A stretch of DNA of 64,000 nucleotides from NCBI RefSeq assembly GCF_947494755.1, contig NZ_CANLVZ010000004.1, forward strand, positions 1 through 64,000, given 5' to 3'. The position numbers were made by a program, and so were the translations under genes. The notes beneath the pieces are model-generated. The model worked only from the letters and a program-made list of their open reading frames with translations, did not search any database and was not told the DNA's origin. Of the stretch, positions 1 to 64,000 are shown in pieces. Positions within the stretch are counted from its first letter, which is position 1, and every line of letters starts with the position of its first letter. The DNA comes from an uncultured Tateyamaria sp. (GTDB lineage Bacteria > Pseudomonadota > Alphaproteobacteria > Rhodobacterales > Rhodobacteraceae).

Positions 1-371
1 AAGGGGGCCAGACCGGCCATCTGCGCGTCGCTCAATCAGAAAAGATCAGACATGGTCACCGCCCGGTCTTCCGAACCGCGAACCACGCCACCACGCGGAA
101 ACCAATGGGGGCTGGCCCTAGCGCCGAAGTGAGAAGATCAGCGAGTTTTGCAATAGAACCCTGAATTTTTGAAATCCCATCCCTTTATCGTCAACTAGGT
201 TCTTGTCGGACAATCCGGGAAGTCGAGTTCTTGACAGCAGACAGGATCGAGATTTTGCAACGGTTCAGCGGTGTCACCACTCACGAGATCACTTGCCGGT
301 TGAAAAGATTCGAAACTTGAAGTTTTGACGGCTCCTTTCCCACTCTGAACTGACTTTCGAAGGGCTAAACT
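1..371. other. Non-coding stretch upstream of the barrel-protein gene
   Basis: I see no convincing gene here. The 82-residue minus-strand ORF overlapping its 3' part (195-443) is an antisense ORF with no recognisable features. Around 147-160 the sequence tttgcaatagaacc is, on the other strand, ggttctattgcaaa, which resembles the terminal repeats of IS6-family elements; no transposase accompanies it. The rest is likely the 5' regulatory region of the gene that starts at 372. Confidence 0.4.
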
Positions 372-1778
372 TTGTTTGAAGGTATAGTAAAACTCTTGGT
401 AGCAGTCCTGATTTGCAGTAGCCTGACACCGCATACCGCACACGCTGAAGACATTCGTTTACTCCCAAAAGGAGATGGCAAAGTTAACGCAAGTGGCCGG
501 TTTTCGCTAAATGCGTCAGATGGCCGTGTGAACCTGCAAGCGGAGACCTTTACACCATTTGGCGTTGGTCGAGACAGCGGCTTTTTTATCCATGGCGGCT
601 TAAGTTATTCAAGATTTGACATCAGCGATGTCGTGTCCAAGGGGGGAACAGCATTTGCTGGGCTTGTTTGGCGCAAAGCGATTGATGACACCTGGGTTAT
701 AGGAGCCAATGCATATCTGGATGGCGCATCTGTAGATAATGCCAAAGAGTTTATGTTTGGGTTATCCTTCGGCGCGGAACTGCAACGCATTGGTGCAGCG
801 TCAATCTTTACCGCTGGTGCCAACTACTACCTGCCGCGCGAAGACTATACGGATCCATCTCGTAGGGGCGGTTCAGGTGTGGCACTGCGCGAGGGTTTTG
901 ACGTTTACTCGCGGTACGATTGGTCTCTCAACCCGCTGTGGAATATCGGCGTAGAGGGCGGTGTGTATGATTACAGGGAAACGCGCTTTGCGGAGAGCGA
1001 AGATGGGTGGCGCCTAGAATTACAGGCAAGCAGGTATGGGCTTGGTTCAAATGGGAACGGGCTCACAGGCAAACTGGGGCTACGTTCGAATTGGGATGGG
1101 GATGTGGATTTGGTGGCAGGTCTGCAATATGAAATATCTCTGGGGAGGAAAACCAAGTCGATCTCCTCCGGGCGCCCACCTTTCTGGCGAAGGGAAAAAC
1201 AAACCAAGTCGGCGGCGATAGACGGCGGCAGGCTCGGCAACACGTCAATTGGTGCTCGAAATCCTGTTGTTTTTAAGTCCCGACCGTCTACCGGTCAGAG
1301 ACTCAGACCTCCAACCAGATTTATCGGGTTTGGGTCTTCTCTCGTTGACGTCAGAGAAAAAACGACGACTGTCGCCTCAGCAGCAACCGCCCAACTTCAG
1401 ATTACGTATTTTATCCGATTTCCAGATGGGACCCCAGTTCCAGATAGTATTGGTGCTCCTGACGGATTTGACATTGAGTCGAATGTTGGCGCGTTTGATG
1501 CGACTTTGCTGTCGCTCAATGGAGCAGTCAGCAACTCTTCAGACAATCTAGAACCGCAAAATGTAAGTTTTCAAGTCAGCCGGATTCCAACCGCTTTCGT
1601 GCCCCCTAATTTTCCAGAAGGCCGTATCTTGAGTGGATCAATCAATTGTGTGGATCGTACCAATAGTTCTCTTTCATTTACACAAACATTCTCGTCCAAC
1701 AGTCTGATTCTCCCACTCACAGATGATGATGATTTAGACTGCAATGTCATTTTCATCTTCGATATACTTGCTATCTAG
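372..1778 (+). CDS. Inverse-autotransporter-like outer-membrane beta-barrel protein
   Basis: The 468-residue product starts at a TTG preceded by a GAAGGG Shine-Dalgarno. It has a signal peptide (hydrophobic run at about 5-20, likely cleavage after HTAHA). Residues about 40-255 alternate aromatic/hydrophobic and polar residues with glycines (FFIHGGLSYSRFD, WVIGANAYLDG, LWNIGVEGGVYDY), the pattern of the beta-barrel of intimin/invasin-type inverse autotransporters. The C-terminal 200 residues are Ser/Thr/Asn-rich with two cysteines and could be a short surface passenger. Codon use is more AT-rich than in the neighbours, and an IS3 remnant lies just downstream, so horizontal acquisition is likely. 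The barrel assignment is from pattern only; a generic outer-membrane protein is the alternative. Confidence 0.6.
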   Translation: MFEGIVKLLVAVLICSSLTPHTAHAEDIRLLPKGDGKVNASGRFSLNASDGRVNLQAETFTPFGVGRDSGFFIHGGLSYSRFDISDVVSKGGTAFAGLVWRKAIDDTWVIGANAYLDGASVDNAKEFMFGLSFGAELQRIGAASIFTAGANYYLPREDYTDPSRRGGSGVALREGFDVYSRYDWSLNPLWNIGVEGGVYDYRETRFAESEDGWRLELQASRYGLGSNGNGLTGKLGLRSNWDGDVDLVAGLQYEISLGRKTKSISSGRPPFWRREKQTKSAAIDGGRLGNTSIGARNPVVFKSRPSTGQRLRPPTRFIGFGSSLVDVREKTTTVASAATAQLQITYFIRFPDGTPVPDSIGAPDGFDIESNVGAFDATLLSLNGAVSNSSDNLEPQNVSFQVSRIPTAFVPPNFPEGRILSGSINCVDRTNSSLSFTQTFSSNSLILPLTDDDDLDCNVIFIFDILAI

Positions 1779-1908
1779 TCTGCCTTTGTCCTTCGTCCTA
1801 TAAAATGGGTCATCAGAGCGGCTTGTGCAATCGAGGCTCTGGCTCGTTTGCATGATTGATTATGCTCAATCTCGAGCTTCAGTTTCGCTTTGCACGATCC
1901 GAAAAGCG

Positions 1909-2386
1909 TTAAGGGTCCGCGCGCTTTGCCAAATGATCATAGAACGTGGCTGGGGCAATCGGCTGGACGCGGCAGATTGGCTCGCCCCCATGATCCGCGC
2001 GGTGATCTTCTATGAACCGGATCATCGTTTCAGTGGGCGGTCGAGCTCCGGCTCGCTGCGCGGCGGTCGCCGCTTGCGGCGATAGGAGCGGGGGCAAAAA
2101 ATGCAGATGCTTTGCGCAGGATCTCATTGGCCTGCGTCAACTCACGCACGTCTCGTTCCAGAACTTTCATCTTCCCGACCTGCTCGCGCGTGATACCGCC
2201 GCGCTCACCCCGATCCACTTCGACCTTCTTGAACCAATCATTTAGCGTTTGCGGCGCGCAGCCGATCTTCGATGAAATCTACAGGCTCGCAGACCTGCGG
2301 CTGTCATCCTGACCTCGACTGTCCAAAATCATCCCTACGGCACGTTCGCGCACGTCTGGCGAATACTTGTTCCCTGTCTTCGTCAT
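1909..2386 (-). pseudogene. Decayed IS3-family transposase (orfA with stop, truncated orfB)
   Basis: Read from ATG at 2386, frame 1 gives MTKTGNKYSPDVRERAVGM, then a TAG stop (…RRSASL*), then in the same frame ISSKIGCAPQTLNDWFKKVE and DVRELTQANEILRKASAFFA. This is the classic IS3 OrfA helix-turn-helix plus leucine-zipper end. A shifted frame then encodes the start of OrfB (ETMIRFIEDHRADHGGEPIC, then a FYDHLAKRADP stretch), ending at TAA 1909. The integrase core with its DDE residues is absent. The element therefore carries a nonsense mutation and has lost most of OrfB, so it cannot transpose. The upstream 2387-2430 segment (rev-comp ggaggctccaactcctgaat) probably contains the element's left end. 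Confidence 0.85.
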
Positions 2387-2528
2387 GATGCTCCATCCTA
2401 TTCAGGAGTTGGAGCCTCCGGCAAACACGGCGCGGTTCGGCTTCGTCCCGCTTAGCTGTCCTGATCCGCAAAGGCGGGCCAAGCAGGCCCACCGATCGGC
2501 GCAGCTTTCTATCACGACTTTAGCAAGA
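2387..2528. other. Residual IS end / intergenic spacer
   Basis: No gene seen. The first about 45 bases are probably the terminal region of the IS3 remnant, because they sit immediately 5' of orfA. The remainder has no supported feature. Confidence 0.3.
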
Positions 2529-2696
2529 TTATTGTGGCTCCAAAGAGCGGAGCGCCTGAATCTTGAGGGTCTTCCACTCTTCTGCCGTGTTCTGGCGCTG
2601 ATCGGAAGATTTGGCAGCCTGATTGCCCAATGCGGTTTGACGCATCAGCTCGAACAAGCGCATGTGGCGGGGCGGGTTGGATATGTCATTGCTCAT
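2529..2696 (-). CDS. Possible 55-residue protein, unknown function
   Basis: This ORF is too short for the supplied track. It reads MSNDISNPPRHMRLFELMRQ, continues with polar, protein-like sequence (SSDQRQNTAEEWKTLKIQAL), and ends in a TAA stop. It is on the same strand as the GlxA-type regulator and begins 67 bases after that gene's stop, so it could be co-transcribed with it. There is no good Shine-Dalgarno before the ATG. In-frame sequence upstream (GLKPTVETVV) also looks protein-like, ahead of a TGA. It may therefore be the surviving C-terminal part of a larger gene truncated by the IS insertion. Not recognised. Confidence 0.35.
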   Translation of the reverse strand: MSNDISNPPRHMRLFELMRQTALGNQAAKSSDQRQNTAEEWKTLKIQALRSLEPQ

Positions 2697-2763
2697 GACC
2701 ACGGTTTCTACCGTGGGTTTCAGGCCAATCTTGGGTCAGGGCGTGGCGATCCTGGGGCAGGCG

Positions 2764-3768
2764 CTAAATCGACAGGCGCGCGGCGTGGGTGCCACGTTCG
2801 CGGTAAGGTGTGGTGTCGTAATGCGCGCGGTAACATTTGGAAAAATGCGAGGGACTGGCAAAGCCGCAGGCCAGAGCGACATTGATCACGCTCATGTCGG
2901 TCTGCATCAGCAGGTTGCGCGCCTTTTGCAGCCGCAATTCCATGTAATACCGCTTGGGTGAGCGGTTGAGATAGCGGCGGAACAGGCGCTCAAGCTGGCG
3001 GGTGGACATGCCGACGTCCTTGGCGAGGATCGAAGGGCTGATCGGCTCTTCGATATTTTGTTCCATGATCTGAATGACCTGGCTGAGTTTTGGGTGGCGC
3101 ACGCCGATCCGGGTGGGCACTGAAAGACGTTGCGTGTCCTGATCGGTGCGGATCGAGGAATAGATCAGTTGATCCGCCACCGCATTGGCCAGATGTTCGT
3201 CGTGATCATCCGCAATCAGCTTGAGCATCAGGTCAATGGACGAGGTGCCGCCCGCCGTGGTCAGCCGCTTTTCATCCACCACGAAGACAGATTTGGTCAA
3301 CTCGACCTCTTGGAACTCTTCGGCAAAGCTGTCCTGATTCTCCCAATGGATCGTGGCACGCTTGCCGTCCAGCAGACCGGCCTTGGCCAGCGTATAGGCG
3401 GCAGTACACAGACCGGCGACAGGCACACCCTTGCGCGCCTCCCGACGCAGCCAGCCAAGCAGGCGCCTGGTCGTGGCCTCTTGGACATCGATGCCCGAGC
3501 AGATCATGATCACATCGTCGCGCCCGATCTCGTCGAGATCACCGTCCAGCCTGAACCCCGTCCCGGCAGAGCAATAAGCGACATCGCCCCCCTCACCAAT
3601 GGTGCGCCAGGTGTAAATCTCGCGCTCGGCCATGCGATTGGCGATGCGCAGGCTCTCGAGGGCTGCAGCGAAACTCAGCAAGGTGAAATTTTCAAGCAGA
3701 ACAAAGACGAAATGCCTTGGCTTATCGATCTCTTGAGGAATCTGGGTGGCCGGGCGCGGGGTCGACAT
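2764..3768 (-). CDS. GlxA-family AraC-type transcriptional regulator
   Basis: The 334-residue product has an N-terminal DJ-1/PfpI-like (class I glutamine amidotransferase fold) sensor domain, about 18-190, with FVFVLLENFTLLSFAAALES and the nucleophile-elbow-like AGLCTAAYTLA. A C-terminal AraC double helix-turn-helix follows at about 235-325 (LAKDVGMSTRQLERLFRRYL and VALACGFASPSHFSKCYRAH). This architecture is that of GlxA/GbdR/CdhR regulators, several of which control choline, glycine betaine or carnitine catabolism; the ligand here is not deducible. It is transcribed divergently from the DAHP synthase gene, with the shared promoter region at 3769-3955. Confidence 0.85.
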   Translation of the reverse strand: MSTPRPATQIPQEIDKPRHFVFVLLENFTLLSFAAALESLRIANRMAEREIYTWRTIGEGGDVAYCSAGTGFRLDGDLDEIGRDDVIMICSGIDVQEATTRRLLGWLRREARKGVPVAGLCTAAYTLAKAGLLDGKRATIHWENQDSFAEEFQEVELTKSVFVVDEKRLTTAGGTSSIDLMLKLIADDHDEHLANAVADQLIYSSIRTDQDTQRLSVPTRIGVRHPKLSQVIQIMEQNIEEPISPSILAKDVGMSTRQLERLFRRYLNRSPKRYYMELRLQKARNLLMQTDMSVINVALACGFASPSHFSKCYRAHYDTTPYRERGTHAARLSI

Positions 3769-3955
3769 CGCGGCAATGTTCCTGGGTTAATGGGCGATCT
3801 TTCAAAAACGCCTCTTATTTCAGCCTGATGCGGAGCATGACCACGCGCCAAACCCTACGTCAAGGGGGCGTATTTGTGATATGGTCACGGGGTCGTGCCT
3901 TTTGTATAGAGAGGCCGCGATGATGAGATCGCTAACATTTTTGCGGAGAGAGACG

Positions 3956-5329
3956 ATGAGCAATTGGACAAAATCTGACTGGCGCGCCAAGCCCCGGATC
4001 CAGATGCCCGATTATACCGATGCTGCGGCCCTGAACGCGGTTGAGGCGCAGCTCTCCAAATATCCACCGCTGGTCTTCGCGGGTGAAGCACGTCGGCTGA
4101 AGAAGCATTTGGCCGATGCGTCGCGTGGCGACGCCTTTTTGTTGCAGGGCGGGGATTGCGCCGAGGCGTTCGACCAGTTCAGCGCCGACAGCATCCGTGA
4201 TACGTTCAAGGTCATGCTGCAGATGGCGATGGTCCTGACATACGGGGCCAAGGTGCCGGTGATCAAACTGGGCCGCATGGCCGGTCAATTCGCCAAGCCC
4301 CGCTCGGCCCCGACCGAAACAATCAACGGTGTGGAATTGCCCAGCTACCGCGGTGACATCATCAACGAGCTGGACTTCACACCAGAGGCCCGCATCCCCG
4401 ACCCGGCCAAGATGTTGCAGGCCTATACCCAGGCGGCTGCCACGCTGAACCTGCTGCGCGCCTTTTCGACGGGTGGTTTTGCAGACATGAACATGGTCCA
4501 TTCCTGGACGCTCGGCTTTGCCGATGGGGCGGAAACCAACCGCTACAGCGAGATTGCCGCGCGCATTCAGGACACCATCGACTTTATGGCCGCCGCAGGC
4601 ATTGACGCCGACACCACCCATGAGTTTTCGACCGTCGAGTTCTACACCAGCCACGAATCCCTGCTGCTGGAATACGAAGAGGCGCTGACACGGATTGATT
4701 CGACCTCCGGCAAGTGGCTTGCAGGTTCGGGTCACATGATCTGGATCGGCGACCGGACCCGCCAGCCGGACGGGGCGCATGTCGAATTTGCCAGCGGCGT
4801 GCAGAACCCGATTGGCCTCAAGTGCGGGCCGACCATGACGTCTGATGACCTCAAGGCGCTGATGGCCAAATTGAACCCCGAAAACGAAGCGGGCCGTTTG
4901 ACCCTGATCGCCCGTTTCGGGGCAGGGGCCGTGGGCGAACATCTGCCCCGCCTGATCAACACGGTGCGCGAAGAAGGTGCTAACGTGGTCTGGGTTTGCG
5001 ACGCGATGCACGGCAACACGATCAAATCGTCGACCGGTTACAAGACGCGGCCCTTTGACTCTGTGTTGCGCGAAGTGCGCGAGTTCTTCGGGGTTCACGC
5101 AGCCGAGGGCACCACCCCCGGTGGTGTGCATTTCGAGATGACGGGCCAGGACGTGACCGAATGCACCGGCGGCGTGCGTGCCGTGACAGATGAGGACCTG
5201 AGCGACCGGTATCACACGGCCTGCGATCCGCGCCTCAACGCGTCGCAATCGCTGGAACTGGCGTTCCTCGTCGCCGAAGAGCTGTCCAACCTGCGCAACA
5301 CACGTGGCAAGGCGCGCGCAGCCAGTTAA
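3956..5329 (+). CDS. Class II 3-deoxy-7-phosphoheptulonate (DAHP) synthase
   Basis: Condenses phosphoenolpyruvate and erythrose 4-phosphate in the first step of the shikimate pathway. The 457-residue length and motifs match the plant/mycobacterial-type class II enzyme: MPDYTD near the start, [39 protein letters not shown], and [17 protein letters not shown] chose ATG 3956 because GGAGAGAGACG precedes it and the protein then begins [13 protein letters not shown] as expected. The longer track ORF from 3881 adds a non-family N-terminus. It is a single gene followed directly by a strong terminator. Confidence 0.95.
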
Positions 5330-5354
5330 GCCCGTCTTCGAACAGAAAAAAGGC

Positions 5355-5389
5355 CTCCCGACGGCGTTGTCGGGAGTCTCTTTTCCTTT
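5355..5389. terminator. Bidirectional rho-independent terminator
   Basis: The perfect 8-bp stem CTCCCGAC/GTCGGGAG with loop ggcgtt is followed by tctcttttccttt on the plus strand. On the minus strand the same stem is followed by gccttttttctg. It therefore serves both the DAHP synthase gene and the convergent PAS-protein gene that ends at 5403. Confidence 0.85.
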
Positions 5390-5402
5390 AAATATCGGTT
5401 AT

Positions 5403-6104
5403 TTAGTCGTCGTTCTTAACAACACGCAAATATGGGACATCCGGGCGCGGCGTGTGGGATTTGAAGGCTGCGGCAGACTCTGCCAGACCGTCCACGTATC
5501 CAGCTCGCTGCTGTGCGGTCTGCGGTGCGCTTTTGGGTGGTGCAGGCACGGTTGATGGGGCGGAGATGGGCCGAATTTTCGCACCCACCACGTCAAAGCG
5601 GCGGGGCGTATGACCAACCTCACCTTGTGCGATCATGCAGCCCAACACACGGCTGACATCGCCAAGGTCACTCTTGAGCGGCAACAGCAACATGCGCGCA
5701 TCCAGATGCGGCTTGGTGGCGCTGGTTTCAGCGTTCATGCGCAATTCGCAGACGGCAGGGCGCTGACATACGTCCTCGATCACATCATTGATCTGGCGGC
5801 GACAGGGGGGCGTGATCAGCGAGGTCAGCGGCATACCGCGCACCTCCATGCCCATGAGGTCGCTCAGATGGCTGCCCGCAATACGGATGCGGGCCATGCC
5901 GGGGGCAATCCGTTCCAGAACGAATGTGTATTCCAGCGCCGTTTCGATGCCGCGAGGATCAATCTCGGATCGCTTCGGCATGAGGCGGGCACCGCGCAAG
6001 CCTTCCCAATAGGCCTCGACCTGGGAAATGGCGGAATATCCAACTTCTGCGCGAAACTCTGTCATAGCTACGATAGTGTGCGGGTTAAGGTCTGATTTGT
6101 CCAT
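5403..6104 (-). CDS. PAS_5-type PAS-domain protein
   Basis: The 233-residue soluble protein's N-terminal about 150 residues fit the PAS_5 (PF07310-like) domain frequent in Rhodobacterales: AYWEGLRGARLMPKRSEIDP, then LEYTFVLERIAPGMARIRIAG and GMEVRGMPLTSLI. The C-terminal part is a proline/alanine-rich linker ending RPDVPYLRVVKNDD. No effector domain follows the PAS fold, so its role is unknown; proteins of this kind are usually annotated only by domain. It converges on the DAHP synthase gene and shares its terminator. Confidence 0.8.
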   Translation of the reverse strand: MDKSDLNPHTIVAMTEFRAEVGYSAISQVEAYWEGLRGARLMPKRSEIDPRGIETALEYTFVLERIAPGMARIRIAGSHLSDLMGMEVRGMPLTSLITPPCRRQINDVIEDVCQRPAVCELRMNAETSATKPHLDARMLLLPLKSDLGDVSRVLGCMIAQGEVGHTPRRFDVVGAKIRPISAPSTVPAPPKSAPQTAQQRAGYVDGLAESAAAFKSHTPRPDVPYLRVVKNDD

Positions 6105-6300
6105 CGCTTGCGTCTTTCACTCGTTATTCAAACCCGATCCGGGCCGTTGGTTCCTCAACTGAGTGCGACATGTATCAAATTTACAGCGGATTTCGCGCCA
6201 AATCCTAACAATTGGTTAACCTTCCCGGCGCACGGGACGACGGGGCGGCCGTGCAGGCTTTGGCTTGCTTGGGTGCGGCGATGGGCCTAAACGCGTGAGC

Positions 6301-7215
6301 ATGAGCGACAAAACCACTCCGACCCCGTTGCGTTCGATGACCGGCTTTGCGGCTGGTACGGGTGCGATGGATCCGTTCCGCTGGTCGTGGGACATAAGAT
6401 GTGTGAACGGCAAGGGGCTGGATGTGCGCCTGCGCGTGCCCGACTGGATTGATGGGCTTGAGGCCGCCGCCCGCCCCATGGTTGCCGCCCACGCGCACCG
6501 GGGCAACGTGACACTGTCGCTGCGCGTCACCCGCGATGATGCGGTGGCCGCTGTGTCCCTGAACACCGCCCAGATGCAAGCCATGGTGCAGGCCCTGCTC
6601 GAGATCGAGGCCGAGGCGATGGAACAGGGCCTGTCATTGGCCCCGTCCCGCGCCAGCGACATTGCCGCCATGCGCGGTGTCATCGAACAAACCGTGGCGC
6701 AGGATGATCCCGCGCCCTTGCGCGCTTCGCTGCTTGCCGATCTGCCGGCACTTCTTGAGGCGTTTGATGCGATGCGCACCGCCGAAGGGGCCGCGTTGAC
6801 CGAAGTATTGACCGGCCAACTGGCCCAGATTGCGACCCTGACGGATGAGGCTGCCGCACTGGCCGAGGCGCGCAAGTCCGAAGTCGCTGAAACGCTCAAC
6901 CGGAACCTTGCGCGCGTCTTGGCGAACGCCGATGCCGCAGACCCGGACCGTGTCGCGCAGGAACTTGCACTGCTGGCCGTCAAGGCCGACGTGACCGAAG
7001 AGATCGACCGTCTGCACGCCCATGTCCATGCCGCACACGGGTTGATCGGGCAGGGCGGGGCCGTGGGGCGCAAGCTCGACTTTCTGATGCAGGAATTCAA
7101 CCGCGAGGCCAACACGCTGTGCTCAAAGGCGCAGAATGCCGAGTTGACCCGCGTGGGCCTCGCCCTCAAGGCGCTGATCGATCAGATGCGCGAACAAGTT
7201 CAGAACGTGGAATAA
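6301..7215 (+). CDS. yicC: YicC-family endoribonuclease-like protein
   Basis: The 304-residue product begins RSMTGFAAG, the invariant YicC opening. It contains [19 protein letters not shown], and ends in the DUF1732-type C-terminal block ([19 protein letters not shown], then [22 protein letters not shown]). YicC-type proteins are RNases implicated in sRNA turnover in E. coli. ATG 6301 is chosen over the TTG-started track ORF at 6265, whose extra residues are not family-like. gmk starts four bases after its stop, a conserved yicC-gmk pairing that supports co-transcription. Confidence 0.92.
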
Positions 7216-7219
7216 GACT

Positions 7220-7867
7220 ATGACCGCCCCCAATCGCCGCGGCCTTTTGATCATACTGTCGTCGCCTTCAGGAGCCGGGAAAAGCACCCTCGCGGGCCGT
7301 TTGCGCCAATGGGACAATGATCTGGCCTTTTCCGTATCGGCCACCACCCGCGCGCCCCGTCCGGGCGAAGTGGACGGCGAACATTACCGCTTTATTCCCG
7401 AGGCCACCTTCAAAGCCCACGTCGCAGATGGTGAAATGCTGGAACATGCGCATGTGTTCGGCAATTTCTACGGCTCGCCCAAGGGGCCTGTCTCGAAAGC
7501 CATCGAAAGCGGCTGTGACGTGCTCTTTGACATCGACTGGCAAGGCGCACAGCAGATCCGCAATTCGGATCTGGGCCAGCACACCCTTTCGATCTTTATC
7601 CTGCCGCCCTCCATCACCGAATTGCACCGCCGTCTGGTCAATCGCGCCCAGGACAGCGCCGATGTGATCGACAAGCGGATGCGCAAAAGCTGGGACGAGA
7701 TCAGCCGGTGGGACAGCTATGATTATGTGCTTGTGAACGATGACCTTGACGAGACAGAGGCTCAACTCAAGACCATCATCAGCGCCACCCGCCTGCGCCG
7801 CGAACAACAACCCCAGTTGAACGACCACGTACGCACCTTGCAAACCCAGTTCGAGGAGTTGACATGA
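7220..7867 (+). CDS. gmk: Guanylate kinase
   Basis: Phosphorylates GMP/dGMP to the diphosphate using ATP. The 215-residue product has the P-loop [11 protein letters not shown] at about 12-22, the GMP-binding [18 protein letters not shown], and [11 protein letters not shown]. The length is typical (205-215). It lies between yicC and the gamma carbonic anhydrase gene, overlapping the latter by four bases (ATGA). Confidence 0.97.
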
Positions 7868-8391
7868 CCCTATATGCCTTGGGCGATCACCGCCCTCAGA
7901 TTGCCGCTGACACATGGGTGGCCCCGGATGCCAACCTGATCGGTCAAGTTGTGCTGGAAGAGGCCGCAAGCGTCTGGTTTGGCTGCACGATCCGCGCCGA
8001 TCACGAGGAAATCCGTATCGGCGCGGGCAGCAATGTGCAGGAAAACTGCGTGATGCATATCGACATGGGCTTTCCGCTGACCATCGGCGCGGGCTGCACC
8101 ATCGGGCACAAGGTCATGCTGCATGGCTGCACCATCGGCGACAATTCCCTGATCGGGATGGGTGCCACGGTGCTGAACGGGGCGCGTATCGGCAAGAACT
8201 GCCTGATCGGCGCGGGGGCACTGATCACCGAAGGCAAGGAGATCCCGGACGGCTCGCTTGTGATGGGCGTGCCGGGCAAGGTGGTGCGCGCGTTGGACGA
8301 ACAGGCCATCCAGAGCCTGCGCGCCTCGGCGCTGCATTATCAGGAAAACATGCGGCGCTTTCGCGACGAGATGACCGAGGTGATTGGCTGA
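7864..8391 (+). CDS. Gamma carbonic anhydrase / hexapeptide-repeat protein
   Basis: The 175-residue product is built of left-handed beta-helix hexapeptide repeats ([55 protein letters not shown]). The histidines in MHID and GHKVMLHG are at the zinc-ligand positions of YrdA/PaaY/CaiE-like gamma-class proteins. Such proteins may hydrate CO2 or be structural; activity cannot be judged here. It overlaps gmk upstream by four bases and the next gene by one base, so translation is probably coupled. Confidence 0.9.
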
Positions 8392-8714
8392 TGCCCCATT
8401 GTGAACTCCATTATTCCAATGACTTGGACATCGACGTTGATGCGATCCTTGCTGACGTCGAAGCGATCATTCTGGCCCACGATGCCGGATCGGGCGAAAC
8501 CAAGGGGCGCGCCTATCCCGCACCGCATTTCCGACACACCAACTTCAAGGCGTCTCTGTCGCTGCTGCCCAAACCCCACCGGGACGCGCAATTCGTGGCC
8601 GCGTTACAGCGTGGTATCGTGACTGCGATCAAGGCACACCTGCCGCGCCCATGCTGGATGAGCATCGACATCGCGTTCTCCGGCCCCGGCTATCACACGG
8701 AGTTGCTGGAATGA
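8391..8714 (+). CDS. 5-carboxymethyl-2-hydroxymuconate isomerase-like tautomerase
   Basis: The 107-residue protein begins [13 protein letters not shown]. The proline directly after the initiator Met is the catalytic base of the tautomerase/CHMI superfamily, and PHCELHYS is the CHMI (PF02962-type) start. The C-terminus has the family's CWMSIDI..SGPGYHTELLE strand. No homoprotocatechuate pathway genes are nearby, so its substrate is uncertain. The track ORF from 7914 is a longer frame with a false start. Stop/start overlaps with both neighbours place it in the gmk operon. Confidence 0.75.
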   Translation: MPHCELHYSNDLDIDVDAILADVEAIILAHDAGSGETKGRAYPAPHFRHTNFKASLSLLPKPHRDAQFVAALQRGIVTAIKAHLPRPCWMSIDIAFSGPGYHTELLE

Positions 8715-9898
8715 CCAAGAACGACCGCGGCTCGCTGGTGCGCCCTACGCCGCTGCCAGACAGCGCGTCGCACCCCGTGGTGACGCCGCTGTCGCCGTCT
8801 GTGGTTTATGCGTCCGACACGCCCGACATGCTGGATGCGCAATACGAGGGCGATCTGCACGGCTATACCTACAGCCGCGAGGGGCATCCGAACGCCGACG
8901 TGGTTGCCAAAGCCATCGACCGGATGGAGGGCGCGCCGCATATGGGCGTGTTGTGCTCCTCGGGGATGGGGGCGGTGTCGGCTGTGCTGCTCGGGCTGAC
9001 CAAGGCCGGTGATCACGTGATCGGGGGCAATCAGCTTTATGGCCGCTCGCTGCGGATGATGTCCGAAGACCTGCCACGCCTCGGGATCGAGACCTCGATG
9101 GTCGATCCCGGCGATGTCGAGGCCGTGCGGGCAGCAATCCGTCCCGAAACCCGACTGATACTGGTCGAGGTGGTGTCGAACCCGACCCTGCGCGTCGCAG
9201 ATATTCTTGGCCTCTCCGCACTCGCACGCGAAACCGGTGTGTTGCTTGTGGTCGATAACACTTTTACCACCCCCCGTGCGTTCCGCGCCTTTGATCACGG
9301 AGCGGATATCGTCATCCACTCGATCACCAAACTGCTGGCGGGTCATTCGGATGTGATGCTGGGCTACGTCGCGGCGCGCGATCAGGCGATCAATGATCGC
9401 TTGCGGGTCTTCACCGTCACCACTGGCATGACGCCGAGCCCGTTCGACTGCTGGCTGGCCGAGCGGGGAATGCTGAGTTTCGAGTTGCGTTATGATCGTG
9501 CGCAATCCACCGCGATGCGCCTTGCCGACCACCTTGGCAGCCTGCAGGGGGTCAAGCGCGTGATCTACCCGGCGCGCCGCGATCATCCTGACCATGCCCG
9601 CGCGGAGGCGCTGCTGAAGGGCCAGTATTGCAACATGGTCAGCTTCGAGATCGACGGCGATCGGGCGGCGGCCAACGCGCTTGCACGTGGGGCAGAGGGT
9701 CTCAGCTTTGCGCCGACCCTGGGGGATGTGGGCACGACGCTGTCGCATCCTGCCTCGTCCTCGCATCGCGCACTCACGGCAGAAAAACGCGCTGAACTCG
9801 GCATGTCCGAAGGGTTCTTCCGCGTCTCAGTCGGGCTCGAGGACCCGGATGCGCTTTGCGCTGTCTTCACCGCTGCGGTACAGGCCGCAACCGCATAG
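8711..9898 (+). CDS. metC: Cystathionine beta-lyase (PLP, Cys/Met metabolism)
   Basis: Cleaves cystathionine to homocysteine, pyruvate and ammonia. The 395-residue fold-type I enzyme shows HPVVTPLSPSVVYAS, YTYSREGHPNADVVAKAI, the PLP-aspartate strand LLVVDNTFTTP, and the Schiff-base lysine in HSITKLLAGHSDVMLGYV. Cystathionine gamma-synthase or methionine gamma-lyase activity cannot be ruled out within this family. ATG 8711 overlaps the preceding TGA (ATGA); the track's earlier start at 8651 lies inside the previous gene. phoR follows after 11 bases. Confidence 0.85.
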   Translation: MTKNDRGSLVRPTPLPDSASHPVVTPLSPSVVYASDTPDMLDAQYEGDLHGYTYSREGHPNADVVAKAIDRMEGAPHMGVLCSSGMGAVSAVLLGLTKAGDHVIGGNQLYGRSLRMMSEDLPRLGIETSMVDPGDVEAVRAAIRPETRLILVEVVSNPTLRVADILGLSALARETGVLLVVDNTFTTPRAFRAFDHGADIVIHSITKLLAGHSDVMLGYVAARDQAINDRLRVFTVTTGMTPSPFDCWLAERGMLSFELRYDRAQSTAMRLADHLGSLQGVKRVIYPARRDHPDHARAEALLKGQYCNMVSFEIDGDRAAANALARGAEGLSFAPTLGDVGTTLSHPASSSHRALTAEKRAELGMSEGFFRVSVGLEDPDALCAVFTAAVQAATA

Positions 9899-9909
9899 GG
9901 ACCAGGGCG

Positions 9910-10983
9910 ATGGGCGAGGAGATGTTGGAGGCGCTGCTGAATGCCGTCCCGTTACCCGCTCTGGCCATTGACGGCTCAGAACGGATCGTCGCCGCCAATG
10001 CCGAAGCGCTGACGCTGATCGGGCAACAGGCGCGCGGGCGCAATTATGTCACCATGCTGCGCCAACCCGCCATGCTCGATGCGATCGAGGCGACGTTGCA
10101 GGACGGGCGGGCGCGGACGACCCAATATCTGGGCAATGACGGCGCGCAGGACACCACGTTCCGGGTCAGCGTACGCGCTGTGCCGGGGGTGGGGCAGCGC
10201 CGGGCCGGAGTGGCGCTCTTGAGTTTCGAGGACATCACCCATCTGGAACAGACCAGCCAGATGCGGCGCGATTTCGTGGCCAACGCGAGCCACGAATTGC
10301 GCACCCCGCTGACCGCGCTAATGGGCTTTATCGAGACCTTGCGCGGCCCGGCCCGCAATGATCCTGCTGCCGCCGAACGGTTTCTGGACATCATGCAGGA
10401 CGAGGCGGCACGGATGAACCGGCTGGTGGGCGACCTCATGTCGCTGAACCGGGTGGAAGGAGACGAACGGGTGCGGCCCACTGAAACGGTGGTCTTGAAC
10501 GATGTGCTCGACTCGACCCTGCGCACGCTGCGCACATTGGCGGGTGAGGCGCATGTGACGCTCGAGCCAGCGTTCGGCGACGCCGTTGTGCAGATGAACG
10601 GAGACGCCGATCAGCTCAAACAGGTGTTCACCAACCTTATTGAAAACGCGATCAAATATGGCGGGGCGGGCGGCAAGGTCACGGTCCGCATGACGCAAAG
10701 CGCGCGCGAGCCAGCCCTGCGGGCACCGGGCGTGCGGGTGCAGATCATCGACTATGGCCCCGGTATCGACCCGCAGCACCTGCCGCGTCTGACCGAACGG
10801 TTTTACCGCGTGGACGATCATCGCAGCCGGGCACTTGGGGGCACGGGGCTGGGCCTTGCCATCGTCAAACATATCATCAACCGTCATCGCGGACGGCTGC
10901 GGGTCGAAAGCGATCTGGGGCAGGGGGCGACCTTTACCGTGATCCTGCCGGTGCGCGAGTCAAACCCGGTGACGTCAGGGTAA
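9910..10983 (+). CDS. phoR: PhoR-type sensor histidine kinase, no membrane segment
   Basis: The 357-residue product has an N-terminal PAS domain (VPLPALAIDGSERIVAANAE, about 10-120). The dimerisation/phosphoacceptor motif is RRDFVANASHELRTPLTALMGFIETLRG (His at about 140). The N box QVFTNLIENAIKYGG and G boxes DYGPGIDPQHL and GGTGLGLAIVKHI follow. The motifs match PhoR of the Pho regulon, and the next genes are pstSCAB-phoU-phoB, so it should phosphorylate PhoB under phosphate limitation. Unlike E. coli PhoR there is no hydrophobic N-terminal segment, even if the frame is extended upstream into metC. Confidence 0.9.
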   Translation: MGEEMLEALLNAVPLPALAIDGSERIVAANAEALTLIGQQARGRNYVTMLRQPAMLDAIEATLQDGRARTTQYLGNDGAQDTTFRVSVRAVPGVGQRRAGVALLSFEDITHLEQTSQMRRDFVANASHELRTPLTALMGFIETLRGPARNDPAAAERFLDIMQDEAARMNRLVGDLMSLNRVEGDERVRPTETVVLNDVLDSTLRTLRTLAGEAHVTLEPAFGDAVVQMNGDADQLKQVFTNLIENAIKYGGAGGKVTVRMTQSAREPALRAPGVRVQIIDYGPGIDPQHLPRLTERFYRVDDHRSRALGGTGLGLAIVKHIINRHRGRLRVESDLGQGATFTVILPVRESNPVTSG

Positions 10984-10991
10984 TGCAGGCG

Positions 10992-11020
10992 CTGTCATAA
11001 AACTGTTACGTCTCTGTCAC
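10992..11020 (+). promoter_or_regulatory. Triple Pho box upstream of pstS
   Basis: Three heptamers lie at exact 11-bp intervals: CTGTCAT (10992), CTGTTAC (11003) and CTGTCAC (11014). They are separated by AAAA and gtct, and another AAAA follows the third. This matches the PhoB direct-repeat consensus. It sits about 80 bases before the pstS start, so PhoB~P produced by the neighbouring system should activate pstS. Confidence 0.93.
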
Positions 11021-11100
11021 AAAAGCATTGCGCGGGCTGCCTACACGGACGCCAAGATCCTCATGGGGGGGATCATCGAAATGCCAGACAGGAGACAGTC

Positions 11101-12141
11101 ATGTCCTTTGTAAAACTCACGACCTCGACGCTTGCCATCACGGCTTTTACCGCCACTGCCGGGATCGCGCGCGATCAGGTCCAGATTGCCGGATCGTCGA
11201 CCGTGCTGCCTTATGCGTCCATCGTGGCCGAAGCCTTTGGCGAAAACTTCGACTTCCCGACGCCGGTCGTGGAATCGGGTGGCTCGTCCTCGGGCCTCAA
11301 GCGGTTCTGCGAAGGTGTGGGTGAAAACACCATCGACATCGCAAATGCCAGCCGCGCTATCCGCGAAAAAGAGATCGCCGCCTGCGCCGAAGCGGGTGTG
11401 ACCGACATCATCGAAGTGCGTATTGGCTATGACGGCATCGTGTTCGCCAGCCAGATCAACGGCCCCGCCTACACCGCTTTCCAGCCTGCCGACATCTTCA
11501 ACGCGCTTGGCTCGCAAGTGCTGGTTGATGGTGCAATCGTCGACAACCCGCACCAGCAATGGGCCGACTTCAACGGTGATCTGCCCGCCGAGGACATCGT
11601 CGCCTTCATCCCCGGCACCAAGCACGGCACACGTGAAGTGTTCGAGGACAAGGTGCTGCTTGAGGGCTGTGAAGCCACAGGGGCAATGGCTGCGATGATC
11701 GAAGCCGGCATGTCCGAAGATGACGCCGAAGATGCCTGCATCGACGTGCGCCAGGACGGCAAATCGGTCGATATCGACGGCGACTACACCGAAACCCTCG
11801 CCCGCATCGACGCCAACCCCAACGGCATCGGCATCTTCGGCCTGTCGTTCTACGAGAACAACACCGACAAACTGAAAGTGGCGACCATGGGCGGCGTGGC
11901 CCCCTCGACCGAGACGATCTCGACCGGGGAATACCCCGTCTCGCGCCCCTTGTTCTTCTACGTCAAGAAAGCGCATATCGGCGTGATCCCCGGCCTCAAG
12001 GAGTTCGCCTCGTTCTTCGTGGCTGACGAAGTGGCTGGCCCCGACGGCCCGCTGGCGGCCTATGGTCTGGTGTCCGATCCTGAATTGTCAGCGACCCAAG
12101 ACACCGTCGCCAACGAAGCGGTGATGAACGGCGGCAGCTAA
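11101..12141 (+). CDS. pstS: Periplasmic phosphate-binding protein PstS
   Basis: Captures orthophosphate for the PstCAB transporter. The 346-residue product has a signal peptide (TSTLAITAFTATAGIA) and the phosphate-loop opening QIAGSSTVLPYASIVAEAFG. Family motifs include SGGSSSGLKRFCEGVGENTIDIANASRAI and IPGTKHGTREVFEDKVL. The length suits the alphaproteobacterial PstS type. GACAGGAGACAGTC provides a strong Shine-Dalgarno. It is the first gene after the Pho boxes. Confidence 0.96.
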   Translation: MSFVKLTTSTLAITAFTATAGIARDQVQIAGSSTVLPYASIVAEAFGENFDFPTPVVESGGSSSGLKRFCEGVGENTIDIANASRAIREKEIAACAEAGVTDIIEVRIGYDGIVFASQINGPAYTAFQPADIFNALGSQVLVDGAIVDNPHQQWADFNGDLPAEDIVAFIPGTKHGTREVFEDKVLLEGCEATGAMAAMIEAGMSEDDAEDACIDVRQDGKSVDIDGDYTETLARIDANPNGIGIFGLSFYENNTDKLKVATMGGVAPSTETISTGEYPVSRPLFFYVKKAHIGVIPGLKEFASFFVADEVAGPDGPLAAYGLVSDPELSATQDTVANEAVMNGGS

Positions 12142-12159
12142 GCGCCCCTTTACAAGACA

Positions 12160-12184
12160 GGGGAAGGCGGCATACGCCCTCCCC
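12160..12184 (+). terminator. pstS-pstC intergenic hairpin
   Basis: GGGGAAGGCG pairs with CGCCCTCCCC (nine of ten positions) around the loop gcata, 18 bases after the pstS stop. No T-run follows. It is therefore more likely a 3'-end stabiliser or attenuator that raises pstS expression over pstCAB than a full terminator. Confidence 0.6.
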
Positions 12185-12239
12185 GAACTGCCCCATCTGC
12201 CGGGGTGTCCTGCCACTTTCCGTCTAAATCGGAGCCGAC

Positions 12240-13703
12240 ATGCCCTTTTCTTGGCTCGTTCTTATCATCCTTGCCATTGCGGGCGTAGGCTACGTCTTGG
12301 GGCGTCAGCGGGCGTTGACCAGCGCGGGTGGTGACAGCCGCGATTTGCATTCCTTGCCCAGCTACTACGGGGCCAACGTGGCGATGTGGGCGATTGTGCC
12401 CGCTGCCGCTTTGCTGGTCGTGTGGCTGCTGGCGCAGCCCTATATCGTGAATTCCCGTGTGCTGGCGACCTTGCCTGACACGGTCGTGTCGGATGGCGGG
12501 TCGGTCAGTCTGGTAATGAGTGACATTCGCCGCGTGGCGGACGGGCTTGATCTGGCGGTGCGCGACGGCGAGATGACCGGAGCGGAGGCCGCAGCCATCA
12601 CGAGCGATGTGCGCGAAAAATTGGGCGCGTTGGGCGTCGCGCTTGGCTCTGAAGTCAGCCCCGAAGTGCTCGAAGGCGCGCAAACCTACCGGACGTTGAA
12701 CGCCACCGGCAACCTCGCCATGAGCGTCCTTGCCCTGCTGATCGCAGCGGTTGGTGCGGCCTATGCGTTTCGCCAGTCCCATGCGCTGTTTCGGGCGCGC
12801 AATGTGGTGGAACGGGGCATTCTGGCGCTGCTGATGTTTGCCGCCTCTGTCGCGATCTTGACGACGGTGGGCATCGTTTTTGCCCTGCTGTTCAACACCA
12901 TCGAGTTCTTTAAGCTCTACCCCGCTGCCGATTTCTTTTTCGGGACCAACTGGGCTCCAAGTTTTTCCGGGCGCGGTGGCGCATCCGACCTTGGGGTGCT
13001 GCCGCTGCTTTGGGGCACATTCTACATCTCGATCATTGCCTTGATGGTGGCGGTGCCGGTCGGTCTGTTCTCGGCCATCTACCTATCGGAATACGCCTCA
13101 CCGCGCGTGCGCAGCATCGCCAAGCCGCTGATCGAGATCCTCGCGGGGATCCCTACAATCGTCTACGGGCTGTTTGCCTTGCTGACTGTGGGGCCGATCC
13201 TCGTGTCGATGTTCGGCCAGGACACGGTGGGCTGGATGTCGGGGGGCACAGCCGTAATGACCGCCGGGCTGGTCATGGGTATCATGTTGATCCCGTTTGT
13301 GTCCTCGCTATCAGATGACATCATCAACGCGGTGCCACAGGCGTTGCGTGATGGGTCCTATGGGCTTGGGGCCACACAATCCGAAACCATCCGCCAAGTC
13401 ATCCTGCCCGCCGCCTTGCCCGGCATCGTGGGGGCGATCCTGCTGGCCGCCAGCCGCGCCATCGGCGAGACGATGATCGTGGTGTTGGGGGCAGGGGCCG
13501 CGGCGCGCCTGTCGATGAATCCCTTTGATGCGATGACGACGATCACCGCCAAGATCGTGAGCCAGTTGACCGGGGACGCTGACTTTGCCTCGCCCGAGGC
13601 GCTGGTGGCCTTCGCGCTTGGCATGACGCTGTTCGTGCTGACGCTCGGGCTGAACGTCTTTGCCCTTTATATCGTGCGCAAGTATCGGGAGCAGTACGAC
13701 TGA
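12240..13703 (+). CDS. pstC: Phosphate ABC transporter permease PstC (long form)
   Basis: The 487-residue inner-membrane protein is clearly longer than E. coli PstC (about 320). An N-terminal extension carries two membrane segments (SWLVLIILAIAGVGYVLG and WAIVPAAALLVVWLLA) and a soluble stretch around 75-155. The permease core starts at about 255 and includes PTIVYGLFALLTVG and the EAA loop ALRDGSYGLGATQSETIRQV. It pairs with PstA to form the phosphate channel energised by PstB. The pstA start overlaps its stop by one base. Confidence 0.93.
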   Translation: MPFSWLVLIILAIAGVGYVLGRQRALTSAGGDSRDLHSLPSYYGANVAMWAIVPAAALLVVWLLAQPYIVNSRVLATLPDTVVSDGGSVSLVMSDIRRVADGLDLAVRDGEMTGAEAAAITSDVREKLGALGVALGSEVSPEVLEGAQTYRTLNATGNLAMSVLALLIAAVGAAYAFRQSHALFRARNVVERGILALLMFAASVAILTTVGIVFALLFNTIEFFKLYPAADFFFGTNWAPSFSGRGGASDLGVLPLLWGTFYISIIALMVAVPVGLFSAIYLSEYASPRVRSIAKPLIEILAGIPTIVYGLFALLTVGPILVSMFGQDTVGWMSGGTAVMTAGLVMGIMLIPFVSSLSDDIINAVPQALRDGSYGLGATQSETIRQVILPAALPGIVGAILLAASRAIGETMIVVLGAGAAARLSMNPFDAMTTITAKIVSQLTGDADFASPEALVAFALGMTLFVLTLGLNVFALYIVRKYREQYD

Positions 13704-15025
13704 TGACAGACGCAAGCATAGACAGCGGCGCGCCCCGGAAGGGCCTGACCGTCACCGACGCGCGCACCCGCAAACGCAATGCCGCCGAAAAGCGGTTCCG
13801 CGCCTATGGGATCGTCGCGATCAGCATTGGCCTCTTGTTCCTGCTGTTCCTCTTTGGCTCGATCCTGCGCTCGGGGCTGCCAGCGTTCACGCAGACGGTG
13901 GTGGACGTGGAGTTCACCCTCAGCCAGGCGGCCATCGACGAGGCCGAGAGCAAGATGCTCAAAACCAAGGCCTATGAGAATTTCTTTATCGCCGCGCTTG
14001 AGGGGCAGTTGACCGCGCGGGGCCTCGCGGTTGAATTCGACGCCAAGGCGATCGAGCGGCTGGTGGGCAAGCCGGGTGGGACGATCCGTGATTTCTTCAA
14101 GGAAAACCCGGACCGCATAGGCACGCCCGTCAGTTTCGAATTGGCCGCGTCCTCGCGGGTTGATGGGTACATGAACGGCCGGATCACGCGGGAGTCGCTG
14201 GTCGACAGCCGGTTCCTGATGGCGGCTGACCTTGATCTGGTGGACGCCCTCGAAGAGGCCGGGATCATCACGGGTGCGTTCAACTGGAATTTCATCACCG
14301 GCACGGATTCAGGCGTGGACAATCCGGGCGGTGCGGGCCTTGGGGCGTCGGTGATCGGCTCATTCTTTATGATGCTGGTGGTGCTGTTCCTGTCGCTGCC
14401 CATCGGGGTTGCCGCCTCGATCTACCTCGAGGAATTCGCACCCAAGAACCGCTGGACCGACCTGATCGAGGTCAACATCTCGAACCTTGCCGCCGTGCCG
14501 TCGATCGTGTTCGGTATTCTGGGTCTGGCCGTGTTCATCCAGTTCGCTGGTTTGCCCCAATCCGCGCCGCTGGTCGGGGGGCTTGTGCTGACGCTGATGA
14601 CGCTGCCCACGATCATCATCTCGACACGCGCCTCACTGAACGCGGTGCCCCAGTCGATCCGCGACGCGGCGCTTGGGGTCGGGGCGTCCAAGATGCAGTC
14701 GGTGTTCCACCATGTGCTGCCGCTAGCCATGCCGGGCATTTTGACCGGCACCATCATCGGGCTGGCGCAGGCGCTTGGCGAAACGGCCCCACTCTTGCTG
14801 ATCGGCATGGTCGGCTTTGTGGCGCGCGAGTATCCCGAAGGGTTTCTGGCCGGGTTCACCGACGCCAACTCGGCCATGCCCGCCCAGATCTACACCTGGG
14901 CCAGCCGCGCCGATCCGGGGTTTTACGAGAAGGCCTGGGGTGGCATCATCATCCTGCTGGCCTTCCTGATTACGATGAACACCATCGCCGTGATCCTGCG
15001 GCGGCGCTTTGAACGCCGCTGGTAG
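13703..15025 (+). CDS. pstA: Phosphate ABC transporter permease PstA (long form)
   Basis: The 440-residue partner of PstC. Its first about 200 residues are a DUF3333-type extension: one membrane segment ([20 protein letters not shown]), then a mainly soluble region likely in the periplasm. The permease core follows with [41 protein letters not shown] and the EAA loop [20 protein letters not shown]. Together with pstC this is the enlarged permease pair seen in alphaproteobacteria. Confidence 0.94.
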
Positions 15026-15036
15026 GGGTCACGTCG

Positions 15037-15834
15037 ATGAATGATATGAGAATTTTGGAGAGAGACGTGGAGACAAACGAGGTCAAGATCGCGGCCAAGA
15101 ACGTACAGGTCTTTTATGGCGACAACCACGCCATCAAGGATGTGAACGTCGATATCGAAGACAAGACCGTGACCGCGTTCATCGGCCCCTCGGGGTGTGG
15201 CAAGTCCACTTTCTTGCGCTGTATCAATAGGATGAACGACACAATTGACGTATGTCGCGTGCAAGGCGACATTCTGATTGATGGCGAGGACATCTACGAT
15301 CCCAAGGTCGACCCCGTCCAGCTGCGCGCAAAGGTCGGCATGGTGTTTCAAAAGCCCAACCCGTTCCCCAAGTCGATCTATGACAATGTGGCCTACGGGC
15401 CGCGCATCCATGGCTTGTCGAAGAACAAGGGCGATCTTGATGATATCGTTGAGAAATCCCTGCGCCGTGCAGCCATCTGGGATGAAGTCAAGGACCGGTT
15501 GAACGCCCCCGGCACAGGCCTGTCCGGCGGGCAGCAGCAGCGTTTGTGCATCGCGCGCGCTGTGGCCACCGAACCCGAAGTGCTGTTGATGGACGAACCC
15601 TGCTCGGCGCTCGATCCGATCGCCACGGCGCAAGTCGAGGAATTGATTGATGAATTGCGCACCAACTATTCGGTGGTGATCGTCACCCACTCCATGCAGC
15701 AGGCCGCGCGCGTCAGTCAGAAAACCGCGTTTTTCCACCTCGGCAACCTCGTGGAATACGGCGAGACCGGCCAGATCTTTACCAATCCGGTCGATCCGCG
15801 CACCGAAAGCTACATCACCGGCCGTATCGGCTAA
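15037..15834 (+). CDS. pstB: Phosphate ABC transporter ATPase PstB
   Basis: The 265-residue ATPase of the Pst system. It has Walker [10 protein letters not shown], the PstB-typical [21 protein letters not shown], signature [14 protein letters not shown], Walker [16 protein letters not shown], and the switch histidine in [10 protein letters not shown]. The ATG at 15037 and a second in-frame ATG nearby (MRILERDVE) leave the N-terminus uncertain by three residues. phoU follows after 12 bases. Confidence 0.96.
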
Positions 15835-15846
15835 GGAGAGCACGCT

Positions 15847-16548
15847 ATGAACGATCTACATATTGCATCCGCCTTTGACCGCGATCTCGAGGCGATTCAG
15901 GCCCAGATCATGAAAATGGGCGGGCTGGTCGAAAACGCAATTCTAGAGGCCGCGATCAGCCTCGAGAGCCGCGACGAGGAACGCGCCGAGACGGTGCGCA
16001 AAGCCGATAAGTCCATCGACGCGCTCGAGGAAACCATCAACGAAGAGGCCGCGCGCGTCATCGCCCTGCGCGCGCCCACGGCGATTGATCTGCGCCTGGT
16101 CCTGTCAGTGATGAAGGTGAGCGCCAACCTGGAACGTATTGGCGACTATGCAAAAAACATGGCCAAGCGCACCGGTGTCCTGTCCCAGATGGCCCCTGTA
16201 AACGACAGCGCCGCCGCGCTGCGCCGCATGTCCAAAGAGGTCAACCGGATGCTCAAGGACGCGCTGGATGCCTACGTGGCGCGGGATGCGGAACTGGCGC
16301 AGGACGTCATCGACCGCGACGCCGAGGTGGATCAGATGTACAATGCCCTGTTCCGCGAATTCCTCACCTTCATGATGGAGGACCCGCGCAACATCACCGC
16401 CTGCATGCACCTCCATTTCATCGCCAAAAACGTCGAACGCATGGGCGACCACGTGACCTCGATCGCTGAACAGGTCGTCTATCTGGTCACGGGCACGATA
16501 CCGGATGATCCGCGCCAGAAGGCCGACAAAACCTCGCTGCCCGTTTAG
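15847..16548 (+). CDS. phoU: Phosphate signalling protein PhoU
   Basis: The 233-residue all-helical protein has two tandem PhoU repeats. Metal-binding-type E/DxxxD stretches are visible (MGGLVENAILEAAISLESRD, RIGDYAKNMAKRT, MEDPRNITACMHLHFIAKNVERMGDHVTSIAE). PhoU links Pst transport state to PhoR and keeps the regulon off when phosphate is plentiful. It precedes phoB by 12 bases in the same operon; the TAGGAGAGCACGCCC after its stop carries the phoB ribosome-binding site. Confidence 0.95.
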   Translation: MNDLHIASAFDRDLEAIQAQIMKMGGLVENAILEAAISLESRDEERAETVRKADKSIDALEETINEEAARVIALRAPTAIDLRLVLSVMKVSANLERIGDYAKNMAKRTGVLSQMAPVNDSAAALRRMSKEVNRMLKDALDAYVARDAELAQDVIDRDAEVDQMYNALFREFLTFMMEDPRNITACMHLHFIAKNVERMGDHVTSIAEQVVYLVTGTIPDDPRQKADKTSLPV

Positions 16549-16560
16549 GAGAGCACGCCC

Positions 16561-17250
16561 ATGTCCGCCGATCAGCCCCGCGTTCTGGTTGTCGAAGACG
16601 AGCCTGCACAGCGCGAAGTGCTGGCCTATAACCTCGAGGCCGAAGGCTTTGCCGTCAGCCGCGCCCAGAATGGCGAAGAGGCGCTGTTGCTGGTGGACGA
16701 GGACATGCCTGACATCATCGTGCTGGACTGGATGATGCCGAACCTGTCGGGCATCGAAGTGTGCCGGCGTCTGAAAATAAGGCCCGAGACGCGGTCCATC
16801 CCGATCATCATGCTCTCGGCCCGGTCTGAAGAGGTGGACAAGGTGCGCGGGCTGGAAACAGGGGCGGATGACTATGTGGTCAAACCCTATTCGGTGATCG
16901 AACTGATGGCGCGCGTGCGCAGCCAGTTGCGCCGTGTGCGCCCCTCGACCGTGGGGCAGCGGCTGGAATATGATGACATCGTTCTGGATGCCGAAAGCCA
17001 CAAGGTCACGCGCGGGCCGAAAGAGCTGAAACTCGGCCCAACGGAATTCCGCCTGCTCAGCACCTTCATGGAAAAACCTGGCCGGGTCTGGAGCCGCGAG
17101 CAACTGCTCGACCGGGTCTGGGGGCGCGACATCTATGTGGATTCGCGCACCGTCGACGTCCATATCGGGCGGCTGCGCAAGGCGCTGACCCATTACGGGG
17201 GCCGCGATCCGGTGCGCACAGTGCGCGGCGCGGGATACGCGTTGGGCTAA
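16561..17250 (+). CDS. phoB: Phosphate regulon response regulator PhoB
   Basis: The 229-residue OmpR-family regulator. Its receiver domain (1-120) has the acidic pocket VVEDEPAQ, the phosphoacceptor Asp in IIVLDWMMPNLSG, and the K in DDYVVKPYSV. The C-terminal winged helix contains LGPTEFRLLSTFMEKPGRVWSREQLLDRVWG and SRTVDVHIGRLRKAL. It should bind the Pho boxes found upstream of pstS. It is the last gene of the operon; no clear terminator was seen after it. Confidence 0.96.
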   Translation: MSADQPRVLVVEDEPAQREVLAYNLEAEGFAVSRAQNGEEALLLVDEDMPDIIVLDWMMPNLSGIEVCRRLKIRPETRSIPIIMLSARSEEVDKVRGLETGADDYVVKPYSVIELMARVRSQLRRVRPSTVGQRLEYDDIVLDAESHKVTRGPKELKLGPTEFRLLSTFMEKPGRVWSREQLLDRVWGRDIYVDSRTVDVHIGRLRKALTHYGGRDPVRTVRGAGYALG

Positions 17251-17421
17251 GGCCCCGCGCGCCCATTTCGGCCTCAAAACGCATTTTTGAAATCAGCATT
17301 ATGCGAAAGACTAGCGAAACCGCTGATACTGCTGTATAAACCTGTGCATTAGCACTGATATTTTTTACGACTGAAGACCTTTTTCACGACAAAGACGGCG
17401 ATTGGCCAGAAGGACATTTCC

Positions 17422-18756
17422 ATGAAAATTGCGGTAATCGGCACGGGCTATGTGGGCCTTGTGTCGGGTGTTTGTTTCTCCGATTTTGGACACACGGTCA
17501 CTTGCGTCGATAAGGACGCGACCAAGATCGACACGCTTTTGCGTGGCGAGGTGCCGATCTATGAACCCGGGCTCGAGGCGCTGATGGTGCGCAACGTCGA
17601 GGGCGGGCGGCTCAGCTTTACCACCGACCTTGCCAGCGCGATTGACGGTGCCGAAGCGGTGTTTATCGCCGTGGGCACACCCACCCGGCGCGGCGATGGA
17701 CATGCAGACCTCACCTATGTGATGGCCGCCGCCGAAGAGATCGCAAGGCTCGCCCAGAACTATGTGGTGATCGTGACCAAATCCACCGTGCCCGTCGGCA
17801 CCAACCGGCGCGTGGCAGAGGTGGTGCGTGCCGCCAACCCGTCACTCGATTTCGATGTGGCCAGCAACCCTGAATTTCTGCGCGAAGGGGCCGCCATTGA
17901 CGACTTCATGAAGCCCGACCGCGTTGTGGTCGGGGTGCAGTCCGAGCGCGCCGCCGATGTCATGGCCGAGATCTACCGCCCTCTTTACCTGCGCGACTTC
18001 CCCATCGTGACCACCGATCTCGAAAGTGCGGAGATGATCAAATACGCCGCCAACGCGTTTCTGGCGACCAAGATCACCTTCATCAACGAAATCGCGATGC
18101 TGTGCGAACGCACCGGTGCCGACATCAAGCAAGTCTCGCAAGGGATGGGGCTGGATGGGCGGATCGGTAACAAGTTCCTGCATGCCGGGCCGGGCTATGG
18201 CGGGTCCTGCTTTCCCAAGGACACCCGCGCACTGGCCCGCATCGGTCAGGAACATGCCGTGCCGATGCAGATCACCGAGACGGTCATCAAGGTCAATGAA
18301 GAGATCAAGCGGCGCATGATCGACAAGATCTTTGCGCTCTGCGCGGATCGTCTGGCGGGCAAGACGGTGGCCGTTCTGGGCGTCACCTTCAAACCCAACA
18401 CCGATGACATGCGCGACGCTCCGTCGCTGACCATCGTGCCCGCCCTCATCGGGGCAGGGGCCAAGGTTCGCGTGACCGACCCGCAAGGGCGACATGAGGG
18501 CGAAGGCTTGCTGCCCGGTGTCACTTGGGTCGAGGATGCCTATGAGGCTTGCGAGAACGCCGATCTGGTTGTCACGCTGACTGAATGGAACGAGTTTCGC
18601 GCGCTCGACCTCAAGCGCCTCGCGGGCAGCATGGCCACACCCCATATGGCGGACCTGCGCAATATCTACGCCGCACAAGACGCGGAAAAGGCGGGCTTTG
18701 CAGCCTATGACAGCATCGGGCGTACCGCCTGGCAGAAAGAGGAGGCCGTACAATGA
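17422..18756 (+). CDS. ugd: UDP-glucose 6-dehydrogenase
   Basis: Oxidises UDP-glucose to UDP-glucuronate with two NAD+. The 444-residue product starts MKIAVIGTGYVGLVSGVCFSD (Rossmann GxGxxG). It has VAVGTPTRRGDGHADLTYV, the substrate-binding SNPEFLREGAAIDDFMKPDR, and the catalytic cysteine in GPGYGGSCFPKDTRAL. It opens the polysaccharide locus and overlaps the next gene, an epimerase acting on its likely product, by four bases. Confidence 0.95.
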   Translation: MKIAVIGTGYVGLVSGVCFSDFGHTVTCVDKDATKIDTLLRGEVPIYEPGLEALMVRNVEGGRLSFTTDLASAIDGAEAVFIAVGTPTRRGDGHADLTYVMAAAEEIARLAQNYVVIVTKSTVPVGTNRRVAEVVRAANPSLDFDVASNPEFLREGAAIDDFMKPDRVVVGVQSERAADVMAEIYRPLYLRDFPIVTTDLESAEMIKYAANAFLATKITFINEIAMLCERTGADIKQVSQGMGLDGRIGNKFLHAGPGYGGSCFPKDTRALARIGQEHAVPMQITETVIKVNEEIKRRMIDKIFALCADRLAGKTVAVLGVTFKPNTDDMRDAPSLTIVPALIGAGAKVRVTDPQGRHEGEGLLPGVTWVEDAYEACENADLVVTLTEWNEFRALDLKRLAGSMATPHMADLRNIYAAQDAEKAGFAAYDSIGRTAWQKEEAVQ

Positions 18757-19754
18757 CCAAAGTTCTCGTGACGGGATCGGCGGGGTTCATCGGCTATCAT
18801 CTGTGCAAGCGACTGCTCGGCGATGGGTGCGAGGTGGTGGGGTTTGATGCGCTGACCGACTACTATGATGTGACGCTCAAGGAACGGCGCCAGCAGATGT
18901 TACTGCAATCGCCGCAGTTTCGCGTTGTGAACGAACGCCTCGAGACCGATGGCGCGCTGCACGATCTGGTCGCGGCCGAGAAACCGGACGTGATTGTCCA
19001 TCTCGCCGCGCAAGCCGGGGTGCGTTATTCCATCGACAACCCGCGATCCTATGTGGATGCCAATATCATCGGCACATACAACCTGCTCGAGGCGGTGCGC
19101 GCCACACCTTGTACGCATCTGCTGATGGCCTCGACCTCGTCCATCTACGGGGCCAATGCCGACATGCCTTATGCCGAAACGCACAAGGCCGACGCGCAGA
19201 TGTCGTTCTATGCGGCCACGAAAAAGGCGAATGAGGCGATGGCCCATTCCTATGCGCATCTTTATCACATGCCAGTCACGATGTTCCGCTTCTTTACGGT
19301 CTATGGACCGTGGGGGCGCCCGGATATGGCGCTGTTCAAATTCACCCGCGCGATCCTCGAAGGATCACCCATCGACGTCTACAATCACGGCGATATGGAG
19401 CGGGACTTTACCTATGTCACCGATCTGGTGAATGCGATCCGCCTGTTGATGGATGTCCCGCCCGAACGCGACGCGCCCGTGGGCGAGGCGGACAGCCTGT
19501 CGCCGGTGGCTCCGTACCGCATTGTGAACATAGGAAACGGGGCACCGGTGCGCCTGCTCGATTTCATCGAGGCGATCGAGACCTCACTGGGGCGCAAAGC
19601 CACCAAAAACATGATGGACATGCAGCCCGGCGACGTGCCCGCGACCTGGGCGGACGAGACGCTCTTGTCTGACCTGACGGGCTACACGCCGCAAACATCG
19701 GTGCCCGATGGGGTTGCTGCCTTTGTGGAGTGGTACAGGGATTATTATTCCTGA
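18753..19754 (+). CDS. UDP-glucuronate 4-epimerase-like NAD-dependent epimerase
   Basis: The 333-residue extended SDR has the NAD motif VTGSAGFIGYHLCKRLL, LAAQAGVRYSIDNPRSYVDAN, SSTSSIYGAN-type active serine region, and the YxxxK pair in SFYAATKKANEAMAHSYAHLY. FFTVYGPWGRPDMALFKF is the fingerprint of UDP-glucuronate/galacturonate 4-epimerases. With Ugd it would supply UDP-galacturonate. Translation is coupled to ugd through ATGA. It converges with the aminotransferase gene 22 bases away. Confidence 0.88.
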   Translation: MTKVLVTGSAGFIGYHLCKRLLGDGCEVVGFDALTDYYDVTLKERRQQMLLQSPQFRVVNERLETDGALHDLVAAEKPDVIVHLAAQAGVRYSIDNPRSYVDANIIGTYNLLEAVRATPCTHLLMASTSSIYGANADMPYAETHKADAQMSFYAATKKANEAMAHSYAHLYHMPVTMFRFFTVYGPWGRPDMALFKFTRAILEGSPIDVYNHGDMERDFTYVTDLVNAIRLLMDVPPERDAPVGEADSLSPVAPYRIVNIGNGAPVRLLDFIEAIETSLGRKATKNMMDMQPGDVPATWADETLLSDLTGYTPQTSVPDGVAAFVEWYRDYYS

Positions 19755-19776
19755 ACCGCACCTTACGGGTTTTAAT

Positions 19777-20964
19777 TCAAGCAGACGACGCCACAGGGCT
19801 GCGCCGCTCGGCCATCCGCCCGATCCGTGCGACGGTCTGTGCCAGATCGGCAATCTCGTCCCGCGACCAGCTTGGGTCGATCAAAAAGGCAAGGCTGGTC
19901 TCCCCAAGCGATTGCGCGACCGGCAGCGGTGCGGAGGGGCCGATGCCACGGGCGCGGAACATCTCTTCGCGGTAGATTTCGGAACAACTGCCCGAAAAGG
20001 CGGGAAAGCCTGCGTCGGAGATTTCGGCAAGAATGCGGTCGCGTGACCAGCCGGTGGCAAGGGCCGACGGTTCGACAAACGCGTAATAGCGATACCACGC
20101 ATGGGTGATGCCATCAGGCGGGGTCACGACGCGGAAGGCGCTGCACCCCGACAGCGTCTCGGTCAGAACGGCAGCATGGGCGGTGCGGATCGCGCGCCAG
20201 TCGTTCAAGCGTTCAAGCTGGACACGGCCAATAGCCGCCGACATGCCGGTCATGCGCAGGTTGGTGCCGGGTTCCCCCCGATGCAGCCAGCGAAAGCCGG
20301 GAGGGTGGTCGTCGGCATGGACCACCGCATAGCTTTTGCCGTGATCCTTGAAGCTCCACGCGCGGTCCCACAATTGCGGATCCTCGGTCAGCAACATGCC
20401 CCCTTCGCCGCCCGTGGTCATGATCTTGTCCTGACAGAAGGAAAACGAGCCGAACGTGCCAAAGGTGCCCACATGGCGCGCACCGATCATCGCGCCATGG
20501 GCCTGGGCGCAATCCTCGATCACCCACAGCCCGTGGGCCTCGGCCAGCGCCATGATCTCGACCATGTCGCAGGGCCAGCCCGCAAGGTGTACCGGGATGA
20601 TCCCGCGCGTGCGCGGCGTGATCAGCGGGGCAATGGTTTCAGGCGTGATGTTCTGCGTGTCGGGGTCGATATCGGCAAAGACGGGCACGCCGCCTGCCAG
20701 CATCACACACGCCGCCGAGGCGACAAAGCTGCGGGGCGTCACGATCACCTCGTCGCCGGGTTCAAGGTCGAGCGCCCGCAGGGCCGTATCCAGCGTCACC
20801 GATCCGTTCGCCATCGCGATGGCAAAGGAGGCCCCGGTATAGGCGCAATAGGCATCCTCGAAGGCGGTCACGTCAAAGCCGGTCCAGGCGTTGACCTTGC
20901 CGGATTTCAGCACCGCCGTGACGGCAGCGATCTGATCATCATCATATATGGGCCAGCGAGACAT
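19777..20964 (-). CDS. DegT/DnrJ/EryC1/StrS sugar aminotransferase
   Basis: The 395-residue PLP enzyme transfers an amino group to a keto-sugar nucleotide. VTPRSFVASAACVMLAGG, VIEDCAQAHGA (PLP-ring aspartate) and SFSFCQDKIMTTGGEGGML (Schiff-base lysine present) mark it as a true aminotransferase. I chose ATG 20964 because GGAGA lies at proper distance; the track's ATG at 20970 is too close to it. It is last in a minus-strand operon with the PIG-L, formyltransferase and sugar transferase genes. Its likely substrate is the 4-keto-6-deoxy sugar made by the PglF-like dehydratase (inference). Confidence 0.88.
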   Translation of the reverse strand: MSRWPIYDDDQIAAVTAVLKSGKVNAWTGFDVTAFEDAYCAYTGASFAIAMANGSVTLDTALRALDLEPGDEVIVTPRSFVASAACVMLAGGVPVFADIDPDTQNITPETIAPLITPRTRGIIPVHLAGWPCDMVEIMALAEAHGLWVIEDCAQAHGAMIGARHVGTFGTFGSFSFCQDKIMTTGGEGGMLLTEDPQLWDRAWSFKDHGKSYAVVHADDHPPGFRWLHRGEPGTNLRMTGMSAAIGRVQLERLNDWRAIRTAHAAVLTETLSGCSAFRVVTPPDGITHAWYRYYAFVEPSALATGWSRDRILAEISDAGFPAFSGSCSEIYREEMFRARGIGPSAPLPVAQSLGETSLAFLIDPSWSRDEIADLAQTVARIGRMAERRSPVASSA

Positions 20965-20986
20965 GGGCATTCTCCGGTTTCAGGGG

Positions 20987-21694
20987 TCAAAGGACGGCGC
21001 GGACAAGGACAAAGCCCTCGGCGGCCGCGCGGTGGACGGTGGCACCACGCAGGGTGGCAAGGGCGCGCAGGCTCTCGATCGAGCGTTCGTGCGGCGCCGC
21101 GCGCACCTGACTGGCAAAGCAGGCAAAGGCGGCCAGCTTGTCCTCAAGCGTGTCGGTGATATCGATAAAGACGTTCGGCACGAAAGGGGGCGTGAGGTAA
21201 GGCGCGTTCCAGTTCGTTTCGGACAGGGTTTCGTAGGCCAGGATCGTGGTGGGATAGCGCGCCTGGTGCGGCCGGCTTGCCACCAGCGTCGACAGGAACG
21301 TCAACTGGTGATCCATGTGGATGTCGCCGGGGTGGGGGGCAAAGACCGTGTGCGGGTCCATCGTCCGGATCAGATCGCCAAGGCCCGCATTCAGTGCACC
21401 ATGGGGATGTTCGGCCAGCTCGGCTGCCGGGAAATCCAGCCAGTGGGTCTGGGCAATACCGAGTTGGCCGTGCGCCGCTGCGGCCTCGGCCCGGACTGTC
21501 GCGATTTGTGCCGCGTCAAAGCGGGGCGGCTGGCCGCTGGTCACAACCGCAACATGTACATTGTGTCCCGCACGGGCGAGACGTGCCATGGTGCCACCCA
21601 CGCCCAGGATTTCGTCATCAGGATGCGGCGCAACCACCAGAACGGGGCACCCGTCCGGGTCGGGTTGGCCAAACAGGTCGGGCAGGGCGCTCAT
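20987..21694 (-). CDS. PIG-L/LmbE-family zinc deacetylase
   Basis: The 235-residue product has the metal site VVAPHPDDEILGVGGTMARL (HPDDE) and the third ligand region in HPGDIHMDHQLTF. It is expected to remove N-acetyl groups from an amino sugar or a GlcNAc-type glycan. ATG 21694 is chosen for its GGAAGGAGC Shine-Dalgarno; the track ORF begins 17 residues earlier inside the upstream gene. It overlaps the formyltransferase stop by four bases and sits 22 bases before the aminotransferase start, so all three are one operon. Confidence 0.88.
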   Translation of the reverse strand: MSALPDLFGQPDPDGCPVLVVAPHPDDEILGVGGTMARLARAGHNVHVAVVTSGQPPRFDAAQIATVRAEAAAAHGQLGIAQTHWLDFPAAELAEHPHGALNAGLGDLIRTMDPHTVFAPHPGDIHMDHQLTFLSTLVASRPHQARYPTTILAYETLSETNWNAPYLTPPFVPNVFIDITDTLEDKLAAFACFASQVRAAPHERSIESLRALATLRGATVHRAAAEGFVLVRAVL

Positions 21695-22602
21695 AGCTGG
21701 CTCCTTCCAAGGTGGGTGTGTTGGGCGGGGGGCGCACCGGACCATTCGGTCACATCAAGGCATGCACCGTCGCCGCAATAGACAGTGAAAAGGTCAGGCG
21801 TGACCGCCTGCACCTGACCGGGCAGGCCGACATAATACCCCGTGCGCGGACAGAGCTGTGCGGCGGTGATCACCAGCGTCTCTCCGGAGGCGGTGGTGGT
21901 GAAGGCCCCGGGATAGGGCGGCCCGGCCGCGCGGATCAATCGGTGAATGTCGCGCGCTGGTTTGGTCCAGTCGATCAACCCGTCACTGGGCCGGCGCCGG
22001 GCACAGACAGAGGCTTGCGTGTCATCCTGCGCCGTGGCGGGCCGCTGACCTGCCTTGAGGTCAGACAAGAGGGCGGGCAGCATGTCCTGCAAGGCGTCGA
22101 TCACCTTATCATAAAGACTACGGGCAGTTTCGGCCTCCGGATCGATGGAAAACTGGCGTTGCGCGGCGAGGTCGCCGGTGTCTACCCCATCGTCAAGCCA
22201 GAACAGGCTCGCCCCGGCCTGTGTGCCACCCATCAGAATGGTCCACGGTATGACACCGCGCCCACGCAACTGGGGCAGGGCGGAGGGATGAAAGCCAATG
22301 GCACCGTGTTTCGCCAGTGCCCGGAACGCGGGCCCACAAATCTGGGACCAGCCGATGACCATAATGATGTCGGGGCTTATTGCGGCAATGGCCGCATGAG
22401 TATCGGGGGCGTCGCTTTTCTCGGTCCGGTGCACGGGGATGTCATATTGCGCTGCAATTGGCCCAAGATCGGCAAAGTCGGAATGACGCCGTGCGAGATC
22501 TGTGGGCAATGTCACCACCAGATCAGGCGCATGCCCTGCCGCACAAATCGCGGCAAGTGCGGCACGCGAGCCTTCGACCGCCCCGACAAACACCGTCCTC
22601 AT
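21691..22602 (-). CDS. Fmt-like sugar N-formyltransferase
   Basis: The 303-residue product resembles the N10-formyl-THF-dependent transferase fold of Fmt/ArnA and sugar N-formyltransferases: MVIGWSQICGPAFRALA, GFHPSALPQLRGRGVIPWTI, and WLDDGVDTGDLAAQ with the conserved Asp. A C-terminal OB-like domain follows (GLIDWTKPARDIHRLIRA). The His of the active site is present, but the Asn two residues before it in classical members is Gly here (GFH instead of NxH). In this operon it most plausibly formylates an amino-deoxy sugar nucleotide. Confidence 0.8.
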   Translation of the reverse strand: MRTVFVGAVEGSRAALAAICAAGHAPDLVVTLPTDLARRHSDFADLGPIAAQYDIPVHRTEKSDAPDTHAAIAAISPDIIMVIGWSQICGPAFRALAKHGAIGFHPSALPQLRGRGVIPWTILMGGTQAGASLFWLDDGVDTGDLAAQRQFSIDPEAETARSLYDKVIDALQDMLPALLSDLKAGQRPATAQDDTQASVCARRRPSDGLIDWTKPARDIHRLIRAAGPPYPGAFTTTASGETLVITAAQLCPRTGYYVGLPGQVQAVTPDLFTVYCGDGACLDVTEWSGAPPAQHTHLGRSQL

Positions 22603-23198
22603 GATGTTGCAGACCCGGTCAGCGACTTCGACACAAGCGCGATGCGATCCACACGGCGCTGCTCGCCATAAAGTGCGACGCCAATCGTCTCGGCCAGAAT
22701 ACGCAGATCAAGCCATGTGCTGCGGTTGGCTATATACCAAAGGTCCAGTTGCAGCTTTTCGGTGTCGGACAACATGGTGTTGCCGCTGACCTGCGCCCAC
22801 CCGGTCAGACCGGGACGGACCGTGGCGCGGCGCAGGCCATCCTGCCCGAAACCCGCGATGGTCTCGCGCAAAAGGGGGCGGGGCCCGACCAGCGCCATCT
22901 CACCGCGCAGAATGGTCAAAAGCTGGGGCAACTCGTCCAGACGCAGTCGGCGCACAATGGTCGAGATAGGGGTCTGGCGCTGCGCATCCGGCAGCAAAGC
23001 GCCGTCTGGCGCGCGCGCATCTGACATGGTGCGCAATTTGATGACTGTGAACGGCACATCGTGCAACCCGCTGCGGGTCTGTCGAAACACACTTGGCGCG
23101 CCAAGCGACAGGCGCAGAATGACATAGGCAATCAGGAAAAACGGCAACGCCAGCAGACCAGCCAGCCCCGTTATCAATAGTTCAACCGCACGGTTCAT
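22599..23198 (-). CDS. Priming sugar-phosphate transferase (PglC/WbaP C-terminal type)
   Basis: The 199-residue monotopic phosphoglycosyl transferase has one N-terminal hydrophobic reentrant helix (LLITGLAGLLALPFFLIAYVIL). It also shows FTVIKLRTMSDA, RRLRLDELPQLLTILRGEMALVGPRP (catalytic Asp-Glu), RPGLTGWAQVSGN and QLDLWYIANRS. It transfers a sugar phosphate to undecaprenyl phosphate, starting the repeat unit. Its short length and its operon with formyltransferase, deacetylase and aminotransferase genes suggest a PglC-like preference for a diamino-trideoxy-type sugar. Start ATG 23198 is chosen over TTG 23204; neither has a strong ribosome-binding site. Confidence 0.9.
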   Translation of the reverse strand: MNRAVELLITGLAGLLALPFFLIAYVILRLSLGAPSVFRQTRSGLHDVPFTVIKLRTMSDARAPDGALLPDAQRQTPISTIVRRLRLDELPQLLTILRGEMALVGPRPLLRETIAGFGQDGLRRATVRPGLTGWAQVSGNTMLSDTEKLQLDLWYIANRSTWLDLRILAETIGVALYGEQRRVDRIALVSKSLTGSATS

Positions 23199-24081
23199 GT
23201 TCAATACTCAATCGGGTGCGGGCAAAATCTGCCCTTGCGGCACCACTTCGTTAGGGTCAACACCGCCACGCGGCGGTTTCTTTAATCAATACGCGTCACT
23301 CTATATATGATGTGCGCTTTGTTGGCTATTACTAAAGATCACAGCAGCACAAGGTATTCTCAGGAGTAAGCAAAGGGCAATCATCGCGATAGATTAATAG
23401 AATGGTAAAAAGATGATCAATTCAACTATTGCGATAATAGGAGCGGACTGTTTTCTCCAAAATCGCAGTCTTTCGAAAACACAAAGCAATCCATTGCCGA
23501 ATCGCAAACCGGCGAAGAATTGCTTCGAAACAGGTCCGTACTCTCGATAAGGGAACTCAGTCTCAGAAAATACAACCATGTAGGGAAGCTCGTTCAGGGC
23601 GTCTATTAAAGTGGCAAAAACCCGCCGCAGACCCGAAAAATCTAACATACTGTAATTTAGTGATATTTCAGGATTTATCCACACGAGCGGCAGAAAATTG
23701 TTAACAAATCACTTACTTTTTTACAAATTTTCCGTATACATGAGGTAGGCAATTTCCTGCCTGACACACCTGAGTGACGCGAGAATTTCTTCGTGCAGGT
23801 GACGATGCGACGAGTGGCAAACATACCTGCGGGGACACGCGGGACCAAAAAATATATAAGACCAAATAATAATGCAGGGCGATAAGCCTGATGAATTTCG
23901 AATAAGATAACGCGCTCCTGATCGAATTATGCGCGACATAAAAACGGCTACACACGGCTGAGCATTTTCCGTTTTGAGACTGACAAACCTGGTTTGTCGG
24001 TGTCTGGAAACGTGTGTCATTTCTATTGCGACCGGTTGCCTGATTAGGAGGTGCTGGTATTTGTTTAACGAGGTGTTTGAA
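23199..24081. other. AT-rich 0.88-kb divergent spacer
   Basis: This long spacer separates the minus-strand sugar transferase operon from the plus-strand dehydratase operon. It is visibly more AT-rich than its surroundings. It contains two minus-strand ORFs (23394-23684 and 23713-23955) without ribosome-binding sites or recognisable domains. A short hairpin (ACCGCC acgc GGCGGT, then ttcttt) lies at 23262-23277. It probably holds the divergent promoters and regulatory sites; I cannot support a gene. Confidence 0.5.
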
Positions 24082-26244
24082 ATGAGCAATTTAGACGGCA
24101 TGACGACGGGCGACCAATTGGTCTGGACGCCAACACGACGGGCCGGCCGCGCAATTATGGCGCGGATCGGACGGCGATTTGCATCGACGGGCCGGCTGTT
24201 GGCGTCATTACGCGCCAACCGCCGGCTTGCAATCGCCGACACCGTCGCAACTGCCTTGGCCGCGCTCGCAGCATTGCTGTTAACGGCCAATCTGATCGGC
24301 GCACATGTCCTCAGCGAGAGCCTTGTTGCGTTCGTCTCGTCGGCCGTTCTGGCCGCTTTGATCATGTATCCCCTCAGCGCCTTTTACAGAGGCCACGCCC
24401 GCGCCACGTCTTTACGCGACGCGGTTGTCGTCGTGCGCGGGGCGCTGTTTGCGCTTGGCCTGCAATGGCTGTGCCTGTCGCTGTTGCCGGGCGCGGCGGC
24501 GGTCCCATTTGCCTCTTTCGCCATCCAATTCCTGGTTGTAGTCCCTGCGCTGGTCGGCTTGCGCCTGTGTGCCCGTCACCGCGAGCTGGTGCGTAAGGTC
24601 AATCACACCGCCCGCGCGCCCGCCGACATGGCCGTTGCCGACACGCGCATTCCAGTGCTCGTCGTCGGGACCGGGACCAATTGTGATCTTTTCGTGCGCG
24701 CCTCACGCACGCCCGACGCCCGCTATCGGCCCATTGGTATCATCGATGACGCGCGCGACACGGGCGGCCTCGTGTTTCACGACATCGACATACTCGGCTC
24801 GCTTTTGTCGCCTGACCGGCTGTGCGCGACCCTGGAAATGATGGAGGCGCTGCCCCAACGCCTGTTCCTGACCGAACCGATCACCCAGCTTGATTCCGAC
24901 GGAATCGGCAAGTTGATCGGGTGGGCCAATGCGCACAGCGTCCCTGTCTCGCGTCTGCCCAACCTGGGCGAAGCACCCTCGGGCTCCGACCTTGGCGGAG
25001 TTGAGCCGCGCGCCGTTGACCCCACAGACATCCTTGACCGACCGCAAAAGGCGGTTGAGCGGTCGCTGTTGCGCGCCTTGTTCAACGGCCGCCGCGTTCT
25101 GATCACCGGGGCAGGCGGGTCCATCGGCAGTGAGTTGTCGCGCCAGATCGCCTCCTTCGGTCCGAGCCAGCTGGTCTTGCTGGAACAGTGCGAATTGAAC
25201 GCCTACACCATTGATCAGGATCTGAAGCAGTATTTTCCGGACGTTCAGCACCATGTGCATGTGGCAGACATTCGCGACGCCAGGCGGGTCAACGCGATCT
25301 TTGCCAAGCACCGCCCCGAACTGGTGTTCAATGCCGCGGCCCTGAAGCATGTGCCCATGGTCGAGGCCAACCCGTGCGAGGGCGTGCTGACCAACGTGAT
25401 CGGCACCCGCAACATTGCAGATGCAGCCCGCGACGTGGGTGCCATTGCGATGGTGCAGGTGTCGACCGACAAGGCCGTGAACACCACCAATGTGATGGGC
25501 GCGACCAAGCGGGTCGCCGAATTCTACGTTCAGGCGCAGGATCGCATCACGTCCGAAACCGGCGAAAGCACCCGCTTTTTCTCGGTCCGGTTTGGCAACG
25601 TCCTGGGATCGTCCGGCTCGCTCATCCCGTTGTTCCAGAAACAGATCGCTCAAGGCGGACCACTCACGATCACGGACGACCGCATGACCCGCTATTTCAT
25701 GACCATCCGCGAGGCGGTCGAACTGACGCTTGTGGCGGCGGCAAAGGGCTTGGCGCAGAAAACCGGCCTGGGCCAGATCTTTGTTCTGGATATGGGAGAG
25801 CCGGTCAAGATCATGGATATCGCTGAACGGATGATCCGCTTGGCCGGGCTGCGCCCTGACGATGACATCAAGATCGAAGTGATCGGCATTCGCCCCGGTG
25901 AAAAGCTGTTCGAAGAGCTGTTTGACGAATCCGAAACGCCGCGTGATTGCGGCATTCCCGGTGTGCAGGCCGCAGTACCTGAGGGCATCGCCATCTCGCG
26001 GCTGCGCGCGGCTATCCATCATCTTGAAGGGGCGGCGCGGGGCGGGTCGGCGCGTGACGTGAAACGCCGGCTGAAGAACCTTGTGCCCGGCTACGGGGTC
26101 AACGGGCTGCGGCCCATCGAAATTACCGGCGATGCGCTGCGCGCGCCGGAACCACGCGGGCGGCCCATTGCATCATCGCCCGTGACGATCGCCCTGCCGA
26201 CGGGCGGTTATCCAAGCCAATTGCATTACGAAACAAATACTTAA
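24082..26244 (+). CDS. CapD/PglF-like membrane UDP-sugar 4,6-dehydratase
   Basis: The 720-residue FlaA1/CapD-type protein has four N-terminal membrane segments (for example TVATALAALAALLLTANLIG and FASFAIQFLVVVPALVGLRL). A CoA/NAD-binding-like domain (VPVLVVGTGTN-type) follows. The C-terminal SDR catalytic half begins VLITGAGGSIGSELSRQIAS, and STDKAVNTTNVMGATKRVAE has Met where SDRs usually have Tyr, as in PglF/CapD. It likely converts UDP-GlcNAc to the 4-keto-6-deoxy product. ATG 24082 has GAGGTG before it; an in-frame TTG at 24061 has a stronger AGGAGGT and is a real alternative. The next gene starts three bases after the stop. Confidence 0.88.
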   Translation: MSNLDGMTTGDQLVWTPTRRAGRAIMARIGRRFASTGRLLASLRANRRLAIADTVATALAALAALLLTANLIGAHVLSESLVAFVSSAVLAALIMYPLSAFYRGHARATSLRDAVVVVRGALFALGLQWLCLSLLPGAAAVPFASFAIQFLVVVPALVGLRLCARHRELVRKVNHTARAPADMAVADTRIPVLVVGTGTNCDLFVRASRTPDARYRPIGIIDDARDTGGLVFHDIDILGSLLSPDRLCATLEMMEALPQRLFLTEPITQLDSDGIGKLIGWANAHSVPVSRLPNLGEAPSGSDLGGVEPRAVDPTDILDRPQKAVERSLLRALFNGRRVLITGAGGSIGSELSRQIASFGPSQLVLLEQCELNAYTIDQDLKQYFPDVQHHVHVADIRDARRVNAIFAKHRPELVFNAAALKHVPMVEANPCEGVLTNVIGTRNIADAARDVGAIAMVQVSTDKAVNTTNVMGATKRVAEFYVQAQDRITSETGESTRFFSVRFGNVLGSSGSLIPLFQKQIAQGGPLTITDDRMTRYFMTIREAVELTLVAAAKGLAQKTGLGQIFVLDMGEPVKIMDIAERMIRLAGLRPDDDIKIEVIGIRPGEKLFEELFDESETPRDCGIPGVQAAVPEGIAISRLRAAIHHLEGAARGGSARDVKRRLKNLVPGYGVNGLRPIEITGDALRAPEPRGRPIASSPVTIALPTGGYPSQLHYETNT

Positions 26245-26246
26245 AC

Positions 26247-27530
26247 ATGTCGAACGCTACTGAACATACGCCGCCGCATTTGCGGCGGACGGGAGTGGTA
26301 TCCTCCGACGACACCGTGGAAGCGACTCCGGTGACGCCGCAGCACGTCGTCGTGATTGCGAGTCTCGCCTGGTCGCTGGTGAACTTTCGGCTGGAACTTA
26401 TGCGCCGGATGCTGGCGCAGGGGCACCATGTGACAGCGCTGGCGCCGGACTTTGATCCTGACACCCGCGCGCAATTGCAGCGCGAAGGGATCACCTGCCA
26501 CAGCGTGCCCATGCAGCGCACCGGGCTGAACCCGCTGGCGGATCTGCGCACGCTGCGCGCCATCTCTCAACTGCTGTCGGCGCTGCGCCCGGATGTGGTG
26601 GTTGGCTACACGATGAAGCCGATCCTCTATGGATGCTGGGCGGGCCATATCGCAGGTGTGCCGCGCCGCTATGCGCTGTTCACCGGCCTTGGCTATGCGT
26701 TTTCCAAGGCGCGCCCGCGTGGGCGGCGCCGTTTGGTGCGCGCCATTGTCGTCGCCTTGCATCGGATGGCGTTGCGCCATGTGACAGCCGCGTTTTGCTA
26801 CAACAGGCAGGAACGGCGCGACATACGCAGCCTGCGTCTGATCCCCGACAATGTGCCCTTGGTGGATGTGCCCGGATCGGGGGTCGACACCCGCCGCTTT
26901 GCCCCCCCTACCGAGGCTCCGGCCCAATTCCGGTTCCTCTTTGTGGGGCGGTTGTTGAAAAGCAAGGGGCTCGAGGTTCTGGCCGAGGCCGCACGTCTGT
27001 TGCGCGCGCGCGGCCACAAGTTTGAACTTGGCGTGCTTGGTCCGCTTGATACCAACCCCGATGCGATCCCATTGGCCCAAGTCGAACAGTGGCAGGCAGA
27101 GGGGCTGCTGACCTATTTGGGTGAGACCCGCGATGTGCGCCCGCATCTCGCATCTGCCGGAGTGTTTGTTCTGCCCACCATGCTGCGCGAAGGGGTGCCA
27201 CGCACCATCCTTGAGGCGATGGCGAGCGGTCTGCCCGTCATCACCACCGACGCGCCCGGCTGCGGTGAAACCATCGAAGATGGCGTATCGGGCCGGGTTG
27301 TGCCTTGCGATGACGCGTCGGCCTTGGCCACGGCCATGGCGCAGTTCATCGCCGATCCCGCATTGGCCCAGACGATGGGGCAGGCGGCGCATGAGCGCGT
27401 GATCGAGCGCTATGATGTGCACAAGGTCAACGCCCTGTTGCTGACCAATATGGGGCTTGAGGCACCGTGCGTCGCCCATGCCACGGCCCCCGCAACCCCA
27501 CTGAGCGCAAGCGTGGAGTCGGTGGCATGA
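26247..27530 (+). CDS. GT4 glycosyltransferase (PglA-like)
   Basis: The 427-residue GT-B enzyme has an N-terminal acceptor domain (VVVIASLAWSLVNFRLELMR, VPMQRTGLNPLADLRTL, VVGYTMKPILYGCWAGHIAG). The donor domain carries FRFLFVGRLLKSKGLEVLAE, the E-x7-E motif REGVPRTILEAMASGLPVITTDAPG and a VNALL C-terminal helix. The KPILYG block is typical of the PglA/CapM group that adds the second sugar to an undecaprenyl-linked HexNAc. It has a clear paralogue in the locus at 43261-44511. The following GtrA gene overlaps its stop by four bases. Confidence 0.88.
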   Translation: MSNATEHTPPHLRRTGVVSSDDTVEATPVTPQHVVVIASLAWSLVNFRLELMRRMLAQGHHVTALAPDFDPDTRAQLQREGITCHSVPMQRTGLNPLADLRTLRAISQLLSALRPDVVVGYTMKPILYGCWAGHIAGVPRRYALFTGLGYAFSKARPRGRRRLVRAIVVALHRMALRHVTAAFCYNRQERRDIRSLRLIPDNVPLVDVPGSGVDTRRFAPPTEAPAQFRFLFVGRLLKSKGLEVLAEAARLLRARGHKFELGVLGPLDTNPDAIPLAQVEQWQAEGLLTYLGETRDVRPHLASAGVFVLPTMLREGVPRTILEAMASGLPVITTDAPGCGETIEDGVSGRVVPCDDASALATAMAQFIADPALAQTMGQAAHERVIERYDVHKVNALLLTNMGLEAPCVAHATAPATPLSASVESVA

Positions 27531-27982
27531 AACAGATGCGCTATCCTATTGATCTACCGTTTGATATGGGCACTGACGCCGCCTCGACCACGCCCCAGGT
27601 CCGGGCGCGTGTGCTGCGCTTTCTGGGCGCGGGTATGCTCAACACCGGGTTCGGCTACGGCGTCTATGCTGCGGCGGTCTGGATGGGTGCCGTCCCGCAG
27701 ATCGCGCTGATCGCGCAATTCGGGTTGGCGGTTCTGTGGAACTACACCACCCATGCGCGCCTCGTCTTCGGGGTGCAGGGCACCGCGCGGCTGCCCCGCT
27801 ATGTTCTGGTCCATGTGGCACTTTGCGCATTGAACGCCGCGCTGTTGACGGTGCTGCTGACCGGAGGGTTGAACCCCTATCTGGGCCAAGCACTCGCGCT
27901 GCCCTTGATCGTGGTCGCATCCTATGTCGGCGTCTCTGCCGCCCTTGGCGTGCCACTGCGCGCAGGTCTTTCGGATGGCTGA
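27527..27982 (+). CDS. GtrA-family small membrane protein
   Basis: The 151-residue protein has four predicted membrane helices (VLRFLGAGMLNTGFGYGVYAA; ALIAQFGLAVLWNYTTHARLVF; LVHVALCALNAALLTVLL; GQALALPLIVVASYVGVSA), the GtrA (PF04138-like) topology. GtrA proteins flip or support undecaprenyl-linked monosaccharides for side-chain glycosylation, usually with a GT-C/GT39 transferase. The next gene is such a membrane protein, overlapping by eight bases. ATG 27527 is embedded in the preceding stop (ATGA); the track start at 27467 is inside the previous gene. Confidence 0.82.
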   Translation: MKQMRYPIDLPFDMGTDAASTTPQVRARVLRFLGAGMLNTGFGYGVYAAAVWMGAVPQIALIAQFGLAVLWNYTTHARLVFGVQGTARLPRYVLVHVALCALNAALLTVLLTGGLNPYLGQALALPLIVVASYVGVSAALGVPLRAGLSDG

Positions 27983-29177
27983 TGTGGCATGCACACCGCC
28001 GCTGCCCGGTGCGACACGCACCCCGCACGCACTGCGCGCTCCCAAATCGCGCTTGATGCAGATCGCTGCGGTGATCGGCGTGCTGGTGCTGCTGACCGCC
28101 CTGTTTGGTCGCATCATGTTTTTCGGCATTCGCCAGGACGAGATGCTGTTTGTCGCGCCCGCGCACAACCTGCTGCTGCCCAGCTTTGGGGTGCTGGCGC
28201 TTGGCCTGTTCCTGAACGAAGTGCTGCGCGGGGACGTGCGCGCCGTGCCGTTGTTCTGCGCGGGCCTGTGCCTGTCGGTCGCGACGGGGATGACGATCAG
28301 TGCCGTCGTCATCATTCCGCCCATGATGCTTGCAGCCATTCTGCTGCCCCGCACTCTCGGCTTTGCACAGCGACTGCGCCGCGTGGTGCTGCCTGCCCTG
28401 ATTGGCGGGCTTGTCGGTGCCGCGCCATTGTTCGTACAATTGCTGAGCGCGCCCGAGGTGTTCATGGCCCACGTGACCGGCTTTCACACTGGCCCCCACA
28501 TCGCCTATTGGGAGGTGTTCCAGCATACCGAACCTCAGCTGGCAATGAGCCTGCGTGATAAGGTGGTAATGGCCTATGCCGGATGGCTTTCGGGCGGTGC
28601 ACTGCTGCTGAGCATTGGCGTGGTCGCCTCGGGCTGGCTTGTGCTGACAGGCGCGCTTGATCAGCAGACCATACAAATGCTGGAGCCTGCATTGGCGGCG
28701 GGCATGATCCTGATGGTGTTTCTGGCGCTGCCGCGACTTTCCCCCGGGCTTCTGGCCTTGCGCGCCCCGGCCCAAACCGAGGTGGCGCAGTTCGACGATG
28801 GCGGGCGCGAGATCGCAGCGGTGCTGAGCGAGGCGGGCCTGACAGGTCCCATCGCAACGCTGATGCCGCTTTATCTGCTGGAAGAAGGGCTGGAGGTTTA
28901 TCCTGAAATCGCGACCGGGCAATTCGCCGACCGGGTGGCGGAATTCACCACGCCCGATCTGGCCGCGCATATCGTGATGTCCGGGCCAGGTGGCTTGGTC
29001 ACCCGGTTTGATACCGTACCACCTGCGGCCTTTTTGCTGGGCGATGAGCCGGACCTTGAAGCGCCCATGCGGGCCAATGCGCAAGCCCATGGCTATCAGA
29101 CCGTGGCCGCGCAAAGCCTGTCGAACCGTTATGACGACGGCGTGCTGGTTGTTGCCCAAGGGGAGGTCGCGAAATGA
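27975..29177 (+). CDS. GT39-like membrane protein, possibly internally shortened
   Basis: The 400-residue polytopic membrane protein starts with one helix (MQIAAVIGVLVLLTALFG) and a short loop FFGIRQDEMLFVAPAHNL. It then runs straight into further helices (FGVLALGLFLNEVLRGDVRA, LCLSVATGMTISAVVIIPPM, VLPALIGGLVGAAPLFVQLL). The C-terminus from about 270 is a soluble-looking domain. The RQDE loop is like the first-loop catalytic Asp-Glu of GT39/PMT-type enzymes. The stretch normally separating it from the later helices seems missing, and the length is below the usual about 480-550. Function as a partner of GtrA is inferred; an unrelated membrane protein is possible. Confidence 0.5.
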   Translation: MADVACTPPLPGATRTPHALRAPKSRLMQIAAVIGVLVLLTALFGRIMFFGIRQDEMLFVAPAHNLLLPSFGVLALGLFLNEVLRGDVRAVPLFCAGLCLSVATGMTISAVVIIPPMMLAAILLPRTLGFAQRLRRVVLPALIGGLVGAAPLFVQLLSAPEVFMAHVTGFHTGPHIAYWEVFQHTEPQLAMSLRDKVVMAYAGWLSGGALLLSIGVVASGWLVLTGALDQQTIQMLEPALAAGMILMVFLALPRLSPGLLALRAPAQTEVAQFDDGGREIAAVLSEAGLTGPIATLMPLYLLEEGLEVYPEIATGQFADRVAEFTTPDLAAHIVMSGPGGLVTRFDTVPPAAFLLGDEPDLEAPMRANAQAHGYQTVAAQSLSNRYDDGVLVVAQGEVAK

Positions 29178-29271
29178 CAATTGCCCCCATTTTTCCCCAC
29201 AGCGCGCATGCCGATTTTTCCGGCGCGACCGCGCCCATTTTTTCTAAAGACATAAAGAAGGGACCAATCCA

Positions 29272-30078
29272 ATGAAGACGATACTTCTTGCCGGCGGCCT
29301 TGGATCCAGACTTGCCGAAGAAACCGTGTCCATTCCCAAACCCATGGTCGAGGTCGGCGGACGCCCGATCATCGCGCGCGTCATGGATATCTACAGCCAC
29401 TTCGGGCACCGCGATTTCGTGATTGCCGCAGGCTACAAGGCGCTGCTGCTCAAACAGTTCTTTGCCAACTACCACCTGATCGCCAACAACATCACGGTGG
29501 CGCTAGACAGTGGCGAGATGACGCTGGTGCCCTCGGCCCCCGGCGGGTGGAACGTGTCGGTGGTCGATACCGGTGCCAACACCATGACGAGCGGGCGCAT
29601 CCGCCGTCTCAAGGACTGGCTGAACGGCGAGACGTTCATGTGCACCTATTCCGATGGGCTGGGCAATGTCGACATTGATGCGCTGCTCGACTTCCATCGC
29701 TCGCATGGCAAGCTGGCGACGGTGACAGCCGTGCAGCCGCCCGCGCGTTTCGGCAATATCGATATTCATGGGGACAGGGTGAATGCCTTCACAGAAAAGG
29801 TCGAAGGGGGTGATACCTGGATCAATGGTGGCTACTTCGTGTTCGAGCCCGGCGTGCTCGACTACATGGTCGACGACACAGAACCCCTCGAACACACCCC
29901 GCTCAGCCAGATGGCCAAGGATGGGCAGTTGATGGCCTATCGCCACAATGGGTTCTGGCATCCGATGGACACCGTGCGTGACCGCAATAAGCTTGACGCG
30001 CTGTGCGAAGACGAAACGCCGCCCTGGATGGACTTTGAAGTCTATCAGCCGGAGCGCATCCCGGCCGTCGCCATTTAA
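29272..30078 (+). CDS. rfbF: Glucose-1-phosphate cytidylyltransferase
   Basis: Makes CDP-glucose from CTP and glucose 1-phosphate, the first step of CDP-linked deoxysugars. The 268-residue nucleotidyltransferase starts MKTILLAGGLGSRLAEETVSIPKPMVEVGGRPI. It contains TFMCTYSDGLGNVDIDALLDFHRSHGKLAT and NGGYFVFEPGVLDY, the RfbF/DdhA signatures. AAGAAGGGACC precedes the ATG. It leads a five-step cassette with the dehydratase 11 bases downstream. Confidence 0.95.
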   Translation: MKTILLAGGLGSRLAEETVSIPKPMVEVGGRPIIARVMDIYSHFGHRDFVIAAGYKALLLKQFFANYHLIANNITVALDSGEMTLVPSAPGGWNVSVVDTGANTMTSGRIRRLKDWLNGETFMCTYSDGLGNVDIDALLDFHRSHGKLATVTAVQPPARFGNIDIHGDRVNAFTEKVEGGDTWINGGYFVFEPGVLDYMVDDTEPLEHTPLSQMAKDGQLMAYRHNGFWHPMDTVRDRNKLDALCEDETPPWMDFEVYQPERIPAVAI

Positions 30079-30089
30079 GGATCAAGGCG

Positions 30090-31313
30090 ATGTCGGCTCA
30101 GATCGGATCAGATTTCGGCGGTGTGTTCGCAGGGCGACGGGTGCTTCTGACTGGGCACACGGGCTTTAAGGGCGGGTGGATGTCGCTGTGGCTCGCGCGG
30201 CTTGGGGCCGAGGTCACAGGAATTGCATTGCCGCCCGAAACCGGCCCCAGCTTCTTTGAGGCCTGCGGGGTTGCGCGCTCCGTGAACAGCCGGATGGCGG
30301 ACATCACCGACCGTGTGCGGCTCAGTAAGGTCATGGGCACGCTGGATGCGGAGATTCTGATCCATATGGCGGCCCAACCGCTTTTGCGCCGGTCCTATTC
30401 CTATCCGGTAGAGACATTTGCGACCAACGTGATGGGCACCGCGCACGTGCTGGAACTGGCGCAGCGGATGCCGTCGCTCAAGGCGATCATCGTGGTCACC
30501 AGCGACAAATGCTATGAAAACAACGAATGGGAGTGGGGCTACCGCGAGGCGGATCCCTTGGGCGGCGCGGATCCTTACAGCGCCTCCAAAGGGTGCGCCG
30601 AAATTCTGGCCCACGCCTATCGCCGCTCGTTCTTCAACAAGGAGGGCGGACCACGGCTTGCCACGGTACGGGCGGGCAATGTCTTTGGCGGTGGCGATTG
30701 GGGGCTGGAGCGCCTTGTGCCCGATATCGTGCGCGCCGCCGCCAACAAACGTCCGGTCAACATCCGCAATCCGGGCAGCGTGCGTCCATGGCAGCACGTG
30801 CTTGAGCCGGTGTCGGGATACATGGCGCTCGCCGCACGCCTGTTTCAGCATGGTGCCCCGTTCGAGGGCGCGTGGAACTTTGGCCCCGACGTGTCCTCGA
30901 CCGTGCCGGTGCGCCAGCTGACACAGGAAATCTGCGAAGCGTGGGGGCCCGGCGGGCCAGAGATTGTGTACGGCGAGGCCCAGGATGCGGCCCCCAGTCA
31001 ACAGATGCACGAGGCGGGGCTGTTGCGCCTCGACAGCACCAAGGCCCACACACGACTCGGCTGGCGGCCCCAACTCAGCCTCAGCGAAGCGGTTCGCATG
31101 ACCGTCGAATGGTATCGCCACCATGCCGACGGCCACGGCATGGTGGCCCTCACGGACGCGCAAATCAGCACATTCTGCGGCTGTATGGACGGGCAGCGCA
31201 CCCATACCACCCCAGTTCCCATCATCGCAGCCGAAGCCAGCCGCCGCCGCAAACCCCTCTTGACAGGCACGCTCAGTGTCCAGCCTGGCAAAACGTCAGG
31301 AGGACGGAAATGA
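30090..31313 (+). CDS. rfbG: CDP-glucose 4,6-dehydratase
   Basis: Converts CDP-glucose to CDP-4-keto-6-deoxyglucose. The 407-residue extended SDR has VLLTGHTGFKGGWMSLWLARLGA, HMAAQPLLRRSYSYPVETFATNVMGT, VVTSDKCYENNEWEWGYREADPLGG and the YSASK catalytic pair. It is some 45 residues longer than the usual about 360; the surplus is a C-terminal tail after the helix ending VEWYRHHADG. That tail includes SRRRKPLLTGTLS and has no recognisable function. It overlaps the next gene by four bases. Confidence 0.94.
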   Translation: MSAQIGSDFGGVFAGRRVLLTGHTGFKGGWMSLWLARLGAEVTGIALPPETGPSFFEACGVARSVNSRMADITDRVRLSKVMGTLDAEILIHMAAQPLLRRSYSYPVETFATNVMGTAHVLELAQRMPSLKAIIVVTSDKCYENNEWEWGYREADPLGGADPYSASKGCAEILAHAYRRSFFNKEGGPRLATVRAGNVFGGGDWGLERLVPDIVRAAANKRPVNIRNPGSVRPWQHVLEPVSGYMALAARLFQHGAPFEGAWNFGPDVSSTVPVRQLTQEICEAWGPGGPEIVYGEAQDAAPSQQMHEAGLLRLDSTKAHTRLGWRPQLSLSEAVRMTVEWYRHHADGHGMVALTDAQISTFCGCMDGQRTHTTPVPIIAAEASRRRKPLLTGTLSVQPGKTSGGRK

Positions 31314-32527
31314 GAGTGGATTACGGTCAGACCGTTCACGGTCAGGAAGAGATTGATGCGGTTGTCGAAGTTCTGCAAACGTCGACCCAGATGGGGCCGC
31401 GTGTGCCCAAGATGCAGGCCCGGGTTGCCGCGCTGTTCGACAAAGCGCACGGGATCATGGTGAATTCCGGGTCTTCGGCCAATTATCTTGCCGTCAAGAT
31501 CCTGGACCTGCCCAAAGGCAGCGAGGTGATCACACCTGCGCTCACCTTTGCCACCACGGTTGCGCCGCTGATCCGCCACGGGCTGATCCCGGCCTTTGTC
31601 GATGCCGAAGAGGGTACCTACAACATCGACGTGTCCAAGATCGAGGCGATGATCACCGACAAGACAAGCGCGCTGATGATCCCTTCGCTTATCGGGAACC
31701 TGCCGGATTGGAAAGCCATCCGCGCCCTTGCCGACAAGTACGGGCTGCGCGTGATCGAAGATAGCGCCGACACTTTGGGGGCCACCATGAAAGGGCGCAG
31801 CACGGGGCGCTATTCCGATGTCTCAACCACCAGCTTTTGCGGCAGTCACGTGATCAAAGGGGCGGGCAATGGCGGCATGCTGTGCGTCAACGACCCTGAA
31901 CTCGCGCGCAAGGCGGTTCTGCTCCGGGCGTGGGGGCGCAGCTCATCCCTGTTCGGTGACAGTGAGATCATCGACAACCTCTTTAACGTCAAATTGGATG
32001 GCATTGAATACAATACGACATTCGACTTTGAAACACTTGGGTACAACCTCGAACTCGCCGAAGTCAGCGCCGCCTTCGGTCTTGTGCAGCTCGACAAGCT
32101 GGACCTGCACATCTCAGAGCGGGAAAAGAACTTCGCCAGCCACCTCACGTTCTTCAAAGACTACGAGGACTGGTTCGTGCTGCCGCGTCAATTGCCGGAC
32201 TCGCGCACAGGCTGGTTGTCATTCCCGCTGACGTTGCGCGATGACGTGCCCTTTACCCGGCGCGCGCTGCAGATGTTCGTGGAAAAGGCCGACATCCAGA
32301 CGCGGCCCGTCTTCACCGGCAACATTCTGCGCCAGCCCGCCATGAAGGACGTTGAGCATCGCACGGATGCGGGCGGCTATCCGGTGTCGGATGCCGTGAT
32401 GCGGAGCGGCATTCTGCTGGCCTGTCACCATGGGCTGACAGACGCCCATGTCGCCTATGTCCATGAACAGTTCGAGGCGTTCGCAGCGCAACACCAAAAC
32501 CGGAGCGCGACCCACATGGCGGCTTAG
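31310..32527 (+). CDS. PLP-dependent 3-dehydratase-like enzyme (RfbH/ColD fold, His for Lys)
   Basis: The 405-residue DegT/StrS-fold protein follows CDP-glucose 4,6-dehydratase with ATGA coupling. Where aminotransferases have SFxxxK it reads TTSFCGSHVIKGAGNGGM: the Schiff-base Lys position is His, as in E1 (RfbH/DdhC) and ColD dehydratases. This implies loss of the C3 hydroxyl rather than amination. The E1 [2Fe-2S] cysteines after RDWGR are absent (RAWGRSSSLFGDSE), more like ColD. VIEDSADTLGA supplies the PLP aspartate. ATG 31310 has AGGAGG in place; the track's start at 30872 lies inside rfbG. The exact reaction is inferred. Confidence 0.75.
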   Translation: MRVDYGQTVHGQEEIDAVVEVLQTSTQMGPRVPKMQARVAALFDKAHGIMVNSGSSANYLAVKILDLPKGSEVITPALTFATTVAPLIRHGLIPAFVDAEEGTYNIDVSKIEAMITDKTSALMIPSLIGNLPDWKAIRALADKYGLRVIEDSADTLGATMKGRSTGRYSDVSTTSFCGSHVIKGAGNGGMLCVNDPELARKAVLLRAWGRSSSLFGDSEIIDNLFNVKLDGIEYNTTFDFETLGYNLELAEVSAAFGLVQLDKLDLHISEREKNFASHLTFFKDYEDWFVLPRQLPDSRTGWLSFPLTLRDDVPFTRRALQMFVEKADIQTRPVFTGNILRQPAMKDVEHRTDAGGYPVSDAVMRSGILLACHHGLTDAHVAYVHEQFEAFAAQHQNRSATHMAA

Positions 32528-32552
32528 GCGCGCGCCCTTTCAGGAGAATGAG

Positions 32553-33012
32553 ATGACCCTCGCAGATCGCAAAATCGTAGACAGCCTTGCTAACTGGCCG
32601 CAGACCGCGCCCGGCCCCGCCGGGACCACGTGCGTGTCCCAGTCCGATGGGTTGCCGATCTATGTTGATTTTGCGAAGCCGGTCGATGCCGAGACCCCGT
32701 TCATGCAGCAAGTGCCTGACGGCCCTTACGATTTCACCCGGTTCACCGAAAGTGGAGATGCAGATCATCTGACCGATCGACTATTTGTTCCGGGGTCTGT
32801 CCCGTTCGCGCCATGTCGGCAGCCTCGCAAAACTGATCTTTTTCGGGCCGCACGACCTCAATCACCTGATCCCCGAAGACGACGCGGCGGACCGTGCCAG
32901 CGGCGTCGTCCTTCTGGGCAGGAAATCCGCCCATACCTTCTCCGCCAAAGACATCTTTGCGAGATATCGCGGCGCGCAACAGGCGGCCCGACCCCTGGAT
33001 TATTACTATTGA
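32553..33012 (+). pseudogene. Frameshifted small gene, unknown function
   Basis: A good start (AGGAGAATGAG ATG 32553) opens a frame reading MTLADRKIVDSLANWPQTAP and continuing to ESGDADHLTDR near 32780. Past that point this frame turns into Arg/Pro-rich nonsense, while the +1 frame becomes protein-like (YLFRGLSRSRHVGSLAKLIF, then GRKSAHTFSAKDIFARYRGA) and ends RPLDYYY-TAA at 33012. Removing one base near 32781 joins the halves as LTDR-YLFRGLSR into one about 152-residue protein. This indicates a single-base insertion, real or a sequencing error. I do not recognise the family. Its place between the 3-dehydratase-like and C-methyltransferase genes suggests a role in the same CDP-sugar branch. 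Confidence 0.6.
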
Positions 33013-33034
33013 AGACTTTGAACAGGACGCGGAT

Positions 33035-34291
33035 ATGAACACTCAAGTTGCTCTGAGCAGTACGTTGAAAATCTGCCGCTGTTGTCAGTCGGAAAATCTG
33101 CTGACGTTTTTGCCGATGGGCAATCATCCCCCCGCGAACATGTTCGTACGGCCCGACGAATTGAATGACCCCCAACCGGCCTTTCCGCTCAACACCCAAG
33201 GCTGTCTGGATTGCGGGCTGATCCAGGTGGCCGATCAAATCCCCGAAGGGTTCTTTACCCACTACCTATATGTGCCTTCTGGCGCGACCACGATGCACAC
33301 ACACTTCAAGTCTTTCGCTCAAGCCCTTGAAAAAATTGCGAAAGGTGGGTTGATCATCGATATCGGCTGCAATGACGGGCTGATGCTTGGCTTTGCAAAT
33401 GCGAACGGGTCCCGCACCCTCGGGATCGATCCGGCGGCCAATCTGGCCGAGATCGCGGCCAAGCAGGGCGTCGAGGTGCATGTTGCCTATCTGACCCCCG
33501 AAACCGCGCGGGAGGTGGTCGGCTACCATGGCTGGGCACAAGCCATCGCGACCTCCAACACCTTTAACCAAATCGGTGACCTGCACAGGTTCATGGCCTC
33601 TGTCGACATCCTGCTCGCTGAGGATGGGACCTTTGTGATCGAGGTGCCGTGGGGCAAGGCGATCATGGAAACCAACGAGTTCGATAACGTCTATCACGAA
33701 CACATGTCCGAGCTGAGCCTGCTGTCCATTGTCAAACTGGGGCAGGCGACCGGCTTTGATGTGGTGGATGTGACAAAATTGTCGGTGCATGGCGGGTCCA
33801 TGCGGGTTTTCATGCGCAAGGCGTCGCAAGGTGTGACACCCACCCCTATCGTTGCCGAAATGATCGCGGACGAGCGGGCCGCCGGTCTGCTGGATCGCGA
33901 TGGATATCTCGACTTTGCCGCGCGGGTCGAAGAGATGAAGACCGATTTACTGGCCCTGCTGTCCGACATAAAGGCAAAAGGTCAGACAATTGCCGGATAT
34001 GGTGCGCCCGCCAAGGGCAACACGTTGCTCAACTACTTTGGGATCGGCCCGGAAACCCTTGATTTTCTTGTGGATCGCAATCCACTGAAACAGGGACTCT
34101 ACGCGCCGGGGTCAAAAATCCCGATCCTCGCTCCCCAAGCCATCGCAGAGCACAAACCAAACTACATGCTGGTGCTGGCCTGGAATTTCTTTGACGAGAT
34201 CCGCACGCAGCTGTCCGACTATGAGCCGGTCGGTGGGAAGTTCATCGTACCCTTGCCGACGCCGCGCATCGTCGGCGCTGACACGGAATAG
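33035..34291 (+). CDS. Sugar C-methyltransferase (TylC3/NovU type)
   Basis: The 418-residue SAM enzyme of the sugar C-methyltransferase family. The N-terminal zinc domain has ICRCCQSENLL and the paired GCLDCGLIQVAD (four cysteines). PAN(M)F and THYLYVPSGATTMHTHF follow. The SAM site is IIDIGCNDGLMLGFANANGS, and the C-terminal domain (GYGAPAKGNTLLNYFGI) is the Methyltransf_14 type. Characterised members methylate C3 or C5 of 4-keto-deoxysugar nucleotides. With the CDP-glucose enzymes upstream this predicts a branched C-methyl sugar. ATG 33035 is chosen; the track extends upstream into the frameshifted gene. The next gene begins 12 bases later. Confidence 0.88.
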   Translation: MNTQVALSSTLKICRCCQSENLLTFLPMGNHPPANMFVRPDELNDPQPAFPLNTQGCLDCGLIQVADQIPEGFFTHYLYVPSGATTMHTHFKSFAQALEKIAKGGLIIDIGCNDGLMLGFANANGSRTLGIDPAANLAEIAAKQGVEVHVAYLTPETAREVVGYHGWAQAIATSNTFNQIGDLHRFMASVDILLAEDGTFVIEVPWGKAIMETNEFDNVYHEHMSELSLLSIVKLGQATGFDVVDVTKLSVHGGSMRVFMRKASQGVTPTPIVAEMIADERAAGLLDRDGYLDFAARVEEMKTDLLALLSDIKAKGQTIAGYGAPAKGNTLLNYFGIGPETLDFLVDRNPLKQGLYAPGSKIPILAPQAIAEHKPNYMLVLAWNFFDEIRTQLSDYEPVGGKFIVPLPTPRIVGADTE

Positions 34292-34303
34292 GCGGGCAGG
34301 GCG

Positions 34304-35281
34304 ATGGCATCCATTCTGATCACAGGGGGTACGGGCTTTATCGGGGCGCACTTGGTGCGCGCCTGCCTTGCACGTGGCGACCGGGTGACAGTGTTGGCGC
34401 GCGCAGGCTCCTCGCTTGCGCGCCTGGATGACGTGCGCCCCCAAATCGCACTGCTGCACGCTGACTTTGCAAATGTCGGCAGTGTGCGCCAGGCCCTGCA
34501 GGTGGCCAAGGCGGATGTGATTTTTCATCTGGGGGCCACGACCCGCTATGTGGCGCAGGATGATCTGCGCGACGCGGCCCAAAGCCTTGAGGACAACCTG
34601 ACCCCGCTTGTGACGCTGGTGGCGGCAGCCTGCGACGTGCCGCCCGCTGTGCTCGTGCGCAGTGGCACCATCGCGGAATATGGGGACGTCGCTGTGCCTT
34701 ATGACGAGCGCCTGCGCGAAGCGCCGCGTGGGCTCTATGCCGCCTCGATGTGTGCGGCCACGCATTATCTTCAGTCCGTGCGCGCGCGGCTGCCTTTTGC
34801 GGCGATCACCGCACGGCTGGCCCTCACATACGGGCCGATGCAAAACCCGGACTTCCTGATCCCGCGATTGATCAATGCCTGCCGCGAAGGTGACGCTCTG
34901 ACCCTGCACCGCCCGCTGGATCGGCGTGACATGATCCATGTGGATGACGTTGTCGCTGGCCTTTTGGCCGTGGCCGATGCCGGAGATGTGGCACCCGATC
35001 TGGTGAACCTCGGCACCGGGCAGGCGCCGACGATGGCGCAATTAGGCCGCGAAGTGCTGCGAGCCTGCGGCGCAAGCCTTGCGCTGCTGAAAGAGAAGAC
35101 CCAAACCACGCCGGCAACCGAATTGATTGCCAGCGCAGCGCTGGCCCGACAGACTCTGGGCTGGAGCGCGCGCATCACCCTTGAAGAAGGGCTGAAAAGG
35201 ACATTCGAATGGACACGATCACGCGCCACCCCGCCACGCCGCCCCCGCGCAGCGCAACTGACCCAAACAGGTGCGGCATGA
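34304..35281 (+). CDS. Extended SDR, NAD-dependent epimerase/reductase-like, YAASM active site
   Basis: The 325-residue protein has the Rossmann start ILITGGTGFIGAHLVRACLA, VIFHLGATTRYVA, VRSGTIAEYGD (active Ser/Thr region) and VNLGTGQAPTMAQLGREVLRA. The canonical YxxxK reads LYAASMCAATHYL, so the catalytic Lys is Met. By position it should reduce or epimerise the 4-keto group of the C-methylated CDP-sugar and finish the pathway, but the missing Lys makes activity uncertain. It overlaps the following GT2 gene by four bases. Confidence 0.75.
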   Translation: MASILITGGTGFIGAHLVRACLARGDRVTVLARAGSSLARLDDVRPQIALLHADFANVGSVRQALQVAKADVIFHLGATTRYVAQDDLRDAAQSLEDNLTPLVTLVAAACDVPPAVLVRSGTIAEYGDVAVPYDERLREAPRGLYAASMCAATHYLQSVRARLPFAAITARLALTYGPMQNPDFLIPRLINACREGDALTLHRPLDRRDMIHVDDVVAGLLAVADAGDVAPDLVNLGTGQAPTMAQLGREVLRACGASLALLKEKTQTTPATELIASAALARQTLGWSARITLEEGLKRTFEWTRSRATPPRRPRAAQLTQTGAA

Positions 35282-36282
35282 CCACCCTTGTCTCGATCCT
35301 GATCCCCGTCCTCAACGATGAGGCGAATGTGTGCACCGCCTATTACCGTGTGTGTGCTGTCTTTGACGGCCTGGACGGGTACGAGATGGAGGTGATCTTT
35401 GCCGACAATCACTCGGAGGATCGCACCTTTGATATTCTGTCCGAGATGTCGGCGGCAGATGAACGGGTGCGGCTGATCCGCTTTTCACGCAATGTCGGCT
35501 ATCAAAAGTCGGTGCTGGCGGCCTATCGCGCGGCCCAAGGGGCGTGCGCCGTCCAGCTTGAGTGCGACATGCGGGACTCGCCCGAGCTGATTCCTCAGAT
35601 GCTTGACCAATGGCGTCAAGGCCATCACGTGGTTTACGGCGTGCGCAAAAGCCCGCCCGATGGGCCCATCGTGGCAGCCAATCGGCGCGCGTCCTATGCC
35701 CTCATCGATCTGATCAGCAATGATGATCTACCGCGAAACGCGGGTGAGTTTCGCCTTACGGACCGGCACATTCTGGACGAGTTGCGCCAGATTGACGACC
35801 AGTCATCTTACGTGCGCCGCCTGATCTGCGGTATGGAACTTTCCCAGATCGGCTTTGACGACGACCGCCAGGCGCGCACGGCCGGAGCGTCAAAACGCCC
35901 TTTCAAGGCCTTGTTATCATTGGTAATTGACGGCTTGATCAACCACTCACTGTTGCCGCTGCGGTCGGCCTCGATGATCAGCACGTTTGTGGGCCTGTCG
36001 ACCTTTCTGCTGCTGATTGGCTATATCGTAGACAAGTTTATCTTTGGGGCCGACTGGCTTGCGGGCTTTGCCACCACCACCATCCTGCTGCTGTTGTCGA
36101 TGACGCTCAATGCGATGTTCCCGGGGATCATGGGCGAGTACATCGGGCGCATCTTCTTGCAGTCCAAGGGTCTTGGGCGCCCGCTGATCGACACCGGGTT
36201 GAACGGCGGCCATACACCCCCTGATCACGCGCGCTGGTCCCCGGACCGCGCCCGGATCGAGGCGGCGGAGTGGGGCGGATGA
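35278..36282 (+). CDS. GT2 glycosyltransferase with C-terminal membrane helices
   Basis: The 334-residue DPM1/GtrB-like enzyme has a GT-A domain, LVSILIPVLNDEANVCTAYY, VIFADNHSEDRTFDIL, LIRFSRNVGYQKSVLAAYRA. ECDMRDSPELIPQML supplies the DxD-type metal site. Two C-terminal membrane helices follow (STFVGLSTFLLLIGYIVDKF and TILLLLSMTLNAMFPGIMGEYIG). Such enzymes load a sugar onto polyprenyl phosphate or add it to a lipid-linked acceptor. Immediately after the CDP-sugar cassette it may use that sugar (inference). ATG 35278 overlaps the previous stop; the track start at 35209 lies within the SDR gene. Confidence 0.87.
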   Translation: MTTLVSILIPVLNDEANVCTAYYRVCAVFDGLDGYEMEVIFADNHSEDRTFDILSEMSAADERVRLIRFSRNVGYQKSVLAAYRAAQGACAVQLECDMRDSPELIPQMLDQWRQGHHVVYGVRKSPPDGPIVAANRRASYALIDLISNDDLPRNAGEFRLTDRHILDELRQIDDQSSYVRRLICGMELSQIGFDDDRQARTAGASKRPFKALLSLVIDGLINHSLLPLRSASMISTFVGLSTFLLLIGYIVDKFIFGADWLAGFATTTILLLLSMTLNAMFPGIMGEYIGRIFLQSKGLGRPLIDTGLNGGHTPPDHARWSPDRARIEAAEWGG

Positions 36283-37418
36283 AACTTCTCATCATACAGG
36301 CCGGTTTTGGCGCAGGCGGTGCGGAAAAGATCGTGGCGATGATTGCCGCGCATCGCGCCCGGCTTGGCGACGAGGTGCATGTGGCGGCCATGACCTGCCC
36401 GCCCGAGGGGTCCTATTTTGAATACCCCGAGGGTGTCAGCCTGCATGTGTTGGACCCGCCACAACCGCGCCGCGCCCGGCTGAGCATGCTGCGCCGCACA
36501 CGCGCAATCCGCGCCCTGATCCGCGCCCAAGAGCCGGATGTGGTGGTGTCCTTTCTGACCAAGATCAATGTCCAGACGCTGATTGCCGCACTTGGCACCA
36601 AGACCCCCGTCATCGTGTCCGAACGCAACAATGTGCAGGCCCAGGGCGCACACCCGCTCTGGCGGCATGCCCAGTCCGCCCTGATGCCAAAGGCCGCACG
36701 GATCGTGATGCAGACCAAACGGGCCTGCCGCGATGTGCCGACGCGTGCCCACGACAATATCCGAGTGATCCCCAATCCCTGCGCGCCCCGCGCGGGACAG
36801 TCCGACCCGCCAGTCGTAAATCCCCCGCGGCTGGCGGCTGTCGGGCGGCTGTCTCACCAAAAGGGCTTTGATCTGTTGTTGCGCGCCATGGCGTTGCTGC
36901 ATGGGCAGGGCCGCGACTTGCGCCTGACCATCTATGGCGAAGGCGAACAGCGTGCCGCCCTTGAGGCGCAGCGCACGGCCCTTGGTCTGGATGATGTGGT
37001 CGATCTGCCCGGCAACAGTGTGACGCCGGGTGCATGGATCGCCGAAACCGATATTCTGGTGCTGTCGAGCCGCTATGAAGGCTTTCCCAATGTCGTGGCC
37101 GAAGGCCTGGTCAATGGGCGCCCCGTCGTCGCTTTTGACTGCGATTTCGGCCCTCAGGAGTTGATTGAGGACGGGGTGAATGGTCGCCTTGTGCCGCAGG
37201 GCGATGTGATGGCCCTGGCCGAAGCGCTTGGGGCCCTCGCCGCCGCGCCAAAGATGCGCGCCGCAATGGCACAGAACGCGGCTGCTTTGCGCGCGCGACT
37301 TGATCCGGCCATCATACTAGCGCAGTGGGACGACGTGATCGCCGACGCTGCTGCCAGTCCACGCCACGCGCGGGGCCGCACGCCTGTGGTCCGCTCTCAC
37401 CCCCAATCTGAACGCTAG
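36279..37418 (+). CDS. GT4 glycosyltransferase
   Basis: The 379-residue GT-B enzyme resembles the PglH/AmsD/WbnH group. The opening MKLLIIQAGFGAGGAEKIVAMIAAH is followed by VVVSFLTKINVQTLIAALGT and VSERNNVQAQGAHPLWRHAQ. The donor-domain lines are LAAVGRLSHQKGFDLLLRAM and SSRYEGFPNVVAEGLVNGRPVV (E-x7-E). These retaining enzymes often act on GalNAc/Gal-type linkages in lipid-linked repeat units. ATG 36279 overlaps the previous TGA; the next gene begins nine bases after its stop, with GGAGG as ribosome-binding site. Confidence 0.88.
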   Translation: MKLLIIQAGFGAGGAEKIVAMIAAHRARLGDEVHVAAMTCPPEGSYFEYPEGVSLHVLDPPQPRRARLSMLRRTRAIRALIRAQEPDVVVSFLTKINVQTLIAALGTKTPVIVSERNNVQAQGAHPLWRHAQSALMPKAARIVMQTKRACRDVPTRAHDNIRVIPNPCAPRAGQSDPPVVNPPRLAAVGRLSHQKGFDLLLRAMALLHGQGRDLRLTIYGEGEQRAALEAQRTALGLDDVVDLPGNSVTPGAWIAETDILVLSSRYEGFPNVVAEGLVNGRPVVAFDCDFGPQELIEDGVNGRLVPQGDVMALAEALGALAAAPKMRAAMAQNAAALRARLDPAIILAQWDDVIADAAASPRHARGRTPVVRSHPQSER

Positions 37419-37427
37419 GAGGACGCG

Positions 37428-38621
37428 ATGAAGATCACCCACGTCGTGACCAGTACCAATATTGGCGGTGCTCAAATCATGCTTCAACGCTATCTGGCGG
37501 CGCTTGGTCCCGAGGCGGCGCAGCACGAGGTGGTGTCGTTGATGGATGACGGCAGTATCGCCGGACCAATCCGCGAGACAGGATCCAGTGTGACCTCCCT
37601 CGGGATGACCTCGCCGCTGTCGACATTGACTGCGGTGCGCAAATTGCGTGCCCATCTGCGCCGCTCGGCCCCAGAGGTCGTCCACGGGTGGATGTATCAT
37701 GGATGTTTGGCCGCGTGGGCCGGGGTCGCGGGCCGACGCCCTCCCGCGCGGCCAGCGCTTGTCTGGGGCATCCACCACTCCTTGCAGGAAGTGGCCAATG
37801 AGAAAAATACAACGCGTGCCATGCTGCGGATGATGACGCGTGTCGCGCCGGGGGTGGATCTGATCACCTATTGCTCGAAGGTCTCGCGCGCTCAGCACGA
37901 GGCCATCGGCCTGACCCGCGCGCGCGCCGTGCTGATCCCCAATGCCGTGGACACGGATGTCTTTCGCCCAGACCCCGAGGGGCGCGCGCGCCTGTGTGAT
38001 CTGATCGGGGTGCGCGATGATCGGATTCTGATCGGCAACGCCGCGCGCAACCACCCCATGAAGGATCATGTGAGCATGGTCCGGGCCATCGGCGTTCTGC
38101 GCGGACAAGGCCACAATGTGCATGGCGTGATGATCGGCGCGGGCCACTCGGGCAGCGCGGCTGAGGCCGAAATGCACAAACTGGGCCTGAGTGATCGGAT
38201 CAGCATGGTGCCCGCCCGCGACGACATTCATGCCTTGGTGCCGGGCTTTGATCTGTTTCTGCTGTCCTCGGCCTGGGGCGAAGCCTTTCCTTTGGCCGTT
38301 TGTGAGGCGATGGCCTGCGAGGTGCCTGCCGTGGCCACCGATGTGGGCGATTGCGCGCACCTGATCGGGGACACAGGGCATATCGTACCACCCAGTGATC
38401 CCACCGCCCAAGCCGCGAAACTTGCCCAGATGATCGAAGGCGGACCAGCGCATCGCATGCAAATGGGCAAGGCGGCGCGGGCCCGCGTCTCGGCCCTGTT
38501 TTCCACCCCGCACTATGTCGAGGCGCACCGCGCCGCATATCGTCAGGCCATCGACGGTTCCACCGTAAACACATCCGCCACGCGCTCCGCCGATCTGGCC
38601 CGCGCAGGAAAGGAGGGATGA
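37428..38621 (+). CDS. GT4 glycosyltransferase
   Basis: The 397-residue GT-B glycosyltransferase opens MKITHVVTSTNIGGAQIMLQ and has EVVHGWMYHGCLAAWAGVAG. NAVDTDVFRPDPEGRARLCD marks the interdomain linker. The donor domain has LIGNAARNHPMKDHVSMVRA and SSAWGEAFPLAVCEAMACEVPAVATDVGD (E-x7-E). It lacks signal or membrane segments, so it works at the cytoplasmic face. It is followed after one base by the wzc-like gene in the same operon. Donor and linkage cannot be inferred. Confidence 0.87.
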   Translation: MKITHVVTSTNIGGAQIMLQRYLAALGPEAAQHEVVSLMDDGSIAGPIRETGSSVTSLGMTSPLSTLTAVRKLRAHLRRSAPEVVHGWMYHGCLAAWAGVAGRRPPARPALVWGIHHSLQEVANEKNTTRAMLRMMTRVAPGVDLITYCSKVSRAQHEAIGLTRARAVLIPNAVDTDVFRPDPEGRARLCDLIGVRDDRILIGNAARNHPMKDHVSMVRAIGVLRGQGHNVHGVMIGAGHSGSAAEAEMHKLGLSDRISMVPARDDIHALVPGFDLFLLSSAWGEAFPLAVCEAMACEVPAVATDVGDCAHLIGDTGHIVPPSDPTAQAAKLAQMIEGGPAHRMQMGKAARARVSALFSTPHYVEAHRAAYRQAIDGSTVNTSATRSADLARAGKEG

Positions 38622-38622
38622 G

Positions 38623-40542
38623 ATGACCGACACAATCATGACCGACACCCAAGCCAAGGCACATCCACATATGACCCCGCCAAAGACCATTCTTCACTCA
38701 CTCGCAGGGCATTCGGAAGACCGGGTGGGGCTTGACGGCATATGGCGGATCATCCGCCGTCGCATGGCGCTTATCGTCTTTGTGACGGCCGCGATCATGA
38801 CAGCCACCTATGTGGTCGTCTCCACGATGGAGCCGGAGTACAAGACCCGCTCAACTGTGGTGCTGACAACGCTCGACACGCGTGTGCGGTCCTCTGATGT
38901 ACAGCTTGAAACGTTCGAGTTGTCGCGTGCCACCATTGAGACCGAGCTGAACATCCTGCGCTCGCGCGAGTTTGCCTATCAGGTGCTCGACACGCTGCAG
39001 CCCTATGACAACCCCGCCTTCATGGGCGCGGACACCTCCGATGTGCTTGCCGGTGACGCCAGCGAGCGCGAGCGCCTGATCGACAAAATGCTCAGCTCTT
39101 ATTCAGTGTTCCGCGAGGGTGAAAGCCTTGCGGTGCAGATCATTGCGACGGCATCTGATGCACAGCTTGCAGCGGATATCGCGAATGCGGTCGCCGAGAC
39201 TTATATTGCGCAGAACGTCCAGAAACGCCGACAGGCTATCAGCGACTCGATCACCTTCCTGCGCGAGCGGGTCCAGATGCTGGGCGAAGAGTTGTCGGCC
39301 GCCGAACTGGCGCTGGCATCGTTCATCCGCGAGAATGAGCTTGATGATACGGACCTGCCCATACAGTTGCGCGGCGATGTTGACCGTCTGACGGCGATTG
39401 TCGCGGCCCGCCAGGGCAGCGCAGACGAAGACGGCGTCGGTGCCCGTGCCGCCGCCCAACTGGAAGAGGTCCGCGCCGCCTTGCACGACCGCACCCGCGC
39501 CGAGCTGTCCTTGCTCAGCCAGGAACGTGCGATGGAATTGTTGAGCGTGCGTTATGAAAGCTCGATCGAGCGGTTGAACGATCTGGAAACGCAGATCGAT
39601 TTCATCACGCAAGGGGATCGCCAGGTGTCCTTTGCCCGCATCCCGTCCGAGCCCGCCTCACCAAACCCACCTGTCGCGCTGGTAGCCAGTGCTATGGCTG
39701 GGCTCGTGCTGTCCTTTATCGCAGCCCTCGCACTGGAAAGCGTGAACACGCGGCTGTGGAACGAGGATCAGACCAGTGCGGTCAGCGGGCTGCCCAACCT
39801 TGGCTACACTCCCCGGATCTTCAAGCATGAATATGTCGGCGATCTTTACAAGCCGAGCATGTTTATCCTGTCTCATCCCTATTCTGCCTTCACCGAGGCG
39901 TTGCGGGGTTTCCTGACGATCTGGTTCAACATGGTCGAGAAAAGCCGCATCGTGATGGTAACCTCTGGTCTGCCCAACGAAGGCAAATCCACCGTCGCCG
40001 TCGCCCTTGCAACCGCCGCAGCGCAGGACGGGATGCGTGTTCTGGTTCTGGACCTCGATTTCCACCGGCAGGGGGCTGCGGCCTTGATGGAACTGTCTCG
40101 CTCGACATCTTCTCTTGAGGATGTGTTGTCAGGCGTCAAACTGCCCGAGGTTCTGGTTCTGGACGAAGCCGAAGATGTCAGCCTTGAGTTCCTCAGCATC
40201 AAGATGCGCGACAAGACCCCGCCCAACGTGTTCAAGGCGCAACTGAGCGAGCTGCGCACCCATCTGAACGCGGCCTATGATCTGGTCCTTGTCGACACGC
40301 CGCCGGTGCTGATCTTGGACGAGGCGTGCCGATTGAACAATCTGGTGGACAACTCGATCCTCGTTGTGCGGTGGGGCAAAACCACCCAGGACGTGCTGCG
40401 CGATGCCTCCGAGCGGTTGCGGCACAACGGTGTCCCCGTGGCGGGCACTATCATCAACGATGTCGATCTTAGCAAACACCGCACCTACGGATATGGGGGC
40501 TATGCGCATTATTATGGCGAAGACGCCTATCAGCAGGGTTAG
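38623..40542 (+). CDS. Wzc/ExoP-type co-polymerase tyrosine autokinase
   Basis: The 639-residue inner-membrane protein starts with a Wzz domain, with TM1 near 48-68 (RRMALIVFVTAAIMTATYVVV). A long periplasmic coiled-coil follows (around 190-345), then TM2 (VALVASAMAGLVLSFIAALAL). The cytoplasmic BY-kinase has Walker A SGLPNEGKSTVAVALA, Walker A' VLVLDLDFHRQ and Walker B VLVDTPPVL. The C-terminus is a tyrosine cluster (RTYGYGGYAHYYGEDAY), the autophosphorylation tail. It controls chain length and export of Wzy-dependent polymers. No cognate low-molecular-weight tyrosine phosphatase gene is in the window. The last bases overlap the next gene. Confidence 0.95.
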   Translation: MTDTIMTDTQAKAHPHMTPPKTILHSLAGHSEDRVGLDGIWRIIRRRMALIVFVTAAIMTATYVVVSTMEPEYKTRSTVVLTTLDTRVRSSDVQLETFELSRATIETELNILRSREFAYQVLDTLQPYDNPAFMGADTSDVLAGDASERERLIDKMLSSYSVFREGESLAVQIIATASDAQLAADIANAVAETYIAQNVQKRRQAISDSITFLRERVQMLGEELSAAELALASFIRENELDDTDLPIQLRGDVDRLTAIVAARQGSADEDGVGARAAAQLEEVRAALHDRTRAELSLLSQERAMELLSVRYESSIERLNDLETQIDFITQGDRQVSFARIPSEPASPNPPVALVASAMAGLVLSFIAALALESVNTRLWNEDQTSAVSGLPNLGYTPRIFKHEYVGDLYKPSMFILSHPYSAFTEALRGFLTIWFNMVEKSRIVMVTSGLPNEGKSTVAVALATAAAQDGMRVLVLDLDFHRQGAAALMELSRSTSSLEDVLSGVKLPEVLVLDEAEDVSLEFLSIKMRDKTPPNVFKAQLSELRTHLNAAYDLVLVDTPPVLILDEACRLNNLVDNSILVVRWGKTTQDVLRDASERLRHNGVPVAGTIINDVDLSKHRTYGYGGYAHYYGEDAYQQG

Positions 40543-41932
40543 GCCCAGCCTGATCCGGGGGTTGGCCCTGTCGCTGCTTTCGTGTGCCCCGGTCGGGGCT
40601 GCGGGCGAGGGCGCTTTTCCCGGGGCGGATGGCTATGGCGTGCAGGCCGTGGGGTGGAAGGGCGGCATGATCACCGCCGTCACGACCTTGGCCGACGCAG
40701 GCCCCGGCAGCTTGCGCGCCTGCGCGCAGGATCTCGGATCGCGACCGCGCATCTGCATCTTTGGGGTGGCGGGCACCATCGATTTGCAAGGTCCGATCAT
40801 GGTCGGTTCCAACGTCTATATAGCAGGCCAGACCGCACCGGGGGACGGTGTGCAATTGCGTATCATTGGCGGCCGTCACGGCCCGCTGATCGTCAAGAAC
40901 GCCCATGATGTGGTCATTCGCCACCTCAAGCTGCGCCCCGGTCCAAGCCGCGACCCATCCCCCACGGTGGATGCGATCACTGTCGAAAACGCGCGCCATG
41001 TCATGCTCGACAATCTGTCGATGTCTTTTGCCACGGACGAGACGTTCAACATCCACGTCTCAAACAGCACCGCCTCGGACATCACCCTGTCCGACAGTAT
41101 CCTCAGCCTCAGCCTTGATCGCACTAACCATCCCAAAGGGCGCCATTCCAAGGGGGCGCTGATTTGTTCAGCCGAGGGGGTCTACAATGCCTGCGGGCGC
41201 ATCAGCCTGCTGCGTAACCTCTTTGCCCATCACCGCGACCGGATGCCAGACGTGAAGGGCACATCCATCGGCCCGGTCGAGGTCATCAACAACATCTTTT
41301 ACAACCCGATCAGCCAGTTTGGCGAAGTCTACGATCTGCTTGGCGATGCCGATGTGGCCTATGTGGGCAATGTCGCGTTGACGGGTCCAAGCACTGTGCG
41401 CAAGACGCCCGAGGCGGTGCAGGTGTTCGAATGGGAGGATGAGAACACCGTGCGCCTGATGGTGGCGGACAATGTGACGGGCACGCCCGCGGGATGTCGG
41501 TTGCGCCACTTTCAGGTGCTGGATGCAGTTGCGCGGGGCCAGCAGGTGTCGGACGACTTGCCCACGCTGTCGGTGGCCCCAATGCCCGCGGCCGAAATCG
41601 TCGATCACCTGTTGGCCCATGCCGGGGACCGCATCGCAGGCACCCGCGATCTGGACTCGCTTGATGCTCAGGTGACGGCAGATGTCATCGCCTGCACCGG
41701 GCAAGTGATCGACGAGGTGGCACAGGTGGGCGGCTGGCCGGATCTTGCGACGATCAATGACCCGGCACAGATGCGCGACACGGATGGCGACGGCTTACCC
41801 GATGCATGGGAGGCGGGGCGTGATGACCTCGACCCGGAGAATGCAAATGATCCATGGGCGCACGATGCGTTGACGGGTCTGAGTTTTGTGGAAAGCTGGC
41901 TCGCCGAAATGGCGGGCGATCCGCTGGACTGA
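40514..41932 (+). CDS. Secreted pectate-lyase-like right-handed beta-helix protein
   Basis: The 472-residue product has a signal peptide (SLIRGLALSLLSCAPVGAAG) and then GAFPGADGYGVQAVGWKGGM and TLADAGPGSLRACAQD, the opening of PL1-like pectate lyases. Beta-helix turns follow (GPIMVGSNVYIAGQTAPGDG, DVVIRHLKLRPGPSRD, HVMLDNLSMSFATDE). A calcium-binding TSP3-like repeat, DTDGDGLPDAWEAG, lies near the end. It may cut or edit the uronic-acid-containing polymer made by the locus, perhaps setting length or releasing it. The start is ambiguous (in-frame ATGs at 40493, 40502, 40514); I chose the last as giving the best signal peptide. This start lies 29 bases inside the wzc-like gene. Confidence 0.8.
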   Translation: MAKTPISRVRPSLIRGLALSLLSCAPVGAAGEGAFPGADGYGVQAVGWKGGMITAVTTLADAGPGSLRACAQDLGSRPRICIFGVAGTIDLQGPIMVGSNVYIAGQTAPGDGVQLRIIGGRHGPLIVKNAHDVVIRHLKLRPGPSRDPSPTVDAITVENARHVMLDNLSMSFATDETFNIHVSNSTASDITLSDSILSLSLDRTNHPKGRHSKGALICSAEGVYNACGRISLLRNLFAHHRDRMPDVKGTSIGPVEVINNIFYNPISQFGEVYDLLGDADVAYVGNVALTGPSTVRKTPEAVQVFEWEDENTVRLMVADNVTGTPAGCRLRHFQVLDAVARGQQVSDDLPTLSVAPMPAAEIVDHLLAHAGDRIAGTRDLDSLDAQVTADVIACTGQVIDEVAQVGGWPDLATINDPAQMRDTDGDGLPDAWEAGRDDLDPENANDPWAHDALTGLSFVESWLAEMAGDPLD

Positions 41933-41937
41933 CGCCC

Positions 41938-43260
41938 CTAGAGGGACCATACCGTGATGTCCGGGCGGATAGCATCGCGGGGCAGCGCGCTCTTGAGGTC
42001 CAGCAATATGCCCCCTTCGCGGATGCGGGCCGTAAGGTCCGCGCCTTCGGTCAGGAACGACTCATGTGGCACCGCAAGGATGAGCATATCGAGGTCACAG
42101 AGCTCTGACAGCGGCACCATCGTCAGCCCGTAATGGCTGTGCAGGTCGTCGGGCGATCCGACCGGGTCGAACAGGATCGGCTGCACCGAATATTCCGACA
42201 GGATGCGCACGATCTCGGGCACGCGTGAGTTGCGCAGATCAGGCACGTTTTCCTTAAAGGTCAGACCCAGAACGCCGACGCGCGCCTGGCCCGGCGACAG
42301 GCCCGCCGTGGTCAGCATGCGGATGGCGCGTTCGGCGACAAACTTGCTCATCGCGTCATTGGTGCGCCGCCCGGCCAGAATCATTTCAGGGTGCAGGCCC
42401 ACCTCGACCGCTTTGGCCGCCAAGTAGTAGGGGTCAATCCCGATGCAATGCCCGCCCACCAGACCGGGTGAAAAGGGCAGGAAATTCCACTTGGTGCCAG
42501 CGGCCTCCAGCACATCACGGGTCGGAATATCGAGGCGCTCAAAGATGATCGACAACTCGTTCATGAGCGCGATGTTGATGTCGCGCTGCGTGTTCTCGAT
42601 GACCTTGGCCGCCTCGGCAATGCGGATCGAACCGGCCTTGTGGATCCCTGCCGTCACGACCGAGCCGTAAAGGGCGGCAACACGTTCGGTTATATCGGGG
42701 GTCTGCCCGGCCACGACCTTGGTGATCGTCTCAAAGGTGTTGACGCTGTCACCGGGATTGATCCGCTCGGGCGAATAGGCGAGGAAAAAGTCCTGCCCGC
42801 AGATCAGGCCCGATGCTGCCTCGATGGCCGGGCCCATGACGTCTTCGGTCACGCCCGGATAGACGGTGCTTTCGAGCACGACGACGCCCCCGCGTGTCAC
42901 ATGCGGCCCGATGACCTTACAGGCGGACAGGATCGCACTGAGGTCGGGGCGATTGAAGCCGTCAAGCGGCGTGGGCACGGTGATGATGAAGGTGGTGCAT
43001 CCCGCCAGATCGCTGGCCTCGGCGCTGAATTGCGTGCGGGTGGTGTGCAGCTCCTCACCGGTTGTTTCGTTGTTGGTATCCTGACCAGCGACAAGGGTCT
43101 GCACCCGCGTGGCCGCATGATCATAGCCCACCAGATGCTGCACCGTTCTGGACAGGGCAAGGGCCACGGGCAGACCGACATAGCCGAGCCCGATCACGGC
43201 GACCCGTTCGGCGATCAGAGCATGTTGGTCGGCGCGGGCAGGGGTCGGTGACGTATCCAA
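41938..43260 (-). CDS. Nucleotide-sugar dehydrogenase (TviB/WbpA-like)
   Basis: The 440-residue UDP-HexNAc 6-dehydrogenase-type protein has VAVIGLGYVGLPVALALSRT, ITVPTPLDGFNRPDL, VVLESTVYPGVTEDVMGP, YSPERINPGDSVNTF and the catalytic Cys in GLVGGHCIGIDPYYLAAKA. These motifs match enzymes that oxidise UDP-GlcNAc/GalNAc to the uronate, distinct from the Ugd at 17422. The start is a TTG directly after the preceding gene's TAA; the Shine-Dalgarno is weak, and initiation may depend on coupling. It converges with the lyase gene five bases away. Confidence 0.92.
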   Translation of the reverse strand: MDTSPTPARADQHALIAERVAVIGLGYVGLPVALALSRTVQHLVGYDHAATRVQTLVAGQDTNNETTGEELHTTRTQFSAEASDLAGCTTFIITVPTPLDGFNRPDLSAILSACKVIGPHVTRGGVVVLESTVYPGVTEDVMGPAIEAASGLICGQDFFLAYSPERINPGDSVNTFETITKVVAGQTPDITERVAALYGSVVTAGIHKAGSIRIAEAAKVIENTQRDINIALMNELSIIFERLDIPTRDVLEAAGTKWNFLPFSPGLVGGHCIGIDPYYLAAKAVEVGLHPEMILAGRRTNDAMSKFVAERAIRMLTTAGLSPGQARVGVLGLTFKENVPDLRNSRVPEIVRILSEYSVQPILFDPVGSPDDLHSHYGLTMVPLSELCDLDMLILAVPHESFLTEGADLTARIREGGILLDLKSALPRDAIRPDITVWSL

Positions 43261-44511
43261 TTAGAAATCCATTTCCGCATGCGGCACTGTGGGGGTCAGG
43301 CCAAGCTTGGCCATGAGGATTGCGTTGACCTTGACCACATCAAAGCGCGCCGCCGCCCGTTCACGCGCCGCAATGCCCATACGTGCGGCCAAATCAGGGT
43401 CCTGCACGAACCGGGCCATCGCATCTGCCAGCCGGTCCGCATTGCGCACCGGCACGACGTACCCGCTGGCGCCTTCGTCTACAGGCTCGGCGCAGCCGGG
43501 CGCATCGGATGTGATAACGGGGCGCCCTGTTGACATCGCCTCAAGCACGGTGCGCGATACGCCCTCGCGATAGGAGGGCAGCACAAAGACGCTGCAGGCC
43601 GCCAGATGGGGGCGCACATCTGGCGCTTCGCCGAGATATTCGATGACGCCCTCGGCCTCCCAGGCTTGCACCTCCTTAATGGTGATCGAGGATGGGTTGG
43701 CATCGACCGGCCCGACAAGCTGGCACCGCGCTTCGGGGTGGCGCGCCTTGAGCAGGCGGGCGGCCTGAACGTACTCGCAAACTCCCTTGTCGCGCAGCAG
43801 GCGGGCGACCATCAGAAAGACCGGCGGCCCTTTGGGCATCGGTTGGTGGGCAAAGCGGTCCAGGTTCACGCCGGAGCCGGGCACAATGCTGACAGCACTG
43901 CCCGGAGGCACAAGGCGGTGTCGGCGGAACTCCGCCGCGTCGGCTTTGTTATAGACCACGACCTCGTCCACAGCCTTCAGCGCATGGCGATAAAGCTGGA
44001 TCGATCCCTTGCGCAGCAGCCGTTTGCGCAGGCCGCAATGGTCATCGACAAACACATAGCCAAGGCCCGTACACATCGGCAGCACCCGGTCCACGCCCGC
44101 CCAACGCGCCGCAAGGCCGCCATAGATGATCGGCTTCATGGTGTAGGGAAAGACGATGTCGGGTTTGAAATTGCGAAACAAGCGCACAAGGGCGCGAAAG
44201 GTCCGAACGTCCTGCAGCGGGTTCTGTCCTGTGCGATGCATCGGCACGATCTTGAAGGCGACGCCGATCTCGGCCAGCTTTGCCTCGGTCACGGGATCCG
44301 GGTTTGGCGCGCAGGCCAGAACATCTGCGGATGCCGCCATCGCCTTGAGCAGATCATAGCGGAAGCCCACAAGCGATGAGGTGAGGCTGGCCAGCACCAC
44401 GATGCGCGGCTTGCGCGCGGGGCTCGTGTCCGTGCGGGATCCGGGTACCGTCAAGCCCTGGACCGTGTCCGGCGCAAGGGCCTGCCGGTATGTGGCAGTG
44501 CGCTGCATCAC
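43261..44511 (-). CDS. GT4 glycosyltransferase, paralogue of the 26-kb enzyme
   Basis: The 416-residue GT-B enzyme has blocks nearly identical to those of 26247-27530: VPMHRTGQNPLQDVRTFRAL, VFPYTMKPIIYGGLAARWAG, PVFLMVARLLRDKGVCEYVQ, REGVSRTVLEAMSTGRPVITSDAPGC, and a VNAILMAKLGL C-terminal helix. It is thus a second PglA/CapM-like transferase, probably adding a HexNAc or HexNAc-uronate early in the repeat unit. It lies between the deacetylase gene (four-base overlap) and the nucleotide-sugar dehydrogenase gene (directly abutting), forming a three-gene minus-strand operon. Confidence 0.88.
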   Translation of the reverse strand: MMQRTATYRQALAPDTVQGLTVPGSRTDTSPARKPRIVVLASLTSSLVGFRYDLLKAMAASADVLACAPNPDPVTEAKLAEIGVAFKIVPMHRTGQNPLQDVRTFRALVRLFRNFKPDIVFPYTMKPIIYGGLAARWAGVDRVLPMCTGLGYVFVDDHCGLRKRLLRKGSIQLYRHALKAVDEVVVYNKADAAEFRRHRLVPPGSAVSIVPGSGVNLDRFAHQPMPKGPPVFLMVARLLRDKGVCEYVQAARLLKARHPEARCQLVGPVDANPSSITIKEVQAWEAEGVIEYLGEAPDVRPHLAACSVFVLPSYREGVSRTVLEAMSTGRPVITSDAPGCAEPVDEGASGYVVPVRNADRLADAMARFVQDPDLAARMGIAARERAAARFDVVKVNAILMAKLGLTPTVPHAEMDF

Positions 44512-45530
44512 GCCGCACCGGGCATCTGTGCGGCGGTGTTCCGGGCAGCATCGGCAGCTTGCGCCATGGTGCGCGACGGCCAGCCAAAGCGGTCATTCAG
44601 GTTGCGCCAGAACGCCACGATCTCTGCCAGCAACGCCAGATTCTCGTCCGTGTGGGTGCCGAAATTGTGCGGATGAAACCACAAGTGGAACAGGCGGTTC
44701 TGGCGGGCGGCTTGCGCCATCTCGCGTTTGATCAGGTTGATCTGCAAACGGGCAGGTGCCATCGCACCGCCGCTGTAGGGGCGCAGAAAGCGACTTGCCG
44801 GGACATTCGTGGCGTCCCCCTCGCGTGCGACATCCACCACCGCAGGACCACAGAGCGGCACATAGCTGTTGGCCAGCCGGAGCCCGCGCCGCAACGTGGA
44901 CTGCTGCGCCCGCCCCCCAGGGCGATCCATGCGAAACGGGCCGGGGCCGCGATAGACATCAATGCCGCGTGCCGCACAGACCGCCTGGGCATCCTTGGTC
45001 ACCTGATTGCGCGGAAACACGATACTGCGCGGGCGCACATTGAGTGGCTCAAAGGCGGCAATGGCTGCGTCGATGTCGGCTGCAAAGGCGGGCACGTCCA
45101 ACTGGTCTTCGAGGCAATAGAAATGCGCAAACGTGTGTGTGGCCAATTCCTGATCGGGGCGGGCTGCGATCTCTCGCACCAGCGACAGACCAAAGTGATA
45201 GGGGTCGGACGCCTCATCCGGGCCGACCGCGTCGATAAACGCATAGGTGTCATCGCGTGCATTGGAAAACTGTGGGCGGCGATGGGGCAAAGCGGCCCGC
45301 AGCGCGTCACGGTTTTCAAACATCAAAAGGCCCACGCACGCCCATGTGGCGGCAACGCCCTCGGCCTCGAACAGGTCAAGCATGGCCGGAACGGCCCGAC
45401 GCACGCCAAGGATGTTTTGGCCATAGGAGTCGATGGAATGGCTGCCATAAACGCCCCACATCAGCTCCAGATCCAGAGAAAGCACAAAACCACCACTGGA
45501 GAATTGACTGTTATCTTGTGCAGATACCAT
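44508..45530 (-). CDS. NodB-type polysaccharide deacetylase
   Basis: The 340-residue protein has the metal-dependent NodB-fold features FVLSLDLELMWGVYG (catalytic Asp pair region), QELATHTFAHFYC (His-x3-His metal ligands) and the late His strand LFHLWFHPHNFGTH. There is no signal peptide, so it would act in the cytoplasm on a nucleotide- or lipid-linked HexNAc rather than on exported polymer. ATG 45530 (MVSAQDNSQF) is chosen; the TTG at 45557 in the track has no better ribosome-binding site. It is the first gene of the minus-strand operon. Confidence 0.85.
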   Translation of the reverse strand: MVSAQDNSQFSSGGFVLSLDLELMWGVYGSHSIDSYGQNILGVRRAVPAMLDLFEAEGVAATWACVGLLMFENRDALRAALPHRRPQFSNARDDTYAFIDAVGPDEASDPYHFGLSLVREIAARPDQELATHTFAHFYCLEDQLDVPAFAADIDAAIAAFEPLNVRPRSIVFPRNQVTKDAQAVCAARGIDVYRGPGPFRMDRPGGRAQQSTLRRGLRLANSYVPLCGPAVVDVAREGDATNVPASRFLRPYSGGAMAPARLQINLIKREMAQAARQNRLFHLWFHPHNFGTHTDENLALLAEIVAFWRNLNDRFGWPSRTMAQAADAARNTAAQMPGAA

Positions 45531-45651
45531 TGATTTTAATGCAAATTTAAGTGACAAAAAAGAAATTAGAAAATTTAACTTTGAAAATCATAGCAAATCG
45601 CAGTCTTCCTGTAACTGATTTTTGTAACGAGAAATTTAATTGGTGTGAGTC
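45531..45651. promoter_or_regulatory. AT-rich divergent promoter region
   Basis: The 121-bp spacer between the divergently transcribed deacetylase and FAD-oxidoreductase genes is strikingly AT-rich (runs such as aaaaaagaaattagaaaattt and gaaatttaattgg). It must carry both promoters. No known operator could be identified, and a near repeat of TGTAAC (45610 and 45623) has a spacing unlike a Pho box. Confidence 0.5.
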
Positions 45652-47097
45652 ATGGGCTCTCGAAACGTATCTTTGGATACAGCGCAAACCATTGTGATCG
45701 GGGCAGGGCCGTCGGGCCTGAGTGCTGCGCTGACCTTGCAAAAGGGGGGGCACGCGCCCGTGTTGCTTGAGCAGGGCCAGCATGTGGGCGGCATGATGCG
45801 TTCGCCGCGCTGGCAGGATTTCACGCTGGATCTGGGACGTAAGGAGCTTTACGCCCGCTTTCCCGAAATCGACCAGTTGTGGCGCGATGCGTTGGGGGAC
45901 GACTACACGCCTTATCCACACCGGGTTGGCAGTCTTTACGAGGGGCGCATTGTCGAGATGTCGGGGGCCTATCGTGGCCGCACGCGCGGCATGCCCGTGG
46001 GGTGGCTCGCACGGGGCGGTTCTGATCTGTTGCGCGGCTGGATGGCCAGCGCGCGGCGCGCGCCTGAAACCTACGAAGAGTTCTGGCATTTCCGCGTCGG
46101 CCGAACCTTTGCCCGCATTCTCGCGCAGGGATATTGGGAAAAGTTTCGCGGCCTGGCCTGGGCCGACATCGCCCCGCCCGACACCAATCCGGTCGATCAG
46201 GATCAGGGCACAGGCCTGCTGGCAACGGCAAAAAATGCGCTGGCCATGGCGGCGCGCGCGGGGGTGTCACGGCAGGTGGCATGGCGACATCCGGGCGGCG
46301 GCACCGGGCAATTGTTTGAACGGCTTGCGGCGCAATACACCGCTTTGGGTGGCAAGATTGTGTTCGGGGCCAACGTCACCGCATTGGAACAAACCGCCGA
46401 CGGCGTGACGGTCACCTACGATGTTGACGGCAAGACCACCGTTCAAAACGCGCGCCATGTGGTGTCGAGCATGCCAATCGAGCGGCTTTGGGACGCCCTG
46501 CCAGCCGCCCGGACCGAGGGGGTGGACCTGCCGGCACCAGGGTCCGAAGCGCAGCGCGCCGTGCTGCTGGTCTATCTGTTTCTGGATACGCCCCATCAAT
46601 TTCCCCATGCATGGCTCGAGGTGAATGACCCCACACTTTTGTGCGGGCGCATCACAAATTTCGGGGCCTTTGGCGGGCGCATGGTGCCAGAGGGCAAGGC
46701 GGCCTATTGCGTCGAATTCTTCTGTGACGGGCAGGCGGAAATCCTGAACTGCACGTCAGAGCAGCAGATCGAGATCGCGACCTCGGAGCTGGAGCGCGCA
46801 GGTCTGCTCGCCCGTGCCGACGTGATCGGGGCCCATGTCATGCATTTCCAGCGCACAAATGCGGCGGCCAGTTGGCGCGAACAGCAGACCGCCTATCGCA
46901 CGGCGGTCTTTGCCGAAGTGTCTAAGCTGACGTCGATCTATCATGTGAACCGGCCCGGTGCGGACTGGGCCAGCCTGTCTGGCTTGCAGGCCGCCAACGC
47001 GATCCTGACTGATGATCGGGCTGCATTCGAGGCGGCAGCGGATCCGACCCGGCGCCAAGACGACAATATTGCCGTCAGCGCCCGCAGTGCGGTCTAA
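45652..47097 (+). CDS. FAD/NAD(P)-binding oxidoreductase, protoporphyrinogen-oxidase/UGM-like fold
   Basis: The 481-residue flavoprotein has the dinucleotide fold TIVIGAGPSGLSAALTLQKG at residues about 13-32. The second FAD motif is VGGMMRSPRWQDFTLDLG, and VSSMPIERLWDAL and a C-terminal GLQAANAI helix follow. Proteins of this group include UDP-galactopyranose mutase-like and amine-oxidase-like enzymes; several occur in polysaccharide loci without known chemistry. It begins a plus-strand operon with the ATP-grasp and HAD genes, which ends at the terminator near 48.84 kb. Confidence 0.75.
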   Translation: MGSRNVSLDTAQTIVIGAGPSGLSAALTLQKGGHAPVLLEQGQHVGGMMRSPRWQDFTLDLGRKELYARFPEIDQLWRDALGDDYTPYPHRVGSLYEGRIVEMSGAYRGRTRGMPVGWLARGGSDLLRGWMASARRAPETYEEFWHFRVGRTFARILAQGYWEKFRGLAWADIAPPDTNPVDQDQGTGLLATAKNALAMAARAGVSRQVAWRHPGGGTGQLFERLAAQYTALGGKIVFGANVTALEQTADGVTVTYDVDGKTTVQNARHVVSSMPIERLWDALPAARTEGVDLPAPGSEAQRAVLLVYLFLDTPHQFPHAWLEVNDPTLLCGRITNFGAFGGRMVPEGKAAYCVEFFCDGQAEILNCTSEQQIEIATSELERAGLLARADVIGAHVMHFQRTNAAASWREQQTAYRTAVFAEVSKLTSIYHVNRPGADWASLSGLQAANAILTDDRAAFEAAADPTRRQDDNIAVSARSAV

Positions 47098-47125
47098 CCT
47101 GATGACCCAAGAAAAGGCGAACGCA

Positions 47126-48100
47126 ATGACGACATCCAAGTCCCTTTCAGTTCTCATCTGCTCTGCCGGGCGACGCGTGGGTTTGCTTAGCAGCTTTCGC
47201 ACCAGTCTGCGCGATCTTGGGCTTGAGGGCCGGGTGATTGCCTGCGATCTGGACCCGGGGATGAGCGCGGCCTGCGCGGCGGCTGATGCCGCGTTTGCCG
47301 TGCCCCGCGCTACCGATCCCGGTTATGCCGCCGCGATCCTTGATATTGCGCGCGCCGAACGGGTGGGGCTGATCGTGCCCGCAATCGATCCCGAATTGCT
47401 GCCCTTGGCGCAGGCCGCGCCAGAGTTTGCGGCGGCGGGCATCCGGGTGCATGTATCTGCGCCGCCCGTGATCGACGTGGTGCGGGACAAATCCGAAACC
47501 GCCCGCGTGCTGGATGCCGCCGGTGTACCCGTCCCTCGCACATTGACCGAAGCCCAACTGCGCGCCACGCCGGACGGCTTGCGCTGGCCCGTCTTTGCCA
47601 AACCGTCGGGCGGCAGCGCGAGCCGTGGGCTGGCCGTGTTTGATCACATCGACGCGTTGCCCGACAGCTTCGACGAACCGATGATCTTTCAGGACCGTCT
47701 GACCGGGCCGGAATACACCATCAACATGTTCGTTGACGCCGAGGGTGCGCTGCGGTGCGTGGTTCCCCACAAGCGTTTGTCGGTCAGGGCAGGGGAGGTT
47801 GAGAAGGGGCGCACGGAACGCCGCAAGGATCTGCATGAGATCGCCGCTGGCATTTTACGCGCCTTGCCCGATTTGCGCGGCGTCGCCTGTTTTCAGGTGA
47901 TCGAGGACCCCGAGATCGGCATCGCCGTCTTCGAGATCAACGCCCGCTTTGGCGGTGGTTATCCGCTGGCTGAATATGCTGGTGCCTCCTTTGCGCGGTG
48001 GCTGCTCGAAGAGGTGGCCGATCTGCCCCGCAGCGCGGACAATGCGTGGCGCGATGGTGCCGAGATGCTCCGCTATGACGATGCGATCTACCGGGGATAG
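47126..48100 (+). CDS. ATP-grasp (CarB-like) ligase
   Basis: The 324-residue product has an N-terminal Rossmann-like domain (SVLICSAGRRVGLLSSFRTS, VIACDLDPGMSAACAAADAA). An ATP-grasp core follows: RDKSETARVLDAAGVPVPRT, PVFAKPSGGSASRGLAVF, MIFQDRLTGPEYTINMFVDA and the metal loop VFEINARFGGGYPL. Such enzymes join a carboxylate (amino acid or uronate) to an amine or thiol via acyl phosphate. In this locus it may amidate a uronic acid or add an amino acid to an amino sugar (inference). ATG 47126 is used because GAAAAGGCG precedes it; ATG 47102 is possible. Confidence 0.8.
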   Translation: MTTSKSLSVLICSAGRRVGLLSSFRTSLRDLGLEGRVIACDLDPGMSAACAAADAAFAVPRATDPGYAAAILDIARAERVGLIVPAIDPELLPLAQAAPEFAAAGIRVHVSAPPVIDVVRDKSETARVLDAAGVPVPRTLTEAQLRATPDGLRWPVFAKPSGGSASRGLAVFDHIDALPDSFDEPMIFQDRLTGPEYTINMFVDAEGALRCVVPHKRLSVRAGEVEKGRTERRKDLHEIAAGILRALPDLRGVACFQVIEDPEIGIAVFEINARFGGGYPLAEYAGASFARWLLEEVADLPRSADNAWRDGAEMLRYDDAIYRG

Positions 48101-48111
48101 GGGCGTGCTTG

Positions 48112-48753
48112 ATGATCGTCTTTGACCTCGATGACACCCTCTATCTGGAGCGTGACTTTGCCTTCAGCGCCTATACGCATCTTGACGAGTTGGTCCAGCG
48201 CGAGACGGGGGTGGAGGGGTTCGGGCCCCGCTGTCGGGCCTTGTTCGAGGCGGGCGAGCGGCGCACGATCTTTGATCTGGCCCGCGACGCGCTTGGACTG
48301 AGCGAGGCAGACATTGCAATCCAGACCCTGATCGACGCCTATCGCAGCCATCCCCCCGACGTCTCGCTGTGCCCGGATGCCGCCGCGTTTCTACAGCGGA
48401 CGCCGCAACCGTTTGGGCTGATCACGGATGGGCCTGCACATATGCAACGCAACAAGATTGCAGCTCTGGACCTACCTCGTTGGATCGAACATTTGCGGCC
48501 TACTGGAGCCTGGGGCGAAGGCTATGGCAAACCCCATCCGCGCGCCTTCATCGAGATGGAACAGATCGCGGGGCCCGCCGCCCACATGATCTATATCGCG
48601 GACAATCCGGCCAAGGACTTTATCACGCCCAAGGCACGGGGCTGGACCACCGTGCAGATCACGCGCGCGGGCGGGGTTCATGATCCCGTGCCCAAAACCA
48701 AGGCACATGCGGCGGACGTGGTGATCCAAAGCCTGCACGACTTCTCGCTATAG
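48112..48753 (+). CDS. HAD-family hydrolase
   Basis: The 213-residue product begins MIVFDLDDTLYLERDFAFSA (motif I DxDxT). It has a cap insert, motif II in FGLITDGPAHMQRNKI, motif III Lys in AWGEGYGKPHPRAF, and the acidic motif IV YIADNPAKDF. It is probably a small-molecule phosphatase, partner of the ATP-grasp protein in the same operon. ATG 48112 follows a TTG (48109) used in the track; the two differ by one residue. The preceding gene ends 11 bases upstream. Confidence 0.85.
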   Translation: MIVFDLDDTLYLERDFAFSAYTHLDELVQRETGVEGFGPRCRALFEAGERRTIFDLARDALGLSEADIAIQTLIDAYRSHPPDVSLCPDAAAFLQRTPQPFGLITDGPAHMQRNKIAALDLPRWIEHLRPTGAWGEGYGKPHPRAFIEMEQIAGPAAHMIYIADNPAKDFITPKARGWTTVQITRAGGVHDPVPKTKAHAADVVIQSLHDFSL

Positions 48754-48822
48754 GTGAATGCGCGGCAATAGGTTTGCGGTGACACCCTTTTGGTGTATCC
48801 TTCGCAGATATTTCATGTCTTC

Positions 48823-48850
48823 CTCGGGCTTTATCCCGGGCACTTTTTTT
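48823..48850 (+). terminator. Probable rho-independent terminator
   Basis: CTCGGG ctttat CCCGGG forms a 6-bp stem (one G-U) and is followed by cac and seven T residues. It closes the FAD-oxidoreductase/ATP-grasp/HAD operon and separates it from the flippase transcript. Confidence 0.6.
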
Positions 48851-49051
48851 GACCAACAGTATTTAGCGCCGCTTGCGCCCTGATTTTTGGGGACCGTTTT
48901 TGTTTATATTCGATCACCAACTTGCCCGTGGGTCCGTGCACCGTTCTCTTGGGTATTCCACTACACGCCGCTGCCACGCTCGCGCGCACCTTTGGGGGCC
49001 TGTCCAATGCTGCGGGTAGGGCAACATCCCGGCTGGCTGGCTCAAAAAGTG

Positions 49052-50380
49052 ATGTACAAGCGCATTATCCGAAACGCGGGGTGGTTGTTTTCAACGCAGG
49101 TTCTGGGCGGGTTGGTCGGTGTGGTCACCTTGGCCATGATGGCGCGCACGGTTGGTCCGGTGGGCCTGGGTGTGATCGCGATTGTGCAGGCCTATACCCG
49201 GATCGTTGGCCGGCTGATCCGGCTTGAGCCGTGGCAATCCGTCATCAGATACAGGATGGAGGCGCTGGAGGCGGGCGATACAGAGAGGTTCAAGCGACTG
49301 CTCAAAGCCTCGATCATCATAGACATGGCAGGTGCGCTGGTCGCGGGGAGCGTTGCGGTTGGGCTGGCATCCGTGGCCATCCCATTGTTGAACCTGTCCG
49401 AAGAGCACACCCGCTATGTCCAGGTGCTGAGCCTCGGGTTGTTTTTCACGCTGCAGCCCACAGGCATTGCGATTTTGCGGGTGTTGGACCGGTTCGATTT
49501 GTTGGCCAGGATTGACTTTAGCACTGTGATAGTGCGCTTTGCGCTCACCGCGGTGGCGTTCTGGTTCGGTTCGGGCATTTGGGCCTTTATCGTCATCCTG
49601 CTGGTCGAACGAATACTGAGCGGCAGCCTCGGCTTTGCGTTTGGTTTGCGCGAGTTGCGCCGCCGCGGATACACGCAGATCCTGACGCCGCGCTTGCATG
49701 GTGTGCTGGGCAAAAACCCGGGCTTTCTGCGCCTGCTCTGGAACTCGAACATCAACGTGATCCTGCGCCAGTCCACGCAGCGGTTTGACATCGTCATCCT
49801 GTCTGCATTTGCGGATACAGCACTGGTCGGCGCATATTTTCTGGCCCGGCGGTTGTCGCACGCCACGCTGCGGCTGGTGCGCCCGCTCAGCCAGGCGGTT
49901 TATCCCGAACTCGTGCGCATCTGGTCCTCCGGCACTGCGCGGGCGTTTCGAAAGCCGGTGGTGACTACAACACTGGTCCTGGGTGGTCTGAGCGTAGTGT
50001 TCTATGTGCCGGCGGCCTTTTACATGGGCGATCTGCTGGCCTTGTTCTTTGGCGAGGGCTTTCGCGATGCGGCTCTGCTGGTCAGCGTGCAACTGCTGGC
50101 CGTCGCAATTTACCTCAGCGGGATCATGGCCAACCCTTCGATGCAGACCATCCGCAAGGATCGCGAACTGGTGTGGATCACGCTGATCGCGACCGTGTTA
50201 TTCTTTGCGCTGACCGTGCCGCTGATCGTGTGGCTTGGACCGGTGGGGCTGTCGCTCAATCACGTATTGTTCAACCTGCTGTGGCTTGGCAGCTGTGGGG
50301 TGGTCATCCATGACACGGTGCGCGCCCGCAAAACGATTGAAACCCGCGCAAGCCCGATCCAAACCGAGGTACATGCATGA
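49052..50380 (+). CDS. Wzx-type oligosaccharide flippase
   Basis: The 442-residue MOP/PST-superfamily protein has 12-14 predicted membrane helices, beginning MYKRIIRNAGWLFSTQVLGG and including VVTLAMMARTVGPVGLGVIA. A typical N-terminal-half loop RVLDRFDLLARIDFSTVIV and the C-terminal LYLSGIMANP-like region are also present. It moves the undecaprenyl-linked repeat unit across the inner membrane. The frame is open to 48887, but residues before MYKRI are not family-like, so ATG 49052 is preferred despite a weak Shine-Dalgarno. The next gene overlaps its stop by four bases. Confidence 0.88.
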   Translation: MYKRIIRNAGWLFSTQVLGGLVGVVTLAMMARTVGPVGLGVIAIVQAYTRIVGRLIRLEPWQSVIRYRMEALEAGDTERFKRLLKASIIIDMAGALVAGSVAVGLASVAIPLLNLSEEHTRYVQVLSLGLFFTLQPTGIAILRVLDRFDLLARIDFSTVIVRFALTAVAFWFGSGIWAFIVILLVERILSGSLGFAFGLRELRRRGYTQILTPRLHGVLGKNPGFLRLLWNSNINVILRQSTQRFDIVILSAFADTALVGAYFLARRLSHATLRLVRPLSQAVYPELVRIWSSGTARAFRKPVVTTTLVLGGLSVVFYVPAAFYMGDLLALFFGEGFRDAALLVSVQLLAVAIYLSGIMANPSMQTIRKDRELVWITLIATVLFFALTVPLIVWLGPVGLSLNHVLFNLLWLGSCGVVIHDTVRARKTIETRASPIQTEVHA

Positions 50381-51645
50381 GCCGTCCGCTATCACACGGA
50401 CTGACGCTGTCGCAGGTCGAGACATGGCTGGTGGTCGCTGTCGTGTTCCTTGCGCCTATGAACTTCCTGCGCTTGCCCAACATCTATGTCACGGCCAGCG
50501 ACATCATGGCGCTATTGGCGTTGGTGGCCATGACGCTTCGGCAGCGTATGCCGCTGAAATTCTTTGGCGAGGCCACGTCGTTCTGGATCGTGAGCCTGAT
50601 CCTGCTGCAAGGCGGGCTGCTGATCGGATCGCTCGTGAACGGCGACCCGCGCGACGGGCTGGTCGGCTTTGTGCAATACGGTTTTTCGATGCTCTTGCTG
50701 CCGGTTTTGATCTGCAATCGACCTTTGGAGGAAACACTGAGGCTGATACATGCCTTTGTGCTGTCGCTGGTCTTGATCATGATCCACGGCATCTACGTGG
50801 CGCATTACACACCGGACGACTTGCGGTTCATGTCCGGTAGCGGTCGGCTGACCTCGCTGATCGAGCGGGAGAATGCAGCGGGCACACTCACGGCCCTTGC
50901 CATCGTCTATGCGTTTTTCCTCACATATCTCGGAAGGATCAGGATCGTGACCTTTGGGGTCTGCATTGTCGTGCTGGTCTATGGGCTGATTTTGACGGCC
51001 TCGAACACCGGCTTCTTTCTCGCCACGATCGGGGTGGTTGCACTGGCGGTGTTCACCGGGTCCTTGCGGCTGACAGCATGGGTTCTGGGCGTCGGACTGG
51101 TGGCCGCGATTGCGATCTTTGTGTTCGGCGACGCAATCTTGCCGGATATTTTCGTGCGCCGCGTTATGGGGATGCTGACCACAGGCGACATCAGCGCCGC
51201 TGGCACATTCACCGGGCGTATGGAGCTGATTTCAGAAGCCATGGACATTGCGCGCGACACGTTGTTTGTCGGTCTTGGGACTGATCAATACCGCGTGTTC
51301 AGCCTGCACGGCGCGCCGGTTCACAACACCTATCTTCTGTTGCTGACCGAGGGATCATTGATGGCGCTTTTGGGTTTGATTGGGCTGTTTGTGACCGGGA
51401 TATTCCTCAGTTGGCGCGCGTTGCAATATAGCGAAACCCGGCTGCTTGGCGGGCTGAGTTTGACTGTGCTGTTGATGTTCGCGCTGGCCATGAATGGATT
51501 TGCCCATGTCTATGCACGGTTCTGGGCGGTGCCGTTCATTTTGGCTCTCGCGCTGAGTGCCGCAGCCGTATCTGCGCGCACCACGACCCAAAACCAGCCC
51601 GAAACGGACCACGCGCCACCAAAGGGAACCCCAAAGAACGCCTGA
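50377..51645 (+). CDS. Wzy/O-antigen ligase-like polymerase
   Basis: The 422-residue polytopic membrane protein has about 11 helices (for example YVTASDIMALLALVAMTL, MLLLPVLICNRPLEETLRLI, FTGSLRLTAWVLGVGLVAAI). A large periplasmic loop around residues 260-315 contains FTGRMELISEAMDIARD and GAPVHNTYLLLLTEGSLMAL. The H-N-x-Y/L pattern is typical of Wzy/WaaL (PF04932-type) proteins. It follows the flippase by ATGA coupling, the usual wzx-wzy arrangement, so polymerisation of the repeat unit is the best assignment. Confidence 0.82.
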   Translation: MSRPLSHGLTLSQVETWLVVAVVFLAPMNFLRLPNIYVTASDIMALLALVAMTLRQRMPLKFFGEATSFWIVSLILLQGGLLIGSLVNGDPRDGLVGFVQYGFSMLLLPVLICNRPLEETLRLIHAFVLSLVLIMIHGIYVAHYTPDDLRFMSGSGRLTSLIERENAAGTLTALAIVYAFFLTYLGRIRIVTFGVCIVVLVYGLILTASNTGFFLATIGVVALAVFTGSLRLTAWVLGVGLVAAIAIFVFGDAILPDIFVRRVMGMLTTGDISAAGTFTGRMELISEAMDIARDTLFVGLGTDQYRVFSLHGAPVHNTYLLLLTEGSLMALLGLIGLFVTGIFLSWRALQYSETRLLGGLSLTVLLMFALAMNGFAHVYARFWAVPFILALALSAAAVSARTTTQNQPETDHAPPKGTPKNA

Positions 51646-51796
51646 GACCGAATAGCGATCGTGCCAACAGATGTTTGTATTTTGAACGTAGCCGCTTTTG
51701 TGATAACAACCCGGCAGCTTTTAGGCGAATTTGGCAGACATATTTCAGCACTTTGTGCGCCCATTTTTATAGTTTCAAATTTGAAGGTTTTTGATC
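51646..51796. other. AT-rich spacer before the export gene
   Basis: This 151-bp, relatively AT-rich segment follows the polymerase gene. It likely contains a promoter for the ExoF-like/glycosyltransferase pair. No gene or clear hairpin was seen. Confidence 0.35.
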
Positions 51797-53038
51797 GTGT
51801 CACATATGGCCACATCCCACTTGTCTTTACCGCGACTTTGCAGACGACTGATTGGCGCGGTAGCGCTTGTCGTGCTGGCGCAACCCGGCTTTGCCGAAAC
51901 CCACACGCTGTCACCTGGCGACACGATTTTCATCCGCGCTGGCAATTGGAGCTTTACCGATCAGACCTATCAGGAATGGGCGGGCGTCAGCGGTGAATAC
52001 AAGGTGGGGGCAGGGGGGGCGATCTCGGTCGCGCTGGCCGGGCAGGTCGAAGCGACCGGAAAGACACCTCAGGCTCTGTCAGACGAAATCAGCGCGATGT
52101 TGCAGCGTCGCATTGGGTTGCCGGATGCCCCGACTGTCGCCATTGAGGTCTCGCAATACCGACCCGTTTTCGTGACCGGTGCCGTGGACCGCCCCGGCGC
52201 GCATCCTTTCAGTGCCGGGCTGACCGTGGGACAGGCGCTGGCGCTGGCGGGCGGCCCGCCGCGCACCTATGAGCCCGGTCAGACCTCGACGAAGCCCGAT
52301 ATCGAGCTGCGCGGCCGTCTGGAACAGGTCCGGGTCAACCTCGACGCGCTCATGGCCCAAGAGGCCCGGCTGGTCGCTGAAATCGCCAGCTACGAAGGGC
52401 AGGGGACCGATGAGAGTGTCACCTTGTCACTCATCGAAAGCCAGTTGAAGGACGCCAACCAAACGGCTGTTTTATCTCAACAAGAGGCGCTGCGTGAGCT
52501 TCAGCGTTTGCTGGACGAACAGATCGTGCGGTTGGACCAGGAGATGCAGTTGATCACCGGTCAGATCGACAGCACAAAAGAGGAACTTGAGCGGATCTCG
52601 ACCCTTCAGGAGCGTGGTCTTGTCATCAACACGCGGGTCGCCGCACTGCAAACCAGCATCGCGAATATGGAGGCACGGCGCCTGCAAGTCGAAGTTGCGC
52701 GCCTCACAGCCGAGCAACAGCGCAACACGGCCTTGCGTGAAGAAGCCGGGATTCTGGATCAGGCGCGGTTGCGCCGGTTGACGGAACTCAAACAGACCCG
52801 CGATGCCCTGGCCGAGGCGCGCATCCGGTTTCTGACCACCCAAGCCATTCATCGTGACTATATGGCGAATGATGGCGGGGCCACGTCATCCCTGGCCGCA
52901 AAAGAGCCTCCGATATACCGGATCACCCGGACGACAGGTGACAGCACGGAAACCATCACTGTGACCCGCGACACGCTCGTCAAACCCGGCGACTTGCTCG
53001 AAGCCATCCAGCCGCTTGCCGCCTTTCTGACCGAGTAA
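51797..53038 (+). CDS. ExoF-like polysaccharide biosynthesis/export protein
   Basis: The 413-residue periplasmic/outer-membrane-linked protein has a signal peptide (LIGAVALVVLAQPGFA). A Poly_export domain (THTLSPGDTIFIRAGNWSFT … SVALAGQVEATGKTPQALSD) and an SLBB-like domain (VFVTGAVDRPGAHPFSAGLT) follow. A long alpha-helical coiled-coil covers about 170-350 (EALRELQRLLDEQIVRLDQE). This layout is that of rhizobial ExoF rather than Wza and pairs with the Wzc/ExoP-like protein. GTG 51797 has AAGG at nine bases; ATG 51806 and TTG 51791 are alternatives. Confidence 0.9.
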   Translation: MSHMATSHLSLPRLCRRLIGAVALVVLAQPGFAETHTLSPGDTIFIRAGNWSFTDQTYQEWAGVSGEYKVGAGGAISVALAGQVEATGKTPQALSDEISAMLQRRIGLPDAPTVAIEVSQYRPVFVTGAVDRPGAHPFSAGLTVGQALALAGGPPRTYEPGQTSTKPDIELRGRLEQVRVNLDALMAQEARLVAEIASYEGQGTDESVTLSLIESQLKDANQTAVLSQQEALRELQRLLDEQIVRLDQEMQLITGQIDSTKEELERISTLQERGLVINTRVAALQTSIANMEARRLQVEVARLTAEQQRNTALREEAGILDQARLRRLTELKQTRDALAEARIRFLTTQAIHRDYMANDGGATSSLAAKEPPIYRITRTTGDSTETITVTRDTLVKPGDLLEAIQPLAAFLTE

Positions 53039-53056
53039 GCACGGGCATCTGTAAAT

Positions 53057-54244
53057 ATGGCACGCACGTCCAAACGTATCCGCGTCCTGTTTCCATTTGT
53101 CGGCGGGAACGAAATCGGCGGCAGCCACATCTCGGCGATGATGCTGATCCGCAACCTCGACTTGGATCGGTTTGATCCACGCATCCTGATCCATCGCCCC
53201 ACGGGCCCATTCGCCGACATGCTGCGCGACAGCGCGGACACTTTCGAGGCCGTGCCCAACATTCCGGTCCTCGGGTCTGAACGCACATTGGCGACCAGCA
53301 ATTCGACCGGTGTTATGGGATATATGGGCCGTACCTTTCCCGCGCTCCGCGCGGTGTTGAAGCGGATCGGCGCGGATATCGTGCACACAAATGACGGGCG
53401 GATGCATGCCAATTGGGTGCTACCAACGCGTCTGTCTGGCCGCGCTTTGCTGTGGCATCATCGCCAAGACCCGGACGGGGTAGGGATCAACAAGATCGCC
53501 CCACTGCTGGCCAATCGGATCGTGACGGTGTCCGAATATGCCAAGCCGAACAATCCCTTACGCAAGATCCAAGGGCGCTGCGACATCGTTCACAGCCCGT
53601 TTGATTTTGCAACGACCCCACCCGATCCGGCCATGGCACGCGCGCAAGTCTGTGCTGAGCTGGGGATTGAGCCGCATGCGCTTATACTCGGGTACTTCGG
53701 CTCCATGATCGTACGCAAACGGCCGGATCATTTTGTCCGTTCGGTGGCCGCCGTTCAGGCGCAATTGCCAGACACACCGGTCTATGGTCTGATCTTTGGC
53801 GAAATGGAGCGCCCGGACTCCCGTCTGGATGAAATTGCGGCCGCTCTGGCAGCAGAGTTGGGGCTTGGACCGCGTGTCCGGCTCATGGGATTTCGCAGCC
53901 CCATCCAGCCTTACATGGCTGGGGTGGATGCCATGCTGGTGACCGCGCTGAACGAGCCGTTCGGGCGCACACTGATCGAAGCCATGTATCTTGGCACGCC
54001 CGTTATCGCGACGGATCACGGCGGCAACCCCGAGGCCATAACCCACGGCAAGACCGGATTTCTGGTCGACAAGGACGATCCAGGCGCCTTTGTAGAACCG
54101 GTCCTGGCGCTCAAAAAAGACCCAGACCTCAGGTCACGGATAATTGCCGCCGCAAAGGCGGATGTGGTGGAGAACTACGGTACGGACAAGCACGTTTCAA
54201 AAATCAGCGCCATTTACGAACGGCTGGTGGCGCGACAGCTTTAG
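53057..54244 (+). CDS. GT4 glycosyltransferase
   Basis: The 395-residue GT-B protein has an N-terminal domain RIRVLFPFVGGNEIGGSHISA and IGADIVHTNDGRMHANWVLP. The donor domain has LILGYFGSMIVRKRPDHFVR, VRLMGFRSPIQPYMAGVDAM and EPFGRTLIEAMYLGTPVIATDHGGNPEA (E-x7-E). It follows the exoF-like gene by 18 bases. It is the last intact gene of the polysaccharide locus; the broken sulfotransferase gene comes next, so a final sugar addition before sulfation may once have occurred here (inference). Confidence 0.88.
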   Translation: MARTSKRIRVLFPFVGGNEIGGSHISAMMLIRNLDLDRFDPRILIHRPTGPFADMLRDSADTFEAVPNIPVLGSERTLATSNSTGVMGYMGRTFPALRAVLKRIGADIVHTNDGRMHANWVLPTRLSGRALLWHHRQDPDGVGINKIAPLLANRIVTVSEYAKPNNPLRKIQGRCDIVHSPFDFATTPPDPAMARAQVCAELGIEPHALILGYFGSMIVRKRPDHFVRSVAAVQAQLPDTPVYGLIFGEMERPDSRLDEIAAALAAELGLGPRVRLMGFRSPIQPYMAGVDAMLVTALNEPFGRTLIEAMYLGTPVIATDHGGNPEAITHGKTGFLVDKDDPGAFVEPVLALKKDPDLRSRIIAAAKADVVENYGTDKHVSKISAIYERLVARQL

Positions 54245-54253
54245 GAAACACAT

Positions 54254-55063
54254 ACGTCTGATCTCAAGTTGGACCTCCTGATCATCGGTGGGGCAAAATG
54301 CGCCACAACTTGGCTGCAAAACTCGCTTCAGCGCAACTTCGACATCACCATGCCGGACCCCGAGCTGCACTATTTCTCGCGCAATTTTAGCAAAGGTCCT
54401 GCGTGGTATGCGGATCAATTTCCGCGACCCCGTGGTGCCATCCTGGGTGAAAAATTCAACTCCTACCTCACGGATCCCGCAGCCGGCGCGCGCATCAAGG
54501 ACCACGCGCCCAATGTGAAGCTGATCATGTAGATCCGCGACCCGTTCGAGCGTGCGGACTCGGATGACTGCATGCTGTATCGCCACGGTGAGGTGGACGC
54601 GGATATCGCAGCACATCTGGACCCTGCGCGCGCGCATCCTCAGATGTGTTTCATCAGCGACGGCCGCGATGCGCACCACATCGCGCGCTTTGTGGATCGC
54701 TTCACGGCAGAACGGTTCCTGTTTCTAAGGTTTGATGACATTCAAAAGCATTCGGTACGTCAACTGACGTCTCTGGCCGATCATATCGGATACCAGGACG
54801 CCCTCGCGCCACCCTTGAAGTAAAAGGTGAAATACAAGTCTGAAGCTGTTGTTTCCCAATGGTTACGAGCGTTTCTGAAACCGCCCCGACCAGTGATCGA
54901 TCCGGTGCGTTACACCCGGCCGGTGACTGCGACCCGCAACCTTGTGGTGCACCCACCAGTGTACCCAAAGCTAAGTTCTGATCTGCGCGGCGCATCGGAA
55001 AGCTATTACGCGCCGGAGATCAAGAGCCTGACCGAGGTGACAGGGCTGGATTTGGAGCCCTGA
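54254..55063 (+). pseudogene. Sulfotransferase pseudogene (two in-frame stops, lost start)
   Basis: One continuous frame encodes LDLLIIGGAKCATTWLQNSL (5'-phosphosulfate loop of PAPS sulfotransferases), HYFSRNFSKGPAWYADQF, then NVKLIM followed by TAG and IRDPFERADSDD (3'-phosphate-binding RDP region), later LFLRFDDIQKHSVRQL, then TAA, and a C-terminal stretch ending at TGA 55063. All three track ORFs (54269, 54572, 54827) are in this same frame. No ATG precedes it. The codon at 54254 is ACG, placed correctly after AGGA, and would read MSDLKLDLLIIGG if it were ATG. Three independent lesions point to a dead gene that once sulfated the polymer. Confidence 0.85.
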
Positions 55064-55231
55064 ACGACATAGCCATCTCGGCGTATGCGATAGGTGCCCA
55101 GCATTTACGCGGCTCTAACGGTTTGCTCGCCATCACACATTTTACATAATATGGATTATAGGCGTTTTATATTTAGCGCGGCGCGCGCTACCCTGAAGTG
55201 CGACTCCTATTAGAAAACAATACGTTATCTA
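55064..55231. other. Spacer between sulfotransferase remnant and IS30 fragment
   Basis: No gene is seen. The segment 55140-55230 is AT-rich and includes attag…ctaat around 55210-55228. It may be the 5' end of the IS30-type element, since the transposase fragment begins right after it. Confidence 0.35.
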
Positions 55232-55612
55232 ATGGGAGATCATGGCATGGGAGCCGTTTACACGCAACTGAGCTTGAGAGAACGCCGTAGAATTGAGGAT
55301 TGGTGGCATGCAAAAGTGCCCGTTCGAGAGATGGCTCGGGTTCTAAAACGGCACAAGTCGACGATCTTGCGTGAGATCAAACGCAACTTCTGGGCCGATG
55401 ATCTTGTCCCAAAGAAGTACGCTGGTTACTTCGCGATGGCCGCGCACCAGCGCACGCTGCACCGCCGTCCCACGCAACGCAAACTGATCCGGCACCCGGT
55501 GAGCGCGCTAAACTGGCCTTTCTTAGTTCCCGGTCCGCAGCCTGACACGATCAAGCGATCCTTTGACAGCACGAGGCGCATTTTTGTCACACGCACAAAA
55601 CCTTACCCGTAA
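55232..55612 (+). pseudogene. IS30-family transposase fragment
   Basis: The first about 90 residues show the IS30 N-terminus: YTQLSLRERRRIEDWWHAKV, the helix-turn-helix VREMARVLKRHKSTILREIK, and QRKLIRHP. From there (VSALNWPFLVPGPQPD onward) similarity stops, and the frame ends after 126 residues. The DDE catalytic core of a full about 330-380 residue transposase is absent. It is a truncated, inactive remnant next to the dead sulfotransferase gene, suggesting IS-driven erosion of the end of the polysaccharide locus. Confidence 0.8.
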
Positions 55613-55688
55613 GCCGGGAACCAAAGCGCGCGTGTGCCGTTGTGCGCTTAGAATTTATGTTGATGCAACTGCGATTGGACCATAGCGC

Positions 55689-56066
55689 GTGTTTGAAGGC
55701 CTGAAAGTTTTGTACCTCGAAGATGAACCGCTGGTGGCAATGGACACTGGCGCGCATCTTCAGACGCTTGGGTTCGAGACGCTCGAGGTCGCCTACAAGC
55801 TCGCCGCCGCTCAGGAGTTGGCCGACCGCGCGCGCTTTGATTTGGCGATCCTCGATATTAACGTGGATCGCGGCCAGACCAGCATCGCTCTTGGCAGCGC
55901 GCTGAAAAACGCCGGAACCGCAGTCATCTTTGCATCGGGCAACGGAACGATGGCAAATGACCTGTGCCGCGACGGGTTTGAATTTCTGGACAAGCCATTT
56001 TCGCTGCACGCACTGACCGCCAAATTAAAGCAGGTCGTGCAAGATCAGCGCATATCAGCGGTCTGA
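55689..56066 (+). CDS. Single-domain response regulator
   Basis: The 125-residue receiver-only protein has the acidic pair in VLYLEDEPLVAMD, the phosphoacceptor Asp in FDLAILDINVDRGQTS, the Thr/Ser position in AVIFASGNGTM, and the conserved Lys in FEFLDKPFSLHAL. There is no output domain. The start is GTG at 55689 (GCGCGTGTTTGAAGG region). No histidine kinase is adjacent, so its partner is elsewhere. Single-domain receivers of this sequence style often work with HWE/HisKA_2 kinases in alphaproteobacteria (family knowledge). Confidence 0.85.
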   Translation: MFEGLKVLYLEDEPLVAMDTGAHLQTLGFETLEVAYKLAAAQELADRARFDLAILDINVDRGQTSIALGSALKNAGTAVIFASGNGTMANDLCRDGFEFLDKPFSLHALTAKLKQVVQDQRISAV

Positions 56067-56071
56067 GGCCC

Positions 56072-56476
56072 CTACTCCGCCGCGACCAACCTGATCCGTT
56101 CGATCATGGCGCGCAATCCGTTTGAGCGTTGCGCGGACAAGTGATCGTTAAGACCCAAGCGTACCATTTCAGCGCGCGCATCGACGGCCAGCACCTCTGC
56201 CGGGGTTAATCCGTTATAAAGGCTGCGCAGGACTGCGATCAGCCCGTTCACGATCATCGCATCGCTTTCGCCGTCAAAATGAAACCTACCATCCTCGATC
56301 ACCGGATGCAGCCACACCTGGCTTGCGCAGCCATCGACCTTGGTCGCGGGCACCTTCAGCGCTTCAGGCAGCGGGTCCATCGCCTTGCCCTGATCAATGA
56401 CATGGCGATACCGGTCCTCCCAGTCCTCCAGGAACTCAAAATCCTCAACAATCTCTTCGAATGCGGCGGTCGCCAT
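56072..56476 (-). CDS. SufE-family Fe-S cluster assembly protein
   Basis: The 134-residue protein opens AAFEEIVEDFEFLEDWEDRY and contains KVDGCASQVWLHPVIEDGRF, with the catalytic cysteine in VDGCASQVW that accepts sulfur from SufS. It ends in LRAMIERIRL. ATG 56476 is chosen because it gives the standard SufE N-terminus; the track start at 56557 adds Arg-rich residues with no family match. It ends five bases from the convergent response-regulator gene. No suf operon is nearby. Confidence 0.9.
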   Translation of the reverse strand: MATAAFEEIVEDFEFLEDWEDRYRHVIDQGKAMDPLPEALKVPATKVDGCASQVWLHPVIEDGRFHFDGESDAMIVNGLIAVLRSLYNGLTPAEVLAVDARAEMVRLGLNDHLSAQRSNGLRAMIERIRLVAAE

Positions 56477-56609
56477 CTGGGCCTCACGGTTTTGCTGTCC
56501 CAACGGACCTAGGCGCGCGCGGCGCAAACGTCCAGCCCGGCAATGTATGCTTTTCAAGCGGAGCGACTTGGGCTACCACATTCCCATAAAAACAGGACAC
56601 GAGCAGACC

Positions 56610-57146
56610 ATGCGCCTCAGAACCGTTTCGATTTTCGTTGCATTGATCGCATTGACCGCCTGCGCAACTGTGCGCGACAGCCGGGTCAATCCCGCCAACT
56701 GGTTCGGCCGGAACGAGCCCCAACCGGTGCGACGCTCGGAAGAACCCAAAGAGGTGAACCCGTTGATGCCGGTGGATCGCGGCCCGGGCCTGTTTGCCAG
56801 CCTGCGGGCCAGCGACGAGTATTTCGGCACGCCCATTGATCAGGTCAGTGAGTTGGTGATCGAACGCGTGCCCGGTGGTGCCATCGTGCGCGCCACGGCA
56901 ATCGCGGATATCGACGATGTCTATGACGTGCGTTTGATCCCCGAAAATGACGATCTGGAACCGGATGAGGACGGTGTTCTGGTCTATCAGGTTCAGGGGG
57001 TCCATCCGCTTGAGCGTCGGCGCACCACGTCACAGCGTCAACGGACCTTTGTGGTGGCGGACCGGATCACAGATCGCAAGCTGGCCGACATCCGCTCCAT
57101 TCGGGTCGAAGGCGAGCGCAACGCGCAAAGCAGCGCGCGCCGCTAA
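56610..57146 (+). CDS. Putative lipoprotein, unknown function
   Basis: The 178-residue product has a lipoprotein signal (VSIFVALIALTAC, Cys at about 18). The mature part is soluble, ending in an Arg-rich tail. It contains ASDEYFGTPIDQVSELVIER and VLVYQVQGVHPLERRR. ATG 56610 has GGACACGAGC upstream. I do not recognise a named family. It faces away from the SufE gene and converges on rnd, with one base between the two stops. Confidence 0.75.
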   Translation: MRLRTVSIFVALIALTACATVRDSRVNPANWFGRNEPQPVRRSEEPKEVNPLMPVDRGPGLFASLRASDEYFGTPIDQVSELVIERVPGGAIVRATAIADIDDVYDVRLIPENDDLEPDEDGVLVYQVQGVHPLERRRTTSQRQRTFVVADRITDRKLADIRSIRVEGERNAQSSARR

Positions 57147-57147
57147 G

Positions 57148-58311
57148 TCATTCGTCCAAGTCGATAATCTTGACGTCAGCCCCCTGGGCCGTCAGTGCCA
57201 CGCGTCCATCGCACAAACGCAACGCATCTTCGCCAAACACTTCGGACCGCCAGCCACCAAGGGCCGCGACATCGCGCATCCCCGCAGCGAGTGCGTCCAG
57301 ATCCGCAGCTGAGGCGATCAGCTTGGCGGCCACGCCCGCGCTTTCCGTCTTGGCCTTGAGCAGGACGCGGAGCAGGTCCGCCAGCGCTGGATTGACCTGT
57401 AGTTTTTCACGCGATCGGTCGGGTTTGGGCATCGCCTCCGGGTCCATGTTCACCCCCCGCTTGACCGCTTCCAGTATCCCATCAGCAATGTCGCCCTTGC
57501 GCGCTTCGCGCAGCAACAGGCGCGAGCGGCCAAGGTCTTCGTAGGATTTCGGTTTGTTGCTGGCCAGTTCCACCAGCGCGTCATCCTTGAACACCCGGTT
57601 GCGCGGCACGTTGCGTGATTGCGCATGCGCCTCACGGAAGGCGGCCAGCTCCTGCACGATGGCAAGGAATTTGGGCGAGGACGTGCGCGTCTTGACCCGC
57701 TTCCACGCATTCTCGGGTTTGATGATGTAGGTGTCGCGCGACAACAGCACCTGCAACTCTTCCTCGACCCAACGCGCACGGCCACTTTCGGCCAGCTTGG
57801 CGGCCAGAAATTCATAGATCTGGCGCAGATGGGTCACGTCTGCGACGGCATATGTCTTTTGCGCATCGGTCAGCGGACGGCGCGACCAATCCGTGAAACG
57901 GGACGTTTTATCAAGGGGTTGCTTGGCGATCTTGCGCACCAGCGTCTCGTAACCCACCTGTTCGCCAAAGCCGCAGACCATCGCCGCCACCTGCGTATCA
58001 AACAACGGTGTTGGAAACACTTCGGCATCGACATAGAAAATCTCGAGATCCTGGCGCGCGGCGTGAAACACCTTGACCACGGATGTATCGCGAAACAGCT
58101 CATAAAGCGGCTCAAGCGACAGCCCCCCGGCCAACGGATCCACAAGCACCGCGTTGGACGCATCCGTGCCCGGCATTGCCAATTGGATCAGACAGAGTTT
58201 GGAGTAATAAGTCCGTTCGCGCAGGAATTCCGTATCGACCGTGACATAATCGTAGGTGGCCGCCTCGCGACAATAGGCTGCCAGTGCGTCAGTCGTGGTG
58301 ATGGTTTTCAT
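57148..58311 (-). CDS. rnd: Ribonuclease D
   Basis: 3'-5' exoribonuclease involved in tRNA 3' maturation. The 387-residue product has the DnaQ-like Exo I motif YVTVDTEFLRERTYYSKLCL (DxE). Exo II-type VVKVFHAARQDLEIFYVDAE and Exo III-type TYAVADVTHLRQIYEFL follow. A C-terminal HRDC domain starts near 215 (LAAFREAHAQSRNVPRNRVF). The length is typical. purN lies upstream on the same strand, 69 bases away. Confidence 0.94.
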   Translation of the reverse strand: MKTITTTDALAAYCREAATYDYVTVDTEFLRERTYYSKLCLIQLAMPGTDASNAVLVDPLAGGLSLEPLYELFRDTSVVKVFHAARQDLEIFYVDAEVFPTPLFDTQVAAMVCGFGEQVGYETLVRKIAKQPLDKTSRFTDWSRRPLTDAQKTYAVADVTHLRQIYEFLAAKLAESGRARWVEEELQVLLSRDTYIIKPENAWKRVKTRTSSPKFLAIVQELAAFREAHAQSRNVPRNRVFKDDALVELASNKPKSYEDLGRSRLLLREARKGDIADGILEAVKRGVNMDPEAMPKPDRSREKLQVNPALADLLRVLLKAKTESAGVAAKLIASAADLDALAAGMRDVAALGGWRSEVFGEDALRLCDGRVALTAQGADVKIIDLDE

Positions 58312-58380
58312 AAATGGCTTCTTGCTTTTGGGGCCTGCGCCCTTGGGTTTTTCGGGTCTACACCAATCGCCGCACAGTGG

Positions 58381-58971
58381 CTAGAGCGTGAACGGCGTCG
58401 TGTTTCGATCCACAAAACGGCGCAGCGCGGCGGGGTACAGCGCATGTTCCTGCACCAGCACCCTCGCGGCCAGTGTCTCGGGCGTGTCACCCTCGATCAC
58501 CGGGACTGTGGCCTGCCCCAGGATTGGCCCATCGTCCAATTCAGGTGTGACCAGATGCACGGTGCATCCGTGTTGCGTATCCCCCGCCGCCAGCGCGCGC
58601 GCATGGGTGTGCAGGCCCTTGTATTTCGGCAGCAATGACGGGTGAATGTTCAACATGCGCCCTTGCCAGGGTGCGACGAAACCAGCCGTCAACACCCGCA
58701 TGAACCCGGCCAAACAGATGATGTCGAGGCTGTGGGGCGCAAGGGCGGCATCAATTGCAGCCTCAAATGCGGGTCGGTCTTGGCCAAAGGGGCGGTGATC
58801 AACCACTTCGGTCGCGATCCCCTGTCCCCGCGCCCAAGCGATGCCGCTCGAGCTTTCGTTGTTGGACAGCACCACCGCCGGGCAACCCCCATGATCGCCC
58901 GTCATATCCTCGACCAGCGCGCGCATGTTCGACCCACCGCCCGAGATGAAAATCCCGACCCGTTTGGTCAC
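58381..58971 (-). CDS. purN: Phosphoribosylglycinamide formyltransferase
   Basis: Transfers formyl from N10-formyl-THF to GAR in purine synthesis. The 196-residue product has [39 protein letters not shown], the catalytic Asn-His in [20 protein letters not shown], and the Asp of [11 protein letters not shown]. It overlaps purM by four bases (ATGA), so the two consecutive pathway steps are coupled. Confidence 0.96.
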
Positions 58972-60014
58972 AAAAGCGCACCGGAGTAGGAGACACCCTG
59001 CCCTTCGACCACATGGCCGATGCGGGCCACGTCCTGTCCATCGCCCTCAAGTGCGGCGGTGACCGCCTCAACCGCGTCCGCCGCCACGACAACCACCATG
59101 CCGATCCCTGCATTGAAGGTCTTGAGCATTTCGGCCTCGGCCATGCCCCCAACCTCGGCCAGCCAGCCAAAGACGGGCGGCAAATCCCAGCTATCCAGAT
59201 CGACCGTGACCCCGAGCCCGTCCGGCAGGACGCGTGGCAGGTTTTCGGTCAGACCGCCGCCGGTGATATGGGCAAGCCCGTGCACGTCACCGGCCTTGAT
59301 CGCCGCCAACGCCGCTTTGACGTAAAGGCGCGTGGGTGTCAGCAGCGCCTCGCCCAAGGTGCCCGCGCCCCAAGGGCACGCATCGTCCCACGCCAGCCCC
59401 GAGGCCTCAACCACGCGGCGCACCAGCGAATAGCCGTTGGAATGCACCCCGTCCGAGGCAAGGCCCAGCAACACGTCACCCGCAGCCACGCCACCGGGCA
59501 GCGCCGTGCCCCGCTCCATCGCGCCGACCGAAAAGCCCGCCAGATCGAAATCACCCGCCGGGTACATGCCGGGCATTTCCGCCGTCTCGCCGCCGATCAG
59601 GGCACAGCCCGAGGCCTCACAGCCCCGCGCAATGCCTTCGATGATGCGGGCGGCCTGATCAAGTTCCAGCTTGCCGGTCGCGAAATAGTCAAGGAAAAAC
59701 AAAGGTTCCGCGCCCTGACAGACCAGATCGTTGACACACATCGCAACCAGATCAACGCCCACGCCGTCCACATTGCCGGTGTCGATGGCGATGCGCAGCT
59801 TGGTGCCTACACCGTCCGTGGCTGCCACGAGAACCGGATCGACAAAGCCTGCCGCCTTGAGGTCGAACAAGCCGCCAAAGCCACCCAGACCCGAAGCCAC
59901 GCCGGCCCGCATTGTCGCAGCCGCCGCCGGTTTGATCCGGTCCACCAGCGCGTTGCCTGCGTCAATATCGACGCCGGCATCGGCATAGGTCATTCCAGTC
60001 TTCTGCTCGCTCAT
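58968..60014 (-). CDS. purM: Phosphoribosylformylglycinamidine cyclo-ligase
   Basis: Forms AIR from FGAM with ATP. The 348-residue product starts [20 protein letters not shown]. It contains [59 protein letters not shown] and [22 protein letters not shown] 60014 (MSEQKTG) is chosen because GGGAG lies seven bases upstream; the track start at 60068 is too early. It is the first gene of the purM-purN pair. Confidence 0.96.
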
Positions 60015-60206
60015 GTGCATACTCCCAAGGTCATGCGCCCCATATCGCGAACTCGGGCGGGGTTGCAAAAGGAAATAAGCCGGCCTGCGTGTATTACGGC
60101 AAGTTCACGAAACGGACGCTGATGCGGAAGGCACCGACATTTAACTTTACAGGTGCGCAACTTTCGGGCGTTCTGGAACGATGCCGTCTTTTGAAAGGAA
60201 TGTGCT

Positions 60207-61298
60207 GTGCGCAGTATCCTGATGAAATGCGTCGCCGGTTTGACAACAGCCACAGTCGGACCGACGCTGACGTATGCGCAGGTCATCAATTTCGAGGATG
60301 GCGGGTTAAAGTTCACCTTTGGCGGCCATATCAACCGCGGCGTGCTGTTCACCGATGACGGGGTCGAGAGCAACGAATTCTGGGTCGACAACGACAACTC
60401 CTCCACCCGCCTGCGCTCCAGTATCAGCTATGATTTCGGGGACTACGTGATTGGGGGCAATATCGAATTCGAGTTCGAATTCTCGTCCTCCAATGTGGTC
60501 AGCCAGCTCAATTCCGACGTGAGCACGTCCGTATCGAATGAGCGCAAATTCGAAGTGTTCACCCGAACGCCTTACGGCACCTTCACCTATGGGTTTGGCG
60601 ATGCGGCCTCTAACGGGATCGCAGAGATTGACACATCGGGCACGTTCATCGGGAACAACTCGGCTGTGGGCCTGATCGCGGGCGGGCAGATCCTGCGCAC
60701 GGACACGGACGACTTTAGTTCAAATGACATCGGCGATTTCTTTTCGAACTTTGACGGAATCACCCGGATCGAACGGTTCCGTTATGACACGCCTGAATTT
60801 GGGGGCGGCTTTGTGGCCTCGGTCTCGGCCGGTGAAAACACTCAAAACGATATCGTCCTGCGCTACAACGGCACGATCGGGGATTTCCGCGTTCGCAGCG
60901 GGATCACATTTGCGGAACTCGGGGATACGGATCGGATCGCGGGGTCTGTCTCGGCCTTTCACGAGCCCACCGGGTTCAACGTGACATTCGCCTCGGCGCA
61001 GGATGATCTGGACATCGATGGGCGCGACGATCCGGGCTACTACTATCTCAAGCTCGGCTATCAGAAGAAAGATCTGTTGCCCTGGGGCAGCACATCCTTT
61101 GCCTTCGATTACTACGACGGCAGCAACCAGAACGTGAACGGCAGCGATTCTGAATCCTTCAGCCTCTTCGTCGTGCAGAGGGTCAACAAGTGGAACACCG
61201 AATTCTTCGCAGGTTATCGCACCTATGATGTGTCCACCCCGGCCGAAGATTTTCAGGACACCGACGTGGTGTTCATCGGGTCCCGCTTTACCTTTTAG
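60207..61298 (+). CDS. Outer-membrane porin
   Basis: The 363-residue product has a signal peptide (MKCVAGLTTATVGPTLTYA, cleavage before QVINF) and 16-strand-like alternation. Typical strands are FTFGGHINRGVLFTDD, STRLRSSISYDFGDYVIGGN and FEVFTRTPYGTFTYGFGDAA. The terminal strand FQDTDVVFIGSRFTF ends in aromatic Phe, as in trimeric Gram-negative porins. Its strongly acidic loops are compatible with a marine host. GTG 60207 follows AAAGGA with correct spacing; ATG 60222 is possible. A GGGGCG…CGCCCC stem follows the stop, without a T-run. Confidence 0.85.
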   Translation: MRSILMKCVAGLTTATVGPTLTYAQVINFEDGGLKFTFGGHINRGVLFTDDGVESNEFWVDNDNSSTRLRSSISYDFGDYVIGGNIEFEFEFSSSNVVSQLNSDVSTSVSNERKFEVFTRTPYGTFTYGFGDAASNGIAEIDTSGTFIGNNSAVGLIAGGQILRTDTDDFSSNDIGDFFSNFDGITRIERFRYDTPEFGGGFVASVSAGENTQNDIVLRYNGTIGDFRVRSGITFAELGDTDRIAGSVSAFHEPTGFNVTFASAQDDLDIDGRDDPGYYYLKLGYQKKDLLPWGSTSFAFDYYDGSNQNVNGSDSESFSLFVVQRVNKWNTEFFAGYRTYDVSTPAEDFQDTDVVFIGSRFTF

Positions 61299-61342
61299 GG
61301 GCGCTTGACACGTATCGCCCCGGTGGTATTCCCACCTTTGGC

Positions 61343-61419
61343 GGGCCTGTAGCTCAATTGGTTAGAGCAGAGCGCTCATAACGCTTTGGTTGCGGGTTCA
61401 AGTCCTGCCGGGCCTACCA
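61343..61419 (+). tRNA. tRNA with CAU anticodon (Met, or Ile2)
   Basis: The 77-base cloverleaf has acceptor GGGCCTG/CGGGCCT, D-arm GCTCAATTGGTTAGAGC, anticodon arm AGCG-CTCATAA-CGCT and T-arm GCGGG-TTCAAGT-CCTGC, with encoded CCA. The first acceptor pair is G-U. Anticodon CAU can mean elongator methionine or the lysidine-modified isoleucine-2 tRNA; the initiator type is excluded by the lack of the three G-C pairs in the anticodon stem. Confidence 0.93.
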
Positions 61420-61432
61420 ACACCTCCGCCGT

Positions 61433-61879
61433 TTACGCTTTGCGTACGTGCCAGCCCACGGTCATGGCCACCACCGTGTCACCCTCGGCGTCACGAATAT
61501 CGACGTTGATGTCAAAGGCGACCTTGCCTTCGGCTTCGAACTCTTTGAGCACATCCGCGCCGGGGCGGTCCGTCTTGGCGTGCGCCTCAAGTCGCCCTTT
61601 GGCAATCTTCACATATGAAATCGTCGCACCCGAGGCGACGGGGCGGGCCTGAAAGATCATCGGCCCGAACGTGCCGGCCAGTGCAGCCCCCGACGCGGCC
61701 TCGCCCAGAGTAAACATCGCACCTGCGTGCTGGCTTTGGATGTGGTTCGACGTCTCTTCGCGCTGATCCAGCGCCGTTATGCCGGTGCCATCGCCCACCT
61801 CAATCACTTCGACACCGACATAGTTGGCGAACGGCACGACTTTGCTCAATTGTGCGCGGATCATCTCATAGGGTGTCAT
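61433..61879 (-). CDS. Hotdog-fold thioesterase-like protein (DUF4442/PaaI type)
   Basis: The 148-residue protein contains ETSNHIQSQHAGAMFTLGEAASGAALAG, the hotdog helix with the usual N-H-H-A-G-like active region, and a beta-sheet tail AEGDTVVAMTVGWHVRK. It probably hydrolyses a small acyl-CoA, but the substrate is unknown. It lies opposite the tRNA, 13 bases from its 3' end, and upstream of the sensor kinase gene's 3' end. Confidence 0.78.
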   Translation of the reverse strand: MTPYEMIRAQLSKVVPFANYVGVEVIEVGDGTGITALDQREETSNHIQSQHAGAMFTLGEAASGAALAGTFGPMIFQARPVASGATISYVKIAKGRLEAHAKTDRPGADVLKEFEAEGKVAFDINVDIRDAEGDTVVAMTVGWHVRKA

Positions 61880-61962
61880 GGGGCGGGCTCCTTTTGTGGC
61901 TCAGGCCCCACTAAGATCGTCAGCCGCACCCGGCGCAAGTGTGCCGCTGCGGCACAAGGCGC

Positions 61963-63282
61963 TTAGCGTCCGATCACGATATCGGCGCGCAGGCCGCCCA
62001 ACTGTTCGCTCCGGCCCAGTCGCAGCACGCCACCATGGGCGCGCGCAATGTCGGTGGCAATGGCAAGGCCGAGGCCGACGCCGGACCCCTTGTCCTGATT
62101 GCGCGCACTGTCGAGCCGGGTGAACGGGCGCTGCGCATCTGCATAGTCATCTTCAGCAATGCCGGGGCCATCATCTTCAACCCGGAAGCGCAGGAACGTG
62201 TCGGTCAAAAGCACGGAAACTTCGGCGCGTGTCCCGTAGCGCACCGCATTGCTGACCAGATTGTCGAGCGCGCGGCGAATGGCCATCACCCGCAGCGGCA
62301 TCTCGCCAGCGCCTTCGCATTCGACCAGCGTGACAGGTTGCCCGCCGCGTTGCGCGTCCTCGACCAGCGTGCGCACCAGCGCGATCGGGTCAGTATCTTG
62401 TGGTTCGTCTTCGCTGTCGCCTTTGGCAAAGGACAGGAATGCGTCAATCATGCGCTGCATATCTTCCACATCCCGCTCCATCGGGATGCGCTCGTCGTCA
62501 TCCAGCATCGACAGGGACAGCTTCATGCGGGTCAGCGGGGTGCGCAGATCATGGCTGACCCCCGACAACATGAGCGTGCGGGTTTCGATCTGCCGTTCAA
62601 TCCGGTTGCGCATGTCGACAAAGGCGGCCCCTGCCGCGCGCAATTCGGTGGCACCCGACGGGGAATAGGGCATCACCCTGCCCCGGCCGAACGCATCCGC
62701 CGCACGCGCCAGCCGCTTGATCGGGCGCAACTGGTTGCGCAGAAAGATAAAGGCGATGAGGGTCACCAGCACGCTGAAGAACAACATATTTACGAACAAT
62801 TGGTGCGGTGCGGCGGCAGACACACGGCGGCGATCAAAACTCACCTCGACCGCGCCCATGGTCGTATCCAGCACCAGCCGCACCCGCCGGTCGTTCGAGA
62901 GGTCCACCACCTCAACCTCGGGCACCGCATTTCCAAGCCGGTCGGTGATCACGATGCCGGAAAAGTCATACCACGCGCGTTGATGCGGCTCGTCCAATGC
63001 CGACTCGCTGAGCGGCGTGACTGTCATGGCCAGCGGCGTGGCCACAGCCGCGCTCGTCTCCGTGATGTCCGAGCGGCGCGGTGCGCTTTCAATGCTGGCC
63101 AGAACCAGCCGCACCTCGCGCGCAGCCGCTTGCGACATTTGGTGTGAGACTTCCTCGAAATGCCGCTTTACAAACACGACCGAAACCACAAGCTGCACGA
63201 CCACAACCGGCAACAACAGGATAAGAGCGGCCCGGGCATAAATCCCGCGCGGCATGTAACGCTTGAGCCATTTGAACGACAT
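61963..63282 (-). CDS. EnvZ-like sensor histidine kinase
   Basis: The 439-residue inner-membrane kinase has TM1 IYARAALILLLPVVVVQLVVSVVFV and a periplasmic domain of about 125 residues. TM2 is LFVNMLFFSVLVTLIAFIFL. A HAMP domain follows (RNQLRPIKRLARAADAFGRG), then H-box MLSGVSHDLRTPLTRMKLSLSML, N-box RRALDNLVSNAVRYGT and G-boxes VEDDGPGI and GSGVGLGLAIATDIARAHGG. These match EnvZ/OmpB-type osmolarity kinases. ATG 63282 gives MSFKWLKRYMPRG; the track start is earlier. Its response regulator is not next to the 3' end, so it may lie beyond other genes or elsewhere. Confidence 0.9.
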   Translation of the reverse strand: MSFKWLKRYMPRGIYARAALILLLPVVVVQLVVSVVFVKRHFEEVSHQMSQAAAREVRLVLASIESAPRRSDITETSAAVATPLAMTVTPLSESALDEPHQRAWYDFSGIVITDRLGNAVPEVEVVDLSNDRRVRLVLDTTMGAVEVSFDRRRVSAAAPHQLFVNMLFFSVLVTLIAFIFLRNQLRPIKRLARAADAFGRGRVMPYSPSGATELRAAGAAFVDMRNRIERQIETRTLMLSGVSHDLRTPLTRMKLSLSMLDDDERIPMERDVEDMQRMIDAFLSFAKGDSEDEPQDTDPIALVRTLVEDAQRGGQPVTLVECEGAGEMPLRVMAIRRALDNLVSNAVRYGTRAEVSVLLTDTFLRFRVEDDGPGIAEDDYADAQRPFTRLDSARNQDKGSGVGLGLAIATDIARAHGGVLRLGRSEQLGGLRADIVIGR

Positions 63283-63348
63283 GGGCGCGAACCTAGCGCC
63301 CCTGCTGGCGGGGCGAAAGACGCAAAGGTGAAAAGGGACGCACCGGAC

Positions 63349-64000
63349 ATGCAAGTTGATGTGTTTGATCCCGTTCCGGGCCAGGTCGAGCTGTTGGAGC
63401 CCGGCCTGTGCAGGATCGTGGCCCCCAATCCCTCACCAATGACCTATCGCGGCACCAACACCTATCTGGTGGGCGGGCGCGATCTGGCGGTCATCGACCC
63501 CGGACCAGATGATCCGACACATCTGGATGCCATCCTCACGGCTTGCGGGCCAGATGCGCGCATCACCCATATCGTGGTCACACACAGCCATCTGGATCAT
63601 GCCCCCCTCGCCGGGCGCCTTTCGCAAGCCACCGGCGCGCCGACCTACGGGTTCGGCCCCGCCTCCGCTGGCCGCAGCGCCGTCATGGAGCGCCTGGCCC
63701 AAACCGATCTGGTGGGCGGCGGCGAGGGCATCGACACCGCTTTTGTGCCGGATCACATCGTGGGCGACGGCGCGCAGATCATCGGCAGCGACTGGACGCT
63801 CGATATCATCCACACCCCCGGACATCTGGGCAATCACATCTGTCTGGGGCTTGGGGATGCGTGCCTGACGGCCGATCACGTCATGGGCTGGGCCAGTTCG
63901 CTGGTCTCGCCCCCGGACGGGGACCTGACGGATTTCATGGCCTCCTGCGATCATCTGAACAACTGGCGCGACTGGCGGGTGTTTTACCCGGGCCACGGCG
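63349..64000 (+). CDS. Metallo-beta-lactamase-fold hydrolase (3' end outside window)
   Basis: The frame is open to the window edge (217 residues seen), so it is missing from the track. It reads MQVDVFDPVPGQVELLEPGL, then SPMTYRGTNTYLVGG, the zinc motif VVTHSHLDHAPLAGRL (HxHxDH), the next His in IIHTPGHLGNH, the Asp in ACLTADHVMGW, and HG at the end (FYPGHG). This resembles the LACTB2/ribonuclease-Z-like MBL proteins common in alphaproteobacteria. It is divergent from the EnvZ-like kinase gene. Confidence 0.88.
   Translation, partial: MQVDVFDPVPGQVELLEPGLCRIVAPNPSPMTYRGTNTYLVGGRDLAVIDPGPDDPTHLDAILTACGPDARITHIVVTHSHLDHAPLAGRLSQATGAPTYGFGPASAGRSAVMERLAQTDLVGGGEGIDTAFVPDHIVGDGAQIIGSDWTLDIIHTPGHLGNHICLGLGDACLTADHVMGWASSLVSPPDGDLTDFMASCDHLNNWRDWRVFYPGHG

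Follow-up and report, generated by a model that had tools for sequence, protein, structure and literature searches.

Gene organization of the locus

The DNA analysed here, referred to as the window, is a stretch of 64,000 nucleotides from a Rhodobacteraceae genome close to Tateyamaria. A wider cluster at about 17-54 kb of the window carries Wzx-like, Wza-like and Wzz-like genes together with several glycosyltransferase genes, and its gene content points to an exopolysaccharide locus of the Wzx/Wzy type. The genes of concern are the following:

19777..20970, minus strand: PLP sugar aminotransferase of the DegT type; closest solved relative Pcryo_0638 (7L7X), E 7.5e-130
20987..21694, minus strand: PIG-L/LmbE-family zinc N-deacetylase; PF02585, E 4.8e-26; APHPDDE and HMDH motifs intact
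21691..22602, minus strand: Gly-type formyltransferase (FT), Formyl_trans_N and C domains; PF00551, E 1.1e-20; PF02911, E 1.1e-14
22599..23204, minus strand: small monotopic phosphoglycosyl transferase (PGT; PglC/WcaJ-type priming transferase); PF02397, E 5.4e-47; first gene of the operon
23974..26244, plus strand: PglF/CapD-type membrane UDP-GlcNAc 4,6-dehydratase; PF02719, E 6.8e-108; divergent from the operon; the start given is the mechanical ORF start and the true start may be further in
26247..27530, plus strand: GT4 glycosyltransferase; comes after the dehydratase in several relatives
47012..48100, plus strand: PylC-like ATP-grasp ligase; PF21360, E 5.2e-21; 387 bits to the homologue in L014
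48109..48753, plus strand: HAD-like hydrolase, paired with the ATP-grasp gene

The preliminary description of this DNA had recognized a PIG-L gene overlapping the stop of a formyltransferase gene, between the genes for a priming transferase and an aminotransferase, and all four were found in that arrangement on the minus strand. The PGT/FT junction is an ATGA stop/start overlap and the FT/PIG-L junction a 4-base ATGA overlap, so that the genes form a translationally coupled operon. The PIG-L start is most likely at 21694 (AAGGAGccagctATGAgc), since an AAGGAG ribosome-binding site precedes the ATGA overlap; a start at the first ATG of the frame (21745), with an overlap of 55 bases, was considered and rejected on the same ground. 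Neighbourhood comparison revealed that the PglF-type dehydratase gene adjoins the operon in relatives too, and the FT of L005 is 92% identical to that of the window. No N-acetyltransferase was found among the scanned proteins of the window cluster (about 17-54 kb). Elsewhere in the same locus, positions 29272-35281 hold genes for a nucleotidyltransferase, a CDP-glucose 4,6-dehydratase-like protein, an RfbH-like aminotransferase, a C-methyltransferase and an SDR, which together look like a pathway to a CDP-linked branched dideoxyhexose.

The aminotransferase could be matched to 7L7X over nearly its full length (residues 2-380 of 397); 7L7X is Pcryo_0638, which works on UDP-4-keto-6-deoxy-GlcNAc (PMC8040287). 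The homology predicts that the PglF-type dehydratase and the aminotransferase would together produce UDP-2-acetamido-4-amino-2,4,6-trideoxyglucose, a sugar with two nitrogen sites, N2 being acetylated and N4 free. The expected intermediate is thus that of the Pcryo_0638/0637 pathway to UDP-2,4-diacetamido-2,4,6-trideoxyglucose; however, the last step of that pathway is a 4-N-acetyltransferase (PMC8040287), whereas the window has an FT and a PIG-L deacetylase instead.

The formyltransferase and its deacetylase partner

The FT matched PF00551 with 74.6 bits (cut-off 26.1) as well as PF02911, and it is one of three PF00551 genes in the window's genome, the others being purN-like and fmt-like. Its best solved relative is ArnA (E 1.7e-37), whose N-terminal domain, the UDP-Ara4N formyltransferase, has the same two-domain layout. 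Like ArnA, the window FT keeps the catalytic His and Asp (His105 and Asp141, invariant in alignment A1, with the matching residues invariant in alignment A3). The triad Asn of ArnA, two residues before the His, is in contrast replaced by Gly103, and Gly occupies this position in 15/15 members of A1. ArnA and 87 surveyed relatives have Asn there, which is the rule among the other FTs collected. ArnA acts on a 4-amine and, to our knowledge, is not paired with any deacetylase.

The Gly-type FTs (21691-22602 of the window with L005-L021, L086-L094, L115-L120, L147-L153, L187, L217 and L218) have in common a G-[FYM]-H-P signature and, upstream of it, a GWSQ-like motif (GWSQ at residues 84-87 of the window FT). 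In a maximum-likelihood tree, a supported branch parts them from the Asn and Gln types, which fall together. The Gln type is represented by a coherent group from Alphaproteobacteria (L096-L114; IQYHPSLLP), none of which adjoins a PIG-L gene. The Gly-type FTs are a group of formyltransferases that naturally lacks a residue long held to be catalytic.

Because the triad Asn is absent, we infer, rather than assign, formyl transfer by the window FT. In GART, the catalytic Asn stabilizes the oxyanion, and the same residue in PvdF is important but not essential (PMC7926923). With Gly at this position in every FT of the group, the proteins might have lost the oxyanion-stabilizing function and either transfer some other group or bind the PIG-L product unformylated. 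We consider this highly improbable, given that these FTs retain two of the triad residues (His and Asp) as well as the C-terminal domain, that some activity survives in Asn variants of both GART and PvdF (PMC7926923), and that Gly-type FTs co-occur with pathways whose haloarchaeal product is N-formylated.

The deacetylase gene is the only PIG-L gene found in a search of the window's genome. Its product matched PF02585 with 92.2 bits against a curated cut-off of 28.2, and the residues of the metal-binding and catalytic motifs HPDD and HxDH (H25, P26, D27, D28, H127, D129 and H130) are invariant in 7/7 relatives. The best solved relatives are diacetylchitobiose deacetylase (E 4.1e-16) and BshB. 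The window protein has its family and zinc motifs in common with diacetylchitobiose deacetylase and BshB1, but it scores under the BshB1 cut-off (78.6 vs 182.5 bits) and its gene context differs. PIG-L enzymes act on many GlcNAc-containing substrates, and for most of those characterized the site of deacetylation is the C2 amine of GlcNAc.

Recurrence of the gene pair in surface-sugar clusters

Among the FTs collected, a PIG-L gene lay within 1.2 kb of 26 of the 45 Gly-type genes, compared with 0/87 of the Asn type and 0/14 of the Gln type; the Fisher p value for the association (7e-16) overstates the evidence because many of the genes are related. An independent sample from two other phyla gave an adjacent PIG-L gene for 3/3 Gly-type FTs versus 0/56 other FTs. 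Chance adjacency was rejected on these two sets of counts (26/45 vs 0/87, then 3/3 vs 0/56), and the search for co-occurrence that the preliminary description had proposed thus found the two genes to be conserved together. FT and PIG-L are a conserved pair in surface-sugar gene clusters of both bacteria and archaea. It turns up in widely diverged FT lineages of the tree, a haloarchaeon included, and in 16 of 27 related pairs the junction at the FT stop is of the ATGA or GTGA type. Its distribution is sporadic, an FT of the window's clade being present in 7/397 sampled genomes of the family.

Most Gly-type FTs without an adjacent PIG-L gene share their genome with a close homologue of it (E below 1e-90): 13.6 kb off in Sinorhizobium medicae, and on the same contig at 15.5 kb in G1023 and 42.5 kb in G449. 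Others, of which L088 is an example, lie at a contig end, and a PIG-L gene was absent from the genome for G179 and L020 (MAG). The possibility that the FTs of Rhizobium/Ensifer work without a PIG-L protein was rejected for most of them, given the close PIG-L in the same genome. In some species of these genera the FT is about 14 kb or more from the PIG-L gene, which stays with the PGT and aminotransferase genes, and S. medicae and S. meliloti have PIG-L in the same cluster as FT. On the symbiotic megaplasmids of S. medicae (pMl3, L141) and S. meliloti 1021 (pSymB, L144), a related polysaccharide cluster holds FT, PIG-L, PGT and aminotransferase genes; that of L141 also has three sulfotransferase genes.

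The pair was encountered in two pathway settings. In the first (setting A), that of the window, the order PGT-FT-PIG-L-aminotransferase occurs with PglF in L005-L009, L019, L135-L138 and Roseibium/Labrenzia plasmids. In the second (setting B), FT and PIG-L accompany the genes for legionaminic or other nonulosonic acids. The recurrence in several phyla and both settings, together with the ATGA coupling, argues against a view in which the FT simply formylates the 4-amine to give QuiNAc4NFo while PIG-L attends to an unrelated substrate, for example the completed polymer or a different residue of its repeat unit. We regard this as improbable, even though formylated 4-amino-6-deoxy sugars are common, the PIG-L family is broad in its GlcNAc-containing substrates, and the two genes are apart in some Rhizobium/Ensifer clusters.

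A different association was noted in Rhizobium/Ensifer, where a pair of genes for a PylC-like ATP-grasp ligase and a HAD-like hydrolase lies directly 3' of the Gly-type FT gene; in the window this pair is 25 kb away. Its positions in relatives are:

L010: 8969-10655, ATP-grasp and HAD pair
L014: 8913-10578, ATP-grasp and HAD pair
L139: 9.0-10.0 kb, ATP-grasp and HAD pair

As a matter of speculation, the ligase could cap another amine by attaching an acyl group or an amino acid.

Proposed acetyl-to-formyl exchange and the amine involved

In setting B, the full operon order LegB-LegC-NeuD-NeuB-NeuC-FT-PIG-L was found in L249 and L125, and its reverse in L124; LegB and LegC scored above their NCBIfam cut-offs in the examples scanned. 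A separate NeuD-type gene is present in 7/9 bacterial nonulosonic clusters with the pair (15-19 kb read each), and the closest solved relatives of its product are N-acetyltransferases of 4-amino sugars, namely perosamine N-acetyltransferase, the pilin-glycosylation PglB, and PglD. The putative NeuD-type acetyltransferase would cap N4, and therefore the only amine left to the FT would be the GlcNAc-derived N2, after PIG-L has opened it. One cluster with both FT and PIG-L (L176) has no NeuD gene within 19 kb.

In legionaminic acid, N5 is the nitrogen that UDP-GlcNAc has at C2. The 5-N-formyl form of this acid is carried by Halorubrum sp. PV6 and by its virus, and the PV6 glycan ends with it (PMC6137143). 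From the published doubly charged peaks at 1546.65 and 1697.70 (PMC6137143) the residue mass comes to 302.10 Da, against 302.11 calculated for a single acetyl and a single formyl group. As in setting B, the PV6 pathway has Leg genes beside a predicted formyltransferase, and its product is formylated at the GlcNAc-derived amine; unlike the FT/PIG-L clusters, the published pathway (legB, C, F, G, H and I with the predicted formyltransferase HrrPV6_1050) names no deacetylase, and HrrPV6_1052 goes unmentioned in the pathway text (PMC6137143). Exchange of the acyl group by FT and PIG-L would be the simplest route to 5-N-formyl-legionaminic acid.

We thus propose, with a probability of roughly 0.55, that FT and PIG-L function as a two-enzyme N-acyl exchange module, deacetylation being followed by formylation of the same amine. 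We infer the substrates, activities, order of steps and amine as follows. PIG-L would hydrolyse the N-acetyl group at the C2 amine derived from UDP-GlcNAc, and the FT would then place a formyl group from 10-formyl-THF on that amine. In the window, the substrate would be UDP-2-acetamido-4-amino-2,4,6-trideoxy-glucose, the joint product of the PglF-type dehydratase and the Pcryo_0638-type aminotransferase, and the coupled priming transferase would load the remodelled sugar onto undecaprenyl phosphate as the first residue of a Wzx/Wzy-type exopolysaccharide. In the legionaminic acid clusters, NeuB would instead use the remodelled product, leading to 5-N-formyl-7-N-acetyl-legionaminic acid. In its broadest form the proposal is more tentative: Gly-type FT and PIG-L may constitute a widespread cassette for replacing N-acetyl by N-formyl on surface sugars, at the amine that derives from GlcNAc, supplying the missing step to 5-N-formyl-legionaminic acid with an FT that works without the catalytic Asn.

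Replacement of N-acetyl by N-formyl at one amine had been raised in the preliminary description. The conservation of the pair and the NeuD genes of the legionaminic-type clusters, which imply the same nitrogen, favour it for setting B, but in the window, whose cluster yielded no acetyltransferase, a formylated N4 together with a deacetylated N2 would fit as well. By that account, the FT would formylate the aminotransferase-derived 4-amine, in the manner of ArnA with UDP-Ara4N, and PIG-L would deacetylate N2; the resulting 2-amino-4-formamido-2,4,6-trideoxyhexose would have its C2 amine free and positively charged. ArnA, the closest solved relative of the FT, is a 4-N-formyltransferase, the aminotransferase provides a 4-amine (PMC8040287), and the cluster of L176 fits this account too. 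It is the main rival, though we consider it less likely than exchange: it leaves 5-N-formyl-legionaminic acid unexplained and does not account for the 4-N-acetyltransferase also encoded in 7/9 of the bacterial nonulosonic clusters. Furthermore, the FT-PIG-L pairs of L127 and L026 have no aminotransferase gene in the DNA read, although DegT genes occur elsewhere in their genomes. The absence of an aminotransferase gene near L026, L127, L129 and L179 was dropped as proof of action on N2 only, DegT genes being found elsewhere (at 16 kb in G961 and 13 kb in G381).

Acyl exchange on a single GlcNAc amine is known from LpxC/LpxD and NodB/NodA. The logic of the proposed FT/PIG-L exchange is the same, in that an N2-acetyl group is hydrolysed and the freed amine then acylated, but LpxC/LpxD and NodB/NodA belong to other enzyme families and add a fatty acyl rather than a formyl group. 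A search of the open-access literature (most subscription journals not being covered) found no description of an exchange in which formyl comes in and PIG-L is the partner, in agreement with the preliminary description, to which such remodelling was not known as a described pathway. The exchange offers a concrete, testable route to N-formyl groups at positions initially N-acetylated, the N5 of legionaminic acid being one, and if it is true, N-formylated glycans would become predictable from genomes.

Three further clusters extend the range of contexts. In L129 (6848-9792), an SDR-PIG-L-PGT-FT operon with a WbpM-like dehydratase resembles the wbpV-wbpL-wbpM layout for QuiNAc/FucNAc, a sugar with N2 as its sole amine; about 13 kb from the operon there is a separate nonulosonic cluster. 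On a cyanobacterial plasmid, a short FT (L143 11303-12001, motif CFHMTDLPYGRGGSP) has Cys at the Asn position and overlaps PIG-L, with NeuB adjoining. On a haloarchaeal plasmid, a Gly-type FT, a second short FT (L142 14350-15072), NeuB, PIG-L and NeuC are found together, and the presence of the short FT beside the Gly-type FT and PIG-L suggests that a di-N-formyl sugar may be produced.
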